Positions 1 to 64,000 of a stretch of 64,000 nt of DNA are shown piece by piece (positions within the stretch are counted from its first letter, which is position 1; each line of letters starts with the position of its first letter). Below the pieces are notes generated by a model that was not told where the DNA came from, did no database searches, and saw only the letters and a list, made by a program, of their open reading frames with translations. This DNA is from Paenirhodobacter hankyongi. GTDB lineage: Bacteria > Pseudomonadota > Alphaproteobacteria > Rhodobacterales > Rhodobacteraceae. The stretch spans positions 1 through 64,000 of the forward strand of contig NZ_RCHI01000008.1 of NCBI RefSeq assembly GCF_003664585.1. The letters run 5' to 3'. The position numbers and the translations under genes were made by a program.

Positions 1-78
1 GAAATGGTCAGACGGGATATGCGTCTCGAGATCGAATTCGTAGAACAGCCGGGCGTGAACCTTCTGCCTTCCAAGCAT
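1..78 (-). CDS. Transposase, N-terminal fragment (cut by window edge)
   Basis: Only the first 26 codons are visible. They read MLGRQKVHARLFYEF followed by DLETHIPSDHF. The pattern of an aromatic LFYEF segment followed by a hydrophobic/acidic stretch and a P-x-DH motif is characteristic of the N-terminus of IS1182/IS5-type DDE transposases. The start is supported by a GGAGG ribosome-binding site at 86-90, seven bases upstream of the ATG at 78-76. The gene continues beyond position 1, so its integrity cannot be judged. Confidence 0.65.
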   Translation of the reverse strand, partial: MLGRQKVHARLFYEFDLETHIPSDHF

Positions 79-154
79 CGCAATCCCTCCAGATCCCTGA
101 AATCCAAGGGAATCAGAAGCCTTTGAGCCGATCAAGACCGGAGTTTTTCAACAG
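1..154. mobile_element. Left-edge fragment of an IS1182/IS5-like insertion sequence
   Basis: The window opens inside an insertion sequence. A transposase start lies at position 78 on the minus strand, and upstream of it the sequence reaches GAGTTTTTCAACAGC at about 141-155. That string is the kind of terminal sequence seen at the ends of IS1182/IS5-type elements. The exact boundary is inferred, because the other terminus and any target duplication are outside the window. Family assignment rests on the transposase N-terminus and this end sequence only. Confidence 0.6.
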
Positions 155-346
155 CATCCGCCCTCGGCCGCCGGCCGGGCCTCACGCCTTGACCGACCGC
201 TTTCCGCCCTTCATGTTGACGTGGCGCATCATGCCGCGTCTAGCGCAACCGTGCGCCAAGGCTAGACGCCGGCCACCTGACGCGCCCGGCCCGAACGGCG
301 GCTGTGATCCGCAGGCCGCCAGAAGGCGAGCCCCCGCACTCACCAC
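155..346. other. Non-coding stretch between IS end and AAA ATPase
   Basis: About 190 bases separate the IS terminus from the 3' end of the AAA ATPase gene. I see no convincing gene, tRNA or terminator here. A short imperfect dyad, CTAGCGCAA...AAGGCTAG, occurs around 240-266. The stretch may be old flanking DNA into which the IS inserted. Confidence 0.4.
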
Positions 347-1444
347 TCAATGCGGCTGCGGGCTGCTTGCCATCGCCTCTGCCCTGGCCAGCATCCGGGA
401 CACATGGCGCAGGTTGAGCTCATGCGTGTCGGCGACCCGGTTGATCACCTCGCGGATCGCGCCGATGGACGCATCACAGAGCCCCCGTCGTGCGCCCTCT
501 CGCTCCGCGAAGGAGATGAGATCCCCCTTGCCGGGGCCGGCAAGGCGCAGGATGTCCAGGCGGCTCAGGAACGGAGCCGGAAGCGTCCTCAGGCTGTTCG
601 AGGTCAGGACCCAGCTGATCCAGGACATGTCGAACCCGACCTGGTAGTAGGGACATTTCCAGACGGCAGCAGACGAGCGTTCCAGCAGCGGCAGCAGCCC
701 CTCGGTCAAGCCGTAGGTCTGCCCCTTGGTCGAGGTCGGTGTGCCGGCCTTCTCGATCTCGTCGATCACCACGATCGGGTTCGCGCAGAGGCTCTGCACG
801 ATGGCTTGCAGCGGCCGGCCCCGGAAGGCCGAACCCCAGCCGCGTTGCGAGCCGTTGACAACGAAGGAGGCCTGCTCCGCGGTTCCCTCGATGCCACAGC
901 GCGGCACCCCGAGATGGCGCCCGAGCTCGCGTGACCACACGCTCTTGCCGATCCCCGGCGGGCCGTCGAGCAGCACGGGCGGCAGCCGGAAGCCGGGCTC
1001 CCCCACCCGCACCGAGCGACGCATCGCCTTCCACAGGAAGTCGGTGGCGGCCGCCATCCAGGGCATCTCGGCATGAATGGCCGCGGCGATCTCATCGGCA
1101 CGGTGCTCGCTGGCAATGCCAACCAGATCCGCCCCGCCACGAAACGCCTCGAGCGCGCGCCGGTCATCCGCGCTGAGATGGCTGAGCCCGGAAGCCTTGG
1201 CACGCGCGCCCATTACCCGGCGCGCACGGCGCAGCACCTTGTTGCGGTCCTTCTCCGAGAGCGGCACGGCGATGAGGTCCTCGTTCCAGCGCAACTCATC
1301 TTCGAAGTCTCCCGGCACCTTCGGGGACACCCCGTCCTGAAGGGCACGGAGCTTGCGCAGGTGCCACTCGAAGCGGCGCTTGAGCGCAAACTCGTTCTCG
1401 TCGGGATCGGCGAAGCGGGCATCGATGAACTTGATCTTCGTCAT
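347..1444 (-). CDS. Orphan Lon-type AAA+ ATPase
   Basis: This 365-residue protein has one AAA+ module: Walker A GPPGIGKS near residue 160, Walker B VVIDEIEKAG near 230, a sensor-1-like VLTSNSLRTLPAPFLSR segment near 285, and a helical C-terminal lid. The organisation resembles the ATPase core of Lon, but there is no LAN domain and no Ser-Lys protease domain, so it cannot be a Lon protease. The start ATG at 1444 is preferred over a start nine codons upstream because AAAGGA lies seven bases before it. It stands alone between mobile-element remnants, so the partner or substrate is unknown. It could be a chaperone-like ATPase from an accessory or defence module; that is inference. Confidence 0.7.
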   Translation of the reverse strand: MTKIKFIDARFADPDENEFALKRRFEWHLRKLRALQDGVSPKVPGDFEDELRWNEDLIAVPLSEKDRNKVLRRARRVMGARAKASGLSHLSADDRRALEAFRGGADLVGIASEHRADEIAAAIHAEMPWMAAATDFLWKAMRRSVRVGEPGFRLPPVLLDGPPGIGKSVWSRELGRHLGVPRCGIEGTAEQASFVVNGSQRGWGSAFRGRPLQAIVQSLCANPIVVIDEIEKAGTPTSTKGQTYGLTEGLLPLLERSSAAVWKCPYYQVGFDMSWISWVLTSNSLRTLPAPFLSRLDILRLAGPGKGDLISFAEREGARRGLCDASIGAIREVINRVADTHELNLRHVSRMLARAEAMASSPQPH

Positions 1445-1759
1445 GGAGGTCCTTTCGGCGCATCGCGCCACGCCCTCGGGCAGAGGTTCTGCAGGAGGGG
1501 GATGTTGGAAAGAACCCGGCCGGATTGGCCGTGAGGGATGGCGAAAGCGCGGCTGGCCGTCAATGGCGCCCGCCAGGACGGAGCGCTAGGACGGCGCATC
1601 ACAGGCCGCAAATCCGCCAGTCACACAAGTCATTGAAATAAAAAGAAACCACCGACTGCAGTGCAGCCGATGGTCATTAATCCTGTGCCGGAATGGTCAA
1701 ATTACCCCGGAAATGGACATTTTATAGTGGGTCCAACACCTCTTACAGCTGCCAGCTCC
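1445..1759. other. Gene-free stretch with AT-rich right half
   Basis: There is no supported gene in these 315 bases. The first half is GC-rich and is presumably the leader of the AAA ATPase gene. From about 1625 the base composition turns AT-rich, including AAATAAAAAGAAA, which is unlike the rest of the window, and it ends in the IS21-like repeats described separately. This suggests DNA of foreign origin abutting the chromosomal nrdJ gene. Confidence 0.45.
1687..1731. repeat. Possible IS21-like terminus (two short direct repeats)
   Basis: Read on the minus strand, two imperfect repeats of about 20 bases follow each other: TAAAATGTCCATTTCCGG and TAATTTGACCATTCCGG. Tandem short repeats containing AAAATGTCC/AATTTGACC are typical of the multi-repeat termini of IS21-family elements. 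No istA or istB gene is present, so this would be a remnant end only. Confidence 0.3.
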
Positions 1760-4024
1760 TCAGCCGCATTTCGAATGGCCGCAGTCGGCGCAGGTCATGC
1801 AGCCCTCGACCTTGCGCATCGCATAGCTGCCGCAGGCCGGGCAGGCCGCGCCGCGCGGGGCCTCGCCTACCACCATCACCTCGGCCTTCGGATCGGACTT
1901 CAGCCCCATCCCCTCGCCCGCGATGAAACCGATCGCGATCAGGTGGCGCTCTATCACCCCGCCGATCGCGGCGAGGATCGAGGGGATGTATTGCCCCGCC
2001 ATCCAGGCGCCGCCGCGCGGGTCGAACACCGCCTTCAGTTCCTCGACGACAAAGCTCACGTCGCCGCCGCGCCGGAACACCGCCGAGATCATCCGCGTCA
2101 GCGCCACGGTCCAGGCGTAATGCTCCATGTTCTTCGAGTTGATGAACACCTCGAACGGGCGCCGGTGGCCGCCCTGCACGATATCGTTCACCGTGATGTA
2201 GATCGCGTGCTCGCTCGCCGGCCATTTCAGCTTGTAGGTCGCGCCCTCGAGCGCCGCGGGGCGGTCGAGCGGCTCGGTCAGATAGACCACCTCGGCGCCC
2301 TTGTCGGCCTCGGGCGCCTTCTCCGAGGTTTCAGACACGCTCAATACCGAGCCGGTCACGTCGTTCGGCCGGTAGGTGGTGCAGCCCTTGCAGCCGGTTT
2401 CGAAGGCTTCCATGTAGACGCCCTGGAACTCCTCGAACGAGATGTCCTCGGGGCAGTTGATCGTCTTCGAGATCGACGAGTCGATCCATTTCTGCGCCGC
2501 CGCCTGCATCCGCACATGGTCGAGCGGGGCGAGGGTCTGGGCGTTGACGAAATAGTCGGGCAGCGCCGCGTCACCCTTCAGGTCGCGCCACATCTGCACG
2601 GCATAATCGACGACCTCTTCCTCGGTGCGCGAGCCGTCCTTCTGCAGCACCTTGCGCTTGTAGGCATAGGCGAAGACCGGCTCGATCCCCGAGCTGACAT
2701 TGCCCGCATAAAGCGAGATCGTCCCGGTGGGCGCGATCGAGGTCAGCAGCGCGTTGCGGATGCCATGCGTGCGGATCGCCTCGCGCACATCCTCGTCCAT
2801 CTGCAGCATGGTGCCGGTGGCCAGATATTTCTCGGCGTCGAACAGCGGGAAGGCACCCTTCTCCTGCGCCAGATCGACCGAGGCGAGATAGCTCGCCCGG
2901 GCGATCTCGTGCATCCAGCGTTCGGTCTGCGCCGCCGCCTCGTCCGAGCCATAACGCAGCCCGAGCATCAGCAGCGCATCGGCAAGCCCGGTCACACCAA
3001 GCCCGATGCGGCGCTTGTTCATCGCCTCCTCGGCCTGCTGCGGCAGCGGGAAGCGCGAGGCGTCGACGACGTTGTCCATCATCCGCACCGCGGTGCGCAC
3101 CAGCCGGTCAAGCGCCACCGGATCGAGCTTCGCCGCCGGGGTGAACGGGTCGGTGACCAGCCGGGCGAGGTTGACCGAGCCGAGCAGGCAGGCGCCATAG
3201 GGCGGCAGCGGCTGCTCGCCACAGGGGTTGGTCGCCGCGATCTGCTCGCAATAGCCGAGGTTGTTCATCTTGTTGATGCGGTCGATGAAGATCACGCCCG
3301 GCTCGGCGTAGTCATAGGTCGAGCGCATGATCTTGTTCCACAGATCGCGCGCCTGCACCGTGTGAAAGACCTTGCCGCCGAATTTCAGATCCCAGGGGGC
3401 ATCGGCCTTCACCGCCGCCATGAAGGCATCGGTCACCAGCACCGAGAGGTTGAACATCCGCAGCCGGGCCGAATCCTGCTTCGCGGTCACGAACTGCTCG
3501 ATGTCGGGGTGGTCGCAGCGCATCGTCGCCATCATCGCGCCGCGGCGCGAGCCGGCCGACATGATCGTGCGGCACATCGCATCCCAGACATCCATGAAGG
3601 ACAGCGGACCCGAGGCATCGGCCGCGACGCCCTTCACCTCGGCGCCGCGCGGGCGGATCGTCGAGAAGTCATAGCCGATGCCGCCGCCCTGCTGCATGGT
3701 CAGCGCGGCTTCCTTCAGCATGTCGAAGATGCCCGACATGCTGTCCGGGATCGTGCCCATGACGAAGCAGTTGAAGAGGGTCACGGTGCGCCCGGTGCCG
3801 GCACCCGCGAGGATGCGGCCGGCGGGCAGGAACTTGAAATCCTCGAGCGCGGCATAGAAGCGCTCTTCCCAGGCCACCGGGTCCGTCTCGACCGAGGCGA
3901 GATCACGCGCGACACGGCGCCAGCTGTCCTCGACCGTGATGTCGATCGGCGTGCCATCGGCCTCTTTCAGACGGTATTTCATGTCCCAGATCTGTTCGGC
4001 GATATTGGCGGCGAATCGGGTCAT
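1760..4024 (-). CDS. nrdJ: Adenosylcobalamin-dependent (class II) ribonucleotide reductase
   Basis: It reduces ribonucleotides to deoxyribonucleotides with coenzyme B12 as radical generator, so it needs no oxygen. The 754-residue protein has the NrdJ layout: the loop NPCGEQPLPPYGACLLGSVN with the active-site Cys-x-Glu region, a second motif APTGTISLYAGN, and a C-terminal tail with CPACGSYAM and CMTCADCG, which supplies a Cys-rich zinc-ribbon-like and redox-relay segment. The start ATG at 4024 has GAGGAG six bases upstream and begins MTRFAANIAEQ; an upstream in-frame ATG lacks a ribosome-binding site. A leader hairpin precedes the gene. No nrdR or other ribonucleotide reductase gene is adjacent. 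Confidence 0.95.
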   Translation of the reverse strand: MTRFAANIAEQIWDMKYRLKEADGTPIDITVEDSWRRVARDLASVETDPVAWEERFYAALEDFKFLPAGRILAGAGTGRTVTLFNCFVMGTIPDSMSGIFDMLKEAALTMQQGGGIGYDFSTIRPRGAEVKGVAADASGPLSFMDVWDAMCRTIMSAGSRRGAMMATMRCDHPDIEQFVTAKQDSARLRMFNLSVLVTDAFMAAVKADAPWDLKFGGKVFHTVQARDLWNKIMRSTYDYAEPGVIFIDRINKMNNLGYCEQIAATNPCGEQPLPPYGACLLGSVNLARLVTDPFTPAAKLDPVALDRLVRTAVRMMDNVVDASRFPLPQQAEEAMNKRRIGLGVTGLADALLMLGLRYGSDEAAAQTERWMHEIARASYLASVDLAQEKGAFPLFDAEKYLATGTMLQMDEDVREAIRTHGIRNALLTSIAPTGTISLYAGNVSSGIEPVFAYAYKRKVLQKDGSRTEEEVVDYAVQMWRDLKGDAALPDYFVNAQTLAPLDHVRMQAAAQKWIDSSISKTINCPEDISFEEFQGVYMEAFETGCKGCTTYRPNDVTGSVLSVSETSEKAPEADKGAEVVYLTEPLDRPAALEGATYKLKWPASEHAIYITVNDIVQGGHRRPFEVFINSKNMEHYAWTVALTRMISAVFRRGGDVSFVVEELKAVFDPRGGAWMAGQYIPSILAAIGGVIERHLIAIGFIAGEGMGLKSDPKAEVMVVGEAPRGAACPACGSYAMRKVEGCMTCADCGHSKCG

Positions 4025-4069
4025 CGGCTCCTCGGTCCTGTCGTGACGGCCCCGATGCAGTGGCAACAT

Positions 4070-4096
4070 CCGGGGCAGAAAAAGAAAAAGCCCCGG
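4070..4096 (-). promoter_or_regulatory. Leader hairpin upstream of nrdJ
   Basis: The leader of nrdJ contains a perfect 7-bp stem, CCGGGGC/GCCCCGG, enclosing a 13-base loop that is pyrimidine-rich on the transcribed (minus) strand (TTTTTCTTTTTCT). It lies about 45 bases before the start codon. A competing pairing is possible with GGGGCC nearer the gene. It may control transcription or translation of nrdJ. I found no B12-box consensus, so I do not call it a cobalamin riboswitch. Confidence 0.35.
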
Positions 4097-4236
4097 AACA
4101 TCTGGTGTCTGACGGGGCAGGAGGCCACAATAGCATGAGTGCCCGGCGAGATTCCAGCCGCGAAATCGCTCCGCGATGCAGTTGCCGGCCGACGTCGTGC
4201 GTCCTATGTCAAAAGCCGCGAAACCGGGGGGCCGCG

Positions 4237-4650
4237 ATGATTCACCTGATCAAGCTCTGCGTCGGCGCCGAGAAGGTCGAGGACCTGATCGAGTGGCAGG
4301 CGCAGCACTATGGCACGGGCCCCGCCCGCCACGTCACCCGCATGGGCCCGAAGCGCAGCGACGAGCTGCTGGACGGCGGCTCGCTCTACTGGGTGTTCAA
4401 GGGCGTGGTGCTGGCCCGGCAACGGGTGATCGGGCTCGAGGACGTCATGGGCGCCGACGGCATCCCGCGCTGCGCGATCCTCCTCGACCGCGAGGTGGTG
4501 CGCACCGAGGCGATGCCGCGCCGCCCGTTCCAGGGCTGGCGCTACCTGACCCCCGAGGACGCACCGGCCGACCTGCGCCCGACGCGCGAGCGCGAGGAGC
4601 CGCTGCCGCGCGAGCTGCAGGCGGCACTCTCCGAGATCGGCCTCAGATAG
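4237..4650 (+). CDS. DUF1489 family protein
   Basis: This 137-residue soluble protein starts MIHLIKLCVGAEKVEDL and contains the family segment HVTRMGPKR followed by GGSLYWVFKGV near residues 35-60. It matches the alphaproteobacterial DUF1489 family, which has no established function. The start at 4237 is chosen because the family begins at MIHL; upstream in-frame codons lack conservation. It is transcribed divergently from nrdJ and convergently with the SseB gene, with an intergenic repeat element after its stop. Confidence 0.85.
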   Translation: MIHLIKLCVGAEKVEDLIEWQAQHYGTGPARHVTRMGPKRSDELLDGGSLYWVFKGVVLARQRVIGLEDVMGADGIPRCAILLDREVVRTEAMPRRPFQGWRYLTPEDAPADLRPTREREEPLPRELQAALSEIGLR

Positions 4651-4795
4651 GGGGGCTGTCTGCCCCCCTCCCGGCCTGCGGCCGGTTCACCCCCCGAGGA
4701 TATTTGGGGCAATTGGAAGCCGGAAAATCCTCGCGCTTTCTCCTTGCCGAAAAGACCTCGGGGGTGAGGCCGAAGGCCGAGGGGGCAGCGCCCCC
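4651..4795. repeat. Convergent-gene intergenic repeat element, copy 1 (two arms)
   Basis: This element fills the space between two convergent genes. The left part has GGGGGCTGTCTGCCCCC and then CACCCCCCGAGGATATTTGG. The right part is the inverse, TTTCTCCTTGCCGAAAAGAC then CTCGGGGGTGAGG, and ends in GGGGGCAGCGCCCCC. The two arms form an imperfect long palindrome. Five further copies occur in the window. Its position suggests a bidirectional transcription terminator. Confidence 0.7.
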
Positions 4796-4803
4796 TGCCC
4801 CGC

Positions 4804-5610
4804 TCAGCGCAGGATCGGCGGCTTCGACGGGTCCATCCCCGGCGCGGTGATGGTCAGCTCCTGCACCTCTTCCTCGACCGCCTCGGGCAGGTGCAGCACC
4901 AGCGCCTTCTCGAGCAGGACCGCCGCCGCGGGGTCCGCCTCGCTCAGGAAGGTGACGTCGAGTTCGCCCGCCTCGAGCCCCGAGAAGGCCAGCGCCTCGG
5001 CCATCGCCTTGGCGATGCCGGGCTGCGCCGGCTCGGGCGCGCCGAGGAAGGCGAGGACATGGCCGCGCCGGCCGCCCTCGTAGGTCACGCCGCCCAGCAG
5101 CGCGTGGCTCGCAAGCCCGGCAAGCTGGTCGAACTTCGCCTCGAAGGCCGGCAGCAGCAGCGCCAGCATCGCCGGCGGCAGCGCCGGCGCATCGAAGGCC
5201 ACCGGGCGCGCCGCCGTCGTCTCGGGCGCATGGGTCAGCGCATGGGTCAGCCACTCGAGCGCCTCGGGCGGCAGCAGCAGCGCCGAGTCCGCGACGCCCA
5301 GATTGACGCCCAGCCCCACCGCCTCGCCCGCGAGGTTCTGCGCGATCACCCGGCCCGGAAGCGCCACATAGGGCGCGGGGGTCGCGGTGAATTCGGCCAG
5401 CCGTTCCTCGGTGTCGAAGGCCAGGACGAAATCCCCCTCCTCGGTCGAGAAGAGCTGCGGGATGATGTCGTTGTCCTCGTCGGGCTCGTGCTCGAGCAGC
5501 AGGAACAGCTCGGCATCGGCAAGCCGGTCATAGACCGCAAGGCGCAGCGCCTCGTTCTCGGGATCGGCTTCCATCGCGGCATGGGCGCGGTCGTAGGGGG
5601 TCTCGGTCAT
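4804..5610 (-). CDS. SseB family protein
   Basis: This 268-residue acidic protein begins MTETPYDRAHAAM and contains an N-terminal SseB-like domain (residues about 5-130), including LFLLLEHEP and FVLAFDTEERLAEF, followed by a C-terminal domain of the kind found in SseB/YgfB-like proteins. The biochemical role is not established. The start at 5610 has AGGAGGTGAC immediately upstream. The gene overlaps the stop of the upstream glycosylase gene by four bases (ATGA), so the two are translated from one mRNA. Confidence 0.8.
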   Translation of the reverse strand: MTETPYDRAHAAMEADPENEALRLAVYDRLADAELFLLLEHEPDEDNDIIPQLFSTEEGDFVLAFDTEERLAEFTATPAPYVALPGRVIAQNLAGEAVGLGVNLGVADSALLLPPEALEWLTHALTHAPETTAARPVAFDAPALPPAMLALLLPAFEAKFDQLAGLASHALLGGVTYEGGRRGHVLAFLGAPEPAQPGIAKAMAEALAFSGLEAGELDVTFLSEADPAAAVLLEKALVLHLPEAVEEEVQELTITAPGMDPSKPPILR

Positions 5611-6200
5611 GTCACCTCCTTCACCCGGGCGCGCAGGGCGGGGATCAGTTCCGCCTCGAACCACGGGTTGCGTTTCAGCCATGCCGTATTGCGCCAGGAC
5701 GGATGAGGCAAGGGAAAGACGCGCGGCGCATGATCGCGCCAGGCCGCGACGGTGGCGGTGACGGCGCGCGTGCCGAGGTGCCAGCGCTGCGCCGCGCCGC
5801 CGACCAGCAGCGTGAGGTCCATCGGGCCGAGCGCCGCCATCACCCGCGCCCGCCAGGTCGCGGCGCAGAGTGGCGGCGGCGGCAGGTCCGCCCCTTTCGC
5901 GTCATAGCCCGGAAAGCAGAAGGCCATCGGCACGATCGCGATCCGCGACAGGTCATAGAAGGTCTCGGCCCCCACCCCCATCCAGGCGCGCAGCCGGTCG
6001 CCCGAGGGGTCGGTGAAGGGCCGGCCCGAGGCATGCACCCGCGCGCCGGGCGCCTGACCGACGATCAGCACCCGCGCCCCGGGGCGGAACCAGACCACCG
6101 GGCGCGGCGCATGACCCGTCTCGGTTGCGGCGAAACGGGCCGCGCACAACCGGCAGGCGCGGATTTCCTCTGTCAGCGCTTCGGCGACAGGCTCGGTCAT
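5607..6200 (-). CDS. Uracil-DNA glycosylase family protein (COG1573 type)
   Basis: This 197-residue protein belongs to the uracil-DNA glycosylase superfamily. It has an N-terminal CRLC pair, motif A GQAPGARVHASGRPF near residue 55 and motif B PHPSWRNTAWL near 165. The family excises damaged bases or is structurally related to enzymes that do; substrate specificity cannot be read here. GGGGAG lies six bases before the ATG at 6200; a start 35 codons upstream lacks such a site. It is the first gene of a two-gene unit with the SseB gene. A dyad element lies directly upstream. Confidence 0.75.
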   Translation of the reverse strand: MTEPVAEALTEEIRACRLCAARFAATETGHAPRPVVWFRPGARVLIVGQAPGARVHASGRPFTDPSGDRLRAWMGVGAETFYDLSRIAIVPMAFCFPGYDAKGADLPPPPLCAATWRARVMAALGPMDLTLLVGGAAQRWHLGTRAVTATVAAWRDHAPRVFPLPHPSWRNTAWLKRNPWFEAELIPALRARVKEVT

Positions 6201-6210
6201 GTGTCTCCCC

Positions 6211-6231
6211 CTGTTTCGTGCGGCGAAACAG
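6211..6231. promoter_or_regulatory. Perfect dyad upstream of the uracil glycosylase gene
   Basis: CTGTTTCG and CGAAACAG form an 8-bp perfect inverted repeat around a five-base centre, eleven bases upstream of the ATG. It could be a protein operator or an mRNA hairpin near the ribosome-binding site. It does not resemble the alphaproteobacterial LexA box. Confidence 0.35.
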
Positions 6232-6242
6232 TCCCCGGCCGA

Positions 6243-6272
6243 TTGTAACTGCCTGCACAGTTCGGACATAAT
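6243..6272 (+). promoter_or_regulatory. Putative sigma-70 promoter for the capsule-export genes
   Basis: TTGTAA (-35) and CATAAT (-10) are separated by 18 bases and point toward the ABC transporter gene, whose start codon is about 85 bases downstream. The -10 hexamer matches the consensus at five of six positions. Confidence 0.35.
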
Positions 6273-6358
6273 GTCGCCGGAATGCACATCTAGATCTTTT
6301 TCCACAAAGGATCCGGTCGTGATCGACGAACCGGACGAGGCACGGTCGGCAGGAAGCG

Positions 6359-7012
6359 ATGCTGGAATTCGAGAATGTCAGCAAGTCCTTCTGGACGGGA
6401 AAGCAGCGCAAGGTGATCCTTGACCGCGCCAGCTTCCGCGTCGAGCTGGGCCGCTCGCTCGGCATCCTGGCACCGAACGGCACCGGCAAGACCACGATCA
6501 TCAACATGATGGCCGGGCTCGAGAAGCCCGACGAGGGCGAGATCCGCAAGACCTGCCGCGTCTCCTTCCCGCTCGGCTTCATGGGCGGCGTGGTGAACAA
6601 GCATTCGGCGCGCGAGAACGCGCGCTTCATCGCCCGGCTCTACGGGCTCGACCCGGATTATGTCGAGGCCTTCTGCCGCTGGCTGACCGGGATCGCCGAA
6701 TATTTCGACATGCCGGTCGGCACCTACAGCCAGGGCATGCGCTCGCGCTTCACCTTCGCCTTGATGCTGGCGCTCGAATTCGACATCTACCTGATCGACG
6801 AGGGCATGCCCTCGACCACCGACGTGGAGTTCAACCGCAAGGCCGGTGCGATCCTGCGCGACCGGCTGAAGGAGGCGACGGTGATCGTCGTCTCGCACCA
6901 GGCCGCGACGCTTGAAAAGTTCTGCCGCTCGGCGGCGGTTCTGCGCGACGGGCAGCTCTACATGTTCGACACTCTGGAAGAAGCGAAGCGGATGTATGAC
7001 TACAAGTCCTAA
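6359..7012 (+). CDS. Capsular polysaccharide export ABC transporter, ATP-binding protein (KpsT-like)
   Basis: This 217-residue ATPase energises export of capsular or related polysaccharide across the inner membrane. It begins MLEFENVSKSF, has Walker A APNGTGKTT near residue 38 (the first Gly of the motif is Ala), a Q-loop-equivalent region, the KpsT-type signature YSQGMRSR in place of LSGGQ near 122, Walker B IYLIDEG near 142 and a switch His in VVSHQ. The SQGM signature distinguishes the polysaccharide-export subfamily. The next gene starts within its last codons. The cognate permease (KpsM) is not in the window. Confidence 0.85.
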   Translation: MLEFENVSKSFWTGKQRKVILDRASFRVELGRSLGILAPNGTGKTTIINMMAGLEKPDEGEIRKTCRVSFPLGFMGGVVNKHSARENARFIARLYGLDPDYVEAFCRWLTGIAEYFDMPVGTYSQGMRSRFTFALMLALEFDIYLIDEGMPSTTDVEFNRKAGAILRDRLKEATVIVVSHQAATLEKFCRSAAVLRDGQLYMFDTLEEAKRMYDYKS

Positions 7013-8774
7013 AGTCGCCAAGTATCGCATCCGCCGCACGCCGATCCCGGGCGTCACGCCGGTGCCCCCGGCCGCAGCCGAGACCGGGCGCGGCGCGACG
7101 ATTGCCGATCTGCTGTCGCATCGGGCCGCCGCGCGGCGCAGCCCGGCCGCCGCCGCAGACGACCCCGCCGCGCTCTTCGAGCCGCAGGACGACGGCTTTG
7201 CCGCGCTCGACTTCCCGAGCGCGCATCCCGATGGCGACACCCAGGTGCTCGGCCCGTCCGAGATGACCCCCGAGGAGGAGATCGCCGCGATCCGCGCCGA
7301 GGGGCTGACCGGCCGGCAGCTGCGGCTGGCGCGGCGGATGGCGAAGAAGCACGGGATCGAGGCAACCTCGGATTTCGAGGCGGTGCGGATGTTGCGCCGG
7401 CGCGGCATCGACCCCTTCGACCGCTCGGCGCTGATGCACCTCGAACACGATGACGACGAGGGCCCCGGTCCGATGCCGGCCCCCGCACCGGCCGGTATGG
7501 GGGCGGGCTCGGCCACGACGAAGGCGCTCGCCCGGCTCGACGGCATGGGCGCCGACACCCGGGTGAAGCTGCCGCAGACGGTGAAAGACGCCCCGCCCCC
7601 GGCTCCGCCACTCGACGAGGGCGCGCGGGCGCGCGAGATCATCAAGATCCAGCGCGACATCGCCCGCCGGCGCCGGCGCAAGCTGATGCTGCTGGCGGCG
7701 CGGCTTGCCTTCTTCATCTTCCTGCCGACGCTGATCGCAGGCTATTACTACTATGTCGTCGCCACGCCGATGTACGCGACGAAGAGCGAATTCGTGATCC
7801 AGAAGTCCGAGGGGATGGCGGGCGGCAGCGGCCTGGGCAGCCTGTTCTCGGGCACGCAGCTGGCCACCAATCAGGATTCGGTCACGGTGCAGAGCTATCT
7901 GCAGTCGCGCGACGCCTACAAGCGGCTCGACACCGACCAGCATTTCCGCGAGGTGTTCTCGGCGCCGAACATCGACCCGCTGCAGCGGCTTGAACCCGAC
8001 GCCTCGAGCGAGGCGGGCTACAAGCTGTACCAGCGCAACGTGAAGATCGGCTACGACCCCTCCGAGGGGCTGATCCGGCTCGAAGTCATCGCGCCAGATC
8101 CGCAGATCTCGGAGCGGTTCTCGAAATCGCTGATCTCCTATGCCGAGGAACAGGTCGATCAGCTCACCTCGCGGCTGCGCGGCGACCAGATGAAGGGCGC
8201 GCGCGACAGCTATGACGACGCCGAGGCGAAGGTCTTCGCCGCCCAGGCCAAGGTGCTCGAGCTGCAAGAGCAGGTCGGCGTGCTCGACCCGGTGTCGGAA
8301 AGCAGCCTGGTGATGGGGCAGATCTCGGCCTTCCAGACGCAGTTGCAGCAGAAACGGCTGGAACTCGGGCAGCTGCTCGACAACTCCCAGCCAAGCTCGG
8401 CGCGCGTGCAGGGCGTGAAGGGCGACATCGCCCGGCTCGAACAGCTGATCGCCGAGCTGCGCAAGCAGCTGACCGACAAGACCGGATCGAGCGACTCGCT
8501 CGCCGCGGTCACCGGCCAGCTGCGCATTGCCGAAGCCGAGCTGGAAACCCGTCAGCAGCTTCTGGCCGCGGCCGCCCAGCAGATGGAAACGGCGCGGATC
8601 GAGGCGAACAAGCAGGTGCGTTACCTCGAAATGGGCGTGCGTCCGGTCGCTCCCGACGAACCGTCCTATCCGCGCGCCTTCGAGGACACGGTGCTCGCCT
8701 TCCTGATCCTGTCGGGCATCTATCTGATGCTGTCGCTCACCGCCTCGATCCTGCGCGAACAGGTGTCGAGCTGA
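6996..8774 (+). CDS. Capsule polysaccharide export inner-membrane protein (KpsE/Wzz-like) with long N-terminal extension
   Basis: This 592-residue protein is a chain-length/co-polymerase type component working with the preceding ATPase. The start MTTSPKVAKYRIRR overlaps that gene by 17 bases. Residues 1-220 are a charged, Ala/Pro-rich cytoplasmic region including a helical patch around GLTGRQLRLARRMAKKHG. A first membrane helix follows at about 230-250 (FFIFLPTLIAGYYYYVVA), then a periplasmic domain with a coiled coil (about 390-540) and a C-terminal helix (VLAFLILSGIYLMLSLT). Typical KpsE is about 380 residues, so the N-terminal region is extra. No outer-membrane partner is in the window. 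Confidence 0.8.
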   Translation: MTTSPKVAKYRIRRTPIPGVTPVPPAAAETGRGATIADLLSHRAAARRSPAAAADDPAALFEPQDDGFAALDFPSAHPDGDTQVLGPSEMTPEEEIAAIRAEGLTGRQLRLARRMAKKHGIEATSDFEAVRMLRRRGIDPFDRSALMHLEHDDDEGPGPMPAPAPAGMGAGSATTKALARLDGMGADTRVKLPQTVKDAPPPAPPLDEGARAREIIKIQRDIARRRRRKLMLLAARLAFFIFLPTLIAGYYYYVVATPMYATKSEFVIQKSEGMAGGSGLGSLFSGTQLATNQDSVTVQSYLQSRDAYKRLDTDQHFREVFSAPNIDPLQRLEPDASSEAGYKLYQRNVKIGYDPSEGLIRLEVIAPDPQISERFSKSLISYAEEQVDQLTSRLRGDQMKGARDSYDDAEAKVFAAQAKVLELQEQVGVLDPVSESSLVMGQISAFQTQLQQKRLELGQLLDNSQPSSARVQGVKGDIARLEQLIAELRKQLTDKTGSSDSLAAVTGQLRIAEAELETRQQLLAAAAQQMETARIEANKQVRYLEMGVRPVAPDEPSYPRAFEDTVLAFLILSGIYLMLSLTASILREQVSS

Positions 8775-8780
8775 GCCGGC

Positions 8781-8802
8781 GCGCCGGGGTTCGCCCCGGC
8801 GC
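8781..8802. terminator. Strong hairpin between convergent genes
   Basis: A perfect 9-bp stem GCGCCGGGG/CCCCGGCGC closes a TTCG tetraloop just after the stop codon of the capsule-export gene and before the 3' end of the convergent flavoprotein gene. No T-run follows, so terminator activity is inferred from position and stability. Confidence 0.5.
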
Positions 8803-8822
8803 AGCCCGTTCCCGCGGGTCGC

Positions 8823-10007
8823 TCAGGCGACCTGCCCTGCGGCCCAGCCTGACGACCAGGCCCACTGGAAGTTGTAGCCGCCAAGCCAGCCGGTCACGTC
8901 GACCGCCTCGCCCACGAAGTAAAGACCGGGCACGGCGCGCGCCTCCATCGTCTTCGCGTCGAGCGCCTCGGTCGCGACCCCGCCCAGCGTCACCTCGGCG
9001 GTGCGATAGCCCTCGGAGCCCACCGGCCGCACCTGCCAGCGATGCACCTGCGCCGCCAGCCGCTCGAGCGCGCGGTTGCCGTGATCGGCGAGCCGCCCCG
9101 CAAGCCCCGCCTCGGCCACGGCAAAGGCCGCCAGCTTTTCGGGCAGCAGCCGCGCCAGCGCATTGTGCAGCGCCACCCGCCCCGCCTCGGCCCGCATCGC
9201 GGCCAGCGTCGCGGCGATGTCGCGCCCGGGCGCCAGATCGACGACGATCGCCTCGCCCTCGCGCCAGTAGTTCGACACCTGCAGGATCGCCGGGCCGGAC
9301 AGCCCGCGGTGGGTGAAGAGCACCGCCTCGTCAAAGCCCGTGCGCCCTGCGCTCACCCGCCCCGCCACCGCGATGCCGGCGAGCGGCGCGGTCTTTTCCA
9401 GATCCTGCGCAGCGAAGGTCAGCGGCACGAGGCCCGGGCGCGTTTCCGTCACCCGCAGCCCGAAGCTTTCCGCGATGCGGTGACCGATGCCGGTCGCCCC
9501 CATCTTCGGGATCGACTTGCCGCCCGTCGCCACGATCACCCGACCCGCGCGCAAGGGGCCCTCCGAGGTCTCGACCACGAACCCCTCGCCCTCGCGCCGC
9601 ACCGCCTCGACCGCGGTGCCAAGCCGCAGCTCGGCTGGCCCAAGCGCGGCGAGCAGCATGTCGACGACCTGCGTCGCCTTGCCGTCGCAAAAGAGCTGCC
9701 CCGCGGTCTTCTCGTGCCAGGCGATGCCCGCCCGCTCGATCCGGGTCAGGAAATCGGCCGGCGTGAAGCGGCTCAGCGCCGAGAGCGCGAAGCGCGGGTT
9801 TTCCGACAGGAAGCGCCCGGCGGCGTTTTGCCGGCTCAGCTCGCGGTTGGTGAAATTGCACCGCCCGCCGCCCGAGATGCGGATCTTCTCGCCCGGGCGG
9901 GCGGCATGGTCGAGCACGGTCACGCGGCGACCGCGACGGGCGCATTCGCCCGCCGCCATCAGCCCGGCGGCCCCGGCTCCGAGAATGGCGACATCGGTTT
10001 CAGACAT
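8823..10007 (-). CDS. NAD(P)/FAD-dependent oxidoreductase, BaiN/YhiN (HI0933) family
   Basis: This 394-residue flavoprotein starts with an FAD-binding Rossmann motif (AILGAGAAGLMAAGECARRG, residues 8-27) and carries the family signature GEKIRISGGGRCNFTN near 40-55. A second nucleotide-binding segment VIVATGGKSIPKMG lies near 155, and the C-terminus ends in the conserved GLYFVGEAVDVTGWLGGYNFQWAWSSG region, split here across the FAD site. The family is often annotated as aminoacetone oxidase or BaiN-like, but the in vivo substrate is not settled. It is a single gene divergent from the tRNA-Gln locus. Confidence 0.85.
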   Translation of the reverse strand: MSETDVAILGAGAAGLMAAGECARRGRRVTVLDHAARPGEKIRISGGGRCNFTNRELSRQNAAGRFLSENPRFALSALSRFTPADFLTRIERAGIAWHEKTAGQLFCDGKATQVVDMLLAALGPAELRLGTAVEAVRREGEGFVVETSEGPLRAGRVIVATGGKSIPKMGATGIGHRIAESFGLRVTETRPGLVPLTFAAQDLEKTAPLAGIAVAGRVSAGRTGFDEAVLFTHRGLSGPAILQVSNYWREGEAIVVDLAPGRDIAATLAAMRAEAGRVALHNALARLLPEKLAAFAVAEAGLAGRLADHGNRALERLAAQVHRWQVRPVGSEGYRTAEVTLGGVATEALDAKTMEARAVPGLYFVGEAVDVTGWLGGYNFQWAWSSGWAAGQVA

Positions 10008-10092
10008 GGCCGAGCCCTATCCTCTCGGCCGTTGCGTCCGCAACAGGATTCGGAACTTTCTTCTTGCAGCACTGACCCCCCTTGGCTAAACA

Positions 10093-10111
10093 ACGCCCCA
10101 CGTTGGGGCGT
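10093..10111 (+). other. Pre-tRNA leader hairpin overlapping the acceptor strand
   Basis: ACGCCCCA (10093-10100), three bases, then TGGGGCGT (10104-10111) form an 8-bp perfect inverted repeat. The right arm is the 5' acceptor strand of tRNA-Gln, so the leader can mimic the 3' acceptor strand and pair with it. Confidence 0.6.
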
Positions 10112-10178
10112 GGCCAAGTGGTAAGGCAACGGTTTTTGGTACCGTGTACCGTAGGTTCGAATCCTACCGCCCCAGCCA
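10104..10178 (+). tRNA. tRNA-Gln (anticodon TTG)
   Basis: A complete cloverleaf is visible: acceptor TGGGGCG/CGCCCCA, D arm GCC/GGC, anticodon stem ACGGT/ACCGT with loop TTTTGGT giving anticodon TTG, and T arm GTAGG-TTCGAAT-CCTAC. The discriminator is G, and the CCA end is encoded at 10176-10178. It reads glutamine CAA (and CAG by wobble) codons. The 75-base length includes CCA. Confidence 0.96.
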
Positions 10179-10271
10179 TTCCGCCTGCCCGGCACCGAAT
10201 GGCGCCGCCCGTCCAGACGCGGGCCGTGCGATCCGGGGCCGAAGCGGGTCCCTGATCGAAAGACATTCGCC

Positions 10272-10724
10272 GTGAAACGTCGCGCTTTCGTCCTCCTCGC
10301 GCTTCTCCCCCTCGCCGCCTGTGGTGGCAAGAACGGGGAGATGCAGTTCTACCCGATCGCCGGGCCGATCGCCGATGCCGATTCCTCGATCGTCATCGCG
10401 GCCAAGGCGACCAATATCGACACCTCCTCGGGGCAGCTCTACTTCCGCCTGCCCAAGCCCAAGCTGAAATGCGAAGGCACCTGGAGCTCGGTCACCCCCA
10501 AGGTCACCTCGCATGAGCGCGGCCTGTCGCTGACGATCCGCGACACCGGCGGCAAGTACAAGAACGCGACCGAGGATGTGGGCGGCGTCAACCGCGGCGA
10601 GATCTACGCCGTGTGCGAGGACGGCACCCGGATCCAGGGCAGCTTCATCCAGGGCTCGGGCACCAAGAGCGGCACCGGCACCGCCACCGACACCCTCGGC
10701 AACAGCTACAAGCTGCTGTTCTGA
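10272..10724 (+). CDS. Small secreted lipoprotein, function unknown
   Basis: This 150-residue protein has a lipoprotein signal peptide: MKRRAFVLLALLPLAACGGK, with lipobox LAAC and lipid-modified Cys17. The mature part is polar and glycine/threonine-rich with predicted beta strands and three further Cys (KCEGTW, AVCEDG). I do not recognise a named domain. The start codon is GTG at 10272. It follows the tRNA gene by about 95 bases and may share no promoter with it. Confidence 0.75.
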   Translation: MKRRAFVLLALLPLAACGGKNGEMQFYPIAGPIADADSSIVIAAKATNIDTSSGQLYFRLPKPKLKCEGTWSSVTPKVTSHERGLSLTIRDTGGKYKNATEDVGGVNRGEIYAVCEDGTRIQGSFIQGSGTKSGTGTATDTLGNSYKLLF

Positions 10725-10791
10725 CCTTTCGCGAAACCGGCGCGGCGCGCGGGCTCTGGCCCGGCGCGCCCGGCTGCGCTATGGCTCGGCC

Positions 10792-11649
10792 ATGACCGAC
10801 ACGCCCTTCCCCACCCCCGAAAGCTCCACTCCCGAAAGCCTGGCCGCCTGCGCCGTCGACGTGCTGACCACCGCCGATGCGATGGAGAAGACGGAGAAAT
10901 CGCGCGCCCATGCCAGGGCCTGGTTCGCCGCCCGCGCCGCCGGCACGCCGATGCCGATCGGCACCGCCACGCCGCCGCTGCGCCCCGCCCGGCCGGAGCG
11001 GCCCGAGCTGCTCGCTCCGCGCGACGTGCCGCGCCGCCGACCGGGATCGGAGGCCGGACGCAAGGCGCTGCTGCATGCGCTCGCCCATATCGAGCTCAAT
11101 GCCGTCGATCTGCACTGGGACATCCTCGCGCGCTTCACCGCGACGCCGATGCCGATGGGCTTCTATGACGACTGGGTGAAGGCGGCCGACGAGGAATCGA
11201 ACCACTTCCGGCTGGTGAACGCCTGTCTCGGCACGCTCGGCTCGTTCTATGGCGAGCTGCCCGCCCATGCCGGGATGTGGCGTGCCGCCGAGGACACCGC
11301 CGAGGACCTGCTCGGCCGGCTGACCGTGGTGCCGATGGTGCTCGAGGCGCGCGGGCTCGACGTCACTCCGGGGATGATCGAGATCTTCCGCAAGGCCGGC
11401 CTGCCCGACGCCATCGCCGCGCTCGAGACGATCTATGCCGAAGAGGTGGGCCACGTCGCCTATGGCTCGAAGTGGTTCCACTTCCTGTGCGGCCGGCACG
11501 AGCTCGACCCGAAGGAGACCTTCCACGGGCTGGTGCGGACCTACTTCCACGGCGCGCTGAAGCCCCCCTTCAACGAGGAAAAGCGCGCCGAGGCCGGGCT
11601 GCCGCCCGATTTCTACTGGCCGCTGGCCGAGCGCGACGACGAGGTCTGA
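10792..11649 (+). CDS. DUF455 ferritin-like domain protein
   Basis: This 285-residue protein matches the DUF455 family of ferritin-like (four-helix bundle) proteins, which are possible di-iron oxidases. Candidate metal ligands are in HALAHIELNAVDLHWD (about 100-115), AADEESNHFRLV (about 135-145), EARGLDVTP (about 184) and YAEEVGHVAYGSKWF (about 215), giving the Glu-x2-His pattern expected of a di-metal site. No substrate is known. The start MTDTPFPTPES at 10792 gives the usual length. It runs in the same direction as the Hsp70-like gene, 60 bases downstream. Confidence 0.8.
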   Translation: MTDTPFPTPESSTPESLAACAVDVLTTADAMEKTEKSRAHARAWFAARAAGTPMPIGTATPPLRPARPERPELLAPRDVPRRRPGSEAGRKALLHALAHIELNAVDLHWDILARFTATPMPMGFYDDWVKAADEESNHFRLVNACLGTLGSFYGELPAHAGMWRAAEDTAEDLLGRLTVVPMVLEARGLDVTPGMIEIFRKAGLPDAIAALETIYAEEVGHVAYGSKWFHFLCGRHELDPKETFHGLVRTYFHGALKPPFNEEKRAEAGLPPDFYWPLAERDDEV

Positions 11650-11710
11650 ACCGCTTGCACCCGCGGCGGAAACGGGGTAGGCGAGGCGCCCTTCCAGCGG
11701 AGCCCGCGCC

Positions 11711-12952
11711 ATGCCCGATTTTCCCCTCGCCATCGACTTCGGCACCTCGAACTCCGCCGCGGCGGTGCTGATGGGCGGCCTGCCGCGCCGCATCCCCATC
11801 GAGACCGGCGCCGACACCCTGCCCACCGCGGTCTTCTTCCCGGCGAATGGCGGGCCGATGCGGATCGGCGCAGCCGCGGCCGAGGCGCTGATCGCCGGCA
11901 CCGAAGGACGCTACATGCGCGCGCTGAAAAGCGTGCTCGGCACCTCGCTGCTGAACGAACCGCGGCTGATCGGCGGCAAGCGGCGCAGCGTCGCCGAGAT
12001 CATCACCGCCTTCCTGATCGAGCTGCGCAGCCGCGCCGAGGCGACGAGCGGTCTGCGCTTCACCCGCGCGCTTTCCGGCCGGCCTGTGCATTTCCATACC
12101 AACGACCTCGAACGCGACCGCCGCGCCGAGGACGACCTGCGCGCCTGCTATCTGGCCGCGGGCTTCGAGGCGGTCGAGTTCCTGCCCGAACCCGAGGCGG
12201 CGGCGCTCGCCAGCACCGGCAATGCCGCGGCGGGCGAGACCGGGCTCGTCGTCGACATCGGCGGCGGCACCTCGGACTTCACCCTGTTCCGCACCACCGG
12301 TGCCCGCCCCGAGATCATCGCGAGCCACGGCATCCGTCTGGGCGGCACCGATTTCGACCATGCCGTGTCTATGGCCCATGTGATGCCCGCCCTCGGCCTT
12401 GGCGGCAGCCTGCGGCGCGAGCTTGGCTCGGGCCTGCTGCCGGTGCCGCAGGCGATCTACGTCGACCTGTCGACCTGGGCGAAGATCCCCTTCCTCTACA
12501 CGCCCGAGACCCGGCGGATGGTGGCCGGCATGGTCCGCGTCGCGGTCGAGCGCAAGCAGATGGAACGCCTTGCCACGGTGCTGGAAGAGGAACTCGGCCA
12601 CGAGATCGCCTTCGCCGTCGAGAAGGGCAAGATCGCCGCGAACATGCGCGAGGAGGCCGCCCGCATCGCGCTTGGCTTCGTCGAGCCGCGGCTCGCCTGT
12701 GAGGTGACGCCCGCCTCGCTCGATGCCGCGCTTGCCCGCTACCGCGCCGATCTGGCCGAGGCGATGGCCGAGACGCTGCGCCTTGCCGGGCTGGCGCCCG
12801 GGGATGTCAGCCGCGTCGTCTTCGTCGGCGGCGCCAGCCTGATGCACCTGGTGACGGAAGAGGCCGCGCGGCTCTTCCCGCAGGCCACGATGCAGCAGGG
12901 CGACGCCTTCACCGCCGTCGTCGACGGGCTCGCCCTCGCCACCGCGGTCTAG
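11711..12952 (+). CDS. Hsp70-like ATPase (YegD type)
   Basis: This 413-residue protein is an actin/Hsp70-fold ATPase. It shows phosphate-1 motif AIDFGTSNSAAAV (residues 6-18), phosphate-2 VVDIGGGTSDFTLF near 180 and adenosine motif VVFVGGASLMHLV near 375. It lacks the C-terminal substrate-binding domain of DnaK, which places it with YegD-type proteins of unknown client. Its stop codon TAG (12950-12952) overlaps the stop of the convergent nikR gene in the palindrome CTAG. Confidence 0.85.
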   Translation: MPDFPLAIDFGTSNSAAAVLMGGLPRRIPIETGADTLPTAVFFPANGGPMRIGAAAAEALIAGTEGRYMRALKSVLGTSLLNEPRLIGGKRRSVAEIITAFLIELRSRAEATSGLRFTRALSGRPVHFHTNDLERDRRAEDDLRACYLAAGFEAVEFLPEPEAAALASTGNAAAGETGLVVDIGGGTSDFTLFRTTGARPEIIASHGIRLGGTDFDHAVSMAHVMPALGLGGSLRRELGSGLLPVPQAIYVDLSTWAKIPFLYTPETRRMVAGMVRVAVERKQMERLATVLEEELGHEIAFAVEKGKIAANMREEAARIALGFVEPRLACEVTPASLDAALARYRADLAEAMAETLRLAGLAPGDVSRVVFVGGASLMHLVTEEAARLFPQATMQQGDAFTAVVDGLALATAV

Positions 12953-13425
12953 AAGCTCGCCAGCACCCGCAGGTGGCTGTGGGCGTGGTTGCCGCCGCCC
13001 TCATGCACGTGGTGGTGGTGCTCGTCCTCGGCCACCGGGATCAGCCCGAGCGTGCCATGCAGCACCCCGCGTTCGAGGAACAGCGCCTCGGCATAGGCGC
13101 GCACCTCCGCCACCCGCCCGCGCATCACCGCCACCTCGAGCGCATGACGATGGTCAAGCGGCACCGACAGCGCCGCCACCGTCTGGTCGTGGCGGTCGAG
13201 CCGCCCCTGCGGCAGCCGCGTCGCCAGGCTGCGCACCGACGGGTCGACGACATAGCTCACCGTGCCGAAGCACTCCGCCGCCTCGGGCGCACCCGGCCGC
13301 GCCGCCAGGGCCCGGCGCAACAGGTCGCGGATCGCCTCCGACCGGCTTTGCGCCCCGGTCTGCTCGAGATAGGCGTCAAGCTCTGCCGCCAGGTCGTCGT
13401 CAAGCGTGATCGTCGTGCGCTGCAT
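12949..13425 (-). CDS. nikR: NikR-family regulator lacking the canonical nickel ligands
   Basis: This 158-residue protein has an N-terminal ribbon-helix-helix DNA-binding domain (MQRTTITLDDDLAAELDAYL, residues 1-45) and a C-terminal ACT-like regulatory domain. It aligns without gaps to E. coli NikR through residue 100. The DNA-contact residues R3 and T5 are kept. The four high-affinity nickel ligands of E. coli (His76, His87, His89, Cys95) are Leu76, Ser87, Pro89 and Ala95 here. A tail, EDEHHHHVHEGGGNHAHSH, adds eight histidines. A perfect NikR-type operator lies in the divergent region before the nickel transporter operon, so it very likely controls that operon, but the sensed metal is uncertain. 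Confidence 0.85.
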   Translation of the reverse strand: MQRTTITLDDDLAAELDAYLEQTGAQSRSEAIRDLLRRALAARPGAPEAAECFGTVSYVVDPSVRSLATRLPQGRLDRHDQTVAALSVPLDHRHALEVAVMRGRVAEVRAYAEALFLERGVLHGTLGLIPVAEDEHHHHVHEGGGNHAHSHLRVLASF

Positions 13426-13511
13426 CCTGCCTCCGTCTGTCGCGGCAAGCCTAGCACCCGCGCGCGGCAAACAGAAGCGGACGGCGGTTCTGGCTTGCCC
13501 TGCTGAAGGCA

Positions 13512-13539
13512 GTATGCATAACTTTCAAAAAACGCATAC
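13512..13539. promoter_or_regulatory. NikR-type operator GTATGC-N16-GCATAC
   Basis: A perfect 6-bp dyad with exactly 16 bases between the half-sites matches the geometry of the E. coli NikR operator GTATGA-N16-TCATAC. It lies 13 bases before the nikK start and about 87 bases before the divergent nikR start, so it can repress nikK and possibly nikR. Confidence 0.85.
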
Positions 13540-13552
13540 GACAGGAAAAGCC

Positions 13553-14320
13553 ATGCCCCGCCTCCTCCCGCTGCTGCCGCTGGCCCTGATGCTGGCCGCC
13601 TCCCCCGCCGCCGCGCATTTCCAGGAGCTGATCCCCTCGGCCGATGTCCTGCCCGAGGGCGGCAAGGTCACCTTCGATCTGGTCTTCACCCACCCGGTCG
13701 AAGGCGGCCCGGTGATGGCGATGCAGAAACCCGCGGGCTTCGGCATGGTGATGAACGGGCAAAAGACCGACCTGATGCCGGCGCTGCGCGAGGCCCCGGT
13801 GGGCGGCACCCCCGCCTGGGCCGCCGAGGCCGATCTGGCCGAGCCCGGCGCCGCGGTCGTCTGGGTCGCGCCGCAGCCCTATTGGGAACCGGCCGAGGGC
13901 AAGTTCATCGTCCATTACGCGAAGGTGGTGGTCGATTCCTATGCCTCGGGCGAGGGCTGGGACGCGCTGGCCGGCCTGCCGGTCGAGATCGCGCCGCTGA
14001 CCCGCCCGAACGGGCTGTGGACCGGCAACGCCTTCACCGGCGTGGTGCTGAAGGCCGGCAAGCCGGTGCCCTTCGCCGAGGTCGAGGTCGAGTTCGTCAA
14101 CGACGGCTCGGTCGTGCCGCCGAATGACGATTTCATCACCCAGGTGCTGAAGGCCGACGCGAACGGCACCTTCAGCTATGTGATGCCGCGCGCCGGCTGG
14201 TGGGGCTTTGCCGCGCTGATCGAAGGCGATACACCGATGACGTCGCCCGAGGGCACCGAGGTGCCGGTCGAGGAAGGCGCGCTGATCTGGGTGAAGGCAA
14301 CCGACATGGGCGGCAACTGA
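13553..14320 (+). CDS. nikK: Nickel ECF transporter accessory periplasmic protein NikK (DUF4198)
   Basis: This 255-residue protein has a signal peptide ending ASPAAA before HFQELIPSAD, so the mature N-terminus is likely His or Ala-His. It belongs to the DUF4198 family that accompanies nickel/cobalt ECF transporters. The rest is beta-rich, with a carboxypeptidase-regulatory-like segment near 150-200 (NAFTGVVLKAGKPVPFAEVEVEF, in two parts). It presumably binds or delivers Ni2+ to NikM. AGGAAA precedes the ATG at 13553. Its stop overlaps the next start (TGATG). It is the first gene of nikKMLQO and the one directly behind the NikR operator. Confidence 0.8.
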   Translation: MPRLLPLLPLALMLAASPAAAHFQELIPSADVLPEGGKVTFDLVFTHPVEGGPVMAMQKPAGFGMVMNGQKTDLMPALREAPVGGTPAWAAEADLAEPGAAVVWVAPQPYWEPAEGKFIVHYAKVVVDSYASGEGWDALAGLPVEIAPLTRPNGLWTGNAFTGVVLKAGKPVPFAEVEVEFVNDGSVVPPNDDFITQVLKADANGTFSYVMPRAGWWGFAALIEGDTPMTSPEGTEVPVEEGALIWVKATDMGGN

Positions 14321-14931
14321 TGGCACATATCCCCGACGGGATCCTGGCGGCGCCGGTGCTGATCGGCGGCGCGGTGCTGGCGGCGGGCGGCGTGGCGCTC
14401 GCCCTGCGCCAGATCGACGACCGCGCGATCATCCGCACCGCGATCCTGTCGGCCACCTTCTTTGCCGGCTCGCTGATCTCGGTGCCGGTCGGGCCGTCGA
14501 GCGTGCATCTGCTGCTGGCCGGGCTGATGGGGGTGATGCTGGGCAGCGGCGCGTTCCTGTCGGTGCTGGTGGGCCTTGTCCTTCAGGCGCTGCTGTTCGG
14601 GTTCGGCGGGCTGACCACGCTCGGCGTCAACACGGTCAACATCGCGCTGCCCGGCGTGCTGCTGGGCCTGGCCCTTGGCCCGACGATCCGCCGCACGACG
14701 CGCCCCGGCCTGCGCGCGGGGCTTGCGGCCCTTGTCGGCGCGCTGTCGGTTCTGGGCACCGGCGGGCTGGTCGCCGCCTGCCTCGCGCTCTCCTCCCCCG
14801 CCTATGCCCCGGTCGCGAGCGTGCTGCTTGCCACCTATCTGCCCCTCGCCCTGGTCGAGGCCGCGATCACCGCCGCGGTGGTCGGCTTCCTCGCCCGGGT
14901 CGAGCCCGACGCCCTGAGGCCCGCCGCATGA
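14320..14931 (+). CDS. nikM: Nickel ECF transporter substrate-specific membrane subunit NikM
   Basis: This 203-residue integral membrane protein is of the CbiM/NikM family. It starts MAHIPDGIL, where the conserved N-terminal His of the metal site follows Ala; removal of Met would leave Ala-His at the N-terminus, equivalent in spacing to the Met-His of other family members. A second conserved His is in GPSSVHLLLAGLMG near residue 60. About six membrane helices are visible. It defines metal specificity with NikK and NikL and is energised by NikQ/NikO. Its start overlaps the nikK stop and its stop overlaps the nikL start. Confidence 0.9.
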   Translation: MAHIPDGILAAPVLIGGAVLAAGGVALALRQIDDRAIIRTAILSATFFAGSLISVPVGPSSVHLLLAGLMGVMLGSGAFLSVLVGLVLQALLFGFGGLTTLGVNTVNIALPGVLLGLALGPTIRRTTRPGLRAGLAALVGALSVLGTGGLVAACLALSSPAYAPVASVLLATYLPLALVEAAITAAVVGFLARVEPDALRPAA

Positions 14932-15515
14932 CCCGCATCCCCCTTGCCCTTGCCCTACTGATCGCGCTCGCCTCGCCCGCCGCGGCGCACAAGCTCAAGG
15001 TCTTCGCCACCGTCGCGGGGACCGAGGTCACCGGCTATGCCTTCTTCGTCGGCGGTGGCCGGGCGCAGGGCACCGGCTGGATCGCGCGGGACGCCGCCGG
15101 CACGCCGGTGGCCTCGGGCAAGACCGACGCCGAGGGCCGCTATCGCTTCACGCCGCCGGCGGGCGCGGGCGATCTGACCGTGACGGTGAACACCGAGGAA
15201 GGGCATATCGCGCAGGCCGTGCTGCCGGCCGCAAGGCTTGACGGCACGCCCGCGGCCACCGGCAGCGCCGGCCCCGCGGCCGCCGCCTCGCTCGCCGCGG
15301 CGGGCGTGGTGACCGCCGCCCCCGCCGCTCCGCCCCGCGACGACGCCGCCCTTGCCGCCCTCGTTGAGGCCGCGGTGCAGCGCCAGGTCGAGCCGCTTCA
15401 GGAACAGATCGAGGCGATGGATGCCCGCCTGCGCCTGACCGACGTGATGTCGGGGATCTTCCTGATCATCGGGCTCGCGGGCATCGGGCTGTTCCTGCGC
15501 GGGCGGCGGGGATGA
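14928..15515 (+). CDS. nikL: Nickel ECF transporter accessory protein NikL
   Basis: This 195-residue protein has a signal peptide ending ASPAAA before HKLKVFATV, the same junction as in NikK. The periplasmic region (about 20-100) has a carboxypeptidase-regulatory-like beta fold (GKTDAEGRYRFTPPAG). An Ala-rich linker follows, then a short helical segment and a C-terminal membrane anchor (MSGIFLIIGLAGIGLFLRG). This is the NikL architecture, which replaces NikN in NikKMLQO systems. It overlaps both neighbours by ATGA, so expression is coupled. Confidence 0.8.
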   Translation: MTRIPLALALLIALASPAAAHKLKVFATVAGTEVTGYAFFVGGGRAQGTGWIARDAAGTPVASGKTDAEGRYRFTPPAGAGDLTVTVNTEEGHIAQAVLPAARLDGTPAATGSAGPAAAASLAAAGVVTAAPAAPPRDDAALAALVEAAVQRQVEPLQEQIEAMDARLRLTDVMSGIFLIIGLAGIGLFLRGRRG

Positions 15516-16222
15516 TCCCGGCCGATCTGCGCTTGCGGCTGGTGGCGGCTGTCCTGCTGGTGCTGGCCGCCTCGCAACTTGCCCATCTCGGCCCGGCGAT
15601 GGCCGCGCTCGCACTCGCCCTGCTCCTCGCCCTCGCCGCCCGCCCGGACCGCGCACTCTGGCGCCGGTTGCGCCATGTCGAGGGCTTCGTGGCGCTGCTC
15701 CTTCTCACCCTGCCCTTCGCCGTGCCGGGTGCGCCGCTGCTCACCCTCGGCCCGCTCAGCGCCAGCCTCGAGGGGCTGAGCCGCGCCGCACTTCTGGCCG
15801 CCAAGGTCACCACCGCGGCGCTGGTGCTGCTCGCCCTTCTGGGCACCGTCGAGCCGATCCGCCTTGGCGCGGCACTCCACGCCCTGCGCCTGCCCGAACC
15901 GCTGGTGCGGCTTTTCGTGCTGACCCTGCGCTATCTCGGCCTGATCGGCGACGAGGCGCGGCGCCTGCGCGAGGCGATGCGCGCCCGCGCCTTTCGCGCC
16001 CGCACCGACCGCCACACCTGGCGCAGCTTCGGCAACCTGATCGGCATGCTCCTGGTGCGCGCCCTCGACCGCGCCCGCCGGGTCGAGGAGGCGATGCGCC
16101 TGCGCGGATTTTCCGGCCGCTTCCCCCATGCCGCGCTCGCCGCCCCCACCGCACGCGACTGGACGGGCTTCGCGCTTCTGACTGGCCTTGCCGCCGCCGC
16201 GCTGTTACTCGACAGGCTATGA
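15512..16222 (+). CDS. nikQ: ECF transporter transmembrane coupling subunit NikQ (CbiQ family)
   Basis: This 236-residue membrane protein links the substrate subunit to the ATPase. Hydrophobic helices occupy residues 5-130 and the last 20 residues. Two cytoplasmic coupling motifs with the Ala-Arg-Gly/Ala pattern are visible (EAMRARAF near 155 and EEAMRLRGF near 195). The start is the ATG of ATGA at the nikL stop, and its own stop overlaps the nikO start in the same way. Confidence 0.88.
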   Translation: MIPADLRLRLVAAVLLVLAASQLAHLGPAMAALALALLLALAARPDRALWRRLRHVEGFVALLLLTLPFAVPGAPLLTLGPLSASLEGLSRAALLAAKVTTAALVLLALLGTVEPIRLGAALHALRLPEPLVRLFVLTLRYLGLIGDEARRLREAMRARAFRARTDRHTWRSFGNLIGMLLVRALDRARRVEEAMRLRGFSGRFPHAALAAPTARDWTGFALLTGLAAAALLLDRL

Positions 16223-16923
16223 TCCCGCTTCTGTCCCTCACCGATGTGCGCGTCTGCCGCGGCGAAAGCCCGGTGCTCGACGCCGTGTCGCTGACCCTGC
16301 GCAGTCGCGACCGGCTGGCAATCGTCGGACCGAACGGGGCGGGCAAGACCACGCTTCTGCGCACCCTCGTCGGGCTCGAACGCCCCGCCTCGGGCCGCGT
16401 GCGGCTCTTCGGGCAGGACTGCACGACCGAGGCCGAGTTCCGCGCCGCCCGCCCGCGCATCGGCTTCCTGTTCCAGGACAGCGACGACCAGCTGTTCTGC
16501 CCGACCGTGCTCGAGGACGTGGCCTTCGGCCCGCTGAACACCGGCTGCACCCTGCCCGAGGCCGAGGCGCGCGGCCGCGAGACGCTCGCGGCCCTTGGCA
16601 TCGCCCATCTCGCCGAGCGTGTCACCCACCGGCTCTCGGGCGGCGAGAAGCGGCTCGTCTGCCTTGCCGGCCTCCTGGCGATGCGCCCCGAGGTGCTGCT
16701 GCTCGACGAACCGACGAACGGCGTCGATGCCGCGAACGGGGCGCGGCTGCGCGCGGCGCTTGCGGGGTTCGACGGCGCGATGATCCTCGTCTCGCATGAC
16801 GAGGGCTTCGTCGCCGAGCTTGCCACCCGCGCGCTGCTGATCGCGGACGGCCGCCTGACCGAGGCCGAGATCCACACCCACCCGCATCTGCACGCGCATC
16901 CGCACCTGCACCCCCATCCCTGA
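16219..16923 (+). CDS. nikO: ECF transporter ATP-binding subunit NikO with histidine-rich tail
   Basis: This 234-residue ABC ATPase has Walker [10 protein letters not shown] (about 36-44), Q-loop [11 protein letters not shown], signature LSGGEKRLV near 139, Walker [11 protein letters not shown] near 160 and switch His in LVSHDEG. It powers nickel uptake through NikQ. The last 18 residues, from IHTHPHL to HPHP, are alternating His repeats, which could store or sense metal on the cytoplasmic face. It is the last gene of nikKMLQO. The ilvD gene follows after about 100 bases. Confidence 0.9.
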
Positions 16924-17029
16924 GCGGCAGGGCAGCGCTTCTGACCCTTTGTGCGTTGGCATTTCCGCATTCCCTGCGCTAAGACGGCCCGAGCCGCCAC
17001 ACGGCGCGAGAGGTCCCGGAGGAAGCCAG

Positions 17030-18865
17030 ATGCCCTATTACCGTTCCCGCAAATCGACCCATGGCCGCAACATGGCCGGCGCGCGTGGCCTTTGGCGCGC
17101 CACCGGCATGACCGACAGCGACTTCGGCAAGCCGATCATCGCGGTCGTCAACTCCTTCACCCAGTTCGTGCCGGGCCACGTCCACCTCAAGGATCTGGGC
17201 CAGATGGTCGCGCGCGAGATCGAGGCCGCGGGCGGCGTCGCCAAGGAATTCAACACCATCGCCATCGACGACGGCATCGCCATGGGCCACGACGGGATGC
17301 TCTATTCCCTGCCCTCGCGCGAGATCATCGCGGATTCGGTCGAATACATGGTGAACGGCCATTGCGCCGACGCGATGGTCTGCATCTCGAACTGCGACAA
17401 GATCACCCCCGGCATGATGATGGCCGCGATGCGGCTGAACATCCCGGTGATCTTCGTTTCGGGCGGGCCGATGGAAGCGGGCAAGGTCACGGTGAACGAT
17501 CTCGAGCACGCCGTCGATCTGGTCGACGCGATGGTGGTGGCGGCGGACGACGCCTATACCGACGCGCAGGTGGACGAGTTCGAGAAGAACGCCTGCCCGA
17601 CCTGCGGCTCCTGCTCGGGCATGTTCACCGCGAACTCGATGAACTGTCTGGCCGAGGCGCTTGGCCTGGCGCTGCCGGGCAACGGCTCGATGCTGGCGAC
17701 CCATGCCGACCGCAAGGAGCTGTTCCTCGAGGCCGGGCGCAAGATCGTCGAGATCACCAAGCGCCATTACGAGGGCGAGGAAAAGGGCCTGCTGCCGCGC
17801 GACATCGCCACCTTCGAGGCCTTCGAGAACGCGATGAGCCTCGACATCGCGATGGGCGGTTCGACCAACACCGTGCTGCACCTGCTCGCCATCGCCCATG
17901 AGGGCGAGGTCGACTTCACCATGGACGACATCGACCGGCTCAGCCGCAAGGTGCCCTGCCTGTGCAAGGTCGCGCCGGCGAAGCAGGACGTGCACATGGA
18001 AGACGTTCACCGCGCCGGCGGCATCATGGGCATTCTGGGCGAGATGGGCCGCGCCGGCCTGCTGCACACCGACGTGCGCACCGTGCACAGCGGAAGCCTG
18101 GGCGAGGCGATCCGGAAATGGGACGTGATGACCGCGAACGACCCGTCGGTCGAGGAATTCTACCGCGCCGCGCCGGGCGGCGTGCGCACCACGCAAGCCT
18201 TCTCGACCGGCAACCGCTACAAGGAGCTTGACCGCGACCGCGAGGGCGGCGTGATCCGCGACCTCGACCATGCCTTCTCGAAGGATGGTGGTCTCGCCGT
18301 GCTCTTCGGCAATATCGCGCTGAACGGCTGCATCGTGAAGACCGCTGGCGTCGATGACTCGATCCTGAAATTCTCCGGCCCGGCGAAGGTCTTCGAAAGC
18401 CAGGACGACGCGGTCTCGGGCATCCTCACCGGCAAGGTGAAGGAAGGCGAGGTCGTGGTGATCCGCTTCGAGGGCCCGCGCGGCGGCCCGGGGATGCAGG
18501 AAATGCTCTACCCGACGAGCTATCTGAAATCGAAGGGGCTGGGCAAGAAATGCGCCCTGCTCACCGACGGCCGCTTCTCGGGCGGCACCTCGGGGCTGTC
18601 GATCGGGCACGTCTCGCCCGAGGCGGAAGAGGGCGGCACCATCGCGCTGGTGGAAACCGGCGACCTGATCGAGATCGACATCCCGAACCGCACGATCAAC
18701 CTGGCCGTCGACGAGGCGACGCTCGCCGCCCGCCGCGCCGCCAAGGGCCCGCTGCCGTGGAAACCCGCCGCGCCGCGCCCGCGCCAGGTCTCGACCGCGC
18801 TCAAGGCCTACGCGATGTTCGCCTCCTCGGCGGCGAAGGGCGGCGTGCGCATCCTGCCGGAATGA
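17030..18865 (+). CDS. ilvD: Dihydroxy-acid dehydratase
   Basis: It catalyses the third step of valine/isoleucine synthesis, dehydrating 2,3-dihydroxy-3-methyl acids to 2-keto acids, with an iron-sulfur cofactor. The 611-residue protein follows the E. coli IlvD almost throughout: [17 protein letters not shown] near 41, [11 protein letters not shown] near 120, [15 protein letters not shown] near 195 and [19 protein letters not shown] near 515. The close match to the E. coli form suggests a [4Fe-4S] enzyme. CGGAGGA precedes ATG 17030. A rho-independent terminator follows, so it appears monocistronic. Confidence 0.96.
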
Positions 18866-18887
18866 GCCGGCTCCGCAGACACTGACG

Positions 18888-18911
18888 AAGGCCCCCGCAA
18901 GGGGGCCTTTT
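18888..18911 (+). terminator. Rho-independent terminator of ilvD
   Basis: AAGGCCCCC and GGGGGCCTT form a 9-bp stem with a GCAA tetraloop, followed by TTTTGC. It lies about 20 bases after the ilvD stop and has the classic stem plus T-run. Confidence 0.85.
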
Positions 18912-18977
18912 GCTTCGGCACAGGACAACTTGCGCGGGCATTGCGAACGCCTGTCCGGCACCGATCGGGAGCACGAC

Positions 18978-19475
18978 TTGCCAGTTCTCATCTCCTTCGC
19001 GGGCCTGCCCGGCACCGGCAAAAGCACCATCGCCCGCGCGCTCTCCGTCGCGACCGGCGCGGTCTACCTGCGGGTGGACGAGATCGACGCGGCAATCTGG
19101 GCACACGACCCCGACCGCGATATCGGGCCTGAAAGCTATCACATCGCGGCGGCGCTGGCGGCCTCGAACCTCTGGCTCGGCCACACGACGATCGTCGACT
19201 GCGTGAACCCTTGGGCGATCACCCGGCAGATCTTCGCCGCCGCAGCACAGCGGGCCGGGGTGCGGCTGCTTGGCGTCGAGCTGACCTGCTCCGACCCCGC
19301 CCTGCACCGCCACCGCGTCGAAAGCCGCAAGATCGACGTGCCCGGCCTCACCCCGCCGGACTGGGCCAAGGTGGTCCGCCGCGACTACACGCCGTGGACG
19401 CAAGCGGATCTGCGGATTGACACCGCCCGGCAGCCGGTCCCCGAGGCCGTCGCCGAAATCACCCGGCACCTCTGA
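18978..19475 (+). CDS. P-loop kinase-like protein (AAA_33 / zeta-toxin-like fold)
   Basis: This 165-residue protein has an N-terminal Walker A SFAGLPGTGKST (residues 6-17), a strand with VDEID near 35 as putative acceptor/Walker B region, and lid residues in HRHRVESR near 115. It resembles small ATP-dependent kinases of the gluconate kinase/chloramphenicol phosphotransferase type; the substrate is unknown. I chose the TTG at 18978 because GGGAG lies seven bases upstream and the hydrophobic first strand starts there; another TTG 16 codons earlier is possible. It converges with the GFA gene, with a small hairpin (19494-19513) at the junction. Confidence 0.65.
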   Translation: MPVLISFAGLPGTGKSTIARALSVATGAVYLRVDEIDAAIWAHDPDRDIGPESYHIAAALAASNLWLGHTTIVDCVNPWAITRQIFAAAAQRAGVRLLGVELTCSDPALHRHRVESRKIDVPGLTPPDWAKVVRRDYTPWTQADLRIDTARQPVPEAVAEITRHL

Positions 19476-19511
19476 GAATCCCACGCCCGTTCCGACAGGC
19501 CCCGGAGCCTG

Positions 19512-19907
19512 TCACAGCACCGGATGCCCCTCGGATTGCGGCGCACCATCGAAGATCTCGTACCAGCCCGGCTTTTCCGAGGTGAATTCGTGGAACCGGT
19601 TGCGCAGCCCGGTCTCGGCATCGAGCGCATTGGCCGCGATCGGAAAGCTCTCCTCGTCGGACAGGATCTCGCCCAGCGAGGTGCCGCACAGCGAACAGAA
19701 GCAGCGGCCATATTTGTAAGGCGCTTCCGGCTGATGGCGCGCAACATGCTCCCAGCCCCGAAGCCAGCGCAGATCGTCGCGCTTCACGAAGACGATGGTG
19801 CTCGCCCCCACCTTGCGACAGCGCAAGCAGTGACATGTCCCCATCATCGACGGCACGGCGAGCAACTCGAACTGAACCGCGCCGCAACAGCAGCTTCCCC
19901 TGATCAT
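19512..19907 (-). CDS. GFA family (Mss4-like zinc fold) protein
   Basis: This 131-residue protein shows the zinc-binding Cys pattern of the GFA/CENP-V family: SCCCGAVQF near residue 6, CHCLRCRK near 25 and CFCSLCGTSL near 69. The founding member was described as a glutathione-dependent formaldehyde-activating enzyme, but many members are uncharacterised and the activity here is unknown. AAGGGACAGG precedes the ATG at 19907. An upstream stretch of about 170 bases contains copy 2 of the intergenic repeat element. Confidence 0.85.
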   Translation of the reverse strand: MIRGSCCCGAVQFELLAVPSMMGTCHCLRCRKVGASTIVFVKRDDLRWLRGWEHVARHQPEAPYKYGRCFCSLCGTSLGEILSDEESFPIAANALDAETGLRNRFHEFTSEKPGWYEIFDGAPQSEGHPVL

Positions 19908-19987
19908 CCTGTCCCTTTCCCGAACACCACAAAAGAGAACATTTCAAGAACCCCCACCAGACGCAAGCCTTTCGAGTGCAATCCCTT

Positions 19988-20035
19988 CCTTTCATCTTGC
20001 GGCAAATACCTCGGGGGTCCGGGGGCAGCGCCCCC
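19988..20035. repeat. Intergenic repeat element, copy 2 (single arm)
   Basis: CTTTCATCTTGCGGCAAATA followed by CCTCGGGGG and the hairpin GGGGGCAGCGCCCCC. Only one arm of the palindrome is present. This is the only copy in the window that lies between two same-direction (minus-strand) genes. Confidence 0.65.
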
Positions 20036-20075
20036 GGCGGGTCGCCTCGCCCCCGCGAGGCGAAACCGCCACACC

Positions 20076-20591
20076 TCACTCCGGGTGGTCAATCTTCCCC
20101 GCCGCCCCCGCCTGTGCCGGCATCAGTCGCCGGAAAAGCGTGTCGACAAGAAAATGGATCGCCGCACCGGTCAGCCCGCCGACCAGCACCTCGGCCCCGC
20201 GCCACAGCCCGTCGGCAAGCGGCTGCGGATCGGCCGCATGCGAGAGATAGACGATCGGCACCGTCCACATCGCCACCTTCAGCTGCGGCCATTTCCGCGC
20301 GATCCAGGCGGCGATCGCGACGCCCGCCGACATCTGCACCACCGTGCCGAACTGCAGCTGCGCAAGCGCGATCCCCGTCGCCATCGCCGTCACCACACCG
20401 GCCAGCGTTCCCGCCAGCCGCTGCAGCGTGGCGCTGCTGGTCTCCGAAAGACGTTCCTGCGAGACGATGATCGCGCTGACCGAGGCCCAGGACGGGTAGT
20501 CCAGCCCCAGCCACAGCGCGATCAGATAGGCCGCCGCCGCTGCCAGCGTGCAGCGCAGAACGAAGAGAGCGTCGCGCAACCCGGCCTGCAT
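20076..20591 (-). CDS. FUSC family membrane protein
   Basis: This 171-residue protein has four to five hydrophobic helices and the FUSC/aromatic-acid exporter motif region SWASVSAIIVSQERLSET near 34-50, followed by LQRLAGTLAGVVTAM. It corresponds to the membrane half of FUSC proteins without the long cytoplasmic domain. The substrate is unknown; family members export aromatic acids or related compounds. It lies nine bases downstream of gloA in the same direction, so the two may be co-transcribed. Confidence 0.75.
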   Translation of the reverse strand: MQAGLRDALFVLRCTLAAAAAYLIALWLGLDYPSWASVSAIIVSQERLSETSSATLQRLAGTLAGVVTAMATGIALAQLQFGTVVQMSAGVAIAAWIARKWPQLKVAMWTVPIVYLSHAADPQPLADGLWRGAEVLVGGLTGAAIHFLVDTLFRRLMPAQAGAAGKIDHPE

Positions 20592-20600
20592 CCGCCCGCC

Positions 20601-20996
20601 TTACAGATAGCGCCCGCCGCGTTCGAGCACCTCGATCTGATAGCCATCGGGATCGGCGATGAAGAAGAACCGCGCGGTCACCGTGCCAGCGGGGGCGAAA
20701 TCGACGATCTTGCGCGGGGCGAGCCCCGCCGCCTCCATCCGCGCGTGCTCCGCCGCGACGTCCGCGACCGACACCGCCAGATGGCCATAGCCATTGCCCA
20801 GATCGTAAGGCTCGGCCCGGCCCTTGTTCACCGTCAGCTCAAGCTCGAACGTGCTTTCCGCATTCGCCAGATAGATCAGCGAGAAGTCGGGGAAATCGAG
20901 CCGCTCGGCCACGGTCAGCCCGAAGGCTGCCTCGTAGAACGCCAGCGACCGCGCCTCGTCCAGCACGCGGATCATCGAATGGATCATCTTGGCCAT
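20601..20996 (-). CDS. gloA: Lactoylglutathione lyase (glyoxalase I)
   Basis: It isomerises the hemithioacetal of methylglyoxal and glutathione to S-lactoylglutathione. The 131-residue vicinal-oxygen-chelate protein has the four metal ligands in register with E. coli GloA: His6, Glu53, His72 and Glu122. The substrate-loop segment ADPDGYQIEVLERG is at the C-terminus. The starting region MAKMIHSMIRVLDEARSLAF is typical. It is followed closely by the FUSC gene and preceded by mntH in the same direction. Confidence 0.9.
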   Translation of the reverse strand: MAKMIHSMIRVLDEARSLAFYEAAFGLTVAERLDFPDFSLIYLANAESTFELELTVNKGRAEPYDLGNGYGHLAVSVADVAAEHARMEAAGLAPRKIVDFAPAGTVTARFFFIADPDGYQIEVLERGGRYL

Positions 20997-21047
20997 GTCT
21001 GCCCTCCGTTTTGCCCCTGTCTGGCAGGGGCGCGGGCGAAGGGCAAG

Positions 21048-22346
21048 TCAGGCCTGCAGGAAGGGGACCGGCACGCCGAAGGCCTGGGCCAGCAGCACGA
21101 AGTTCAGGCACAGCACGACCAGCGCGCCCGCCCCGGCGGCGATGCGCACCTTCAGCCCCGAGACGAAATCGCCCATCACCGAGCGCTGCGCCGTCAGCCA
21201 CAGCAGCGCCAGCATCGGCACCGGCAGCGCGATCGACAGCACCACCTGGCTCATCACCAGCGCTTCGGTGGCGTTCACCCCCGCCAGCACCACGGCAAAG
21301 GCCGGCACCATCGTCACCGCCCGCCGCAACCAGAGCGGAACGCTGATCCGCAGGAAGCCCTGCATGATCATCTGCCCCGCCATCGTGCCGACGACCGAGG
21401 AGGAGATCCCCGAGGCGATCAGCGAGACGAGGAACACCCCGGCCGAGGCCGCGCCCAGCAGCGGCGTCAGCGTGTGATAGGCGGTCTCGATCTCGGCCAC
21501 CTCGGCATGGCCCTGATGGAAGGCCGAAGCCGCCATCATCACCATCGCCATGTTCACCATGCCGGCGACGGACAGCGCCACGATCACCTCGATGTTCGAG
21601 AACCGCAGCACGGCGCGACGCTCGGTATCGTTGCGGACCTTCGCCCGGTGCTGCGTCAGCCCCGAATGCAGATAGATCGCATGTGGCATCACCGTGGCGC
21701 CGATGATCCCCACGGCAATCGTCAGCGCGCCGAGATCGGGCAGCACCGGCGTCGTCAGCCCGTGCACCGCCCCGCCCCAGTCGATCGGCGCGATCAGGAT
21801 CTCGGCCAGATAGCAGATGCCGATGACGCCCACGAGCGCGCCGATGATGATCTCCATCGGGCGGAAGCCGAAGGCCTCGAAGGTCAGGATCAGATAGGTG
21901 ACGACCGCGGTGATCGCCATGCCCCACAAGAGCGGGATCCCCAGAAGCAGCGACAGCCCGATCGCGCCGCCCAGGAATTCGGCGAGGTCGGTGGCCATCG
22001 CCGCCACCTCGCTCACCGCCCACATCACCATCACCAGCGGCTTCGGCAGATGCTCGCGGCTGAGTTCGGCCAGGTTCTTGCCGGTGACGATGCCCAGCTT
22101 CGCCGACAGCGCCTGGAACAGCATGGCGATCAGATTGGCGAACAGCACCACCCAGAGCAGCGCATAGCCATAGCCCGCCCCCGCCTGGATGTTCGTCGCG
22201 TAATTGCCCGGGTCCATATAGGCGACCGAGGCGATCACCGCCGGGCCGAGGAACACCAGCCACACCCGCGGCCCGCGGATCCGGCCATGGATCGCGGCGG
22301 TCATCACCGTCTGCGTGCGTCGCGTCAGCCTGTCGCTCGGTTCCAT
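21048..22346 (-). CDS. mntH: Manganese transporter MntH (NRAMP family)
   Basis: This 432-residue proton-coupled divalent metal importer has the metal-binding motifs DPGN at 45-48 (first unwound helix) and MPH at 220-222 (sixth helix), and about eleven membrane helices. The start at 22346 has GGGG five bases upstream. It is divergent from mntR, with one arm of a twin operator-like repeat 35 bases before the start codon, so repression by manganese-bound MntR is expected. Confidence 0.93.
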   Translation of the reverse strand: MEPSDRLTRRTQTVMTAAIHGRIRGPRVWLVFLGPAVIASVAYMDPGNYATNIQAGAGYGYALLWVVLFANLIAMLFQALSAKLGIVTGKNLAELSREHLPKPLVMVMWAVSEVAAMATDLAEFLGGAIGLSLLLGIPLLWGMAITAVVTYLILTFEAFGFRPMEIIIGALVGVIGICYLAEILIAPIDWGGAVHGLTTPVLPDLGALTIAVGIIGATVMPHAIYLHSGLTQHRAKVRNDTERRAVLRFSNIEVIVALSVAGMVNMAMVMMAASAFHQGHAEVAEIETAYHTLTPLLGAASAGVFLVSLIASGISSSVVGTMAGQMIMQGFLRISVPLWLRRAVTMVPAFAVVLAGVNATEALVMSQVVLSIALPVPMLALLWLTAQRSVMGDFVSGLKVRIAAGAGALVVLCLNFVLLAQAFGVPVPFLQA

Positions 22347-22380
22347 TGCGCCCCTGCTCTCCCCGATTGCTCGGCCGGAA

Positions 22381-22404
22381 TTTAAAGCCTCGGCTACACT
22401 TTTG
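22381..22404 (-). promoter_or_regulatory. Putative MntR operator for mntH
   Basis: On the minus strand it reads CAAAAGTGTAGCCGAGGCTT then TAAA, containing the dyad AGCC-N2-GGCT. It is an inverted near-copy of the element at 22447-22470 and lies just before mntH. Confidence 0.6.
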
Positions 22405-22446
22405 TCAAACGGCTTCCTTCGCTGCCGCGACCTTTCACACGGTTTT

Positions 22447-22470
22447 CAAGGTGAAGCCGAGGCTGTAAAG
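22447..22470 (+). promoter_or_regulatory. Putative MntR operator for mntR
   Basis: It reads CAAGGTGAAGCCGAGGCTGT then AAAG and matches the mntH-proximal element at 19 of 24 positions in opposite orientation. It lies 22 bases before the mntR start, consistent with autoregulation. Confidence 0.6.
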
Positions 22471-22491
22471 TGTTCCGCACCGGAGGATCCC

Positions 22492-22950
22492 ATGACAGAG
22501 CCCACCCAGACCGACGACGCCGGGACCACCCCCGCCACGTCCGCCCGCTTCAGCCAGGCCCGCGCCGCCCAGTCGATGGCCGTGCTCGAGGATTACGCCG
22601 AGATGATCGACGACCTCACCGCCGAGATGGGCGAGGCGCGGATCACCGACATCGCGGCGCGGATGGGGGTGACGCATCCGACCGCGACGAAGGCGGTGGC
22701 GCGGCTCAAGCGCGAGGGGCTGGCGAATTCGCGCCCCTATCGCGGCGTGTTCCTGACCGAGGCGGGCGCGGCGCTGGCGGCACGGGTGCGGGCGCGACAC
22801 CGGGTGGTGGTCGATCTGCTCGTTGCCGTGGGCGTGCCGAGCGAGACTGCCGAGCTTGATGCCGAGGGGCTCGAGCATCACGTCTCGGAGGTCACGTTGC
22901 GGGCCTTCGAGGCTTTCCTCGACGAAACCCGGAGCGGCAGCGCGGCCTGA
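22492..22950 (+). CDS. mntR: Manganese-responsive regulator MntR (DtxR family)
   Basis: This 152-residue repressor has a winged helix-turn-helix (residues about 45-95: ITDIAARMGVTHPTATKAVARLKREG) and a short dimerisation domain without the SH3 domain of DtxR, which is the MntR form. Metal-ligand positions are present: EDYAEMI near the N-terminal helix, RHRVVVDLL near 103 and DAEGLEHHVSEV near 123. The ATG at 22492 has GGAGGA six bases upstream. It is divergent from mntH and shares the twin operator region. Confidence 0.88.
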   Translation: MTEPTQTDDAGTTPATSARFSQARAAQSMAVLEDYAEMIDDLTAEMGEARITDIAARMGVTHPTATKAVARLKREGLANSRPYRGVFLTEAGAALAARVRARHRVVVDLLVAVGVPSETAELDAEGLEHHVSEVTLRAFEAFLDETRSGSAA

Positions 22951-23154
22951 CCGCCCCCCCTGGCGTGACGTGGCGGCAACGCCGCCACATCGACGACACA
23001 GAGCCCTCTTGCGAAATGCCGGCTTTCGGTCACACTTGCGTGAGGGCCGAAGCTTTTCGGCCCGCCGTTCCCGGGGCGGGCGAACGGATTTCCGACACTT
23101 CTGACAGGACCGGCGCAGCCGGGAACTTCGTTCCAAAAGGATCACAGCAGCATC

Positions 23155-23481
23155 ATGCACTTCAGAAACGCAACCGTGGCGGGCCTCGTGCTTCTCACCC
23201 TGTCCGCCGGCGCCAGCTTCGCCCTCGACCGCAAGCTGACGGTCTACAACAAGTCGGGCTACACGATCACCGAGTTCTACGGCTCGAACAGCGGCTCGAA
23301 CAACTGGGAGGAAGACATCCTCGGCAAGGACGTCCTGCCCCCCGGCGGCTCGGTCACCATCGATTTCAACGATGGCACCGGCTACTGCATGTTCGACTTC
23401 CTGGTGAAGTTCGAGGATGGCGACGAGATGACCGACAAGATCGACGTCTGCACCGTCGGCACCTACAACATCACCAACTGA
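23155..23481 (+). CDS. Small secreted protein, function unknown
   Basis: This 108-residue protein has a clear Sec signal peptide (MHFRNATVAGLVLLTLSAGA, cleavage after SFA). The 85-residue mature part is acidic with two cysteines (GYCMFDF and DVCTVG) about 26 residues apart, which could form a disulfide, and begins LDRKLTVYNKSGYTITEFYG, a beta-sandwich-like strand pattern. Similar short proteins occur in Rhodobacterales, but I do not know a function. The 200-base upstream region holds GC-rich hairpins (for example TGGCGGCAACGCCGCCA near 22970), and an efficient terminator follows. Confidence 0.7.
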   Translation: MHFRNATVAGLVLLTLSAGASFALDRKLTVYNKSGYTITEFYGSNSGSNNWEEDILGKDVLPPGGSVTIDFNDGTGYCMFDFLVKFEDGDEMTDKIDVCTVGTYNITN

Positions 23482-23518
23482 GCCCGGGGCCATCGCAGCC
23501 GGATCAGGCCAGAAATGC

Positions 23519-23546
23519 AAACGGGGGAGGCCGCGCCTCCCCCGTT
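23519..23546. terminator. Bidirectional terminator between convergent genes
   Basis: AACGGGGGAGG and CCTCCCCCGTT form an 11-bp stem with loop CCGCG. A T-rich run (TTCTCGTTTT) follows on the plus strand, and A-rich sequence precedes it for the opposite direction. It separates the secreted protein gene from ETF-QO. Confidence 0.8.
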
Positions 23547-23574
23547 CTCGTTTTCCGCTGCGGGCCTTGCGGCC

Positions 23575-25224
23575 TCACATGTTGGGATAGTTCGGACCGT
23601 CGCCGCCCTGCGGCGTGGTCCAGGTGATGTTCTGCGACGGGTCCTTGATGTCGCAGGTCTTGCAATGCACGCAGTTCTGGAAGTTGATCTGGAAGCGCGG
23701 ATTGCCGGCCTCGTCGGTCAGCACCTCGTAGACGCCCGCCGGGCAATAGCGCTGCGCGGGCTCGGCATATTTCGCCAGGTTCACCGCGATCGGGATCGAC
23801 GGGTCCTTCAGCTTCAGATGGCACGGCTGGCTCTCTTCATGGTTGGTGAAGGAGAAGGCCACGTTCGTCAGACGGTCGAAGCTGATCTTGCCGTCGGGCT
23901 TCGGATAGTCGATCGGCTTGAAGTTCTTCGCCTCGCCGGTATGCGCCGCGTCGTTCTTGCCATGCTTGATCGTGCCGAAGAACGAGAAGCCGAAGAGGTT
24001 GTTCGTCCACATGTCGAGCCCGCCGAAGACGAGCGAGGCGATCATCCCCCAATGCGACCACATCGGCTTGACGTTGCGCACCTTCTTCAGGTCGTCGGCA
24101 ATCGGACCCGAGCGCAGGTCCTTTTCATACTCGACCAGCTCGTCGCCCTCGCGCCCGGCCTTGATCGCCGCCGCGGCCGCCTCGGCCGCCGCGATGCCCG
24201 ACAGCATGGCGTTGTGGTTGCCCTTGATCCGCGGCACGTTGACCAGCCCCGCCGAGCAGCCAAGCAGCACGCCGCCCGGGAAGGTCACCTTCGGGATCGA
24301 CTGCCAGCCGCCCTCCGAGATCGCCCGCGCGCCATAGGCCACGCGCTTGCCGCCCTCGAGCAGGTTCTGCACCATCGGGTGATGCTTGAAGCGCTGGAAC
24401 TCCATATAGGGGAAGAGATACGGGTTCTCGTAGTTCAGGTGCACCACGAAGCCGATGAACACCTGGTTGTTCTCGAGGTGATAGATGAACGAGCCGCCGC
24501 CGGCATTCTTGCCCAGCGGCCAGCCCATGGTGTGGGCGACCGTGCCCTCGCGATGCTTCGCCGGGTCGATCTCCCAGATTTCCTTCATGCCAAGGCCGAA
24601 CTTCTGCGGGCAATGGCCCTTCGACAGGTCGAACTTCTGCATCACCACCTTGGAGAGCGAGCCGCGCACGCCCTCGGCCAGCATCACGTATTTGCCGCGC
24701 AGCTCCATGCCCGGTTCATAATGCGGGCCGGGCGTGCCGTCCGACTCGAGCCCCATCTCGCCCGCGACGACGCCGGCGACGCGATCACCGTCCCAGACGA
24801 TTTCCGAGGCCGACATGCCCGGGAAGATCTCGACGCCCAGCTCCTCGGCCTGCTCGGCCATCCAGCGGCAGACATTCGCCATAGAGACGATGTATTTGCC
24901 GTGGTTCGACATCAGGGGCGGCATCGGCCAGTTCGGGATGCGCATGTGCCCGGCCGGCCCGAGAATGAAGAAATTGTCCTTCTTCACCTCGGTCTTGATC
25001 GGCGCGCCCTTTTCGCGCCAGTCCGGGATCAGCTTGTCGAGCCCGATCGGGTCGAGCACCGCGCCCGACAGGATATGCGCGCCGACCTCCGAGCCCTTCT
25101 CGAGCACCACGACGTTGAGATCCGGGTCGATCTGCTTCAGACGGATCGCCGCCGACAGCCCCGCGGGACCGCCACCCACGATCACCACATCATATTCCAT
25201 CGACTCGCGTTCGATCGCCGCCAT
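23575..25224 (-). CDS. Electron transfer flavoprotein-ubiquinone oxidoreductase
   Basis: It passes electrons from ETF (acyl-CoA and choline-type dehydrogenases) into the quinone pool at the inner membrane. The 549-residue protein has an FAD-binding motif VVIVGGGPAGLSAAIRL (residues 13-29), the conserved EGVRGSL segment near 190, and a C-terminal 4Fe-4S ferredoxin region with Cys in RYCPAGVYEV and NCVHCKTCDIKDP. Length and layout match bacterial ETF-QO. The etfAB genes are not adjacent. An acyl-CoA dehydrogenase elsewhere in the window (32808-34499) is a potential electron donor via ETF. Confidence 0.95.
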   Translation of the reverse strand: MAAIERESMEYDVVIVGGGPAGLSAAIRLKQIDPDLNVVVLEKGSEVGAHILSGAVLDPIGLDKLIPDWREKGAPIKTEVKKDNFFILGPAGHMRIPNWPMPPLMSNHGKYIVSMANVCRWMAEQAEELGVEIFPGMSASEIVWDGDRVAGVVAGEMGLESDGTPGPHYEPGMELRGKYVMLAEGVRGSLSKVVMQKFDLSKGHCPQKFGLGMKEIWEIDPAKHREGTVAHTMGWPLGKNAGGGSFIYHLENNQVFIGFVVHLNYENPYLFPYMEFQRFKHHPMVQNLLEGGKRVAYGARAISEGGWQSIPKVTFPGGVLLGCSAGLVNVPRIKGNHNAMLSGIAAAEAAAAAIKAGREGDELVEYEKDLRSGPIADDLKKVRNVKPMWSHWGMIASLVFGGLDMWTNNLFGFSFFGTIKHGKNDAAHTGEAKNFKPIDYPKPDGKISFDRLTNVAFSFTNHEESQPCHLKLKDPSIPIAVNLAKYAEPAQRYCPAGVYEVLTDEAGNPRFQINFQNCVHCKTCDIKDPSQNITWTTPQGGDGPNYPNM

Positions 25225-25271
25225 GGCCTGGCTCCCTCGACTGGCTTCACCACTACGGCCCCGTTGCTAAC

Positions 25272-26273
25272 TTACCTGACGGAACGAAGCAATTGTGACG
25301 CAGCGACTATGCGCAACTTTCTTTCGCTTTTCGCCAGGGTAAAGTGACGCAATCCGAAATGCCCGGCGAGCACGACGAGAACCGCGACATAGCCGTCGAC
25401 AGCATAATGATACCCCGTGTAGACCGAGACAAAGAAGATCGACAGCAGGAAGAGCGCGCCCAGCGGCGCAAGCCAGCGCGAGCGCTCGGCAAGATAGAGC
25501 GCAACGATCGCCGCGACCGCGACATGCATCGACGGAAAGGCCGAGATGCCGAACCCGAGATCGAGCCCGCCCCCCAGGTAGCGCTGCCAGAGCCATTCCT
25601 GGATCACCCCGATGCTGGTCCCGGACAGGCCGGAGGCCGCGATGGCCTGGGTCAGCCCGCCGAACCGCTCGGTGCCAAGCAGCCGGTCGTAAAAGACCGG
25701 CCCGACGGAAGACCCGGCGAGCGCCAGCCCGTTGCCGATCACGACCCAGGAGCCGAAGAACAGCCAGATGTAGTGCCGCGCCCGCCCGATCTCGGGGTCT
25801 GTTGCAAGCACGATCAGCGGGAAGCCGAACGCGCACGGCCCCCACACCGTCATGTAGAGCTCCGGCATCCACCCCACCTCCCGCTTGCCCAACAGCCCAT
25901 GTGCGATGCGCCAGGGGTCGTGACCGAAGTGCAGCCAGCTGTCGAGGGCGGCAAGCGCGGGATCGGCATGATAGGGAACGAGCATGGGAATCGCATTCTT
26001 GGCGAAGGAAAACCCGATCGGCAGCAGCAGGCTCGCACAGGCGACAAAGGCAAGCGGCGACATCCGCTCGGCGATCCGGCGCCGGCCGAGAAGCACACCC
26101 CCGATCAGGAGCCACGGTCCGAGCAGCTTTCCCGCACCGAGCATCATCCCGACCGAGGCACCTGCCCTCATGCCGGCCTCCCAGATCAGCTGAGGGGTGT
26201 CACCGTAAAGCCACCCGACCAGCGCAAGAGCGCACAGAACATAGGCCACGGAGGCCCTGAAAATCCATTTCAT
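25272..26273 (-). CDS. PAP2 superfamily membrane phosphatase/transferase
   Basis: This 333-residue membrane protein carries the PAP2 signature: motif C2 SAFPSMHVAVAA near residue 238 and C3 GYHYAVDGYVA near 285. The K-x6-RP motif C1 is not evident, as in the Aur1/Ipt1-like inositolphosphotransferase branch. It probably acts on a lipid phosphate at the periplasmic face; the substrate is unknown. About eight helices are visible. The ATG at 26273 is preferred over a TTG five codons upstream, with modest evidence. Confidence 0.75.
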   Translation of the reverse strand: MKWIFRASVAYVLCALALVGWLYGDTPQLIWEAGMRAGASVGMMLGAGKLLGPWLLIGGVLLGRRRIAERMSPLAFVACASLLLPIGFSFAKNAIPMLVPYHADPALAALDSWLHFGHDPWRIAHGLLGKREVGWMPELYMTVWGPCAFGFPLIVLATDPEIGRARHYIWLFFGSWVVIGNGLALAGSSVGPVFYDRLLGTERFGGLTQAIAASGLSGTSIGVIQEWLWQRYLGGGLDLGFGISAFPSMHVAVAAIVALYLAERSRWLAPLGALFLLSIFFVSVYTGYHYAVDGYVAVLVVLAGHFGLRHFTLAKSERKLRIVAASQLLRSVR

Positions 26274-26342
26274 GTAAATGTCTCGCAAGATTTCAACGTC
26301 CCGATCCTGGCGCGCGGATGCGGCGAAAATGGGGCGCGGCCC

Positions 26343-26374
26343 TTGACTTCGGGGGGCGATGGCGGATTTACACT
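26343..26374 (+). promoter_or_regulatory. Possible greA promoter
   Basis: TTGACT and TACACT are recognisable -35 and -10 like hexamers pointing toward greA, but the 20-base spacing is long, so the -10 assignment is uncertain. They are the best candidates in the 129-base region between the divergent PAP2 and greA genes. Confidence 0.25.
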
Positions 26375-26418
26375 CCTGTCAACACGATGTTGCCAGCAAG
26401 CTCGGAGCAGGGGCTCTC

Positions 26419-26889
26419 ATGGAAAAGATACCGATGACGCGCGCGGGTTTCGACGCGCTCGATGCCGAACTGAAAACCCTCAAGACCGTCGAACGCCCCA
26501 CTGTCATCAAGGCGATCGCCGAGGCGCGCGAGCATGGCGACCTGTCGGAAAATGCCGAATACCACGCCGCGCGCGAGAAGCAGAGCTTCATCGAGGGCCG
26601 GATCAAGGAGCTCGAGTCGATTCTCGGCCGCGCCGAGGTGATCGACCCCTCGAAGATGTCGGGCGCGATCAAGTTCGGCGCCACCGTCACCCTCGTCGAC
26701 GAGGACACCGACGAGGAACGCACCTATCAGATCGTGGGCGAGGCCGAGGCCGATCTCGAACGCGGCCTGCTGAACATGAAATCCCCGCTCGCCCGCGCCC
26801 TGATCGGCAAGGACGAGGGCGACAGCGTCGAGGTCCGCACCCCGGGCGGCGAACGCAGCTATGAAATCCTCACGGTCCGCTACCTCTGA
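26419..26889 (+). CDS. greA: Transcription elongation factor GreA
   Basis: This 156-residue factor rescues backtracked RNA polymerase by stimulating RNA cleavage. It has the N-terminal coiled coil with the acidic tip residues Asp41 and Glu44 in [13 protein letters not shown], and a C-terminal FKBP-like domain ([16 protein letters not shown] to the end). The start [14 protein letters not shown] is the family N-terminus. The next gene begins 25 bases later in the same direction. Confidence 0.95.
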
Positions 26890-26914
26890 GGACCAGACCG
26901 AAAGGTTTGCCGTG

Positions 26915-27994
26915 ATGAGCGACGCCAAACCGGATCGCATCTCTCCCGAGCCGCCGGCGCCCGTCGCCCCGGCCCCGGCGGGCGCGCCGATCAGCCCTCC
27001 GATCGAGGATGTGCGCACGCGCGCCGAGGCCGGCCGCGGCTTCGGCCCGATCGAGCGCATCGCCGCCGGGCTCAGCCTTGTCTGGCTGGTGCTCGTCGCG
27101 GCGTTCTGGCTGTTCGTGCCAGGAAATGGCGCCGGGCTCGACGCCGCTTCGCTGGTGATGGCGGTGACCGGTATCCTGCTGCCGCTGGTGATGATCTGGA
27201 TCGCCGCGATCACCGCCCGCACCGCGGCCGAGATGCGCGCCGAGGCGCAGGCGCTGAAGGCCTCGGTCGAGACGATGCGTGCGGCCTGGCTCAGCCAGTC
27301 GCAGCTGCGCGCCGGCGCCACGATCGAGAAGAAGCTCGACGAGGTGGCGCAGGTCGCCCGCCAGGCGGAAACCGCAATTGCCACCTTCACCTCGCGGCGC
27401 GACGCCGGCGCGACGCCGCCCTCGGCCGACCGCAAGGCGGCGCTGGCGGCACCGCGCCCCGCCGCGCCCGGCGAGGACCAGCCCGCCCTTGCCCTCGGCA
27501 CGCCGGCCGAGGCGCTCGCCCAGCCGGTCTCAGTCGCCGATTTCATCTGCGCGCTCAATTTCCCCGACAATGCCGATGACCGCGAGGGCTTCCGCGCGCT
27601 GCGCCGCGCGCTCGAGGACCGGACGATGGCGAAGCTGATCCGTGCCGCGCAGGACGTGCTGAACCTGCTCGCCCAGGACGGCATCTACATGGACGACCTG
27701 ACGCCCGACCGCGCCCGGCCCGAGCTGTGGCGCCGCTTCGCCCAGGGCGAACGCGGCCGCGAGATCGCCGCGCTCGGCGGCGTGCGCGACCGCTCCTCGC
27801 TTGCCCTCACCGCCGGCCGGATGCGCTCGGACACGATCTTCCGCGACGCCGCGCACCACTTCCTGCGCCAGTTCGACCGCACCTTCACCGAATTCGAGAC
27901 GAACGCCTCGGATCAGGAAGTGGCGGAACTTGCCGAGACCCGCACCGCGCGCGCCTTCATGCTGCTCGGCCGCGTCACCGGCACCTTCGACTGA
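26915..27994 (+). CDS. Membrane protein with two N-terminal helices, function unknown
   Basis: This 359-residue protein has a Pro/Ala-rich cytoplasmic N-terminus (1-45), two adjacent membrane helices (about 55-105, including LVWLVLVAAFWLFVPG and ILLPLVMIWIAAI), then a coiled coil and a C-terminal helical domain with the conserved-looking segment RTFTEFETNASDQEVAELAE. I do not recognise a named family, but the layout is common in Rhodobacterales, where it follows greA. The start ATG at 26915 is preceded by a GTG in frame; either could be used. Confidence 0.6.
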   Translation: MSDAKPDRISPEPPAPVAPAPAGAPISPPIEDVRTRAEAGRGFGPIERIAAGLSLVWLVLVAAFWLFVPGNGAGLDAASLVMAVTGILLPLVMIWIAAITARTAAEMRAEAQALKASVETMRAAWLSQSQLRAGATIEKKLDEVAQVARQAETAIATFTSRRDAGATPPSADRKAALAAPRPAAPGEDQPALALGTPAEALAQPVSVADFICALNFPDNADDREGFRALRRALEDRTMAKLIRAAQDVLNLLAQDGIYMDDLTPDRARPELWRRFAQGERGREIAALGGVRDRSSLALTAGRMRSDTIFRDAAHHFLRQFDRTFTEFETNASDQEVAELAETRTARAFMLLGRVTGTFD

Positions 27995-28001
27995 ACGCCT
28001 C

Positions 28002-28048
28002 GGCTTTCTCCTTGCCCGAAAGACCTCGGGGTGCGGGGCAGCGCCCCG
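28002..28048. repeat. Convergent-gene intergenic repeat element, copy 3 (single arm)
   Basis: CTTTCTCCTTGCCCGAAAGA then CCTCGGGG, followed by GCGGGGCAGCGCCCCGC. It lies between convergent genes. Only one arm is present. Confidence 0.65.
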
Positions 28049-28060
28049 CGCCGCCCACCG

Positions 28061-28642
28061 TCACAGGTGCCGCGCCATGGTGATGCTCGAGCGATAGCCG
28101 AAGATCAGCGCCTTCAGCCGGCTCTCGCGGCGCCCGATCACCTCGAAGCCGAGCCGGTCATAGAGCGCGCGCGCGCGCAGGTTCTCGCCGATCACGTCAA
28201 GCCGCAGTTGCGAAAAGCCACGCATCGTCGCCTCGCGCGACAGCGCCTCGACCAGCGCCGCCCCCACCCCGGTGCCGCGCGCGCCCTCGGCCACCGCCAG
28301 CCCGTCGACGGAAATCGTGCCCGTCGCCAGATCCTCGGCCAGCACGCCAAGCGCATGCGCCCGCCACCAGGCGCCGAAGCGGCCATAGACCGCGATCAGG
28401 TCCGACATCCGGCCACCGACAAAGGACCCTCGCGCCGTGCGATAGCCGATCACGCCCAGCAACGCCCCCGCCTCGTCGCTGGCCGAGATCACGTGATCGG
28501 GCGACATCACCCGCTCGATGAAGGCCATCGCCTTCGGCTCGGGCCCCATCACCGCACCAAGCTTGCCGCCGAAGGCCTGCCAGTAAAGCCGCGCGGCCTG
28601 CGCCCGCTGCCCCGGGGTGACACCGTGACGAATGATCGTCAT
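28061..28642 (-). CDS. GNAT family N-acetyltransferase
   Basis: This 193-residue protein has the acetyl-CoA binding motif A, VAEGARGTGVGAALVEALSRE, split near residues 115-135, followed by LDVIGENLRARALYDRLGFE, the typical motif B. The substrate is unknown. The start at 28642 is shared with the mobA stop in TGATG, so translation is coupled to mobA. The frame remains open far upstream, but the family N-terminus MTIIRHGVTPGQRAQ and the coupling support this start. Confidence 0.8.
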   Translation of the reverse strand: MTIIRHGVTPGQRAQAARLYWQAFGGKLGAVMGPEPKAMAFIERVMSPDHVISASDEAGALLGVIGYRTARGSFVGGRMSDLIAVYGRFGAWWRAHALGVLAEDLATGTISVDGLAVAEGARGTGVGAALVEALSREATMRGFSQLRLDVIGENLRARALYDRLGFEVIGRRESRLKALIFGYRSSITMARHL

Positions 28643-29226
28643 CACCGCGCCCCCCCGAGCCGCGCCGCGGCGGCGGCCAGGTCTTCGGGCGTGTTCAGAT
28701 TGGCAAAAGGGTCCTCGGGCAGATCGTCGAAGGCGACCTCGGTCGCCGCGCCAAGCGCCACCCGCACACGCCGCTCGCCGGTCGCGAACAACGCCTCGAT
28801 CCGATCCGCCTCGCAAAGCGGCCAGAGCGCCGCGGTGTAATGTGCCCGGCCGCGCCAGGTGGCGCAGGCGACGCCCCCCGGCGCAGCGAGCCGCACCACC
28901 AGATCCGCGGGCAGGAAGGGCGTGTCGGTCGCCGCGGTCACCAGCGCCCCGGCGCCCTCGGCGGCGGCCCAGCGAAGCCCGGCGCGCAGCCCGGCCAGCG
29001 GCCCCTCCCCCGCCTCCCCCGGCAGATCGGCCAGCACCGGCAGGCCGAATCCCGCAAGGTGCGCCGGATCGCCGTTGGCCGACAGCGCCAGCCGGTCGAC
29101 CTGCGGCGCCAGCCGCGCGATGACATGGGCCGCGAGCGGACGGCCGGAGAGCGGCAGCAGCGCCTTCGCGACACCGCCCATGCGGCGGCCCTGCCCGCCG
29201 GCCAGGATCAGCCCGGCGATCCGCAT
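28642..29226 (-). CDS. mobA: Molybdenum cofactor guanylyltransferase
   Basis: It attaches GMP to molybdopterin to give the bis-MGD form of the cofactor, as needed by formate dehydrogenase (54716-60570). The 194-residue protein begins MRIAGLILAGGQGRRMGGVA, the nucleotide-binding loop LAGGxGxRMGG, followed by the conserved Lys in KALLPLSGRPL. The Asp usual after GG is Ala. Further family motifs are VTAATDTPFLP near 95 and FANLNTPEDL near 178. GGAGG precedes ATG 29226. Confidence 0.88.
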   Translation of the reverse strand: MRIAGLILAGGQGRRMGGVAKALLPLSGRPLAAHVIARLAPQVDRLALSANGDPAHLAGFGLPVLADLPGEAGEGPLAGLRAGLRWAAAEGAGALVTAATDTPFLPADLVVRLAAPGGVACATWRGRAHYTAALWPLCEADRIEALFATGERRVRVALGAATEVAFDDLPEDPFANLNTPEDLAAAAARLGGAR

Positions 29227-29310
29227 AATGCCTCCGATACAATCGCGCCCTTGGCGCCCTTCGTCACTGCCCCTAGAACTGGCGCAACACGCCTCAGCGA
29301 GCAAGCCACC

Positions 29311-30027
29311 ATGACCGACCGCCCCTCACTTTCCGCCGCCTACTGGCGCGGCCTGCGCAACGGATTGCCCTTCATGCTGGTGATCGTGCCCTTCGGCACC
29401 CTCTTCGGCGTCGCGGCGACCGAGGCCGGGCTGAACGTCGCCGAGGTGATGGGCTTCTCGATCCTGGTCATTGCGGGCGCCTCGCAATTCACCGCGGTGC
29501 AGCTGATGAACGACCACACGCCGGCGCTTCTGGTGATCCTGACCTCGCTCGCGGTCAATCTGCGCATGGCGATGTATTCGGCCTCGCTCGCGCCGCATCT
29601 GGGCGCCGCGCCGCGCTGGCAGAAGGCGCTCGTCGCCTATTTCATGATCGACCAGAGCTTTGCCGTCGCCGCGCAGGATTACGAGCGCGCGCCGCAGCAG
29701 AGCCTGGCCGAGAAGCTCGCCTATTACGCCGGGGCCTGCACGCCGAACTGTCCGACCTGGTATGTCGCGACGCTCGCGGGCGCGCTTCTGGGCGCGGCGA
29801 TCCCGCCCGAATTCGCACTCGACTTCGCCGTGCCGGTGACCTTCCTCGCGATGATCGCACCGATGCTGCGCTCGTTGCCGCATCTGGTGGCGGCGACGGT
29901 CTCGGTCGTCGCGGCACTCGCCTTCTCGTTCCTGCCCTCGGGGCTTGGGGTGCTGGTCGCCGCGGTGCTGGCGATGGTCGCGGGCGCTCGGGCCGAAACC
30001 TTCCTGACCCGGAGGGCGGCACGATGA
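29311..30027 (+). CDS. azlC: AzlC family branched-chain amino acid exporter, large subunit
   Basis: This 238-residue membrane protein has the AzlC core PFGTLFGVAATEAGL near residue 25 and GASQFTAVQL near 58, followed by LTSLAVNLRMAMYSASLAPHL. It works with AzlD to export branched-chain or related amino acids. The start MTDRPSLSAAYWRGLR at 29311 fits the family. Its stop overlaps the azlD start by ATGA. Confidence 0.9.
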   Translation: MTDRPSLSAAYWRGLRNGLPFMLVIVPFGTLFGVAATEAGLNVAEVMGFSILVIAGASQFTAVQLMNDHTPALLVILTSLAVNLRMAMYSASLAPHLGAAPRWQKALVAYFMIDQSFAVAAQDYERAPQQSLAEKLAYYAGACTPNCPTWYVATLAGALLGAAIPPEFALDFAVPVTFLAMIAPMLRSLPHLVAATVSVVAALAFSFLPSGLGVLVAAVLAMVAGARAETFLTRRAAR

Positions 30028-30362
30028 GCGCGGATTTCTACGGCCCCACCGAGATCTGGATCATCATCCTCGCCCTCGGCATCGGCACTTTCTTCCTGCG
30101 CTATTCCTTCCTCGGCCTCGCCGGCCGCCGGCCGCTGCCGGAATGGGCGCTGCGCTATCTGCGCTATACCGCAGTGGCGGTGCTGCCGGGGCTCGTCGCG
30201 CCGCTGGTGCTCTGGCCGCAGGCGACGGGCGGCGCACCGGACCCGGCGCGGCTGATCGCCGCCGCGGTGACGGTGCTGGCGGGGCTCGCCACGCGCAACA
30301 CCCTCGCCGCGATCCTCGGCGGCTTCGTCTCGCTCTACCTCGCGCTCTGGCTGGTCGGCTGA
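30024..30362 (+). CDS. azlD: AzlD family membrane protein, small subunit
   Basis: This 112-residue protein has three to four helices and typical AzlD features: IWIIILALGIGTFFLRYSF near residue 9 and LPEWALRYLRYTAVAVLPGL near 38. It is the obligatory small partner of AzlC. A strong terminator lies just after the stop. Confidence 0.9.
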   Translation: MSADFYGPTEIWIIILALGIGTFFLRYSFLGLAGRRPLPEWALRYLRYTAVAVLPGLVAPLVLWPQATGGAPDPARLIAAAVTVLAGLATRNTLAAILGGFVSLYLALWLVG

Positions 30363-30368
30363 GACGGA

Positions 30369-30394
30369 AACGCCCGGGGCAAGCCCCGGGCGTT
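30369..30394. terminator. Terminator after azlCD
   Basis: AACGCCCGGGGC and GCCCCGGGCGTT form a near-perfect 12-bp hairpin, followed by CGTCTTTCC. It lies between the convergent azlD and lipoprotein genes and can serve both. Confidence 0.75.
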
Positions 30395-30420
30395 CGTCTT
30401 TCCGAAGCGGCCCTGCCGGA

Positions 30421-31047
30421 TCAGAACGGCAGCTCGGTGCCGTGCTTGATCTCTTCCTGCTGCACCATCAGCACGCCCGAATTGTCGTCGGGATCGTTGT
30501 CGTAATGGTCCTTGGTCACCACGCCCGGCAGCTTGCCGAAGGCCTTCGACAGCTTCAGCGGCGAGAAGGTATTCGGCAGCGATTCGAAACCCGGGATGTC
30601 GCGCAGCACCGCCGAGGTGTCATTGGCGCACATCATCTTGTTCACCGCGCCATTCGCCTCGGCCCGGCGGATCATCGCATCCGCCTGCGCAAGCGTCACC
30701 GGCACGCGCTGCTCGCGCACGAACCAGGTCTCGCGCGCGTGGTAGTCGATGTAGAACTTGTACATCCGTTCGGTGATGCCGTAGTCGACGTCGTTGCGCT
30801 CGGGCACCCAGGGGTGGTTCCAGGTCCCGGCCGGGTCGAAGATCACCCGCTGCGTGCCGTCGATCATCAGCGCCGAATGCCCGCCCGAGCCGGTATGGGT
30901 GCCGATCACGGTGAACAGCGTCACCGAGGGCGGGTTGCCGGTATGCACCGCGGCCTTCTGCACGACATCGTCCGGTGCCCAGACGGGTTGCGCCCCGCAC
31001 GCGGCCAGCGCCAGCGGCAGGATCAAGCAGATGATAAGTCGGCGCAT
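30421..31047 (-). CDS. Lipoprotein with possible permuted papain-like (LRAT/NlpC type) fold
   Basis: This 208-residue protein has a lipoprotein signal (MRRLIICLILPLALAACGA, lipobox LAAC, Cys17). The mature region shows a His in GSGGHSALMIDGTQR near residue 57, an aspartate in IFDPAGTWNHPW, and a Cys in NKMMCANDTSAVL near 140. A GHS(A/G)xxI strand followed later by an N/M-C helix start is the order found in circularly permuted papain-like enzymes. This is inference; no catalytic assignment is certain. It lies just downstream of the oxidase subunit IV gene in the same direction. Confidence 0.6.
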   Translation of the reverse strand: MRRLIICLILPLALAACGAQPVWAPDDVVQKAAVHTGNPPSVTLFTVIGTHTGSGGHSALMIDGTQRVIFDPAGTWNHPWVPERNDVDYGITERMYKFYIDYHARETWFVREQRVPVTLAQADAMIRRAEANGAVNKMMCANDTSAVLRDIPGFESLPNTFSPLKLSKAFGKLPGVVTKDHYDNDPDDNSGVLMVQQEEIKHGTELPF

Positions 31048-31083
31048 CTGCCGGTCTCCTCAAACTCGTGACGGGGCTGACGA

Positions 31084-31218
31084 TCAGCCGTTTGCCAAAG
31101 CGAGGAACACCAAAAATGCCACGATGACAACCGCCCCGACGGTCACGAAACGCAGGAATCCCGCGAATGTTCTCTCATGAGCACGGATATCCATGCTGCC
31201 CATTCTGTAATCGGCCAT
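31084..31218 (-). CDS. aa3-type cytochrome c oxidase subunit IV (small, 44 aa)
   Basis: This 44-residue protein reads MADYRMGSMDIRAHERTFAG followed by a single membrane helix (FVTVGAVVIVAFLVFLALA). The short charged N-terminus with D-I-R-x-HE-x-TF before one helix is the signature of the alphaproteobacterial aa3 oxidase subunit IV family (PF07835). GGAGG lies seven bases upstream of ATG 31218. It is encoded away from the catalytic oxidase genes, which are not in the window. Subunit IV stabilises or modulates the oxidase; its precise role is unclear. Confidence 0.85.
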   Translation of the reverse strand: MADYRMGSMDIRAHERTFAGFLRFVTVGAVVIVAFLVFLALANG

Positions 31219-31294
31219 CGTTTCCTCCCGACTGTCTCCCGGGACAAGCCTAGCGCAGCGTCACGCGCCTGTCATCCATGCGCTGCAGGGCGCC

Positions 31295-31768
31295 TCAGCC
31301 CTTGCGCTCGGCCGTGAGCCCGCGGGCTAGGCGGAAGCCGATCCGCCGCGCCTCGTCCTCGGCTGCGGGTTTCGGGATCGCCACCAGCATCACGTTGAGC
31401 TGGCTCACATGCTGGATCAGCTGGGTGCGCGCGCCATCCTCGTCGCGGCCGTAGAAGGTCAGGATATCGGGCGCGAAATAGCCCAGCCCCTCGATCTGCA
31501 GCACGCCGACATCGCCGCCGGTGATGCCAAGCGCCACCTCCTCGTCGGGCTGCAGCTGGCTTTCGAAGTTCTGGATATAGAGGACCAGCCGCTCATAGGC
31601 CCATTGCGCGGGCGACTTGTCCTCGAACGGCTCGTCGGCCACACCGGGCGGCAGTGGCAGGGTCTCGAAAGGGGCGCCGGCGTCGTCATCGGTCAGCACC
31701 GCATGGGCGCGCGGCAGCGCGCTGTCCTCATGCGCCTCGGCAAGGGTGCGGATCGGGGTGTCGCTCAT
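31295..31768 (-). CDS. DUF6173 family protein
   Basis: This 157-residue acidic protein contains the conserved segment AQWAYERLVLYIQNFESQLQ near residue 54 and a strand-rich core GYFAPDILTFYGRDEDG with HVSQLNVMLVAIPK towards the C-terminus. This is the DUF6173 pattern, found next to acyl-CoA metabolism genes in Rhodobacterales. Function is unknown. Its start overlaps the stop of the upstream MBL-fold gene by ATGA, making it third in the acyl-CoA dehydrogenase operon. Confidence 0.75.
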   Translation of the reverse strand: MSDTPIRTLAEAHEDSALPRAHAVLTDDDAGAPFETLPLPPGVADEPFEDKSPAQWAYERLVLYIQNFESQLQPDEEVALGITGGDVGVLQIEGLGYFAPDILTFYGRDEDGARTQLIQHVSQLNVMLVAIPKPAAEDEARRIGFRLARGLTAERKG

Positions 31769-32811
31769 GCGAGGGACCAGTGCCAGATATCACCGTCCCC
31801 AAGCGTGCGACGGACCTCGCCGCGGTGCAAGAGGTGATTGAGATGGGCCACCGCCTCGACCAGCGCCAGCCCGTATTCGCCCTCGCCGATCGGCCGCTTG
31901 AAGAGCGCGGGGAAACAGGCGGTCGCCGGCCGCGGCCCCTCGGCCAGCAGCGTGCGCAGACGGGCGAGCGCCCCCTCGTGGTTCTCGATCATCTGCCGCA
32001 GCCGCAGCGGCAGGCCGGTGAACGGCGTCTTGTGGCCGGGCAGCACCAGATGGTGGCGATGCGCGAAGGGCTGGAAGGCGCGGCAGCTCTCCAGCCAGTC
32101 GGCGACCGGATCGGCCATCGGCTCGGTCGCATAGACGCCGAGATTGGCCGAGATCGAGGGCAAGAGCTGATCGCCGCCAAGGATCAGCTCGTCGTCCTCG
32201 GACCAGAGCGTGGCATGATCGGGCGCATGCCCCTCGCCGATCCGCACCCGCCAGCGCCGGCCGCCGGCCACGACCCGGTCGCCCTCGCGGATCCGGGTGA
32301 AGCCCAGGGGCAGCGGATGCACGCAATCGGCGAAGTTGAAGGGGCGTTCGGTGGCACGGCGGGCATGCAGGTCGGGGGTCATCCCGGCCCGGCGCCAGAA
32401 GTCGAGCGTCTCGGCGACTGGCACCGGCTGCTCGTCAAGGATCAGCATCCGGGCAAAGAGCCAGGAGGTGCGGGTGGTCACCAGCTCGGCGCCGCGCGCC
32501 TGCAGCCAGCCCGCCAGGCCGATGTGATCGGGGTGGTAATGGGTGACGAGGACGCGGGTGACGGGCTTGCCCGCAAGCCGCCCGTCGAGCGCCGATTGCA
32601 GCGCGGCGCGGCAGGCCGGAGTGTCGATGCCCGGGTCGACCAGCGTCCATCCGTCGCCATCGTCCAGCGCATAGGCATTGACGTGGTCGAGCGCCATCGG
32701 CAGCGGAAGGCGCAGCCACAGCACGCCCTCCGCGATTTCAACGGTCTCACCCGGGGCCGGCGGATCGGGCCAGGGGTAGTGCAGCCCTTTCCGCGCGGTC
32801 CCGTGGCTCAT
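31765..32811 (-). CDS. MBL-fold metallo-hydrolase
   Basis: This 348-residue protein has the metallo-beta-lactamase-fold metal motif THYHPDHIG near residue 90 and later His/Asp ligands GEGHAPDHATLW near 195 and LPGHKTPFTG near 258. It ends in a winged-helix-like C-terminal domain (GLALVEAVAHLNHLLHRGEV) typical of glyoxalase II-related/LACTB2-like proteins. It may hydrolyse a thioester or lactone related to the co-transcribed acyl-CoA dehydrogenase. The start at 32811 overlaps that gene's stop by ATGA. Confidence 0.8.
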   Translation of the reverse strand: MSHGTARKGLHYPWPDPPAPGETVEIAEGVLWLRLPLPMALDHVNAYALDDGDGWTLVDPGIDTPACRAALQSALDGRLAGKPVTRVLVTHYHPDHIGLAGWLQARGAELVTTRTSWLFARMLILDEQPVPVAETLDFWRRAGMTPDLHARRATERPFNFADCVHPLPLGFTRIREGDRVVAGGRRWRVRIGEGHAPDHATLWSEDDELILGGDQLLPSISANLGVYATEPMADPVADWLESCRAFQPFAHRHHLVLPGHKTPFTGLPLRLRQMIENHEGALARLRTLLAEGPRPATACFPALFKRPIGEGEYGLALVEAVAHLNHLLHRGEVRRTLGDGDIWHWSLA

Positions 32812-34499
32812 GCGCTCAGGTCTTCGACCGACAGCGCATAAAGCCCCTCGGCGCCTTCGCGCGCCTCGGCCAGCGCCGCCGCGAACTGCGGCAGCAGGCG
32901 GCGGATATAGACCGCGGCAAGCTTCGCATGACGCGACCCGGCGCCTTCGGCGATCGCCGCACGCAGGTGGAAATGCGCGCCGAGCACGCGGGCAAAGGCC
33001 TTGAGATAGGGCACCGAGCCCGCAAAGCGGTCCTGCATGTCCTGGCCGATCATCCATTCGGTGTGCTCGCGCAGGGTCTCGGCGGCCTGCCAGACGGCAT
33101 CGGCAAGATCGGGCAGCGCCTCGCGCCCGGCCTTGGCGTCTTCCTCGACCTCCTGCAGCAGACGGAACGCGGCCTTGCCGCCGTCCATCATCTTGCGCCC
33201 GACAAGGTCCATCGACTGGATGCCGTTCGTGCCCTCGTAGATCGCGGTCACGCGCACGTCGCGGAAATACTGCGCGGCGCCGGTCTCCTCGATGAAGCCC
33301 ATGCCGCCATGCACCTGGATGCCCTGGTCCGAGACCCACATACCGGTGTCGGTGCCATAGGCCTTGGCGATCGGGGTCAGCAGCGCGGCGCGCGCCTTCC
33401 AGGCCTCGTCACCGGTCGCGTGCCCCATGTCGATCGCCACGGCGCAGGCAAGCGCGATCGAGCGTGCGGCAAAGACCTCGGCCTTCATCGAGGCGAGCAT
33501 CCGGCGCACGTCGGCATGCTCGATGATCGGCTTGAACTGCACGCGGTCCTGCGCATAGGCGAGCGCCTTCTGATAGGCGCCCTCGGCGATGCCGATGCCC
33601 TCGACGCCGACGTTCAGACGCGCGTTGTTCATCATCGTGAACATCGCGGCCATGCCCTTGTTCGGCCCGTCGACCATCCAGCCCTTCGCGCCCTCGAAGC
33701 TCATCACGCAGGTGGGCGAGCCGTGCAGGCCCATCTTGTGCTCGAGCGAGACGACCTTCAGGCTGTTCGCCACGCCCGGTTCGCCGTTCGCGTCGGGCAG
33801 GTACTTCGGCACCATGAAGAGCGAGATCCCCTTCGTGCCCGGCGCGCCATCGGGCAGGCGGGCGAGGACGAGGTGGCAGACGTTCTTCGTCATGTCCGAA
33901 TCGCCCCAGGAGATGAAGATCTTCTGCCCGGTGACCGAATAGGTGCCGTCGCCATTCGGCTCGGCCTTGGTGCGCAGCGCGCCGACGTCGGAACCGGCCT
34001 GCGGCTCGGTCAGGTTCATCGTGCCCGACCATTCGCCCGAGATCAGCTTCGGCAGGTAAAGCTCCTTGATCTCGTCCGAGGCGTGGTGTTCCAGCGCGTC
34101 GATCTGGCCTTGGGTCAGCAGCGGATTGAGCTGCAGCGCCAGGTTCGCGCCCGACATCATGTCGTTCACCGCGATCGCCATGGTCAGCGGCAGGCCCATG
34201 CCGCCGTATTCGACCGGCGAGGAGATCCCGACCCAGCCGCCCTCGGCGATCTGCTCATAGGCTTCCTTGAAGCCCGGCGAGGAGCGCACCACGCCGTTTT
34301 CCAGCTTGGCGGGCGTCAGGTCGCCATTGCGGATCAGCGGCGCCATCACCTCGTCGCACAGCTTCGCCGCCTCGGTCAGGATCGCGTCGACGGTCTCGCC
34401 GGTCGCCTCGGCGAATTTCTCGGTCGCGGAGACCGGCGCGAGCGGCACCACCTTGTCGAGAATGAACCGCAGTTCCGCGACGGGCGAACGATAGGACAT
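32808..34499 (-). CDS. Acyl-CoA dehydrogenase with extra C-terminal domain (DmdC-like family)
   Basis: This 563-residue flavoprotein begins MSYRSPVAELRFILD and has the acyl-CoA dehydrogenase core: MNLTEPQAGSDVGALRTKAE near 158, IFISWGDSDMT near 190, and the catalytic-Glu region QVHGGMGFIEETGAAQYFRD near 400-420, followed by YEGTNGIQSMDLVGRKMM. A C-terminal extension (about 450-563) is the acetyl-CoA dehydrogenase C-terminal-like domain. This subfamily includes 3-methylthiopropanoyl-CoA dehydrogenase DmdC of marine Rhodobacterales, but substrate cannot be fixed from sequence. GAGGAAG precedes ATG 34499. It heads an operon with the MBL and DUF6173 genes. Confidence 0.85.
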   Translation of the reverse strand: MSYRSPVAELRFILDKVVPLAPVSATEKFAEATGETVDAILTEAAKLCDEVMAPLIRNGDLTPAKLENGVVRSSPGFKEAYEQIAEGGWVGISSPVEYGGMGLPLTMAIAVNDMMSGANLALQLNPLLTQGQIDALEHHASDEIKELYLPKLISGEWSGTMNLTEPQAGSDVGALRTKAEPNGDGTYSVTGQKIFISWGDSDMTKNVCHLVLARLPDGAPGTKGISLFMVPKYLPDANGEPGVANSLKVVSLEHKMGLHGSPTCVMSFEGAKGWMVDGPNKGMAAMFTMMNNARLNVGVEGIGIAEGAYQKALAYAQDRVQFKPIIEHADVRRMLASMKAEVFAARSIALACAVAIDMGHATGDEAWKARAALLTPIAKAYGTDTGMWVSDQGIQVHGGMGFIEETGAAQYFRDVRVTAIYEGTNGIQSMDLVGRKMMDGGKAAFRLLQEVEEDAKAGREALPDLADAVWQAAETLREHTEWMIGQDMQDRFAGSVPYLKAFARVLGAHFHLRAAIAEGAGSRHAKLAAVYIRRLLPQFAAALAEAREGAEGLYALSVEDLSA

Positions 34500-34618
34500 G
34501 ACTTCCTCCTTGGAGCGCTTGGCAACGGGCGCCGGCACGCTTATGACCTGGATACTCGGGCCACAAGTTACCGCAAGGGAAGGCGCCTTCAACCGCTACG
34601 CAGCGTCACCGGAGGTGA

Positions 34619-35578
34619 ATGGATCGCATGACGGAACGTCTCGCAACCGATGCCGCGGGGATCGCGCGGGCGGCGGAGCTGCTGGCCGCGGGCGATCTCG
34701 TCGCCTTTCCGACCGAGACGGTCTATGGCCTCGGCGGCGATGCCCGCTCGGGCGAGGCGGTGGCGCGGATCTATGCGGCCAAGGGCCGGCCGCGCTTCAA
34801 CCCGCTGATCGTGCATGTGCCCGACCTTGCCGCGGCCGAACGGGTGGCGGTGTTCTCGGACAAGGCGCGGGCGCTCGCCGCGGCATTCTGGCCCGGCCCC
34901 CTGACCCTCGTGCTGCCCTTGCGCCCCGAGGCGGGGATTTCCGACCTCGTCAGCGCCGGGCTTGATACGGTGGCGGTGCGGATGCCCGCCCACCCGGTCG
35001 CGCGCGGGCTGCTTGCGGCCTTCGGCGGCCCGGTCGCCGCGCCCTCGGCCAATCCCTCGGGCAAGGTCAGCCCGACGACCGCCGATCATGTGCTCGAGGG
35101 GCTCGACGGAAAGATTGCCGCGGTGGTCGATGGCGGGCCCTGCGCGGTGGGGCTCGAATCGACGATCCTGATGCTCGATCCGCCGACGCTGCTGCGCCCG
35201 GGCGGGCTGCCGGCCGAGGCGCTCGAGGCGGCGCTTGGCTGCGCGCTGCCGACGGGGGGGGATGCGGCGAAACCGAACGCGCCCGGCCAGCTGAAATCGC
35301 ATTACGCCCCCGGCGCCGCGGTGCGGCTGAACGCCACCGAGAAACGCCCGGGCGAGGTCTTCCTCGGCTTCGGCCCCGGCCCCGCGGCCGATCTGACGCT
35401 GTCGGAAAGCGGTGATCTGGTCGAGGCGGCGGCGCACCTGTTCGGCGCGCTGCGCGAGGCCGACCGGCTGGCACAGGCACGCGGCGCCGCAACGATCGCC
35501 GTCGCGGCCATCCCCGACACCGGGCTTGGCCGCGCGATCAACGACCGGCTGCAGCGCGCCGCCGCCCCGCGCAGCTAG
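34619..35578 (+). CDS. L-threonylcarbamoyladenylate synthase (Sua5/TsaC, long form)
   Basis: It makes threonylcarbamoyl-AMP for the t6A modification of ANN-decoding tRNAs. The YrdC domain occupies residues about 5-200: AFPTETVYGLGGDA near 30, KGRPRFNPLIVH near 58 and SANPSGKVSPTT near 143. A C-terminal Sua5 domain (about 215-319) follows, joined by the loop PNAPGQLKSHYAPGA. GGAGG ends three bases before the ATG at 34619 and twelve before a second ATG at 34628, so either may be the start. Divergent from the acyl-CoA dehydrogenase operon. Confidence 0.92.
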   Translation: MDRMTERLATDAAGIARAAELLAAGDLVAFPTETVYGLGGDARSGEAVARIYAAKGRPRFNPLIVHVPDLAAAERVAVFSDKARALAAAFWPGPLTLVLPLRPEAGISDLVSAGLDTVAVRMPAHPVARGLLAAFGGPVAAPSANPSGKVSPTTADHVLEGLDGKIAAVVDGGPCAVGLESTILMLDPPTLLRPGGLPAEALEAALGCALPTGGDAAKPNAPGQLKSHYAPGAAVRLNATEKRPGEVFLGFGPGPAADLTLSESGDLVEAAAHLFGALREADRLAQARGAATIAVAAIPDTGLGRAINDRLQRAAAPRS

Positions 35579-35714
35579 GGGGCGCTGCCCCCTCGCGCCA
35601 AAGGCGCTCACCCCCGAGGTATTTTCGCCAAGGTGAATGCAAAGGCGCCTGCATGGCTTTCTCCTTGCCCGAAATACCTCGGGGGGAGGCGAAGCCGGGG
35701 GGCAGCGCCCCCCT
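35577..35714. repeat. Convergent-gene intergenic repeat element, copy 4 (two arms)
   Basis: GGGGGCGCTGCCCCC, then CACCCCCGAGGTATTTTCGC and CAAGGTGAATG; after a short centre, GGCTTTCTCCTTGCCCGAAA and TACCTCGGGGGG, then GGGGGGCAGCGCCCCCC. This is the best-preserved two-arm copy. It lies between the stops of the convergent tsaC/sua5 and yqgE genes. Confidence 0.75.
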
Positions 35715-35720
35715 CCGTGC

Positions 35721-36281
35721 TCAGGCGTGGCCCGCCGCGGCCGACAGCGTGCGCGGATCGACGCCCATCGTGGCCAGCGCCCGGGTCCATTTCGTCGCAT
35801 GATCGGGGTCGAGTGCGATCGTGGCATCGCCATCGGCAATCAGCCAGCCGTTCGACAGGATCTCGGCCTCGAGCTGCCCCGGCCCCCAGCCGGCATAGCC
35901 GAGCGCCAGCAGCGCCCGGTCCGGCCCGCGCCCCTGCGCAATATCCTCGAGGATGTCGCGGGTCGCGGTCATCGCCACCTCGGGCATGACCTCCATCTCC
36001 GGCCCCTGCCCCTTCCAGTCGCGCGAATGCAGCACGAAACCGCGCCCGGTCTCGACCGGGCCGCCGAAAAGAATGGGCGCACTGGCCGGCCGGTCGGAAG
36101 CCGCGACCGCGATGCCCAGCTGCCCGAGCAGGTCGCTCAGCCCGGGTTTCGGCAGCGGCTTGTTGACGATCAGCCCCATCGCGCCTTCGGGAGAATGGGC
36201 GCAGACCGCCACCACCGCATGTTCGAAACGCGGGTCGCCCATGCTGGGCATCGCGATCAGGAGTTTTCCGGTCAGGTCCAT
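35721..36281 (-). CDS. YqgE/AlgH family protein (DUF179)
   Basis: This 186-residue protein begins MDLTGKLLIAMPSMGDPRFE and has the family motifs GAMGLIVNKPL near 43, PILFGGPVETGRGFVLHS near 77 and ALGYAGWGPGQLEAEI near 130. Function is unknown beyond a proposed regulatory role. The start at 36281 is the family N-terminus; an in-frame upstream ATG adds an unconserved 49 residues. Confidence 0.9.
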   Translation of the reverse strand: MDLTGKLLIAMPSMGDPRFEHAVVAVCAHSPEGAMGLIVNKPLPKPGLSDLLGQLGIAVAASDRPASAPILFGGPVETGRGFVLHSRDWKGQGPEMEVMPEVAMTATRDILEDIAQGRGPDRALLALGYAGWGPGQLEAEILSNGWLIADGDATIALDPDHATKWTRALATMGVDPRTLSAAAGHA

Positions 36282-36445
36282 GTCGGTCTCCGCCGGCGCG
36301 GGATGCGCCTTTCCCCAAAGGTGGCCCCGCCCCCCGGCCGGATCAAGCCCCGCGCCCGCCCTCACTGTGGCAAAGCCGCATACACACGCCGCGCTGGCGC
36401 GTTTGTGACTTGGACTGCCCGGCCCCAAGGCGTTATCCGAAGGTC

Positions 36446-37252
36446 ATGCCCAGACATCTCTCCCCCCTGCTTCCGCTCTGCCTTTGCCTTGCCGCGCTGC
36501 CCCTGCACGCCGAGGAGCCGCTGCCGCCCGGCATGGAGGGGGCCGAGGTGCTGCCCGGCTGGGAGGCCCCCGACGGCAGCCGCATCGCGGCGCTGAAGAT
36601 CGAGCTCGATCCCGGCTGGAAGACCTACTGGCGCAGCCCGGGCGATGCCGGCGTGCCGCCGGTGATCGATTTCGCCGGCTCGGACAATGTCGCCAAGGTG
36701 CAGGTGATCTGGCCCGCGCCGCAGGTCTTCGACCAGAACGGGCTGCGCACCGTGGGCTATCACGACGAGATGATCCTGCCGCTCGAGATCACCCCCGCGG
36801 ACCCGGCGAAACCGGTGACACTGTCGGCCGGTCTCGACATGGGGATCTGCCACGATGTCTGCGTGCCGGTCTCGCTCGAACTGGGCGCCGACCTTGCCGG
36901 GCCGGGCACCCCCGACCCCGAGATCCGCGCCGCGATGGCGGCGGTGCCGCTGCGCCAGCCCGGCCTTGCGCATTGCACGGTCGAGCCGATCGCCGACGGG
37001 ATGCGGGTGAAGGCGGCGATCGATCTGCCCGAGGCGGCGGGCGAGGTGGCGTTGTTCGAGCTGCGTTCGACCCCGATGTGGGTCTCGGATTCCGAGGCCG
37101 AGCGGCAGGGCAACACGCTGCTCGCCAGCGCCGAATTCGTGCCCGACAGCGGCAAGCCCTTCGCGCTCGACCAGACCGATCTGCGCATCACCGTGCTGAG
37201 CGACGCCGGCGCGATCGAGATCGACGGCTGCCCGGCCACCCCGGCCAACTGA
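36446..37252 (+). CDS. Periplasmic DsbD-alpha-like domain protein
   Basis: This 268-residue exported protein has a signal peptide (MPRHLSPLLPLCLCLAALPL, cleavage near HA-EE) and a DsbD N-terminal-like immunoglobulin fold. WKTYWRSPGDAGVPP near 60 and the pair GICHDVCVPVSLEL near 135 correspond to the thiol region of DsbD-alpha. No membrane or thioredoxin domain is attached. It may take part in periplasmic thiol or copper handling; the partner is not in the window. It converges tightly (6 bases) with the RND permease gene. Confidence 0.8.
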   Translation: MPRHLSPLLPLCLCLAALPLHAEEPLPPGMEGAEVLPGWEAPDGSRIAALKIELDPGWKTYWRSPGDAGVPPVIDFAGSDNVAKVQVIWPAPQVFDQNGLRTVGYHDEMILPLEITPADPAKPVTLSAGLDMGICHDVCVPVSLELGADLAGPGTPDPEIRAAMAAVPLRQPGLAHCTVEPIADGMRVKAAIDLPEAAGEVALFELRSTPMWVSDSEAERQGNTLLASAEFVPDSGKPFALDQTDLRITVLSDAGAIEIDGCPATPAN

Positions 37253-37258
37253 GCCCGC

Positions 37259-40200
37259 TCAGCGCGCCGGGCCGAGCCGCCGGCGCGCGATCCGCGGCGC
37301 GATCAGCCCCGCGCCCGCCACCACCAGCGCCGCAAGCCCGATGAACAGGCCAAGCGCCGCCCCCACCCCCTGCCCCGCCAGCATCGCCCGACCGAGCGTC
37401 GCGACGAAGGCGAGTGCGATCAGCCCCGCGGCCGCACCCAGCACTCCGCGCAGCGGCCGTGCCCGCAGCCCGTGGCGCAGCGCCCGCAGCTGCAGCGTCA
37501 CATCGAGCTGGATCGCCAGCACCGCCGGCACGACGAGCAGCACGATGCCCATGCCGACGCCGAGCCCGTAGCACAGGGTGATGACCGTGGGCTTGAGGAA
37601 CACTGCCGAGGCCGAGGTCTCGTAGAGCAGCGGCGCCAGCCCCAGCACCGTCGTCAGCGTGGTCAGCAGCACCGGCCGCAGCCGGTCCGCCACCGCATCG
37701 ACGATCGCCGGGGCAAGACCGCGCTTTGCCGCATATTCGTCGACGGTCGAGATCAGCACGATCGCGTCGTTGATGATGATCCCGGCCATGCCGATCAGCC
37801 CGACGACCGAGAACATCGACATCGGCAGGCCCCAGATCGCATGGCCCCAGATCGCGCCGACAAGGCCGAAGGGAATCACCGACATCACCGCCACCGGCCG
37901 CGTCCAGCTGGCAAAGATCCAGGCCAGCACGATGTAGATGCCGACGAGACACAGGATCAGCCCGATCATCGCGTCGGACATGAAGTCGCGCTCCTGCTCG
38001 GCCGCGCCGGTCAGGGTGAAGACGACGCCGCGCTCCTCGGCGATGCGGGGCAGGATCTCGTCGCGCAGCGTGCGCTGGATCTCGTTCGCCCGCGCCGGGT
38101 CGTCTTCGGAGATGTCGCCGGTGACGCCCACGCGCCGCACCCCGTCCTCGCGCCCGATCGTCGAGAAGCCGGTTTCCGAGCGCAGGGTGACGATGTCGGA
38201 GAGCGGCACCCAGTTCCCCGCCGGCGTGCGCATCTGCATCCGGTCGATGAAATCGGCGGTGAGCTCGCCCTCGGGCAGCTCGACCCGGATCGAGGCCGAG
38301 CGCACGCCGTCGGGATAGGTCGCCGCCTCGGTGCCGTTCAGCCGCGCCCGCAGCTCGCGCCCGAGGCTGTCGATGTCGAAGCCGAGCGCCGCGCCCTGCG
38401 GTGTGAGCGACAGGATCAGCTCCTCCTTGTCATAGGCGAGCGTGTCCTCGACCGCCGAGACCTCGGGGAAAGCCGCAAGTGCCGCCTTCAGATCCTCGGC
38501 CGCCTCCTTCAGCACCCGGCTTTCGGCGCCCGAGACCTGCACCGAGATCCCGTCCGACGCGGGCCCGGTGCGGAAGCCGCGGAAGCTGAGCTCCTCGAGC
38601 AGCGGCATCCGCTCCGCCTCGCGCTGCAGGCGGGCGACGAACTCGGCCGAGGAGAAGGGGCGCAGGTCGGCATCGACCAGCTCGACCGAGATCGAGCCCA
38701 GAAGGTCGGTGTCCTTGCCCTCGGCCGAGGCAAGGGCCCGGCCCGAGGCGCCGCCGATCTGGCCGAGCACATATTCGACCGGATTGCTGCCGGTCTCGGC
38801 CGCGTAGTCCTGCCCGACCCGGTCGACGGCGCGTTGCAGCGCCTGCATCTGCGCCATGGTGTCGGCGCGCGAGGCGCCCGCCAGCATGGCGAAGGCGCCC
38901 GAGACGGTCGACTGCTCGGGCGGCGCGAAGAAACGCCATTGCACCGTGCCGCCGATCAGCAGCGCGACCTGGCTGAGCAGCAGCGCGACCGAGCCCGCCA
39001 CCACCGCATAGCGCGCCCGCACGATCAGCCGCACGAGGGGCCGCATGATCCGCACCCGCACCCAGTCGAGCCCGCGGTTCACCACCCGCGACGGCGCGTC
39101 ATACCAGGCGCCCTTCGCGGTATGGGTGAGCGCGTGGCTCATGTGGTTGGGCAGGATCAGGAAGCACTCGACGAGCGAGGCGGTCAGCACCGCGATCACC
39201 GTCCAGGGAATATCCTCGACCATCCGCCCCATCGGCCCGCCGACCACCGTCAGCCCGGCAAAGGCGATGATCGTGGTCAGCGACGAGGCCAGCACCGGCG
39301 CCGCCATCCGCCACGCGCCCTGCTCGGCCGCCAGCACCGGGTGCTCGCCCAGCTCGCGGGCGCGGAAATCGGCGTGCTCGCCCACCACGATCGCATCGTC
39401 GACGACGATGCCGAGCGTCAGGATCAGTGCGAAGATCGAGATCATGTTGAGCGTCATGCCGCCGAGGTACATGACCGCCAGCGCGGCGGCCATGGAGGTG
39501 GGAATCCCCATCGCCACCCAGAAGGCGGTGCGCGCATTGAGGAACAGGAACAGCAGCACGAGGACCAGCGCCAGCCCCTGCGCGCCGTTCTTCATCAGCA
39601 GTTCGAGCCGCTGGATGATCGCGGCCGAGCGGGTGCGCACAAGGTCGATGGTGGTGCCCGCGGGCAGCGTCGGGCGGATCTCGGCCACCACCGCCTCGAC
39701 CGCGTGCTGCAGCGCGATCGCGTCGCCCGCGGCCGAGCGCGAGACATTCACCGTCATCGCCGGGTTCGCGCCGACGAAATAGGCCCGCGCCCGGTTCGCC
39801 CCCTCGACCCGGATCTGTGCCACATCGCCGATGGTCAGCAGCGAGCCGTCCGGGTTGGTGCGGATCACGATGCCCGCGATGTCGCGCGCGGCGCGGCGCT
39901 CCTCGCCGGTGCGCACGCGCGCCGCGCCCCCCGCCACGTCGCCCGCGGGGCTCGTTGCCGCCTCGGCCGCGATCAGCGCCGAGATCTGGCCGAGCGTCAC
40001 GTTGTGGCGCATCATCTGCGCCGTCGGCACCTCGACCAGCGTGCGCGGCGCGGCCATGCCCTGCACCGTGGTGCGCGTCACGCCCGCCGCATAGAGCCGC
40101 ACCACCAGCTCGTCGGCCAGCCGGCCCAGCTGTTCGGGCGGGATCGGGCCGGTCAGCACGATATCGGTCACCGTGTCGCGCCAGACGCCGCGGGTGACGA

Positions 40201-40699
40201 CGGGCTCGTCGGCGGCCTCGGGCAGGTCGCCCGCGGCGGTGATCGCCTGCTCGACATCGTTCACCGCGCGGCCCATGTCCCAGCCCGGCTCGAATTCGAG
40301 GGTGATCGTCGCCTTGCCCTCGATCGCGCGGCTTTCGGAACTGTCGACGCCCTCGACCGAGATCAGCGAGGGTTCGAGCACCTGCACGATGGCGCGGTCG
40401 ACATCCTCGGCGCCGGCGCCCTCCCAGGTCACCTCGACCTCGACCTCTTCGGTCACCGAATCGGGAAAATATTGCGCGCGCATCTTCGGCAGCACGGCGA
40501 GGCCGGCGCAGAGCATGACGACCAGCACGATATTCGCCAGCGTCCGGTGCCGGGTGAAGCGGCCGATGAGGCCGCGCGGCGGCGGCAGGGGCTCGCCCGG
40601 GCGCACGAAATCGCCCTCGGCGCGGGCGGCCTCGGCGGCAGCGGCGTTCGCCTCGGCGGCAGTGTCCTCGGCGGCGGTGTCCTCGGGGCGCGCGCTCAC
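37259..40699 (-). CDS. RND efflux transporter permease (HAE1/AcrB family)
   Basis: This 1146-residue inner-membrane pump begins at a GTG (MSARPEDTAAEDTAAEANAA), with an unusual acidic/Ala N-terminal leader of about 50 residues before the first helix (LANIVLVVMLCAGLAVLPKM). It has two periplasmic porter loops and about twelve helices, with the helix-4 type segment GIVVDDAIVVGEHADFRARE near 435 carrying the proton-relay Asp pair. Substrates cannot be read from sequence. It follows its adaptor gene by four bases; the outer-membrane channel gene is not adjacent. Confidence 0.9.
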   Translation of the reverse strand: MSARPEDTAAEDTAAEANAAAAEAARAEGDFVRPGEPLPPPRGLIGRFTRHRTLANIVLVVMLCAGLAVLPKMRAQYFPDSVTEEVEVEVTWEGAGAEDVDRAIVQVLEPSLISVEGVDSSESRAIEGKATITLEFEPGWDMGRAVNDVEQAITAAGDLPEAADEPVVTRGVWRDTVTDIVLTGPIPPEQLGRLADELVVRLYAAGVTRTTVQGMAAPRTLVEVPTAQMMRHNVTLGQISALIAAEAATSPAGDVAGGAARVRTGEERRAARDIAGIVIRTNPDGSLLTIGDVAQIRVEGANRARAYFVGANPAMTVNVSRSAAGDAIALQHAVEAVVAEIRPTLPAGTTIDLVRTRSAAIIQRLELLMKNGAQGLALVLVLLFLFLNARTAFWVAMGIPTSMAAALAVMYLGGMTLNMISIFALILTLGIVVDDAIVVGEHADFRARELGEHPVLAAEQGAWRMAAPVLASSLTTIIAFAGLTVVGGPMGRMVEDIPWTVIAVLTASLVECFLILPNHMSHALTHTAKGAWYDAPSRVVNRGLDWVRVRIMRPLVRLIVRARYAVVAGSVALLLSQVALLIGGTVQWRFFAPPEQSTVSGAFAMLAGASRADTMAQMQALQRAVDRVGQDYAAETGSNPVEYVLGQIGGASGRALASAEGKDTDLLGSISVELVDADLRPFSSAEFVARLQREAERMPLLEELSFRGFRTGPASDGISVQVSGAESRVLKEAAEDLKAALAAFPEVSAVEDTLAYDKEELILSLTPQGAALGFDIDSLGRELRARLNGTEAATYPDGVRSASIRVELPEGELTADFIDRMQMRTPAGNWVPLSDIVTLRSETGFSTIGREDGVRRVGVTGDISEDDPARANEIQRTLRDEILPRIAEERGVVFTLTGAAEQERDFMSDAMIGLILCLVGIYIVLAWIFASWTRPVAVMSVIPFGLVGAIWGHAIWGLPMSMFSVVGLIGMAGIIINDAIVLISTVDEYAAKRGLAPAIVDAVADRLRPVLLTTLTTVLGLAPLLYETSASAVFLKPTVITLCYGLGVGMGIVLLVVPAVLAIQLDVTLQLRALRHGLRARPLRGVLGAAAGLIALAFVATLGRAMLAGQGVGAALGLFIGLAALVVAGAGLIAPRIARRRLGPAR

Positions 40700-40703
40700 C
40701 GGC

Positions 40704-42155
40704 TCAGCCCCCGGTCCGCGCTTCGAGCCGGTCGATCAGCTCGGCCGGCACCGCCTCTTGCGCGAGCTGGGCAAGAAGGCGCGCCTTCGTCTCCGACGGC
40801 ATCCGCACATTCGCCTCGACCTGCGCGATCAGCCGCGCCCGGCGGTCGGGATCGAGCGGCACCAGCGCCGGCGCGGCGGCCGCGCCCGGCCGCAGCGGGC
40901 GCAGCTTCAGCCCCTCGCCCAGCAGCGGCGTGCGCTCGGCCACGATCTCCTGGCCCGTCGCAAGCCCTGCCGCGCGGATCAGCACCGCGTCGCCCTGCCG
41001 ATGCAGCACCTCGACCGGCACCGCGGCGAGGCGCTCGCCCGCGCCCAGAAGCAGCACCTTGCCATCCGCGCCCACCGCCGCCGCCGGCACCTCGGCCACC
41101 GCGTCAAGCGGCGGCTCGTCGAGGGTGGCGGTGACGAAATCGCCGGTCTTGAAGCCCGCGGGAACGTCGAGCCGCGCAAACAGCTGCCGCCCGGTCAGCC
41201 CGGTCTCGACCGCCGCCCCCGCCCGCACCAGCGTCGCCGGCGCGGCGAGGCTGCGGCCCTGCAGATCAAGCGCCACCTCGGCCCGCATCGGCACGAGCGC
41301 TCCGGCCGCATCGGTCAGCCGGGCGAATTGCGCCGTCGAGACCCGGAACGAGACCTCGAGCGCGGCAGGGTCGATCAGCTCGCCCAGCATCTCGTTCATC
41401 GAGACGACACGCCCCTTCACCGCCGAGATGCCGGTCAGATCGCCCGCAAAGCCCGCGCGGATCACCGTGTCGCGCAGCTTGCGCTCAGCCTCGCCCAGGC
41501 TGATCTCGGCCCGGCGCAGGGTGTTGCGCGCCTGATCGAGCCCGGCCTCGGCCGCCGACAGCGCCGTGCGTTTTGTCAGCACCGCCTGATCGGCGGCCGA
41601 AACGGCCAGCTCGGCGGTCTCGGTATCGGCGGCCTTGCCGAAGCCCTTCGCGTCGATCGAGCGTTGGCGGTCGAGCGCCGAACGGCGCAGGTCCGCCTGC
41701 CGCCCGGCCGCCGTCAGGTCATCCGAGGCGATCGCCACGGTGCGCTCGGCCAGCGCCAGCGCCGCCTGCGCCTCGCCGCGCGCCGCCGCCGCGGTGTCGC
41801 GCGCCGCTTGTGCCTCGGCCGGGTCGAGCTGCACCAGCAATTCGCCGGCCGAAACCGTGCCGCCCTCGACGAAATTCGGCGACAAATCCAGGATCCGCCC
41901 CGCCACCGCCGCCCGCAGTTCCAGCCGCCGTGCCGCGCGGATCTCGCCATAGGCGGTGAGCCGCGGCACCCGCGTGCCGAAATCGAGCGTCACCACATTC
42001 GCCGCAAAGACCCGCTCGCGCGCCTGCGCCGGGCGCTCGGGCGCGGCGTTGCGGGCGCTGATCGCGGCCTTGACGGCATAGCCCCCCGCCGCCAGCAGCC
42101 CAAGGGCCAGCGCGGTGAGGAACAGCCCCATCAGGGAGCGGGTGAGAAACTTCAT
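40704..42155 (-). CDS. RND efflux periplasmic adaptor (membrane fusion protein)
   Basis: This 483-residue protein has an N-terminal membrane anchor (MKFLTRSLMGLFLTALALGL), the lipoyl-like half-motif GRILDLSPNFVEGGTVSAGE near 86, a long coiled-coil hairpin (about 115-215, rich in AEA/QAR heptads), the second lipoyl half (RAGFAGDLTGISAVKGRVVS) and beta-barrel domains. The C-terminal 60 residues add a charged helix. It connects the permease encoded four bases downstream to an outer-membrane channel. The start at 42155 is the family N-terminus. Confidence 0.9.
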   Translation of the reverse strand: MKFLTRSLMGLFLTALALGLLAAGGYAVKAAISARNAAPERPAQARERVFAANVVTLDFGTRVPRLTAYGEIRAARRLELRAAVAGRILDLSPNFVEGGTVSAGELLVQLDPAEAQAARDTAAAARGEAQAALALAERTVAIASDDLTAAGRQADLRRSALDRQRSIDAKGFGKAADTETAELAVSAADQAVLTKRTALSAAEAGLDQARNTLRRAEISLGEAERKLRDTVIRAGFAGDLTGISAVKGRVVSMNEMLGELIDPAALEVSFRVSTAQFARLTDAAGALVPMRAEVALDLQGRSLAAPATLVRAGAAVETGLTGRQLFARLDVPAGFKTGDFVTATLDEPPLDAVAEVPAAAVGADGKVLLLGAGERLAAVPVEVLHRQGDAVLIRAAGLATGQEIVAERTPLLGEGLKLRPLRPGAAAAPALVPLDPDRRARLIAQVEANVRMPSETKARLLAQLAQEAVPAELIDRLEARTGG

Positions 42156-42269
42156 CGTCCGTGTCCTGTCGGTCGGTGCGGGGGAAAGGGGCCGGCCCCA
42201 GCCCTTACGCAAACTCTAGCGCGCATCCCACGGGCCCGAATGCCGCTTCGCGCCCCGTTCACGCATTTG

Positions 42270-43085
42270 TCAGGGCGCGAGCGCATTCAGCCGCGCGCGC
42301 AGCGACAGCAGATCGGCCCAGGCCTCGCGCTTGGCATGGGGCTGGCGCAGCAGATAGGCCGGATGCGTCATCGGCAGCGCCGGCCGGCCGAAGGCCTCGG
42401 CCCAGGTCCCGCGCAGGCGCAGGATGCCGCGCTTGTTCAGCGCCGCGGCGCAGGCGGCATTGCCCATCAGCACGATCAGATCGGGATCGGCCAGTTCGAC
42501 ATGGCGGGCGAGGAAGGGCAGCATCTGCGCGATCTCGGCCGGTTCCGGGTCGCGGTTGCCCGGCGGGCGCCAGGGCAGCACGTTGGTGATGTAGAAGGCC
42601 GCCTCGGCATCGGGGCTCGTCCGGCTCAGCCCGATCGCGGCGAACATCTTGTCGAGCAGGTGCCCCGCGCGGCCGACGAAGGGCTTGCCCTGGATGTCCT
42701 CGTCGCGGCCGGGCGCCTCGCCGATGATCATCACCCGCGCCTTCGGATTGCCATCGGCAAAGACCGTGGTCTTCGCGCCCTTCTTCAGATCGCACAGCTC
42801 ATAGGCGGTGACCGCCTCGCGCAGCGCCTCGAGGTCATTGGCCGCGGCGGCAGCCTGCCGCGCCACGGCCACCGGATCGGGGCCCGCCTCGACCACACGC
42901 AGCGGCGGTCCGCCGGGGCCCTGCGGCGCGGCAACAGCGGGCGCGGGTTTCGGCGCGTTCAGCGTGTCGGGAAGCGCATAGGCATCAACCGGCTCGTCGA
43001 GCACAGCCGAATCCACCCCGAGCTCGATCAGCCATTCGAGCGCGGCGCGGGCAGCGTTGTAATCGAGATCGGCTCCGGCGGTCAT
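42270..43085 (-). CDS. Family-4-like uracil-DNA glycosylase lacking most Fe-S cysteines
   Basis: This 271-residue protein has a poorly conserved N-terminal extension (1-85) and a family-4 UDG core: motif A GEAPGRDEDIQGKPFVGRAG at 122-141, NVLPWRPPGNRDP near 168 and motif B THPAYLL near 240. In canonical family 4 enzymes four cysteines hold a 4Fe-4S cluster. Here only Cys98 remains; the position before RPPGNR is Trp172, that in EIxxCxPFL is Met188, and the first Cys of the N-terminal pair is absent. The active-site motifs remain, so uracil excision without the cluster is plausible but untested. Confidence 0.85.
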   Translation of the reverse strand: MTAGADLDYNAARAALEWLIELGVDSAVLDEPVDAYALPDTLNAPKPAPAVAAPQGPGGPPLRVVEAGPDPVAVARQAAAAANDLEALREAVTAYELCDLKKGAKTTVFADGNPKARVMIIGEAPGRDEDIQGKPFVGRAGHLLDKMFAAIGLSRTSPDAEAAFYITNVLPWRPPGNRDPEPAEIAQMLPFLARHVELADPDLIVLMGNAACAAALNKRGILRLRGTWAEAFGRPALPMTHPAYLLRQPHAKREAWADLLSLRARLNALAP

Positions 43086-43094
43086 GCCGCCAAG

Positions 43095-43448
43095 CTATGC
43101 CGGGGCGCGGCCGGGGTAAAGCACCCGTCCGGTCGACGGACGGTCGCGATCGACGCGCAGCATCGCCTCGGCCCGACCAAGCGCCCGCTTGCGCCAGGCA
43201 GGATAGGCCAGGAAGGGCGACAGGACGAAACCGATGACCATCAGATCGAGCAGCAGAACCACCAGCGCGCGGGCATAGAAGCCGTGCACGAGGTAGTAGA
43301 GCGGCCCGAAGACCAGCGCCCAGAACCAGCTCAGCCCGGTCGACTCGTCGAAACTGTCGGCAAGTGCGGCTGCCTCGACGCGGCTCGCCCTGGCCTCGCG
43401 CCGCAGACGCAGGCGACGCTCCTGCGCGGAAAGCGGAACATCCGGCAT
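43095..43448 (-). CDS. Small membrane protein, function unknown
   Basis: This 117-residue protein has a basic N-terminus rich in RRLRLRREAR, two hydrophobic segments (FWALVFGPLYYLVHGFYARA near 42 and LVVLLLDLMVIGFVLSPFLA near 62) and a basic C-terminus. The W-x3-FGPxYY pattern recalls DUF2628-like membrane proteins. It lies nine bases upstream of the UDG gene in the same direction. Confidence 0.6.
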   Translation of the reverse strand: MPDVPLSAQERRLRLRREARASRVEAAALADSFDESTGLSWFWALVFGPLYYLVHGFYARALVVLLLDLMVIGFVLSPFLAYPAWRKRALGRAEAMLRVDRDRPSTGRVLYPGRAPA

Positions 43449-43618
43449 GGCCCCCCTCCTGAAATGGCTTCGTCACGGCGATGCCATGACCCTGCCCAAC
43501 CCCCGCGGCAAAACTGCGGCACGGGTGCGGCGATTTCCGGCCCCGCCCCGGCCGCTTCGCGCTGGACGGATGCCCCCCCTTTTGCCATAAGCGGCCCCGG
43601 ACAACTTCGGAGGCAGTC

Positions 43619-44584
43619 ATGTCATTCCGCGCAAGGCATCTTCTGGGCATCGAGCATCTGGCGCCGGAGGAGATCCGGACCGTCCTCGATCTCGCCGACC
43701 GCTACGTCGAACTGAACCGCCGCACGGTGAAGCGCACCGACGTGCTCGCCGGCATGACGCAGATCAACATGTTCTTCGAGAACTCGACGCGCACGCAGTC
43801 GAGCTTCGAGCTGGCCGGCAAGCGGCTTGGCGCGGATGTGATGAACATGTCGATGCAGACCTCGTCGGTGAAGAAGGGCGAGACCCTGATCGACACCGCG
43901 CTGACGCTGAACGCGATGCACCCCGACCTGCTGGTGGTGCGCCACGCCAGTTCGGGCGCGGTCGAGCTGCTGTCGCAGAAGGTGAACTGCGCCGTCATCA
44001 ATGCCGGCGACGGCAAGCACGAGCACCCGACGCAGGCGCTGCTCGACGCGCTGACGATCCGCCGCAGCAAGGGCCGGATCGAGGGGCTGACCGTGGCGAT
44101 CTGCGGCGACGTCTCGCACAGCCGGGTGGCGCGCTCGAACCTGTTCCTGCTCGGCAAGATGAAGAACCGCATCCGGCTGATCGGGCCGCCGACGCTGATG
44201 CCCTCGGGGATCTCGGAATTCGGCTGCGAGGTCTTCGAGAACATGCGTGAGGGGCTCGAGGGCGCCGATGTCGTGATGATGCTGCGCCTGCAGAAGGAAC
44301 GCATGGACGGCGGCTTCATCCCCTCGGAACGCGAGTATTTCTTCCGCTACGGGCTCGACGCCGAAAAGCTCGCCTGTGCGAAACCCGACGCGATCGTCAT
44401 GCACCCCGGTCCGATGAACCGCGGCGTCGAGATCGACGGCACCATCGCCGACGACATCACCCGCTCGGTCATCCAGGACCAGGTCGAGATGGGCGTCGCG
44501 GTGCGCATGGCGGTGATGGATCTGCTCGCGCAGAACCTGCGCGCCGAGCGGGGCCGCGCCGCCGTCGGGGATGTCTATGTCTGA
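43619..44584 (+). CDS. pyrB: Aspartate carbamoyltransferase catalytic subunit
   Basis: It makes N-carbamoyl-aspartate in the second step of pyrimidine synthesis. The 321-residue protein has the carbamoyl-phosphate motif [12 protein letters not shown] near 55, [11 protein letters not shown] near 112, the [12 protein letters not shown] segment near 140, and the aspartate loop [19 protein letters not shown] near 223. Its neighbour is a dihydroorotase-like protein (45637-46914), as in the class A ATCase complexes of pseudomonads, rather than a pyrI regulatory gene. GGAGG precedes ATG 43619. Confidence 0.95.
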
Positions 44585-45062
44585 GATCAAGCGCGACAGC
44601 GTCCACGACTATCGCCCCGGCCCGGCCTCCGAGCTGCCGCTCGATCCGGGCGAGAAGGTCGCGGCGGTGTTCAGCGCCGATCCCCGGCGGTATTGGTATG
44701 ACACGGCGGTTCTGGCCGGCATCGGCATCGTGCTGGTCTCGGCCGCGCTCGTGTGGATGGGCCACACCGACCAGATCGCGGTGGCCGCGCTGGCGATCGC
44801 CGTCGGCATGGCGCTGCGCGCGCTCTACTTCCGCTCCGAGGCCTTCGCGCGGCGCTGGCAGCTGACCGACCGGCGCCTTGTCGGGCCGCAGGGGCGGCAG
44901 GTGATGCTGCTCGAGATCACCACTGTGCGCCGGCTGATGGGCGATGTGCAGATCGTCACCAAGGCCGGCGACAAGCACCTGATCAAGCATCTTGCCGACG
45001 GCGCCGCCGTGATGGCGGCGATCGAGGCGGCGCGGGCGAAACGCGCGAAGGTGAAGCGGTGA
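44577..45062 (+). CDS. Membrane-anchored PH-like domain protein 1
   Basis: This 161-residue protein has two membrane helices (about 40-85) and a C-terminal beta-rich region, [20 protein letters not shown] followed by [19 protein letters not shown], which resembles bacterial PH (bPH2-like) domains. The start lies inside the 3' end of pyrB (ATG 44577 preferred, GGGG six bases before it; ATG 44571 possible), so translation is coupled. Function is unknown. It is the second gene of the pyrB-pyrC' operon. Confidence 0.65.
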
Positions 45063-45640
45063 GCGACACGCCCGCCTCCGCCCCCGGCCCGGCCGCGGCA
45101 GACACGCCCCTGCCGCAGGTGGGCCGCGACGGCGCCGCCTTCTGGGGCGGGCTGCTGACCCCGGGCGAGATGCTGCGCTGGCACGGCGCCCCCGATCCGC
45201 GGCTGTTCACCCCGGCAGGCGGGCCGGCGATCCTTGCCGTGCTTGCGGGCGGCGCTGGCACGGGGATCGTCATCGCCCTGCGCGCCGGAGGCTCGGCCGC
45301 GCAGGCGGTGGCGGGGATCGGGCTTTTCGTGCTCTCGGCGCTGCAGCTCGCCCGGCGCAGCGGCTTCGGCAACCGCCGGCTGATCGACACCCGCTATGCG
45401 CTGAGCGACCGGGCGATCTACATCGCGACGCTGCGCCCGGGCGCCGCCCCCTACCTCGAACGCTATCCGCTGACGCCGCAGCTGGCCGTCGGGCTTGGCC
45501 GCAATTCGGTCACCTTCCCGGTCGGCGTGATCCAGCGCAAGGACCGGCCCGAACGCCCGCTGATGCGCGGCTTCTTCCACATTCACGACGCGGCGGCGGT
45601 GCAGTCGCTGGTCCGCGAGATCCAGAGGGGAATGACATGA
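45059..45640 (+). CDS. Membrane-anchored PH-like domain protein 2
   Basis: This 193-residue protein begins at a GTG overlapping the previous stop (GTGA). It has a Pro/Ala-rich N-terminus, the segment FWGGLLTPGEMLRWHGAPDP near 29, two membrane helices (about 58-105) and a C-terminal strand-rich domain starting RYALSDRAIYIATLRPG near 122. The LTPGE-x-RWxG followed by helices and a (Y/W)-x-L-(T/S)-D/N-R strand is like the bPH family, similar in plan to the previous gene. It overlaps the pyrC' start by ATGA. Confidence 0.65.
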   Translation: MSDTPASAPGPAAADTPLPQVGRDGAAFWGGLLTPGEMLRWHGAPDPRLFTPAGGPAILAVLAGGAGTGIVIALRAGGSAAQAVAGIGLFVLSALQLARRSGFGNRRLIDTRYALSDRAIYIATLRPGAAPYLERYPLTPQLAVGLGRNSVTFPVGVIQRKDRPERPLMRGFFHIHDAAAVQSLVREIQRGMT

Positions 45641-46914
45641 CCCTGTTCCTGCAGAACGCCCGCCTGATCGACCCTGAACGCCTGACCGAGACCCCCGGCA
45701 ACCTGCTGATCGAGGATGGCCGCATCGCGGCGCTTGGCGACATCGCCGCGCCCGAGGGGGCCGAGGTGATCGACTGCGCCGGCAAGTGCCTTGCGCCCGG
45801 CATCGTCGATCTCGGCGTGAAGATCGGCGAGCCGGGCGAGCGGCACAAGGAAAGCTTCCGCACCGCCGGGCGCGCGGCGGCCGCCGGCGGCGTCACCACG
45901 GTGATCGCCCGCCCCGACACGCTGCCCTCGATCGACACCCCCGAATCGCTGGAATTCGCCACCCGGCGCGCGGCCGAGGCGCCGGTGCGCATCCGCCACA
46001 TGGCAGCGCTGACCAAGGGCCGCGACGGCCGCGAGATGACCGAGATCGGCTTTCTCATGGACGCGGGTGCCGTCGCCTTCACCGATGCCGAGGCGGTGAC
46101 CACCGACGCCAAGGTGCTCAGCCGCGCCTTCACCTATGCCCGCGCGCTTGGCGCGATGGTGGTGGGCCACCCGCAGGAGCCGGGGCTGAGCCATGGCGCC
46201 GCCGTCACCTCGGGCAAGTTCGCCTCGCTGCGCGGCCTGCCCGGCGTCAGCCCGATGGCCGAGCGCATCGGCCTTGAACGCGACCTCGCCCTCGTCGAGA
46301 TGACCGGCGTGCGCTATCACGCCGACCAGATCACCTCGGCCGCATCGCTGCCGGCGCTTGCCCGCGCCAAGGCGGTGGGGCTCGACGTCACCGCGGGCGT
46401 CTCGATCCATCACCTGACGCTGAACGAATTCGACGTCGGCGATTACCGCACCTTCTTCAAGATGACGCCGCCGCTGCGCTCGGAAGAGGACCGTCTGGCC
46501 GCGGTGCAGGCGGTGGCCGACGGGCTGATCGACGTGATCTGCTCGATGCACACGCCCGCCGACGAGGAAAGCAAGCGCCTGCCCTTCGAGCAGGCGGCCT
46601 CGGGTGCGGTCGGGCTCGAGACGCTGCTGCCCGCGGCGCTGCGGCTTTACCACGCCGGCGCGCTGAGCCTGCCGCAGCTGTTCCGCGCGATGGCGCTGAA
46701 CCCGGCGAAACGGCTGGGCCTCGCGCAGGGCCGGCTGGCCGAGGGGGCGCCCGCCGACCTCGTTCTCTTCGATCCGGATGCGCCTTTCGTTCTTGATCGC
46801 TTTACCCTGCACTCGAAATCGAAGAATACCCCCTTCGACGGCACCCGGATGGAAGGCAAAGTTCTTGCCACATTCGTCGCCGGGGTGCAGGTTTATCCGC
46901 ATAACGAAAAATAA
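45637..46914 (+). CDS. Dihydroorotase-like protein, non-catalytic (PyrC' type)
   Basis: This 425-residue protein has the dihydroorotase fold but lacks the catalytic metal site. The usual DxHxH of the first strand is Asp58-Leu-Gly60-Val-Lys62; the third-strand metal His is Gln231 (HADQITSA for HVCHLSTA); the catalytic Asp in TDHAPH is Ser303 (SMHTPA). In Pseudomonas an inactive PyrC' of about this length associates with PyrB and is needed for ATCase assembly. By analogy this protein is structural. A functional pyrC must lie elsewhere in the genome. The start overlaps the preceding gene by ATGA, supporting one operon with pyrB. Confidence 0.85.
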   Translation: MTLFLQNARLIDPERLTETPGNLLIEDGRIAALGDIAAPEGAEVIDCAGKCLAPGIVDLGVKIGEPGERHKESFRTAGRAAAAGGVTTVIARPDTLPSIDTPESLEFATRRAAEAPVRIRHMAALTKGRDGREMTEIGFLMDAGAVAFTDAEAVTTDAKVLSRAFTYARALGAMVVGHPQEPGLSHGAAVTSGKFASLRGLPGVSPMAERIGLERDLALVEMTGVRYHADQITSAASLPALARAKAVGLDVTAGVSIHHLTLNEFDVGDYRTFFKMTPPLRSEEDRLAAVQAVADGLIDVICSMHTPADEESKRLPFEQAASGAVGLETLLPAALRLYHAGALSLPQLFRAMALNPAKRLGLAQGRLAEGAPADLVLFDPDAPFVLDRFTLHSKSKNTPFDGTRMEGKVLATFVAGVQVYPHNEK

Positions 46915-46934
46915 AAGAACGAGGCAGAGCAGTG

Positions 46935-47543
46935 ATGCCTGGAATGGAGAACGGGGCCGCGGTGCTGACCGGGGTGGCGGTGCTGGGCTATCTGCTCGGC
47001 GCCATTCCCTTTGGGGTGGTGGTCACCCGGCTGATGGGGCTGGGCGATCTGCGCACGATCGGCTCGGGCAATATCGGCGCGACAAACGTGCTGCGCACCG
47101 GGCACAAGGGCGCGGCGCTGGCCACGCTGCTGCTCGATTCGGGCAAGGGCGCGGTGGCGGTGCTGCTCGCGCGTTATTTCCTCGACGACACCGCGGCGCA
47201 GATCGCGGGCGGCGCGGCCTTCGTCGGCCATCTCTACCCGGTGTGGCTGCGCTTTCGCGGCGGCAAGGGCGTGGCGACCTTTCTCGGCACGCTGATCGCG
47301 CTTGCCTGGCCGGTCGGCCTCGCCGCCTGCGCGGTCTGGCTGGTGACCGCGGCGCTCAGCCGGATCTCCTCGCTCTCCGCCCTCGTCTCGGCCGCGACGG
47401 CGGTGCCGCTCGCCCTCGCGCTCGGCCACCGCGAGATGATGCTGCTGGTGGCGGCGATGGCGGTGCTGATCTTCTGGCGCCACCGCGCCAATATCCAGCG
47501 CCTTGCCCAGGGGCGCGAGCCGAAGATCGGAAAGAAGGGTTGA
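46935..47543 (+). CDS. plsY: Glycerol-3-phosphate acyltransferase PlsY
   Basis: It transfers the acyl group of acyl-phosphate to glycerol-3-phosphate, the first step of phospholipid synthesis. The 202-residue membrane protein has three conserved loops: GSGNIGATNVLRTGHK near 42, GGAAFVGHLYPVWLRFRGGK near 92-115 (including GKGVAT), and the C-terminal RHRANIQRLAQGREPKIG. The start is ambiguous among GTG 46932, ATG 46935 and ATG 46944; I use 46935. It follows pyrC' by 20 bases in the same direction. Confidence 0.93.
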   Translation: MPGMENGAAVLTGVAVLGYLLGAIPFGVVVTRLMGLGDLRTIGSGNIGATNVLRTGHKGAALATLLLDSGKGAVAVLLARYFLDDTAAQIAGGAAFVGHLYPVWLRFRGGKGVATFLGTLIALAWPVGLAACAVWLVTAALSRISSLSALVSAATAVPLALALGHREMMLLVAAMAVLIFWRHRANIQRLAQGREPKIGKKG

Positions 47544-47592
47544 TCCCGGCGCGCTTCGCTGGCCTGATGCGCGCATCAGCCAGGAGGCCCCG

Positions 47593-48018
47593 ATGGATTT
47601 CCAGACCGCCGTTCGCTCGTCATTGACGAAATACGCCACCTTCTCCGGCCGCGCCGCGCGCTCGGAATACTGGTGGTTCGTCCTTTTCGCCTTTCTCGGC
47701 CAGATCGTGCTGAGCATCGTCGATTCGATGCTGTTCGGCACCGGCCGCTTCATGCACGGCCCGGGCTATGCCAGCTGGGTCAGCAATGGCGGCCCGCTGA
47801 GCACGATCTTCACCCTCGCGATCCTGGTGCCGATGATCGCGGTCGGGGTGCGGCGGTTGCATGACCTCGACAAGTCGGGCTGGTGGCTGCTGATCGCCTT
47901 CATCCCGCTCATTGGCGGGCTGATCCTGCTGTTCTTCTTCGTCCAGCCCTCGCAGCCCGGTACCAACCGCTTCGGGCCGCAGCCGGGCAACACCCCGCCG
48001 CCGGTGCCGATGGGCTGA
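47593..48018 (+). CDS. DUF805 family membrane protein
   Basis: This 141-residue protein starts MDFQTAVRSSLTKYATFSGR and shows the DUF805 hallmarks: GRAARSEYWWFVLF near 19, RRLHDLDKSGWWLLI near 90 and four membrane helices, ending in a Pro-rich tail. The family is widespread and uncharacterised. CAGGAGG precedes ATG 47593. An intergenic repeat element follows. Confidence 0.88.
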   Translation: MDFQTAVRSSLTKYATFSGRAARSEYWWFVLFAFLGQIVLSIVDSMLFGTGRFMHGPGYASWVSNGGPLSTIFTLAILVPMIAVGVRRLHDLDKSGWWLLIAFIPLIGGLILLFFFVQPSQPGTNRFGPQPGNTPPPVPMG

Positions 48019-48026
48019 ACCGTCGC

Positions 48027-48162
48027 GGGGGGCGCTGCCCCCCGGCTGCATCCGCAGCCTCCCCCCGAGGTATTGGAGGCAAGATGAATGGGGGCGTGTT
48101 TCATCTTGCCCCAAATACCTCGGGGTGAACTGGCCGCAGGCCAGGAGGGGCAGCGCCCCTCC
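48027..48162. repeat. Convergent-gene intergenic repeat element, copy 5 (two arms)
   Basis: GGGGGGCGCTGCCCCCC, then CCCCCCGAGGTATTGGAGGC and AAGATGAATG; after a short centre, TTTCATCTTGCCCCAAATAC and CTCGGGG, then AGGGGCAGCGCCCCT. Both arms and both hairpins are present, between the convergent DUF805 and gshA genes. Confidence 0.75.
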
Positions 48163-48171
48163 CTTTCCGTC

Positions 48172-49542
48172 TCAATAGCTGTAATCGGCGTAGATCTTGG
48201 TCAGATCGCCGTTCCAGTCGCCCCTGTAGCGATCGAGCAGCTCGTCGGCCGGCACCTTGCCGGTCTCGATCGATTCCTCGAGCGCATTGAGGAAATGCGT
48301 CTCGTCGGGGATCAGACCGTTCGCCGAGGGGCGCGCCCGCGCGGCAAGGCCGGTCTTCGCGATCGCCACCACCTCGCGCGCGAGATCGTGGAGCTTCACG
48401 CCCCCGGCCTCGCCCTGCAGCGCATCCCTGGCGGCGGCGCGGCGCAGGCCCTCGCGGGTGGCCTCGTCCCAGCCCTTCACCAGATCCCAGGCGGCATCGA
48501 GCGCGCCCTGGTCGTACATCAGCCCGACCCAGAGCGCCGGCAGCGCGCACAGCCGCCGCCACGGCCCGCCATCGGCGCCGCGCATCTCGATGTATTTCTT
48601 CACCCGCGCCTCGGGGAAGACGGTGGTCAGGTGGTCGGCCCAGTCGGAGAGCGTCGGCTTCTCGCCCGGCAGCGCCGGCAGCTCGCCCTTGAGGAAATCG
48701 CGGAAGGACTGGCCAAGTGCGTTGATGTACTGCCCGTCGCGGTAGACGAAATACATCGGCACATCGAGGACGTAATCGACATAGCGCTCGTAGCCCGCGC
48801 CGCCCTCGAACATGAAGGGCAGCATGCCGGTGCGGGCGGGGTCGAGGTTCTGCCAGACATTGCCGCGCCACGACTTGAAGCCATTGGGCTTGCCGTCGAG
48901 GAAGGGCGAATTCGCGAACAGCGCCGTCGCCACCGGCTGCAGCGCCAGCGCCACGCGCATCTTCCGCACCATGTCGGCTTCCGAGGCGAAGTCGAGGTTC
49001 ACCTGCACCGTGCAGGTGCGATACATCATCGTCTTGCCCATGGTGCCGACCTTGTCCATGTAGTCGGTCATCAGCCGGTAACGGCCCTTCGGCATCATCG
49101 GCATCTCGTCCCCGCGCCAGATCGGCGCGGCGCCAAGGCCGATGAACTTCGCCCCGATCCGGTCGGCCACCGCATGCACCTCGCGCAGGTGCTCGCCGAC
49201 CTCGGCGCAGGTGTCGTGGATCGTCTCGAGCGGCGCGCCCGACAGTTCCAGCTGCCCGCCCGGTTCCAGGCTGACATTGGCGCCGTTCTGGGTCAGGCCG
49301 ATGATCTTGCCCTGCTCGAGCACCGGCTCCCAGCCGAAGCCGTCGCGCAGCCCCTCGAGCATCGCCTTGATCGAGCGCGGCCCCTCGTAGGGAAGCGGCG
49401 TCAGGCTGTCGGCGAGATAGCCGAACTTCTCGTGCTCGGTGCCGATGCGCCAGTCGACGCGCGGCTTCTCGCCCGAGGCGATGTATTCGGCGAGCTGCTC
49501 GAACCGTTCGATCGGGCCTCCGCCCTGCTGGGGAATGGACAT
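48172..49542 (-). CDS. gshA: Glutamate-cysteine ligase (plant/alphaproteobacterial type)
   Basis: It makes gamma-glutamylcysteine, the first step of glutathione synthesis. The 456-residue protein has the plant-type GCL features: RIGTEHEKFGYL near 31 (ATP/metal binding), ISLEPGGQLELSG-like NVSLEPGGQLELSGAPLETI near 80, and YRTCTVQVNLDFASEADMVR near 160. The start MSIPQQGGGPIERFEQLAEY is typical. A single-gene unit or the last of a short divergent group; the downstream space holds repeat copy 5. Confidence 0.93.
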   Translation of the reverse strand: MSIPQQGGGPIERFEQLAEYIASGEKPRVDWRIGTEHEKFGYLADSLTPLPYEGPRSIKAMLEGLRDGFGWEPVLEQGKIIGLTQNGANVSLEPGGQLELSGAPLETIHDTCAEVGEHLREVHAVADRIGAKFIGLGAAPIWRGDEMPMMPKGRYRLMTDYMDKVGTMGKTMMYRTCTVQVNLDFASEADMVRKMRVALALQPVATALFANSPFLDGKPNGFKSWRGNVWQNLDPARTGMLPFMFEGGAGYERYVDYVLDVPMYFVYRDGQYINALGQSFRDFLKGELPALPGEKPTLSDWADHLTTVFPEARVKKYIEMRGADGGPWRRLCALPALWVGLMYDQGALDAAWDLVKGWDEATREGLRRAAARDALQGEAGGVKLHDLAREVVAIAKTGLAARARPSANGLIPDETHFLNALEESIETGKVPADELLDRYRGDWNGDLTKIYADYSY

Positions 49543-49586
49543 GCACGCGCCTTTCTTGCGGAAACCGAGGGCAACAGGTGGCGCTA

Positions 49587-50111
49587 TCAGCGCGCCGAGT
49601 CAAGGGAGGCGCGCGTGGGCCGGCTCCACAGGCTCTGTGCGACCTCGCGCCGATCGAGCGCGGCGGCAAGCCGGCCCATGTCGATGCCGGGCAGCGCCGC
49701 GAAGGCATCATAGAGCGCCGGGGCCCCCGCCGCCGCGACCGGGATCAGCAGGGCCTGCCCGTCGCCGGTCTTCAACCGCCAGTGCTGCGCGCCGCGCAGG
49801 GTGAGAAGGCGGATCTCGGCCAGATCGGCAAGCGCGAGATAGCCGCCGAGCACCGTGCTGCCGGCACCGAAATAGCCGATCCGCCCCTCGTCCACCTCGA
49901 CAAGGCCCGGATCGGTCACCGCCCGGGCAAAGCGCGTGCGGCGCAGTGCCGTTCCTGCCCAGACCAGGGCCAGCGCGCACAGGCCAAGCCCGAGCGGGCC
50001 CAGCAGCCAGCCGCCGCGCGTCGCGATCCAGAGCCCGAGTGCCGCGGTGCCCGCCGCCGCGAGGGTCTCGCGGTGGCGCTGCAGCGCCGCGCGCAGCTCG
50101 GGGCGGATCAC
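49587..50111 (-). CDS. Membrane protein following rsmE, function unknown
   Basis: This 174-residue protein begins at a GTG (VIRPELRAALQRHRETLAAA) that overlaps the rsmE stop by GTGA. It has two membrane helices (about 18-60: AALGLWIATRGGWLLGPLGL and CALALVWAGTAL) and a cytoplasmic C-terminal region with PH-like strands (RIGYFGAGSTVLGGYLALAD, LAEIRLLTL). I do not recognise a named function. Translation appears coupled to rsmE. Confidence 0.6.
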   Translation of the reverse strand: MIRPELRAALQRHRETLAAAGTAALGLWIATRGGWLLGPLGLGLCALALVWAGTALRRTRFARAVTDPGLVEVDEGRIGYFGAGSTVLGGYLALADLAEIRLLTLRGAQHWRLKTGDGQALLIPVAAAGAPALYDAFAALPGIDMGRLAAALDRREVAQSLWSRPTRASLDSAR

Positions 50112-50833
50112 CGCCAGTCTCCGAGCGCCGATTGCCACAGGGTGATCGCCGCGCAGGCGGCGGTGTCGGCGCGCAGGATGCGCGGGCCGAGCGAGACCGG
50201 CGTCACGAAGGGCAGCACGCGCAGCCGCGCCCGCTCGGGCTCGGAAAACCCGCCCTCGGGGCCGATCAGGATCGCCCAGGGGCCGGGGGCGAGGCCCGCG
50301 AGCGTCTCGGCCGGCCCGACCAGGCTTTCGTCCGCCCACAGGATGCGCCGCGCCGGGTCCCAGCCGTCAAGCAACCGGCGCAGCGGCACGAGGTCGGTGA
50401 CCTCGGGCACGAAGGTGCCCAGGCATTGCTCGGCCGCCTCGAGCGCATGCGCCTGCAGCCGGTCCTGCCGGATCCGCTGCGAATTGGTGAACTCGGTCTG
50501 GACCGGCACGATCCGCGCACAGCCGAGCTCGGCCGCCTTCTCGACGATGAAGTCGGTGCGCTCCTTCTTGATCGGCGCGAAGATCAGCCACAGGTCCGGC
50601 GGGTCCAGCTGTGGCGCCGCCTGGCCAAGGCAGGTGAGCGTGCCCCCCTTCTTCGCGGCGGCAACGACCTCGGCGGTCCATTCGCCGTCGCGGCCGTTGA
50701 AGAGCGCCACCCGCGCCCCCGGTCCCTCGCGCATCACCGAAAACAGGTAATGCGCCTGCTCGGGCGTCAGGGGCACGGCTTGCCCCGGCCCCAGCGGGTG
50801 ATCTACACACAGTCTGATCTTGGCGCGGTCCAT
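50108..50833 (-). CDS. rsmE: 16S rRNA (uracil-1498 N3) methyltransferase RsmE
   Basis: This 241-residue SPOUT methyltransferase methylates U1498 of 16S rRNA. It begins MDRAKIRLCVDHPL, with an N-terminal PUA-like domain (HYLFSVMREGPGARVALFNG near 29-50) and the trefoil-knot SAM site with IGPEGGFSEPERARL near 190 and LGPRILRADTAACAAITLWQ at the C-terminus. The start at 50833 is 30 bases from the divergent ubiA start, so the two promoters overlap. Confidence 0.92.
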   Translation of the reverse strand: MDRAKIRLCVDHPLGPGQAVPLTPEQAHYLFSVMREGPGARVALFNGRDGEWTAEVVAAAKKGGTLTCLGQAAPQLDPPDLWLIFAPIKKERTDFIVEKAAELGCARIVPVQTEFTNSQRIRQDRLQAHALEAAEQCLGTFVPEVTDLVPLRRLLDGWDPARRILWADESLVGPAETLAGLAPGPWAILIGPEGGFSEPERARLRVLPFVTPVSLGPRILRADTAACAAITLWQSALGDWR

Positions 50834-50863
50834 GCGCGGAAATCTAGGGGAGGCACGGAACAA

Positions 50864-51814
50864 ATGCCAGAGCTTCACGGCACGGTCGCGGATGCGGTGC
50901 AGGGCAACTGGGTGGACCGGCTGGCGCCGCCCGTGACGCGCCCCTATCTGCGGCTGGCGCGCGCTGACCGGCCGATCGGCACCTGGCTTCTGCTGATCCC
51001 CTGCTGGTGGGGGATTGCACTCGCCGCAGCCGCCGATGGCCCGCGGCTGTCGGACCTGTGGTGGGCGCTGGCCTGCACCGCCGGGGCGTTCCTGATGCGC
51101 GGCGCCGGCTGCACCTGGAACGACATCACCGACCGCGATTTCGACGGTTCGGTCGCCCGCACCCGCTCGCGCCCGATCCCCTCGGGACAGGTGACAGTGA
51201 AGCAGGCGCTGGCCTTCATGGTGGCGCAGATCGCGGTCTCGGCGCTGCTGCTGCTGACCTTCAACGGCGCCTCGATCCTGATGGGCATCGTCGCACTGGT
51301 GCCGGTGGCGATCTATCCCTTCGCCAAGCGCTTCACCTGGTGGCCGCAGGCCTTCCTCGGCATCGCCTTCAACTGGGGCGCGCTGCTGGGCTGGGTCGCC
51401 CATGCCGGCAGCCTGAGCCTGGCGCCCGTGCTGCTTTACCTCTCCGGCCTGATCTGGACGCTGTTCTACGACACGATCTATGCCCATCAGGACAAGGAGG
51501 ACGATGCGCTGATCGGGGTGAAGTCGACGGCGCGGCTGTTCGGCACCGACACGGTGAAATGGCTCTCGGGTTTCCTTGTGGCCGTCGTGGCGCTGATGAC
51601 TGCCGCGGTGCTGGCGGCGCTTCTGCCGGCGGGGGTTCCGCCCCTTGTCCTCGTGCTTGCGCTCTGCGCGCCCTGGGGCATGGGCTGGCACATGCTGTGG
51701 CTGCTGCGCCAGCTCGACATCGACGACAATGACACCTGCCTGCGGTTGTTCCGCGCCACCCGCGACACCGGTCTGATCGCTGCGCTGTTTCTCGCCGTTG
51801 CCGCAATCGTGTGA
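50864..51814 (+). CDS. ubiA: 4-hydroxybenzoate polyprenyltransferase
   Basis: It prenylates 4-hydroxybenzoate in ubiquinone synthesis. The 316-residue membrane protein has both Asp-rich motifs: NDITDRDFDGSVARTRSRPI near 87 and YDTIYAHQDKEDDALIGVKS near 205, with about nine helices. The start at ATG 50864 gives a soluble N-terminal segment MPELHGTVADAVQGNWVDRL, common in alphaproteobacterial UbiA. Divergent from rsmE. Confidence 0.93.
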   Translation: MPELHGTVADAVQGNWVDRLAPPVTRPYLRLARADRPIGTWLLLIPCWWGIALAAAADGPRLSDLWWALACTAGAFLMRGAGCTWNDITDRDFDGSVARTRSRPIPSGQVTVKQALAFMVAQIAVSALLLLTFNGASILMGIVALVPVAIYPFAKRFTWWPQAFLGIAFNWGALLGWVAHAGSLSLAPVLLYLSGLIWTLFYDTIYAHQDKEDDALIGVKSTARLFGTDTVKWLSGFLVAVVALMTAAVLAALLPAGVPPLVLVLALCAPWGMGWHMLWLLRQLDIDDNDTCLRLFRATRDTGLIAALFLAVAAIV

Positions 51815-51875
51815 TTGATCCGCCCCGCCCCGCCCCGTAAGAGGTTGCCCACACACCGGAGGAGGCCCTGACTGC

Positions 51876-54239
51876 ATGCGCTTGCGCACCACTCTCCTGA
51901 CCACCGCCGCCGTCGCTTCCGCGCTCGTGCTCTCTGCCTTCGTCGCCGGCGGCTCGGCCACGATCATCGAGAAGCGTTCGCGCATGGCGGTGCGCGTCGC
52001 GCTTGAGAGCGCGGGCGTCAACTGGGTGCGCGCCGAGGCGGACGGGCTGCAGGTGATCTTGCTCGGCACCGCGCCCTCCGAGGCGGCGCGCTTTCGTGCC
52101 ATCACCATCGCCGGCACCGTGGTCGACAGCGCCCGCATTGTCGACAGCACCGATGTCGAGGGCGCAGCGGCGATCGCGCCGCCCGAATTCTCGCTGCAGA
52201 TGCTGCGCAACGACGACGGCATCTCGCTGATCGGCCTCGTCCCCGCCGATACCGACCGCAAGGCGCTGATCGACGGGCTGCAGACCGCGCTTGGCGATCA
52301 GGGCACCGTCACCGACATGCTCGAACGCGCCGACTACCCGGTGCCCGCGGGCTGGCAGATGGCGCTCGACTTCGCGGTCGAGACACTGAAGACCCTGCCG
52401 CGGGCGAAGATCTCGGTCGATCCGGGCCGGGTCGAGGTGCAGGCGATCACCGACAGCCCGGCCGAGAAGACCCGGATCGAGACCACCCTCGCCCGCCGCC
52501 GCCCGGTCGAGCTGAAACTGACCTCGGACATCTCGGCGCCGCGGCCGGTCATCACCCCCTTCACCCTGCGCTTCCTGATCGACTCGGTCGGCCCGCGCTT
52601 CGATGCCTGCTCGGCCGACACGACGCGGGCGCGCGACCGCATCCTTGCCGCCGCGCGGGCCGCCGGCGCGAAGGGCGCACAGGGCTGCACCGTCGGCATG
52701 GGCACGCCCTCGCCGCAATGGGCCGACGCGGTGGTGATGGGGATCAATGCGCTGAAGGAGATCGGCGCCGGCACGATCACCTTCTCGGATGGCGACATCG
52801 CGCTTTCGGCCAACGAGGGCACGGACCCCGCCGTCTTCGACAAGGTCGTGGGCGAGCTCGAATCGAACCTGCCCGAGGTGTTCTCGCTGAAGACCGAGCT
52901 GCAGAGGAAGGCCGACAAGGCCGGCGCCCGGCCCGAGTTCTCGGCGCTTCTGGGCGAGGACGGCAAGGTCGAACTGCGCGGCCGGGTGACGAACGAGCGC
53001 GGCCGCGAGGCGGTCGAAAGCTTTGCCCGCGCCCGCTTCGGCGCGAAAGCGGTCTATGGCGCGACCCGGATCGACGGCGAGCTGCCGCAGGGCTGGCCGG
53101 TGCGCACCCTTGCCGCACTCGAGGCGCTCGACAGCCTTGCGCAGGGCAGCGTGACGGTCACCCCCGACCTCGTCACGGTGAAGGGGGTGACCGGCGACGC
53201 CCAGGCCTCGGACACGATCTCGCGGGTGCTGACGCAGCGCCTCGGCGAGGGCGCGCGGATCGCGCTCGACGTGCGCTATGACCGCCGGCTCGACCCGGTG
53301 CTGGGCCTGCCCGACGGGCCCGAATGCGTGCGGCGGCTGAACGCCGTTCTGGCCGAGCAGAAGATCAGCTTCGAGCCCGGCTCGGCGGTGATCGCGGCCG
53401 CGGGCGAAAAGCCGATCGAGGCGCTGGTGAAGGCGATGAAGGATTGCCAGGATTTCCGCATGGAGATCGCCGGCCATACCGACAGCCAGGGCCGCGAGGA
53501 GATGAACCAGCAGCTCAGCCAGGATCGCGCGCTCGCCGTGCTGCATGCGCTGCGCGACCGCCGGGTGCTGACCGAGAACCTGGTGGCGAAGGGCTATGGC
53601 GAGAGCCAGCCGATCGCCGACAACGGCACCGAGAACGGGCGCGAGGCGAACCGCCGGATCGAATTCGTGCTGCTTGACGCGACCCCGGTCGAGACCGAGG
53701 GCGCGCCACTGCCCGCGCCCGAGGCCGCCCCCGTCACCGCGCCCGAGGAGCACGCAGCCCAGCTGCCCCCGGAGGCCGCGGCGGCGACACCCGAGGCGGC
53801 GCAGGAGGTGCCGGCCGAGGACATGGCGCCCGATCTTTCGCCGCTCGACAGCCCCGATTTCTCGGGCAACGAGGGGCCGATGGAAGACGCGACGGGCGAG
53901 CCGCTTGCCGGCATGGGCGAGGAGCCCCTGCCCGAGGCGACGCCGCCCGCCGAGACCGACGCGACCGCGCCGGACGCGACGGCAGCCCCCACCGAGGCAA
54001 CACCCGCCGAGGCCCCGGCCCCGGACGTCGCGACCGCGCCCCCGGATCAGCCCGCCCCGGCAGCGGCAGAACCGGCCGCCCCGGCGGAACCGGCCGCCGA
54101 GACCGCCGCACCGCCCACGGTGTCGCCCGAGGTGGCCGCAGCCCAGGACCCGACGATCGAGATCCCGGTCGCCCCGGCCAAGGACTCGCCCGGCACGCCG
54201 AAACCCCGCCCCAAGGGGCTGAAGACCGACCAGAACTGA
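51876..54239 (+). CDS. OmpA family protein with BON-like repeats and long acidic tail
   Basis: This 787-residue envelope protein has an N-terminal signal/anchor (LLTTAAVASALVLSAFVAGG), several BON-like alpha-beta repeats (about 30-460), and an OmpA peptidoglycan-binding domain (about 480-606) with ISFEPGSAVI, EIAGHTDSQGREEMNQQLSQ and GYGESQPIADNGTENGREAN. After the OmpA domain come about 180 residues of Pro/Ala/Glu-rich low-complexity sequence, ending PRPKGLKTDQN. Such a tail after the usually terminal OmpA domain is unusual. GGAGGA precedes ATG 51876. It probably ties peptidoglycan to the outer membrane or acts in envelope integrity. Confidence 0.82.
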   Translation: MRLRTTLLTTAAVASALVLSAFVAGGSATIIEKRSRMAVRVALESAGVNWVRAEADGLQVILLGTAPSEAARFRAITIAGTVVDSARIVDSTDVEGAAAIAPPEFSLQMLRNDDGISLIGLVPADTDRKALIDGLQTALGDQGTVTDMLERADYPVPAGWQMALDFAVETLKTLPRAKISVDPGRVEVQAITDSPAEKTRIETTLARRRPVELKLTSDISAPRPVITPFTLRFLIDSVGPRFDACSADTTRARDRILAAARAAGAKGAQGCTVGMGTPSPQWADAVVMGINALKEIGAGTITFSDGDIALSANEGTDPAVFDKVVGELESNLPEVFSLKTELQRKADKAGARPEFSALLGEDGKVELRGRVTNERGREAVESFARARFGAKAVYGATRIDGELPQGWPVRTLAALEALDSLAQGSVTVTPDLVTVKGVTGDAQASDTISRVLTQRLGEGARIALDVRYDRRLDPVLGLPDGPECVRRLNAVLAEQKISFEPGSAVIAAAGEKPIEALVKAMKDCQDFRMEIAGHTDSQGREEMNQQLSQDRALAVLHALRDRRVLTENLVAKGYGESQPIADNGTENGREANRRIEFVLLDATPVETEGAPLPAPEAAPVTAPEEHAAQLPPEAAAATPEAAQEVPAEDMAPDLSPLDSPDFSGNEGPMEDATGEPLAGMGEEPLPEATPPAETDATAPDATAAPTEATPAEAPAPDVATAPPDQPAPAAAEPAAPAEPAAETAAPPTVSPEVAAAQDPTIEIPVAPAKDSPGTPKPRPKGLKTDQN

Positions 54240-54256
54240 GGACGCGAGGGACCGCC

Positions 54257-54589
54257 ATGAACAGACCCGAATTCATCTTCGCGACGGCGCTGATCCTGCT
54301 CGTCTTCTTCTTCCTCGGCTGGTTCGCCTCCTGGCTGATCCACCGTCTCACCCGGGTGAGCCAGGCCGACATGGGCGAGCTCGAGCAGATGGCGCAGGCG
54401 CTGCACGAGGCCGAGGAAACACGCGACCGCGCCGTCGCCTATGCCGAAAGCCGCGAGGCCGAGCTGACGAACCACCTCAGCCAGACCGAGGCCGAGCTGC
54501 GCGCCGCGATGGACGGGCTGCGCGACGCGCGCCGCGAGGCCGAGGAGCTGCGCGACCATATCGAGCGGATGCAGAAGCGGATCGAGTGA
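54257..54589 (+). CDS. Single-pass membrane protein with coiled coil
   Basis: This 110-residue protein has a membrane helix at residues 7-29 (FIFATALILLVFFFLGWFAS) and then a charged coiled coil to the C-terminus (MGELEQMAQALHEAEETRDR onward, with regular Leu/Ala heptads). It lies 17 bases after the OmpA-family gene in the same direction, so it is probably part of the same envelope unit. No named family is recognised. Confidence 0.65.
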   Translation: MNRPEFIFATALILLVFFFLGWFASWLIHRLTRVSQADMGELEQMAQALHEAEETRDRAVAYAESREAELTNHLSQTEAELRAAMDGLRDARREAEELRDHIERMQKRIE

Positions 54590-54591
54590 AC

Positions 54592-54716
54592 GGGGGCTTC
54601 CGCCCCCTGTCACCCCGGGGAGTACTTCTCCCGAGAAAACGCCGACGACCCGGGGCTTTTCCTTGCGGACAGGCTCCGGGGGAGTGTTCGGAACGAAGAC
54701 GGGGGCAGCGCCCCCT
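54592..54716. repeat. Convergent-gene intergenic repeat element, copy 6 (diverged)
   Basis: GGGGGCTTCCGCCCCC, CACCCCGGGGAGTACTTCTC, then CTTTTCCTTGCGGACAGGCT and CCGGGGG, ending in GGGGGCAGCGCCCCC. The order is the same as in copies 4 and 5, but the AAATACCTCGG core is degenerate in both arms. It lies between the convergent coiled-coil and fdsD genes. Confidence 0.6.
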
Positions 54717-54943
54717 CAGCCCGCGACGGGCACGCGCGCGGTGCGGATCAGCGGCAGGGCGGCGGCGACGAGCGGATGCACGCCCCCGGCCCCGGCGGCG
54801 ATCTGAGCGGCCAGGCCCGCGCGCATCGGCACCGACCAGTTCTCGTTCAGATGCGCGGCGACGGCCGCGGCGCCATCGCCCGGCTGCACCTCGAAGAAGG
54901 TGGCGATCTGGTTCGCCATGCGGATGAGACGGTCCTCGCTCAT
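54716..54943 (-). CDS. fdsD: Formate dehydrogenase delta subunit FdsD
   Basis: This 75-residue protein begins MSEDRLIRMANQIATFFEVQ and has the family pattern RMANQIA(T/R)FF near 8-18 and AAHLNENWSVPMRAGL near 29-44, which identifies FdsD of NAD-dependent formate dehydrogenases. It has been implicated in assembly or stabilisation rather than catalysis. Its start overlaps the fdhD stop by ATGA. It is the last gene of the fds operon. Confidence 0.9.
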   Translation of the reverse strand: MSEDRLIRMANQIATFFEVQPGDGAAAVAAHLNENWSVPMRAGLAAQIAAGAGGVHPLVAAALPLIRTARVPVAG

Positions 54944-55725
54944 GCGGCACTCTCCTCTGCCCCGGCGGGGCCTGTGTATCGGGTGAAACCGTCGCGCCCG
55001 CGCGCGATCAGCGCAAGCCCCGCCGCCCCGGCCTCGGCCACCGCAAGTGCGGTCGGCGCCGAGGGCGAGATCAGCGCCGCGGCGCCAAGGGTCGCAGCCT
55101 TCTGCACCAGATCGACTGAGAGCCGCGAGGTCATCACCACCGCCCCGCCTTCGGTCGCGATGCCGGCACGGGCCAGAGCCCCGGCAAGCTTGTCGAGCGC
55201 ATTGTGCCGGCCGACGTCCTCGCGCAGAGAGATCAGCCCCCCGGCCTCGGTCCAGAAGCCCGCGGCATGAACCGCGCGGGTCGCATCCTGCAGCGCCTGC
55301 GCGGTGCGCAGATCGTCGAGCGCCCGGGCCGCCTGTGCGGGCGTCGGCGCCGCATGCATCGGCCGCGCCGGCAGCTGCCGCAGCGCCTGCTCGAGACTGT
55401 CGAGCCCGCACAACCCGCAGCCCACCGGCCCCGCCATCGCACGGCGCCGCGCGGCAAAGCGGGCGCCCGCGGGGGCGGCAAGCCAGGCCCGCGCCTCGAT
55501 CCCGCGCGGCTGCGCGACGATCTCCGTGCGCAGGATCTCGGCCGGGCCGTCGATCAGCCCCTCGGCCAGCGCAAAGCCCAGCACGAAATCCTCAAGGTCG
55601 GCAGGCGTCGCCATCATCACCGCCTGCGTCGCCCCGTCATAGACGAGCGCCACCGGCACCTCCTCGGCCAGCACCTCGGCGCCGGCCGGGACGGGAACAC
55701 GCCTGGCCCCCGCCGGCAGGCTCAT
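54940..55725 (-). CDS. fdhD: Formate dehydrogenase accessory sulfurtransferase FdhD/FdsC
   Basis: This 261-residue protein is needed to sulfurate the molybdenum cofactor of formate dehydrogenase. It has the catalytic-cysteine loop GPVGCGLCGLDSLEQALR near 99-116, the N-terminal PADLEDFVLGFALAEGLI motif near 41 and the REDVGRHNALDKLAG segment near 168. In Rhodobacter this gene is called fdsC. It overlaps both neighbours by ATGA. Confidence 0.93.
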   Translation of the reverse strand: MSLPAGARRVPVPAGAEVLAEEVPVALVYDGATQAVMMATPADLEDFVLGFALAEGLIDGPAEILRTEIVAQPRGIEARAWLAAPAGARFAARRRAMAGPVGCGLCGLDSLEQALRQLPARPMHAAPTPAQAARALDDLRTAQALQDATRAVHAAGFWTEAGGLISLREDVGRHNALDKLAGALARAGIATEGGAVVMTSRLSVDLVQKAATLGAAALISPSAPTALAVAEAGAAGLALIARGRDGFTRYTGPAGAEESAA

Positions 55726-58598
55726 TCCGCGGCCTCGATCCGGCGGGCGGCCTCGCTCAGCGCCTCGTAGCCCTCCTGCCAGTCCGAGGGCCCGTTCGAC
55801 AGCCCCACCTGCACCGCCGTCACCTTGTATTCCGGGCAGTTCGTCGCCCAGTCGGAATTGTCGGTGGTGACAACGTTCGCCTGCGTCGTCGGGTGGTGGA
55901 AGGTGGTGTAGACGACGCCGGGCGAGACCCGCGTGGTCAGCGTCGCGCGCAGCGTGGTCTCGCCCGCGCGGCTGGCGAGCCGGACCCAGTCGCCGTCCTT
56001 GATGCCGCGCGTCTCGGCGTCATGGGGGTGGATCTCCAGCCGGTCCTCGGGGTGCCAGACCACGTTCTCGGTGCGCCGGGTCTGGGCGCCGACGTTGTAA
56101 TGGCTGAGGATCCGGCCGGTGGTCAGCAGCAGCGGGAAGCGCGGGCCGGTGCGTTCGTCGGTCGGCACATAGGCGGTGCGGATGAACCGGCCCTTGCCGC
56201 GCACGAAGCCCTCGACATGCATGATCGGCGAGCCCTCGGGCGCCGCGTCATTGCACGGCCATTGCACCGAGCCGCGTTCGTCCAGCATCTCGTAGGTGAC
56301 GCCGGCAAAGCCCGGGGTGGTCGCGGCAATCTCGGCCATGATCTCGCGCGGGTGGGTATAGCTCCAGCCCGCACCCATGGCGTTCGCCAGGAGCTGCGTC
56401 ACCTCCCAGTCGGCATAGCCCGCCTTCGGCGCCATCACCCGGCGCACCGGGTTGATCCGGCGCTCGGCATTGGTGAAGGTGCCGTCCTTCTCGAGGAAGG
56501 TCGAGCCGGGCAGGAAGACATGGGCGTAATTCGCGGTCTCGTTCAGGAAGAGATCATGCACGATGACGCAGTCCATCGCCGCGAGCCCCGCCGAGACGTG
56601 GCGGGTGTCGGGATCGGATTGCAGGATATCCTCGCCCTGGACATAGAGCCCCTTGAACTGCCCGGCCACCGCGGCGTCGAGCATGTTCGGGATCCGCAGC
56701 CCGGGTTCGGGATCGAGCGACACGCCCCAGGCCTTCTCGAAGATCGCCCGCGCGGTGTCGTCCGAGACATGGCGATAGCCCGGCAGCTCGTGCGGGAAGC
56801 TGCCCATGTCGCAGCTGCCCTGCACGTTGTTCTGCCCGCGCAGCGGGTTCACCCCCACGCCCTCGCGGCCGATGTTGCCGGTCATCATCGCGAGGTTGGC
56901 GATGGCGATGACGGTGGTCGAGCCCTGCGAATGTTCGGTCACGCCGAGGCCGTAATAGATCGCCGCATTGGGGGCGGCGGCATAGGCGCGCGCGGCGTCG
57001 CGGATCGTCGCCGCGGGCACGCCGGTCAGCGCCTCGACCGCCTCGGGGGCATAGGCGGGGTTGGTGACGAATTCGACGTAATCGGCCCATTCATCGAGAT
57101 CGCAGCGCTCGGCGATGAAGGTGTCATCGGTCAGATGCTCGGTCACGATCACATGCGCCATCGCGGTCAGCACCGCGACATTGGTGCCCGGGCGCAGCGG
57201 CAGGTGCCAGCTCTGGCCCAGATGCGCGGTGTCGAGCAGGTCGATCCGCCGCGGGTCGATCACGATCAGCTTCGCCCCCGCCCGCAGCCGCTTGCGCAGC
57301 CGCGAGCCGAAGACCGGGTGGCCGTCGGTCGGGTTCGCGCCGATGACGAGCGCCAGATCGGTCTTCTCGACCGAGTCGAAGTCCTGCGTACCGGCCGAGG
57401 TGCCGAAGGTCTGTTTCAGCCCGTAGCCGGTGGGCGAGTGGCAGACGCGGGCGCAGGTGTCGGTGTTGTTGGTGCCGAAGACCGCGCGGGCCAGCTTTTG
57501 CACCAGGAAGGTTTCCTCGTTGGTGCAGCGCGACGAGGTGATGACCCCGACCGCATCCTTGCCATGCGCCGCCTGAATCGCGTGCAGACGGGTCGCGGCG
57601 AAGCGCAGCGCCTCGTCCCAGCTGACCTCGCGCCAGGGGTCGGTGATGCGCTCGCGCACCATCGGTCTCAGGATCCGGTCGCGGTGCGTGGCATAGCCCC
57701 AGGCGAAGCGGCCCTTGACGCAGGAATGGCCGCGGTTCGCCTTGCCGCCCTTCCAGGGCACCATTCGCACCAGCTCCTCGCCGCGCATCTCGGCCTTGAA
57801 GGCGCAGCCGACGCCGCAATAGGCACAGGTGGTGATGACCGACCGTTCCGGCGTGCCGATCTCCTCGACCGATTTCTCTACCAGCGTCGCGGTCGGGCAG
57901 GCCTGCACGCAGGCGCCGCAGCTGACGCAATCGGAGGAGAGGAAATCGGGCGCGGCGGGCGAGATCCGGGCATCGAAGCCGCGCCCCTCGATGGTCAGCG
58001 CGAAGGTGCCCTGCACCTCCTCGCAGGCCCGCACGCAGCGCATGCAGACGATGCACTTCGCCGGGTCGTAGCTGAAATAGGGGTTCGAGACGTCCTTCGC
58101 GATGTAGCGCGGGTTCGCCTCGCCATTCGCGCGCACCTCGAAATGGTTTTCGCCTCTGGCATAGCGCACCTCGCGCAGGCCGACGGCACCGGCCATGTCC
58201 TGCAACTCGCAATCGCCGTTCGCGGCGCAGGTCAGGCAATCGAGCGGGTGGTCGGAGATGTAAAGCTCCATCACCCCGCGGCGCAGCTTTGCCAGCTGCG
58301 CGGTCTGGGTGTGGACCTGCATCCCCTCGCTGACCGGCGTGGTGCAGGAGGCCGGCGTGCCGCGCATGCCGTCGATCTCGACCATGCACAGCCGGCACGA
58401 GCCGATCGGCTCGAGGCTGTCGGTGGCGCAAAGCTTCGGGATGGTGATCCCGGCCTCGGCCGCCGCGCGCATCACCGAGGTGCCCGCGGGCACGGTGACG
58501 GCCACACCGTCGATCACCAGATGCACCGGCTTGCCCGCGCGCGCGGGCGTGCCCATGTCCTTGGTCCAGCCGGGTTCGGGGATGATGAAGTCCTTCAT
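55722..58598 (-). CDS. fdsA: NAD-dependent formate dehydrogenase alpha subunit (Mo-bis-MGD)
   Basis: This 958-residue subunit oxidises formate to CO2 (or reduces CO2). In order it has a [2Fe-2S] domain (Cys57, 68, 71, 85), a His-Cys3 [4Fe-4S] site (His117, Cys121, 124, 130), two ferredoxin clusters (Cys182-185-188-192 and Cys224-227-230-234) and a molybdopterin domain with its own cluster (Cys258, 261, 265, 293). The Mo ligand is Cys386 followed by His387, the same numbering as in R. capsulatus FdsA. Its start overlaps the fdsB stop by ATGA. The stop overlaps fdhD in the same way. Confidence 0.96.
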   Translation of the reverse strand: MKDFIIPEPGWTKDMGTPARAGKPVHLVIDGVAVTVPAGTSVMRAAAEAGITIPKLCATDSLEPIGSCRLCMVEIDGMRGTPASCTTPVSEGMQVHTQTAQLAKLRRGVMELYISDHPLDCLTCAANGDCELQDMAGAVGLREVRYARGENHFEVRANGEANPRYIAKDVSNPYFSYDPAKCIVCMRCVRACEEVQGTFALTIEGRGFDARISPAAPDFLSSDCVSCGACVQACPTATLVEKSVEEIGTPERSVITTCAYCGVGCAFKAEMRGEELVRMVPWKGGKANRGHSCVKGRFAWGYATHRDRILRPMVRERITDPWREVSWDEALRFAATRLHAIQAAHGKDAVGVITSSRCTNEETFLVQKLARAVFGTNNTDTCARVCHSPTGYGLKQTFGTSAGTQDFDSVEKTDLALVIGANPTDGHPVFGSRLRKRLRAGAKLIVIDPRRIDLLDTAHLGQSWHLPLRPGTNVAVLTAMAHVIVTEHLTDDTFIAERCDLDEWADYVEFVTNPAYAPEAVEALTGVPAATIRDAARAYAAAPNAAIYYGLGVTEHSQGSTTVIAIANLAMMTGNIGREGVGVNPLRGQNNVQGSCDMGSFPHELPGYRHVSDDTARAIFEKAWGVSLDPEPGLRIPNMLDAAVAGQFKGLYVQGEDILQSDPDTRHVSAGLAAMDCVIVHDLFLNETANYAHVFLPGSTFLEKDGTFTNAERRINPVRRVMAPKAGYADWEVTQLLANAMGAGWSYTHPREIMAEIAATTPGFAGVTYEMLDERGSVQWPCNDAAPEGSPIMHVEGFVRGKGRFIRTAYVPTDERTGPRFPLLLTTGRILSHYNVGAQTRRTENVVWHPEDRLEIHPHDAETRGIKDGDWVRLASRAGETTLRATLTTRVSPGVVYTTFHHPTTQANVVTTDNSDWATNCPEYKVTAVQVGLSNGPSDWQEGYEALSEAARRIEAAE

Positions 58599-60121
58599 TC
58601 TGCCGCCTCCCGGACAGGGGTGAATTCCTCGGGGAAATGTCGCAACGCGCTTTGCACCGGATAGGGGGTGAAGCCGCCAAGGGCGCAGAGCGAGCCGGTC
58701 TTCATCAGCTCGCACAGGTCGTCGAGCAGGGCGAGCGCCGCGCCGTCGCCCGCCGCGATGCGGTCGAGCGTCTCGACGCCGCGCACCGCGCCGATGCGGC
58801 AGGGCGTGCACTTGCCACAGCTTTCGACGGCACAGAATTCCATCGCGAAACGGGCGAGCGCCATCATGTCGGCACTGTCGTCATGCACGACCAGACCCGC
58901 GTGCCCGACCAGCCCCTTCTGCTCGGCGAAGCATTCGTAGCAGAAGGCGAGCTCGAAATCCGACACCGGGTGATAGGCGCCGAGCGGCCCGCCCACCTGC
59001 ACCGCCTTCACCGGCCGGCCGGAGGCCGTGCCGCCTGCGATGTCATTGACAATTTCACCCAATGTGATGCCGAAACCGGTCTCGAACAGGCCACCGAATT
59101 TCACATTTCCCGCAATTTGCAGCGGAATGGTGCCGCGCGAGCGACCGATGCCGATGGCGCTGTAGGCCTCGGGCCCCTCGGCCATGATCCACGGCACGGC
59201 GGCAAGCGAGAGCACGTTGTTGACCACCGTCGGCGAGGCCATGAAGCCCTGAAGCGCCGGCAGCGGCGGCTTTGCCCGCACCACGCCGCGCTTGCCCTCG
59301 AGGCTGTTCAGCAGCGAGGTCTCCTCGCCGCAGACATAGGCGCCGGCGCCCTCGCGGATCTCCATGTGGAAGGCGTGGCCGCTGCCGAGGATGGCGTCCC
59401 CGATCACCCCCGCCGCGGTCGCGATCCCGACCGCGCGGCGCATCACCGCGATCGCGTCGGGATATTCGGAACGAATGTAGACGAAGCCCTGCGTCGCACC
59501 GGTGGCGAGGGCGGCGATCGCCATGCCCTCGATCAGGCAGAAGGGGTCGCCCTCCATCAGCATGCGGTCGGCGAACGAGCCGCTGTCGCCCTCGTCGGCG
59601 TTGCACACGATGTATTTCTTCGGCGCGCGGGCGAGCTGCACGGTGCGCCACTTGATCCCGGTCGGGAAGCCCGCACCGCCACGCCCGCGCAGCCCCGAGG
59701 TGACGACGTCGTCGACGATCTCCTCGGGCTTCTTCGCCAGCGCCACGCGCAGCCCCGCAAGACCGCCGCCCGCCTCGTAGTCGGACAGGCTGAGCGGATC
59801 AGTGCGGCCGCAGCGGGCGAAGGTCAGCCGGGTCTGGCGCTTGAAAAAGGGGATCTCCTCGGTCGGGCCAAGCGCCTTCGGATGGGTCGCGGGGGCCGCG
59901 AAGAGCGAGGCCACGTCGGCCACCGTCATCGGGCCGAAGCCAAGCCGGCCCTCGGGCGCCTCGATCTCGACCAGCGGCTCGAGCCAGACCATGCCGCGCG
60001 TGCCGTTGCGGATGATCTCGACCGGAATGCCGCGCCGCGCCGCCTCGGCCGCGATCGCCGCCGCCACCGCATCCGCGCCGCAGGCCCTGGCCGCCGCATC
60101 TGCCGGAACCCAGAATCTCAT
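58595..60121 (-). CDS. fdsB: Formate dehydrogenase beta subunit (FMN, NAD site)
   Basis: This 508-residue protein is homologous to NuoF of complex I. It has an N-terminal thioredoxin-like region (about 1-110), then the FMN/NAD domain with GLRGRGGAGFPTGIKWRTVQ near 165, KKYIVCNADEGDSGSFADR near 190 and GAGAYVCGEETSLLNSLEGK near 275, and a C-terminal [4Fe-4S] motif ESCGKCTPCRIGAVRG near 440. It transfers electrons from FdsA to NAD+. It overlaps fdsG and fdsA by ATGA at each end. Confidence 0.95.
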   Translation of the reverse strand: MRFWVPADAAARACGADAVAAAIAAEAARRGIPVEIIRNGTRGMVWLEPLVEIEAPEGRLGFGPMTVADVASLFAAPATHPKALGPTEEIPFFKRQTRLTFARCGRTDPLSLSDYEAGGGLAGLRVALAKKPEEIVDDVVTSGLRGRGGAGFPTGIKWRTVQLARAPKKYIVCNADEGDSGSFADRMLMEGDPFCLIEGMAIAALATGATQGFVYIRSEYPDAIAVMRRAVGIATAAGVIGDAILGSGHAFHMEIREGAGAYVCGEETSLLNSLEGKRGVVRAKPPLPALQGFMASPTVVNNVLSLAAVPWIMAEGPEAYSAIGIGRSRGTIPLQIAGNVKFGGLFETGFGITLGEIVNDIAGGTASGRPVKAVQVGGPLGAYHPVSDFELAFCYECFAEQKGLVGHAGLVVHDDSADMMALARFAMEFCAVESCGKCTPCRIGAVRGVETLDRIAAGDGAALALLDDLCELMKTGSLCALGGFTPYPVQSALRHFPEEFTPVREAAE

Positions 60122-60570
60122 GCCCGCATCTCCTCGGCCAGCGCATCGACTGCGGCGGCATCGAGCCGCCCCACCAGCCGCCCGTCGACCTGCGCGGCCG
60201 GCGCACAGGCGCAGAGCCCGAGGCAATAGACCGCCTCGAAGGTGATGCCGTCCTTGGTCTCGCCGATCTTCTGGCCCAAAGCGCGTTCGAGCCGCGCCTG
60301 CAGCGCGACGCCGCCCATCGCCTGACAGGCCTCGGCCCGGCACAGCTTCAGCACATGGCGCCCGGCGGGCTGGCGGCGGAAGTCGTGGTAGAAGCCGATC
60401 ACCCCCGCCACCTCGGCCCGGCTGAGCCGCAGCGCCGTGGCGATCGGGTCGAGCGCCGCCTCGGGGATGAAGCCGAATTCCGCCTGCACGTCGTGCAGGA
60501 TCGGCAGCAGCGCGCCCTCGCGCTCGGCATGGGAAGCGACGATCTCGCTCAGTCGCGCCGTGTCGGTCAT
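60118..60570 (-). CDS. fdsG: Formate dehydrogenase gamma subunit ([2Fe-2S], NuoE-like)
   Basis: This 150-residue protein is a thioredoxin-like [2Fe-2S] subunit homologous to NuoE. Cluster ligands are Cys77, Cys82, Cys116 and Cys120 (LCRAEACQAMGG and VYCLGLCACAPAAQV). It starts MTDTARLSEIVASHAEREGA, with GGAGGAG upstream. It is the first gene of fdsGBA-fdhD-fdsD, preceded by a 28-bp inverted repeat that is a likely regulator site. Confidence 0.94.
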   Translation of the reverse strand: MTDTARLSEIVASHAEREGALLPILHDVQAEFGFIPEAALDPIATALRLSRAEVAGVIGFYHDFRRQPAGRHVLKLCRAEACQAMGGVALQARLERALGQKIGETKDGITFEAVYCLGLCACAPAAQVDGRLVGRLDAAAVDALAEEMRA

Positions 60571-60631
60571 GGCTCTCCTCCCTCAGGTCAGGGCCGGTTG
60601 GCTTACCGCCCGATACCGCAGCGCGATAGGC

Positions 60632-60659
60632 CAATCAACGGCAAGACCCCCGTTGATTG
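60632..60659. promoter_or_regulatory. Inverted repeat CAATCAACGG-N8-CCGTTGATTG before fdsG
   Basis: A perfect 10-bp dyad with an eight-base centre lies about 60 bases upstream of the fdsG start and 12 bases downstream of the LysR gene's stop. Size and position fit the recognition site of a LysR-type regulator activating the fds operon. Flanking copies of CGATA/TATCG (near 60611 and 60671) may add sites. Confidence 0.6.
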
Positions 60660-60670
60660 ATAGAGAACGT

Positions 60671-61543
60671 CTATCGCTCGGCGATCCGTTCGGCCTCTTC
60701 CAGCAGCGCGCGCAGGCTGGGCGTGCGGGTGGCGCGATGGCCGACGACAAGGCCCACGGCATGACGCGCCTCGGGCGAGGTCAACGGCCGCGCGACACAG
60801 CCCGCCGGCAGCGCCGAGCCCTCGCTCAGCGCCTCGGCCAGGATCGCGGCCCAAGCGCCGGTCGCGACATGGGACAGCAGCGCGAGCGTCGAATTCGACT
60901 CGACCCGCGGCGCCACCTCGACCCCGGCCGCAGCCAGATGCGCATCGATCAGCCGGCGGTTCTGCATGTCGGGGGTGAGCAGGCACAGCGGCCGGGTCGC
61001 GGCCTCGGCCCAGTTCAGCGGCCCGGTCTCGGCGCCGCGCTCGACCAGCCGATAGCGCTCGACCCACAGGGGCACGGCATCGAGCCGCCCGGGCTCCGCC
61101 CCCTCGAGATAGGTGATCCCGGCATCAAGCGCCTGCGCCGCGATCCCCTCGCGGATCTCGGCCGAGCTGCGCGACAAGAGCGTCACCCGCGCGGCGCGGT
61201 TGCGCGCCAGAAACGGCCCGGTCAGCCGCGCCACCCGCGGCAGCGCGGTGGGAATGACGCCGATGCGCAGATGCCCCGCGACGCCAAAGCGCGCCTCGCG
61301 CATCTCGTCCTGCATCGCGCGCGCCTCGCCGACGATGCGGCGGGCATGGTCGAGCACCCGCTGCCCCTCGGGCGTCAGCCCCTGGAACCGCGCACCGCGC
61401 AGCACCAGCTGCACGCCAAGGCTTTCCTCGAGCGCGCGGATCGCCGAGCTGAGCGTCGGCTGCGTCACGCCATAAACCGCCGCCGCGCGGCCGAAATGGC
61501 CTTCGCGCGCCAGCACCATGAACATCTCGAGCTTGTCGATCAT
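60671..61543 (-). CDS. LysR-type regulator, probable activator of the fds operon
   Basis: This 290-residue protein has an N-terminal winged helix-turn-helix (MIDKLEMFMVLAREGHFGRA through AIRALEESLGVQLVLRG, residues 1-50) and a periplasmic-binding-like effector domain (about 90-290, GHLRIGVIPTALPRVARL). It lies directly upstream of fdsGBA in the same direction, the position of FdsR-type regulators. Formate or a related anion is a plausible effector; this is inference. Divergent from the S49 peptidase gene. Confidence 0.85.
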   Translation of the reverse strand: MIDKLEMFMVLAREGHFGRAAAVYGVTQPTLSSAIRALEESLGVQLVLRGARFQGLTPEGQRVLDHARRIVGEARAMQDEMREARFGVAGHLRIGVIPTALPRVARLTGPFLARNRAARVTLLSRSSAEIREGIAAQALDAGITYLEGAEPGRLDAVPLWVERYRLVERGAETGPLNWAEAATRPLCLLTPDMQNRRLIDAHLAAAGVEVAPRVESNSTLALLSHVATGAWAAILAEALSEGSALPAGCVARPLTSPEARHAVGLVVGHRATRTPSLRALLEEAERIAER

Positions 61544-61687
61544 CGCGCCACGCTAGCCGCCCGCGCTGCGCGGCGCCAGAGCCCGGCGGCCGCTTTCCGC
61601 GGCAAGCGCCCCGCAGGGCGGGGAAATTCGGCAAAACCCCGGCGCCGCGGCTTGTTCACGCTAATGTGCCCCCCTACATCGAGGCAC

Positions 61688-62506
61688 ATGGACCTTGCCC
61701 GCCTCTTCCCGCGCCGCCGCGCGCCCCGTGTCGCCCTGATCCGCCTGCAAGGTGCGATCGGCATCACCCGCCCCGGGTCACCCGGCCTGTCGGACGCGGC
61801 GCTTGCGCCGGTGATCGAGCGCGCCTTTCGCAAGGGCAAGCCCGCCGCCGTGGCGCTGGTGATCAACTCGCCCGGCGGCTCGCCGGTGCAAAGCTCGCTG
61901 ATCGCGGCACGGATCCGGCGGCTTGCCGACGAGACCCATGTGCCCGTCCATGCCTTCGTCGAGGATGTGGCGGCCTCGGGAGGCTATTGGCTGGCCTGCG
62001 CGGCCGATGACATCTGGGCCGACGAGACCTCGGTCGTGGGCTCGATCGGAGTGATCTCGTCGGGCTTCGGGCTGGATGGGCTGATCGCGAAACACGGGAT
62101 CGAGCGGCGGGTGCACACCGCGGGCGGCTCGAAGAGCTTCCTCGACCCGTTCCGCCCGGAAAAGCCCGAGGACATCGCCCGCCTGACCCGGCTCCTTGAG
62201 GACATGCACCGCGCCTTCAAGGCCCATGTCACCGCGCGCCGCGGCACCCGGCTGAGCGGCGCGGATCTGTTCACCGGCGAGGTCTGGACCGGCGCGCAGG
62301 CGGTGGCCACCGGGCTCATTGACGGCACGGCCCATGCGGTGCCGAAGCTGAAGGCGCTTTACGGCGACAAGGTGCGGATCGTGCCGGCGAACGGGCCGCG
62401 CCGGTCCTGGCTGCGGCTGCTGGGCGCGGGACTTGGCGCCGAGGTCGCGGGCGCGCTGCTCGACACCGCCGAGGAACGCGCGCTCTGGGCGCGTTACGGG
62501 CTGTGA
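61688..62506 (+). CDS. S49 family signal-peptide-peptidase-like protein (SppA/SohB)
   Basis: This 272-residue serine peptidase has the family motifs ALVINSPGGSPVQSS near 56, AFVEDVAASGGYWLACAADD near 89 with candidate nucleophile Ser97, and GSIGVISSGFGLDGLI near 118, with candidate base Lys149 in AGGSKSFLDPF. It lacks a clear N-terminal membrane helix, and is about half the length of E. coli SppA, so it is a single-domain form. The start at ATG 61688 fits the family. Confidence 0.85.
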   Translation: MDLARLFPRRRAPRVALIRLQGAIGITRPGSPGLSDAALAPVIERAFRKGKPAAVALVINSPGGSPVQSSLIAARIRRLADETHVPVHAFVEDVAASGGYWLACAADDIWADETSVVGSIGVISSGFGLDGLIAKHGIERRVHTAGGSKSFLDPFRPEKPEDIARLTRLLEDMHRAFKAHVTARRGTRLSGADLFTGEVWTGAQAVATGLIDGTAHAVPKLKALYGDKVRIVPANGPRRSWLRLLGAGLGAEVAGALLDTAEERALWARYGL

Positions 62507-62507
62507 C

Positions 62508-62687
62508 ATGCTGATCAAGGGCATGACGCTTTTCCTCGTCGCGATGGCGGTGCTGGCCATCTTCGGCAAGCTGCGGCTGCCGGGTGGCAAGGCACGGCGC
62601 CTGGCGGGGCGCTGCCCGGCCTGCGGCCGACCGAAGATCGGGCCGGGACCCTGCCCCTGCGGACGAAACACGAAAAAGGGGGCCTGA
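62508..62687 (+). CDS. Small membrane zinc-ribbon protein
   Basis: This 59-residue protein has one membrane helix (MTLFLVAMAVLAIFG, residues 6-20) and a C-terminal zinc ribbon with Cys36, Cys39, Cys49 and Cys51 (CPACG, then CPCG). The start ATG at 62508 is one base after the peptidase stop, and the stop adjoins the GTG of the next gene, so it is cotranslated in an S49-ribbon-antiporter unit. No function is known. Confidence 0.7.
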   Translation: MLIKGMTLFLVAMAVLAIFGKLRLPGGKARRLAGRCPACGRPKIGPGPCPCGRNTKKGA

Positions 62688-63641
62688 GTGCTCATTGATC
62701 TGGTGAAGATCCTGGCCGGGCTCGGCCTTCTGGTGGTGGCAGGGGACCTTCTGGTGAAGGGCGCGGTGAACCTGGCGCTGCGGCTTGGCATTCCGGCACT
62801 GATCGTCGGGCTGACGGTCGTCGCCTTCGGCACCTCGGCGCCCGAGATGATGGTCTCGGTCGCAGCCGTGCTCGACCACAACCCGGGCATCGCGCTTGGC
62901 AACGTGATCGGCTCGAACACCGCCAACATCCTGCTGGTGATCGGCATTCCGGCGATCATCTCGGCGATCCGGACCGACACCACCGACACCCGTGAAAGCT
63001 ATCTGCTGCTGATCGCCACCTCGGTGCTGTTCATTCTGGTCTGCTTCATGGGGCCGATCCGCTGGCCGCATGCCGCGCTGCTGCTTGGTGCGCTGGTGCT
63101 CATCCTGATCCGGCAGGGGCGTCAGGCACTCGCCCACCGCGCGCAGCGCGAGAACGAGGAGATCGAGGGGGTCGACGTGCACATGAGCCTGACCAAGGTC
63201 GCGCTGTTCATCGCGCTCGGCCTTGTCGGTCTGCCTTTCGGGGCCGATTTCCTGGTGGATGGCGCCAGCTCGATCGCCCGTGCAGCGGGCATTCCCGACA
63301 CGGTGATCGGCCTCACCCTCGTCGCCGTCGGCACCTCGCTGCCCGAGCTTGCCACCTCGGTCACCGCCGCGGTGAAGGGGCGCGCCGATGTCGCGCTTGG
63401 CAATGTCATCGGCTCGAACATCTTCAACCTGCTCGGCATCATCGGCGTCGCGGGCTTCTTCGGCCAGCTCGAGGTGCCGCCGACAATGCTGCGGCTCGAC
63501 CTGTGGGTGATGCTTGGCGCGACACTGCTGATCGCCCCCTTCATCCTGCACCGCTGGCCCTTCACCCGGCTGGTCGGTGTTGGCTTCACCCTGATCTATG
63601 CCGCCTATGTGGCGGTGCTGATGACCGCCCATGCGGGCTGA
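62688..63641 (+). CDS. Calcium/sodium antiporter (CaCA family, YrbG-like)
   Basis: This 317-residue membrane protein has the paired alpha-repeats of the CaCA family: GTSAPEMMVSVAAVLDHNPG near 49 with ALGNVIGSNTANILL, and GTSLPELATSVTAAVKGRAD near 217 with ALGNVIGSNIFNLL. About ten helices are visible in two inverted halves, with a cytoplasmic loop between. It exchanges Na+ or K+ for Ca2+. The start is GTG 62688, immediately after the preceding stop. Confidence 0.92.
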   Translation: MLIDLVKILAGLGLLVVAGDLLVKGAVNLALRLGIPALIVGLTVVAFGTSAPEMMVSVAAVLDHNPGIALGNVIGSNTANILLVIGIPAIISAIRTDTTDTRESYLLLIATSVLFILVCFMGPIRWPHAALLLGALVLILIRQGRQALAHRAQRENEEIEGVDVHMSLTKVALFIALGLVGLPFGADFLVDGASSIARAAGIPDTVIGLTLVAVGTSLPELATSVTAAVKGRADVALGNVIGSNIFNLLGIIGVAGFFGQLEVPPTMLRLDLWVMLGATLLIAPFILHRWPFTRLVGVGFTLIYAAYVAVLMTAHAG

Positions 63642-63651
63642 GGAGAACGAC

Positions 63652-64000
63652 ATGGGCAAGGCCCTGATCACCGGCGCGGCGAAACGGCTTGGCCGCGCGA
63701 TGGCGCTCTATCTCGCGGACCGCGGCCATGACGTGGCGATCCATTGCAACGGCTCGGTCGAGGCGGCCGAGGCGACCGCGGCCGAGGCCCGCGCCCGGGG
63801 GGTGAGGGCCGTCGTCCTGCCCGCCGACATCCTCGACGAGGCGGCGGTCGAGACGCTGGTGCCGCGCGCGGCCGAGGCGCTTGGCGGGCCGCTGACGGTG
63901 CTGGTCAACAACGCCTCGATCTTCGAATACGACACCATCCGCACGGCCACCCGGACGGGCTGGGACCGTCATTTCGGCTCGAACCTGCGCGCGCCCTTCG
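63652..64000 (+). CDS. Short-chain dehydrogenase, pteridine reductase-like (cut by window edge)
   Basis: The first 116 residues are visible. They begin MGKALITGAAKRLGRAMALY, with the cofactor motif TGAAKRLG; TGxxxRxG instead of TGxxxGxG is typical of pteridine reductases (FolM-like). The NNAS motif lies near residue 90. This suggests dihydrofolate or dihydromonapterin reduction with NADPH. The catalytic Tyr-Lys region lies beyond the window. RBS AGGAGA precedes ATG 63652, ten bases after the antiporter stop. Confidence 0.8.
   Translation, partial: MGKALITGAAKRLGRAMALYLADRGHDVAIHCNGSVEAAEATAAEARARGVRAVVLPADILDEAAVETLVPRAAEALGGPLTVLVNNASIFEYDTIRTATRTGWDRHFGSNLRAPF

Follow-up and report, generated by a model that had tools for sequence, protein, structure and literature searches.

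A NikR homologue of Paenirhodobacter hankyongi with all four high-affinity nickel ligands replaced belongs to a clade carrying a candidate relocated metal site

The window, that is, the whole stretch of 64,000 nucleotides of Paenirhodobacter hankyongi DNA that was analysed, carries a variant nikR gene at positions 12949 to 13425 of the reverse strand. Its translation is a protein of 158 aa with an ATG start and zero internal stops, composed of an RHH DNA-binding domain, a NikR_C domain and a His tail. The gene had been placed beside a nickel transporter operon in the original prediction made from the sequence, and profile matches did find a divergent nikKMLQO operon on the forward strand, with the same gene order in relatives. 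It consists of a nikK-like gene (DUF4198; 13553 to 14320), nikM/cbiM for the ECF substrate-specific component (14320 to 14931, start codon assigned in the present analysis), nikL for a NikL family nickel/cobalt ECF subunit (14928 to 15515; NF058648), nikQ/cbiQ for the ECF transmembrane component (15512 to 16222), and nikO/cbiO for an ECF ATPase with a His-rich C terminus (16219 to 16923). The NikM N terminus reads MAHIPDG in the window and in some relatives (L188-L190 compared) and MHIPDG in others; if the Met that precedes Ala were cleaved off, His would again stand second. Between nikR and nikK, a pattern search located a NikR-type operator, GTATGC-N16-GCATAC, at 13512 to 13539, which is the sole match to GTATGM-N16-KCATAC in the 3.8-Mb genome of the window. 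It had been called a perfect NikR operator; the 6+6 palindrome is indeed perfect, but only 10 of the 12 bases agree with the Escherichia coli consensus GTATGA-N16-TCATAC. In the same genome, three matches to urease alpha and genes for the NiFe hydrogenase large subunit were found. Rfam models detected no cobalamin riboswitch in the window and one tRNA only.

Pfam assigned residues 3 to 40 of the window protein to RHH_1 and residues 54 to 128 to NikR_C, with 39.7 bits for PF01402 (cut-off 20.5) and 64.3 bits for PF08753 (cut-off 22), indicating a NikR architecture. With the curated NikR models, the protein scored 131.4 bits versus a cut-off of 83 for NF002815 and 124.6 versus 175.45 for TIGR02793, and both models matched all 56 aligned members of the clade described below at E ≤ 0.001. 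A phmmer comparison aligned residues 1 to 131 with E. coli NikR (PDB 1q5v) without gaps (E 1.3e-26), and Leu76, Ser87, Pro89 and Ala95 fell on His76, His87, His89 and Cys95, the nickel ligands of E. coli NikR (PMC7055735 section 2.1). The codons for residues 76 to 95, which lie at 13141 to 13200 of the reverse strand, retain His79 and His92, and the alignment register is fixed because the flanking A84, L86, V88, H92, L96 and E97 match. The ungapped alignment thus confirmed the replacement of all four high-affinity ligands, and the window protein, having no His3Cys site, was therefore not filed as a canonical NikR.

The original prediction had named a sequencing or alignment error restoring the ligands as its refutation and had held that the gene is no decayed relic; both points came out in its favor. 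Sinirhodobacter ferrireducens carries the same protein at 99% identity and His87, His89 and Cys95 are absent from 68 distinct relatives, which makes a sequencing error unlikely. A shifted alignment, with His92-x-His94 as replacement motif, was rejected, since His92 occurs in 68/68 variants whereas His94 is not conserved and, among the variants listed, is confined to the window sequence and the relatives closest to it (L001, L006, L014, L015, and L028). Decay was also rejected: the frame is intact and dN/dS was 0.03 to 0.30 in 11 of 12 pairs, the exception being L017/L041 at 0.52, where the start codon may have been set too early.

Alignment with many alphaproteobacterial NikRs, a check that had been proposed with the prediction, revealed that the variant constitutes a whole clade of 68 distinct sequences. 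In the same family as the window genome, NikR_C was found in 13 of 295 genomes, 11 of them with the variant and 2 with a canonical protein. A scan of genome contigs gave at least 80 named NikR loci, among which 65 were variant (L014-L078), 8 were an Arg variant and 7 were canonical. Holders of the variant include Sinirhodobacter, Rhodobacter capsulatus, Cereibacter, Salipiger, Pannonibacter, Ancylobacter, Kaistia, Methylobacterium and Pseudoroseomonas. In a phylum sample, NikR_C matched in 48 of 398 genomes, and the 42 proteins newly read comprised 33 canonical ones, one clade variant (L178), one partial sequence (L179) and seven other departures. The tree, for which 110 rows were aligned, 102 were distinct and 101 were used after L107 was dropped, placed the 68 variants on one branch (support 100/99, length 0.83) among canonical proteins. 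L108 and L109 had very long branches, and the unstable L109 fell inside the variant clade. L109 carries Arg76, Gln87, Pro89 and Tyr95, and its locus contains an exact GTATGA-N16-TCATAC at 1923.

Throughout the clade His87, His89 and Cys95 are absent (68/68), and His76 is absent in 53 of the 68 rows and kept in 15. Residue 76 is L/H/Q/M, residue 95 is S/A/T/M, and Tyr60 and His62 are lost in all 68 variants, these positions holding V/L/I/M/A/C and Q/P/L/S/T, respectively. Pro89 and Arg119 are found in 68/68 variants and Ser87 in 67/68. Ligand losses of other kinds were also seen. The Arg variant (L079, L081, L082, L084, L088, L090, L092, and L093; Beijerinckiaceae/Rhizobiales) has His87 and His89 changed to Arg within RTRLDHRHC and has Phe123; its eight sequences form a branch of their own (100/99), separate from the main variant clade. 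L108 and L173-L176 (HVFLEDDQS type), L107, L166 and L169 (HVHL...T type), and L177 (N-L-C-R) are perhaps separate NikR_C lineages.

A hidden canonical paralogue was rejected as a general answer to the ligand loss, given that 47 of 50 clade genomes, and likewise the window genome, contain a single NikR_C protein. The count covers 50 of the 64 loci first tried, with L018, L021, L030, L042, L048, L052, L053, L055, L057, L068, L069, L072, L075 and L077 left out. Three genomes depart from this pattern: those of Pseudoroseomonas wenyumeiae and Ancylobacter oerskovii (L204 and L205), each with a variant and a canonical NikR, and that of Rhodobacter viridis, with two NikR_C copies. The original prediction knew of no described NikR of this kind, and at the level of titles and abstract openings the literature likewise yielded no description of such a clade; a prior mention in subscription papers is possible, and the supplement of PMC2667541 includes a NikR tree.

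In 42 of the 68 clade members, the 300 bp upstream of nikR contain an operator with at least 10 of 12 bases matching, compared with 0.17 expected from shuffles that preserve base composition (mononucleotide) and not dinucleotides; the other 26 have none there. By the same test, 2 of 22 canonical rows and 0 of 7 Arg-variant rows were positive. With the exact pattern GTATGM-N16-KCATAC, a single site was present in 7 of the 11 variant genomes searched, the other 4 having none at all; it was also present in 1 of 2 genomes with a canonical NikR and in 0 of 7 that lack NikR. When one mismatch was allowed, the scan of 26 genomes came near its own control level, and exact sites alone were therefore used. 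Thirteen exact-site loci were read in clade genomes without an operator at nikR, a set that excludes the second Cohaesibacter exact site, and 10 of them have nikK/nikM or a binding-protein gene as neighbors (Kaistia, two Ancylobacter, two Cereibacter-type, Phycocomes, Pelagibacterium, Cohaesibacter, R. capsulatus, and one MAG). The R. capsulatus site, at L195, is the single exact operator of that organism. The operators at L184, L185 and L182 adjoin no recognised nickel transporter. In Methylobacterium L184, the exact operator stands before an ORF starting MSPFLTRLLASASALGLSTLPGYA, with no recognised nik transporter beside it; by its resemblance, we presume this ORF to encode an exported protein or a TonB-dependent receptor. 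Among the 65 variant loci listed, ECF nik genes were found within 6 kb in 33 and a NikA-like binding-protein motif in 10; by the tests used, 22 have neither transporter type within that distance. The four binding proteins checked beside clade operators were all SBP_bac_5.

The alignment of 56 members has 19 invariant positions, 8 of which are His or Cys and none of which is an E. coli ligand: Cys52, His79, His92, His123, His139, His141, His149 and His151. Four of these, Cys52, His79, His92 and His123, lie in the folded domain, occur each in 68/68 variants, and are candidate ligands that had no place in the original prediction. That prediction had looked to the C-terminal tail (residues 131 to 158; 12952 to 13035 of the reverse strand) with its eight His as a possible new site. 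The eight His are present, and the tail could plausibly contribute to such a site, but it does not appear to be a loose one, because its HxH motifs are invariant and an ordered terminal strand is predicted at residues 149 to 154. The full set, defined as Cys52, His79, His92 and His123 plus two spaced HxH motifs, was found in 68/68 variants, 10/22 canonical relatives, 4/33 canonical rows of the phylum sample and 0/8 Arg variants. Of the 22 canonical rows, 18 are alphaproteobacterial, and L080, L083, L085 and L091 come from outside the Alphaproteobacteria; the tail of one canonical relative, L003, is nearly the same as that of the variants. The second metal-site pair, at the domain interface, is retained as well, with Glu30 in 68/68 and Asp34 in 67/68 variants.

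An AlphaFold2 monomer model built with the 56 sequences had a pLDDT of 87.8, and its tail formed the strand at 149 to 154, with 86 for the last block and 67 to 71 for the loop before it. The canonical control L087, modelled with 22 sequences, gave a similar C-terminal strand with 72 for the last block. By Foldseek, the predicted metal domain gave a match of 1.1 A to Ni-bound E. coli NikR (1q5y), covering 80 columns. In the ferredoxin-like strand order, as we take it to be, the start of strand 82 to 89 should face the end of the partner subunit's strand, and His79 of the partner would then come near His92, beside the emptied pocket.

In comparison with E. coli NikR (1q5v, 2hza, and 1q5y; 3od2 soaked with excess Ni), the window protein shares the RHH and NikR_C fold, the Arg28-Ser29-Glu30/Arg33/Asp34 region, a similar operator and a nickel-transporter neighbor, whereas it lacks His76, His87, His89 and Cys95 as well as Tyr60 and His62, and ends in a His tail of 28 residues that is absent from E. 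coli NikR. Canonical alphaproteobacterial NikRs, such as L087 from Roseivivax sediminis, keep the full His3Cys site, although some of them also carry Cys52, His79, His92 and His123 with two HxH motifs. The Arg variant, named RTR after its motif, likewise has lost His87 and His89 and has a His-rich tail; it differs in keeping His76, Tyr60 and Cys95, in having Phe123 and in its separate branch. Helicobacter pylori NikR (2cad and 2caj) provides a precedent for nickel outside the His3Cys site, but it keeps that site, and the relevance of its extra sites is described as unclear (PMC9860126).

Given that all four ligands are lost and the role is seemingly kept, other residues probably sense the metal. 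Judging from sequence comparison, we consider it fairly probable that the window protein is a NikR-type repressor that still controls nickel uptake, with its metal site relocated from His3Cys to the retained His/Cys set and the tail. The variant NikR most likely would still bind the NikR operator and control nickel uptake, and a metal, most likely nickel, would be held by Cys52, His79, His92 and His123 together with the two HxH motifs of the folded-back tail; the eight residues as ligands of one metal are a candidate site, and the Glu30/Asp34 interface pair is kept in addition. Metal bound at this candidate second site would make the tetramer more rigid and position its DNA-binding domains for contact with the operator; plentiful metal would then turn off nikKMLQO, or the NikA-type ABC transporter in relatives. 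Regarding its origin, the sensing site may have been swapped in evolution while fold, operator and targets were kept, the accessory His/Cys set and HxH tail, which some canonical relatives also have, taking over once His3Cys was gone and giving rise to a second alphaproteobacterial NikR class; the chances of this seem to us to fall slightly below even.

A changed ligand set often goes along with a changed metal preference. With the ligand set altered in the variant NikR, the same repressor with the same relocated candidate site might sense cobalt or zinc and not nickel, although we regard this as unlikely. The families matched by NikM, NikQ and NikO bear cobalt names, and another NikR homologue, located beside a zinc transporter, has been proposed as a zinc sensor (PMC3087415). 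Nevertheless, the operator is of the type used by nickel NikRs, NikKMLQO and SBP_bac_5 transporters are among the neighbors, the NikL match is to a nickel/cobalt model, the window has no cobalamin riboswitch by Rfam, and its genome encodes ureases and hydrogenases.

Less probable again is that nickel control has been lost and that the protein represses without metal or responds to another signal such as pH. The disappearance of all high-affinity ligands fits such a regulator, and even nickel-free H. pylori NikR shows weak DNA binding (PMC7949043), but eight invariant His/Cys residues are then hard to account for. Constitutive repression in particular is unlikely, because the single operator precedes uptake genes and the genome encodes ureases and hydrogenases; a constant block on the sole operator-marked nickel importer would make little sense beside nickel enzymes.

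The full set partly pre-exists in canonical relatives, and another role is therefore possible: the His/Cys set may serve folding, zinc binding or tail docking, as the control L087 also has the strand. It is quite improbable that the set and tail are just an inherited structural or zinc site and that sensing proceeds through the low-affinity Glu30/Asp34 interface alone: the full set in 10/22 canonical relatives, the tail strand predicted there too and the retained Glu30/Asp34 agree with it, as does the fact that E. coli NikR has such an interface site of low affinity (PMC7055735 section 2.1), yet the set is fixed where the main site is lost (68/68 versus 10/22 and 4/33).

The relocated site within a repressor of nickel uptake remains our preferred reading. 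Conservation of the His3Cys site across NikR homologues has been described (PMC9860126), and the site is central to accounts of NikR nickel selectivity and allostery. The ligand change is masked by the automatic annotation "nickel-responsive regulator NikR". With a clade that lacks His3Cys but is still linked to operators and transporters of the same kind, one can ask how much of the allostery needs that site, and the presence in the clade of laboratory organisms such as Rhodobacter capsulatus makes direct testing possible.
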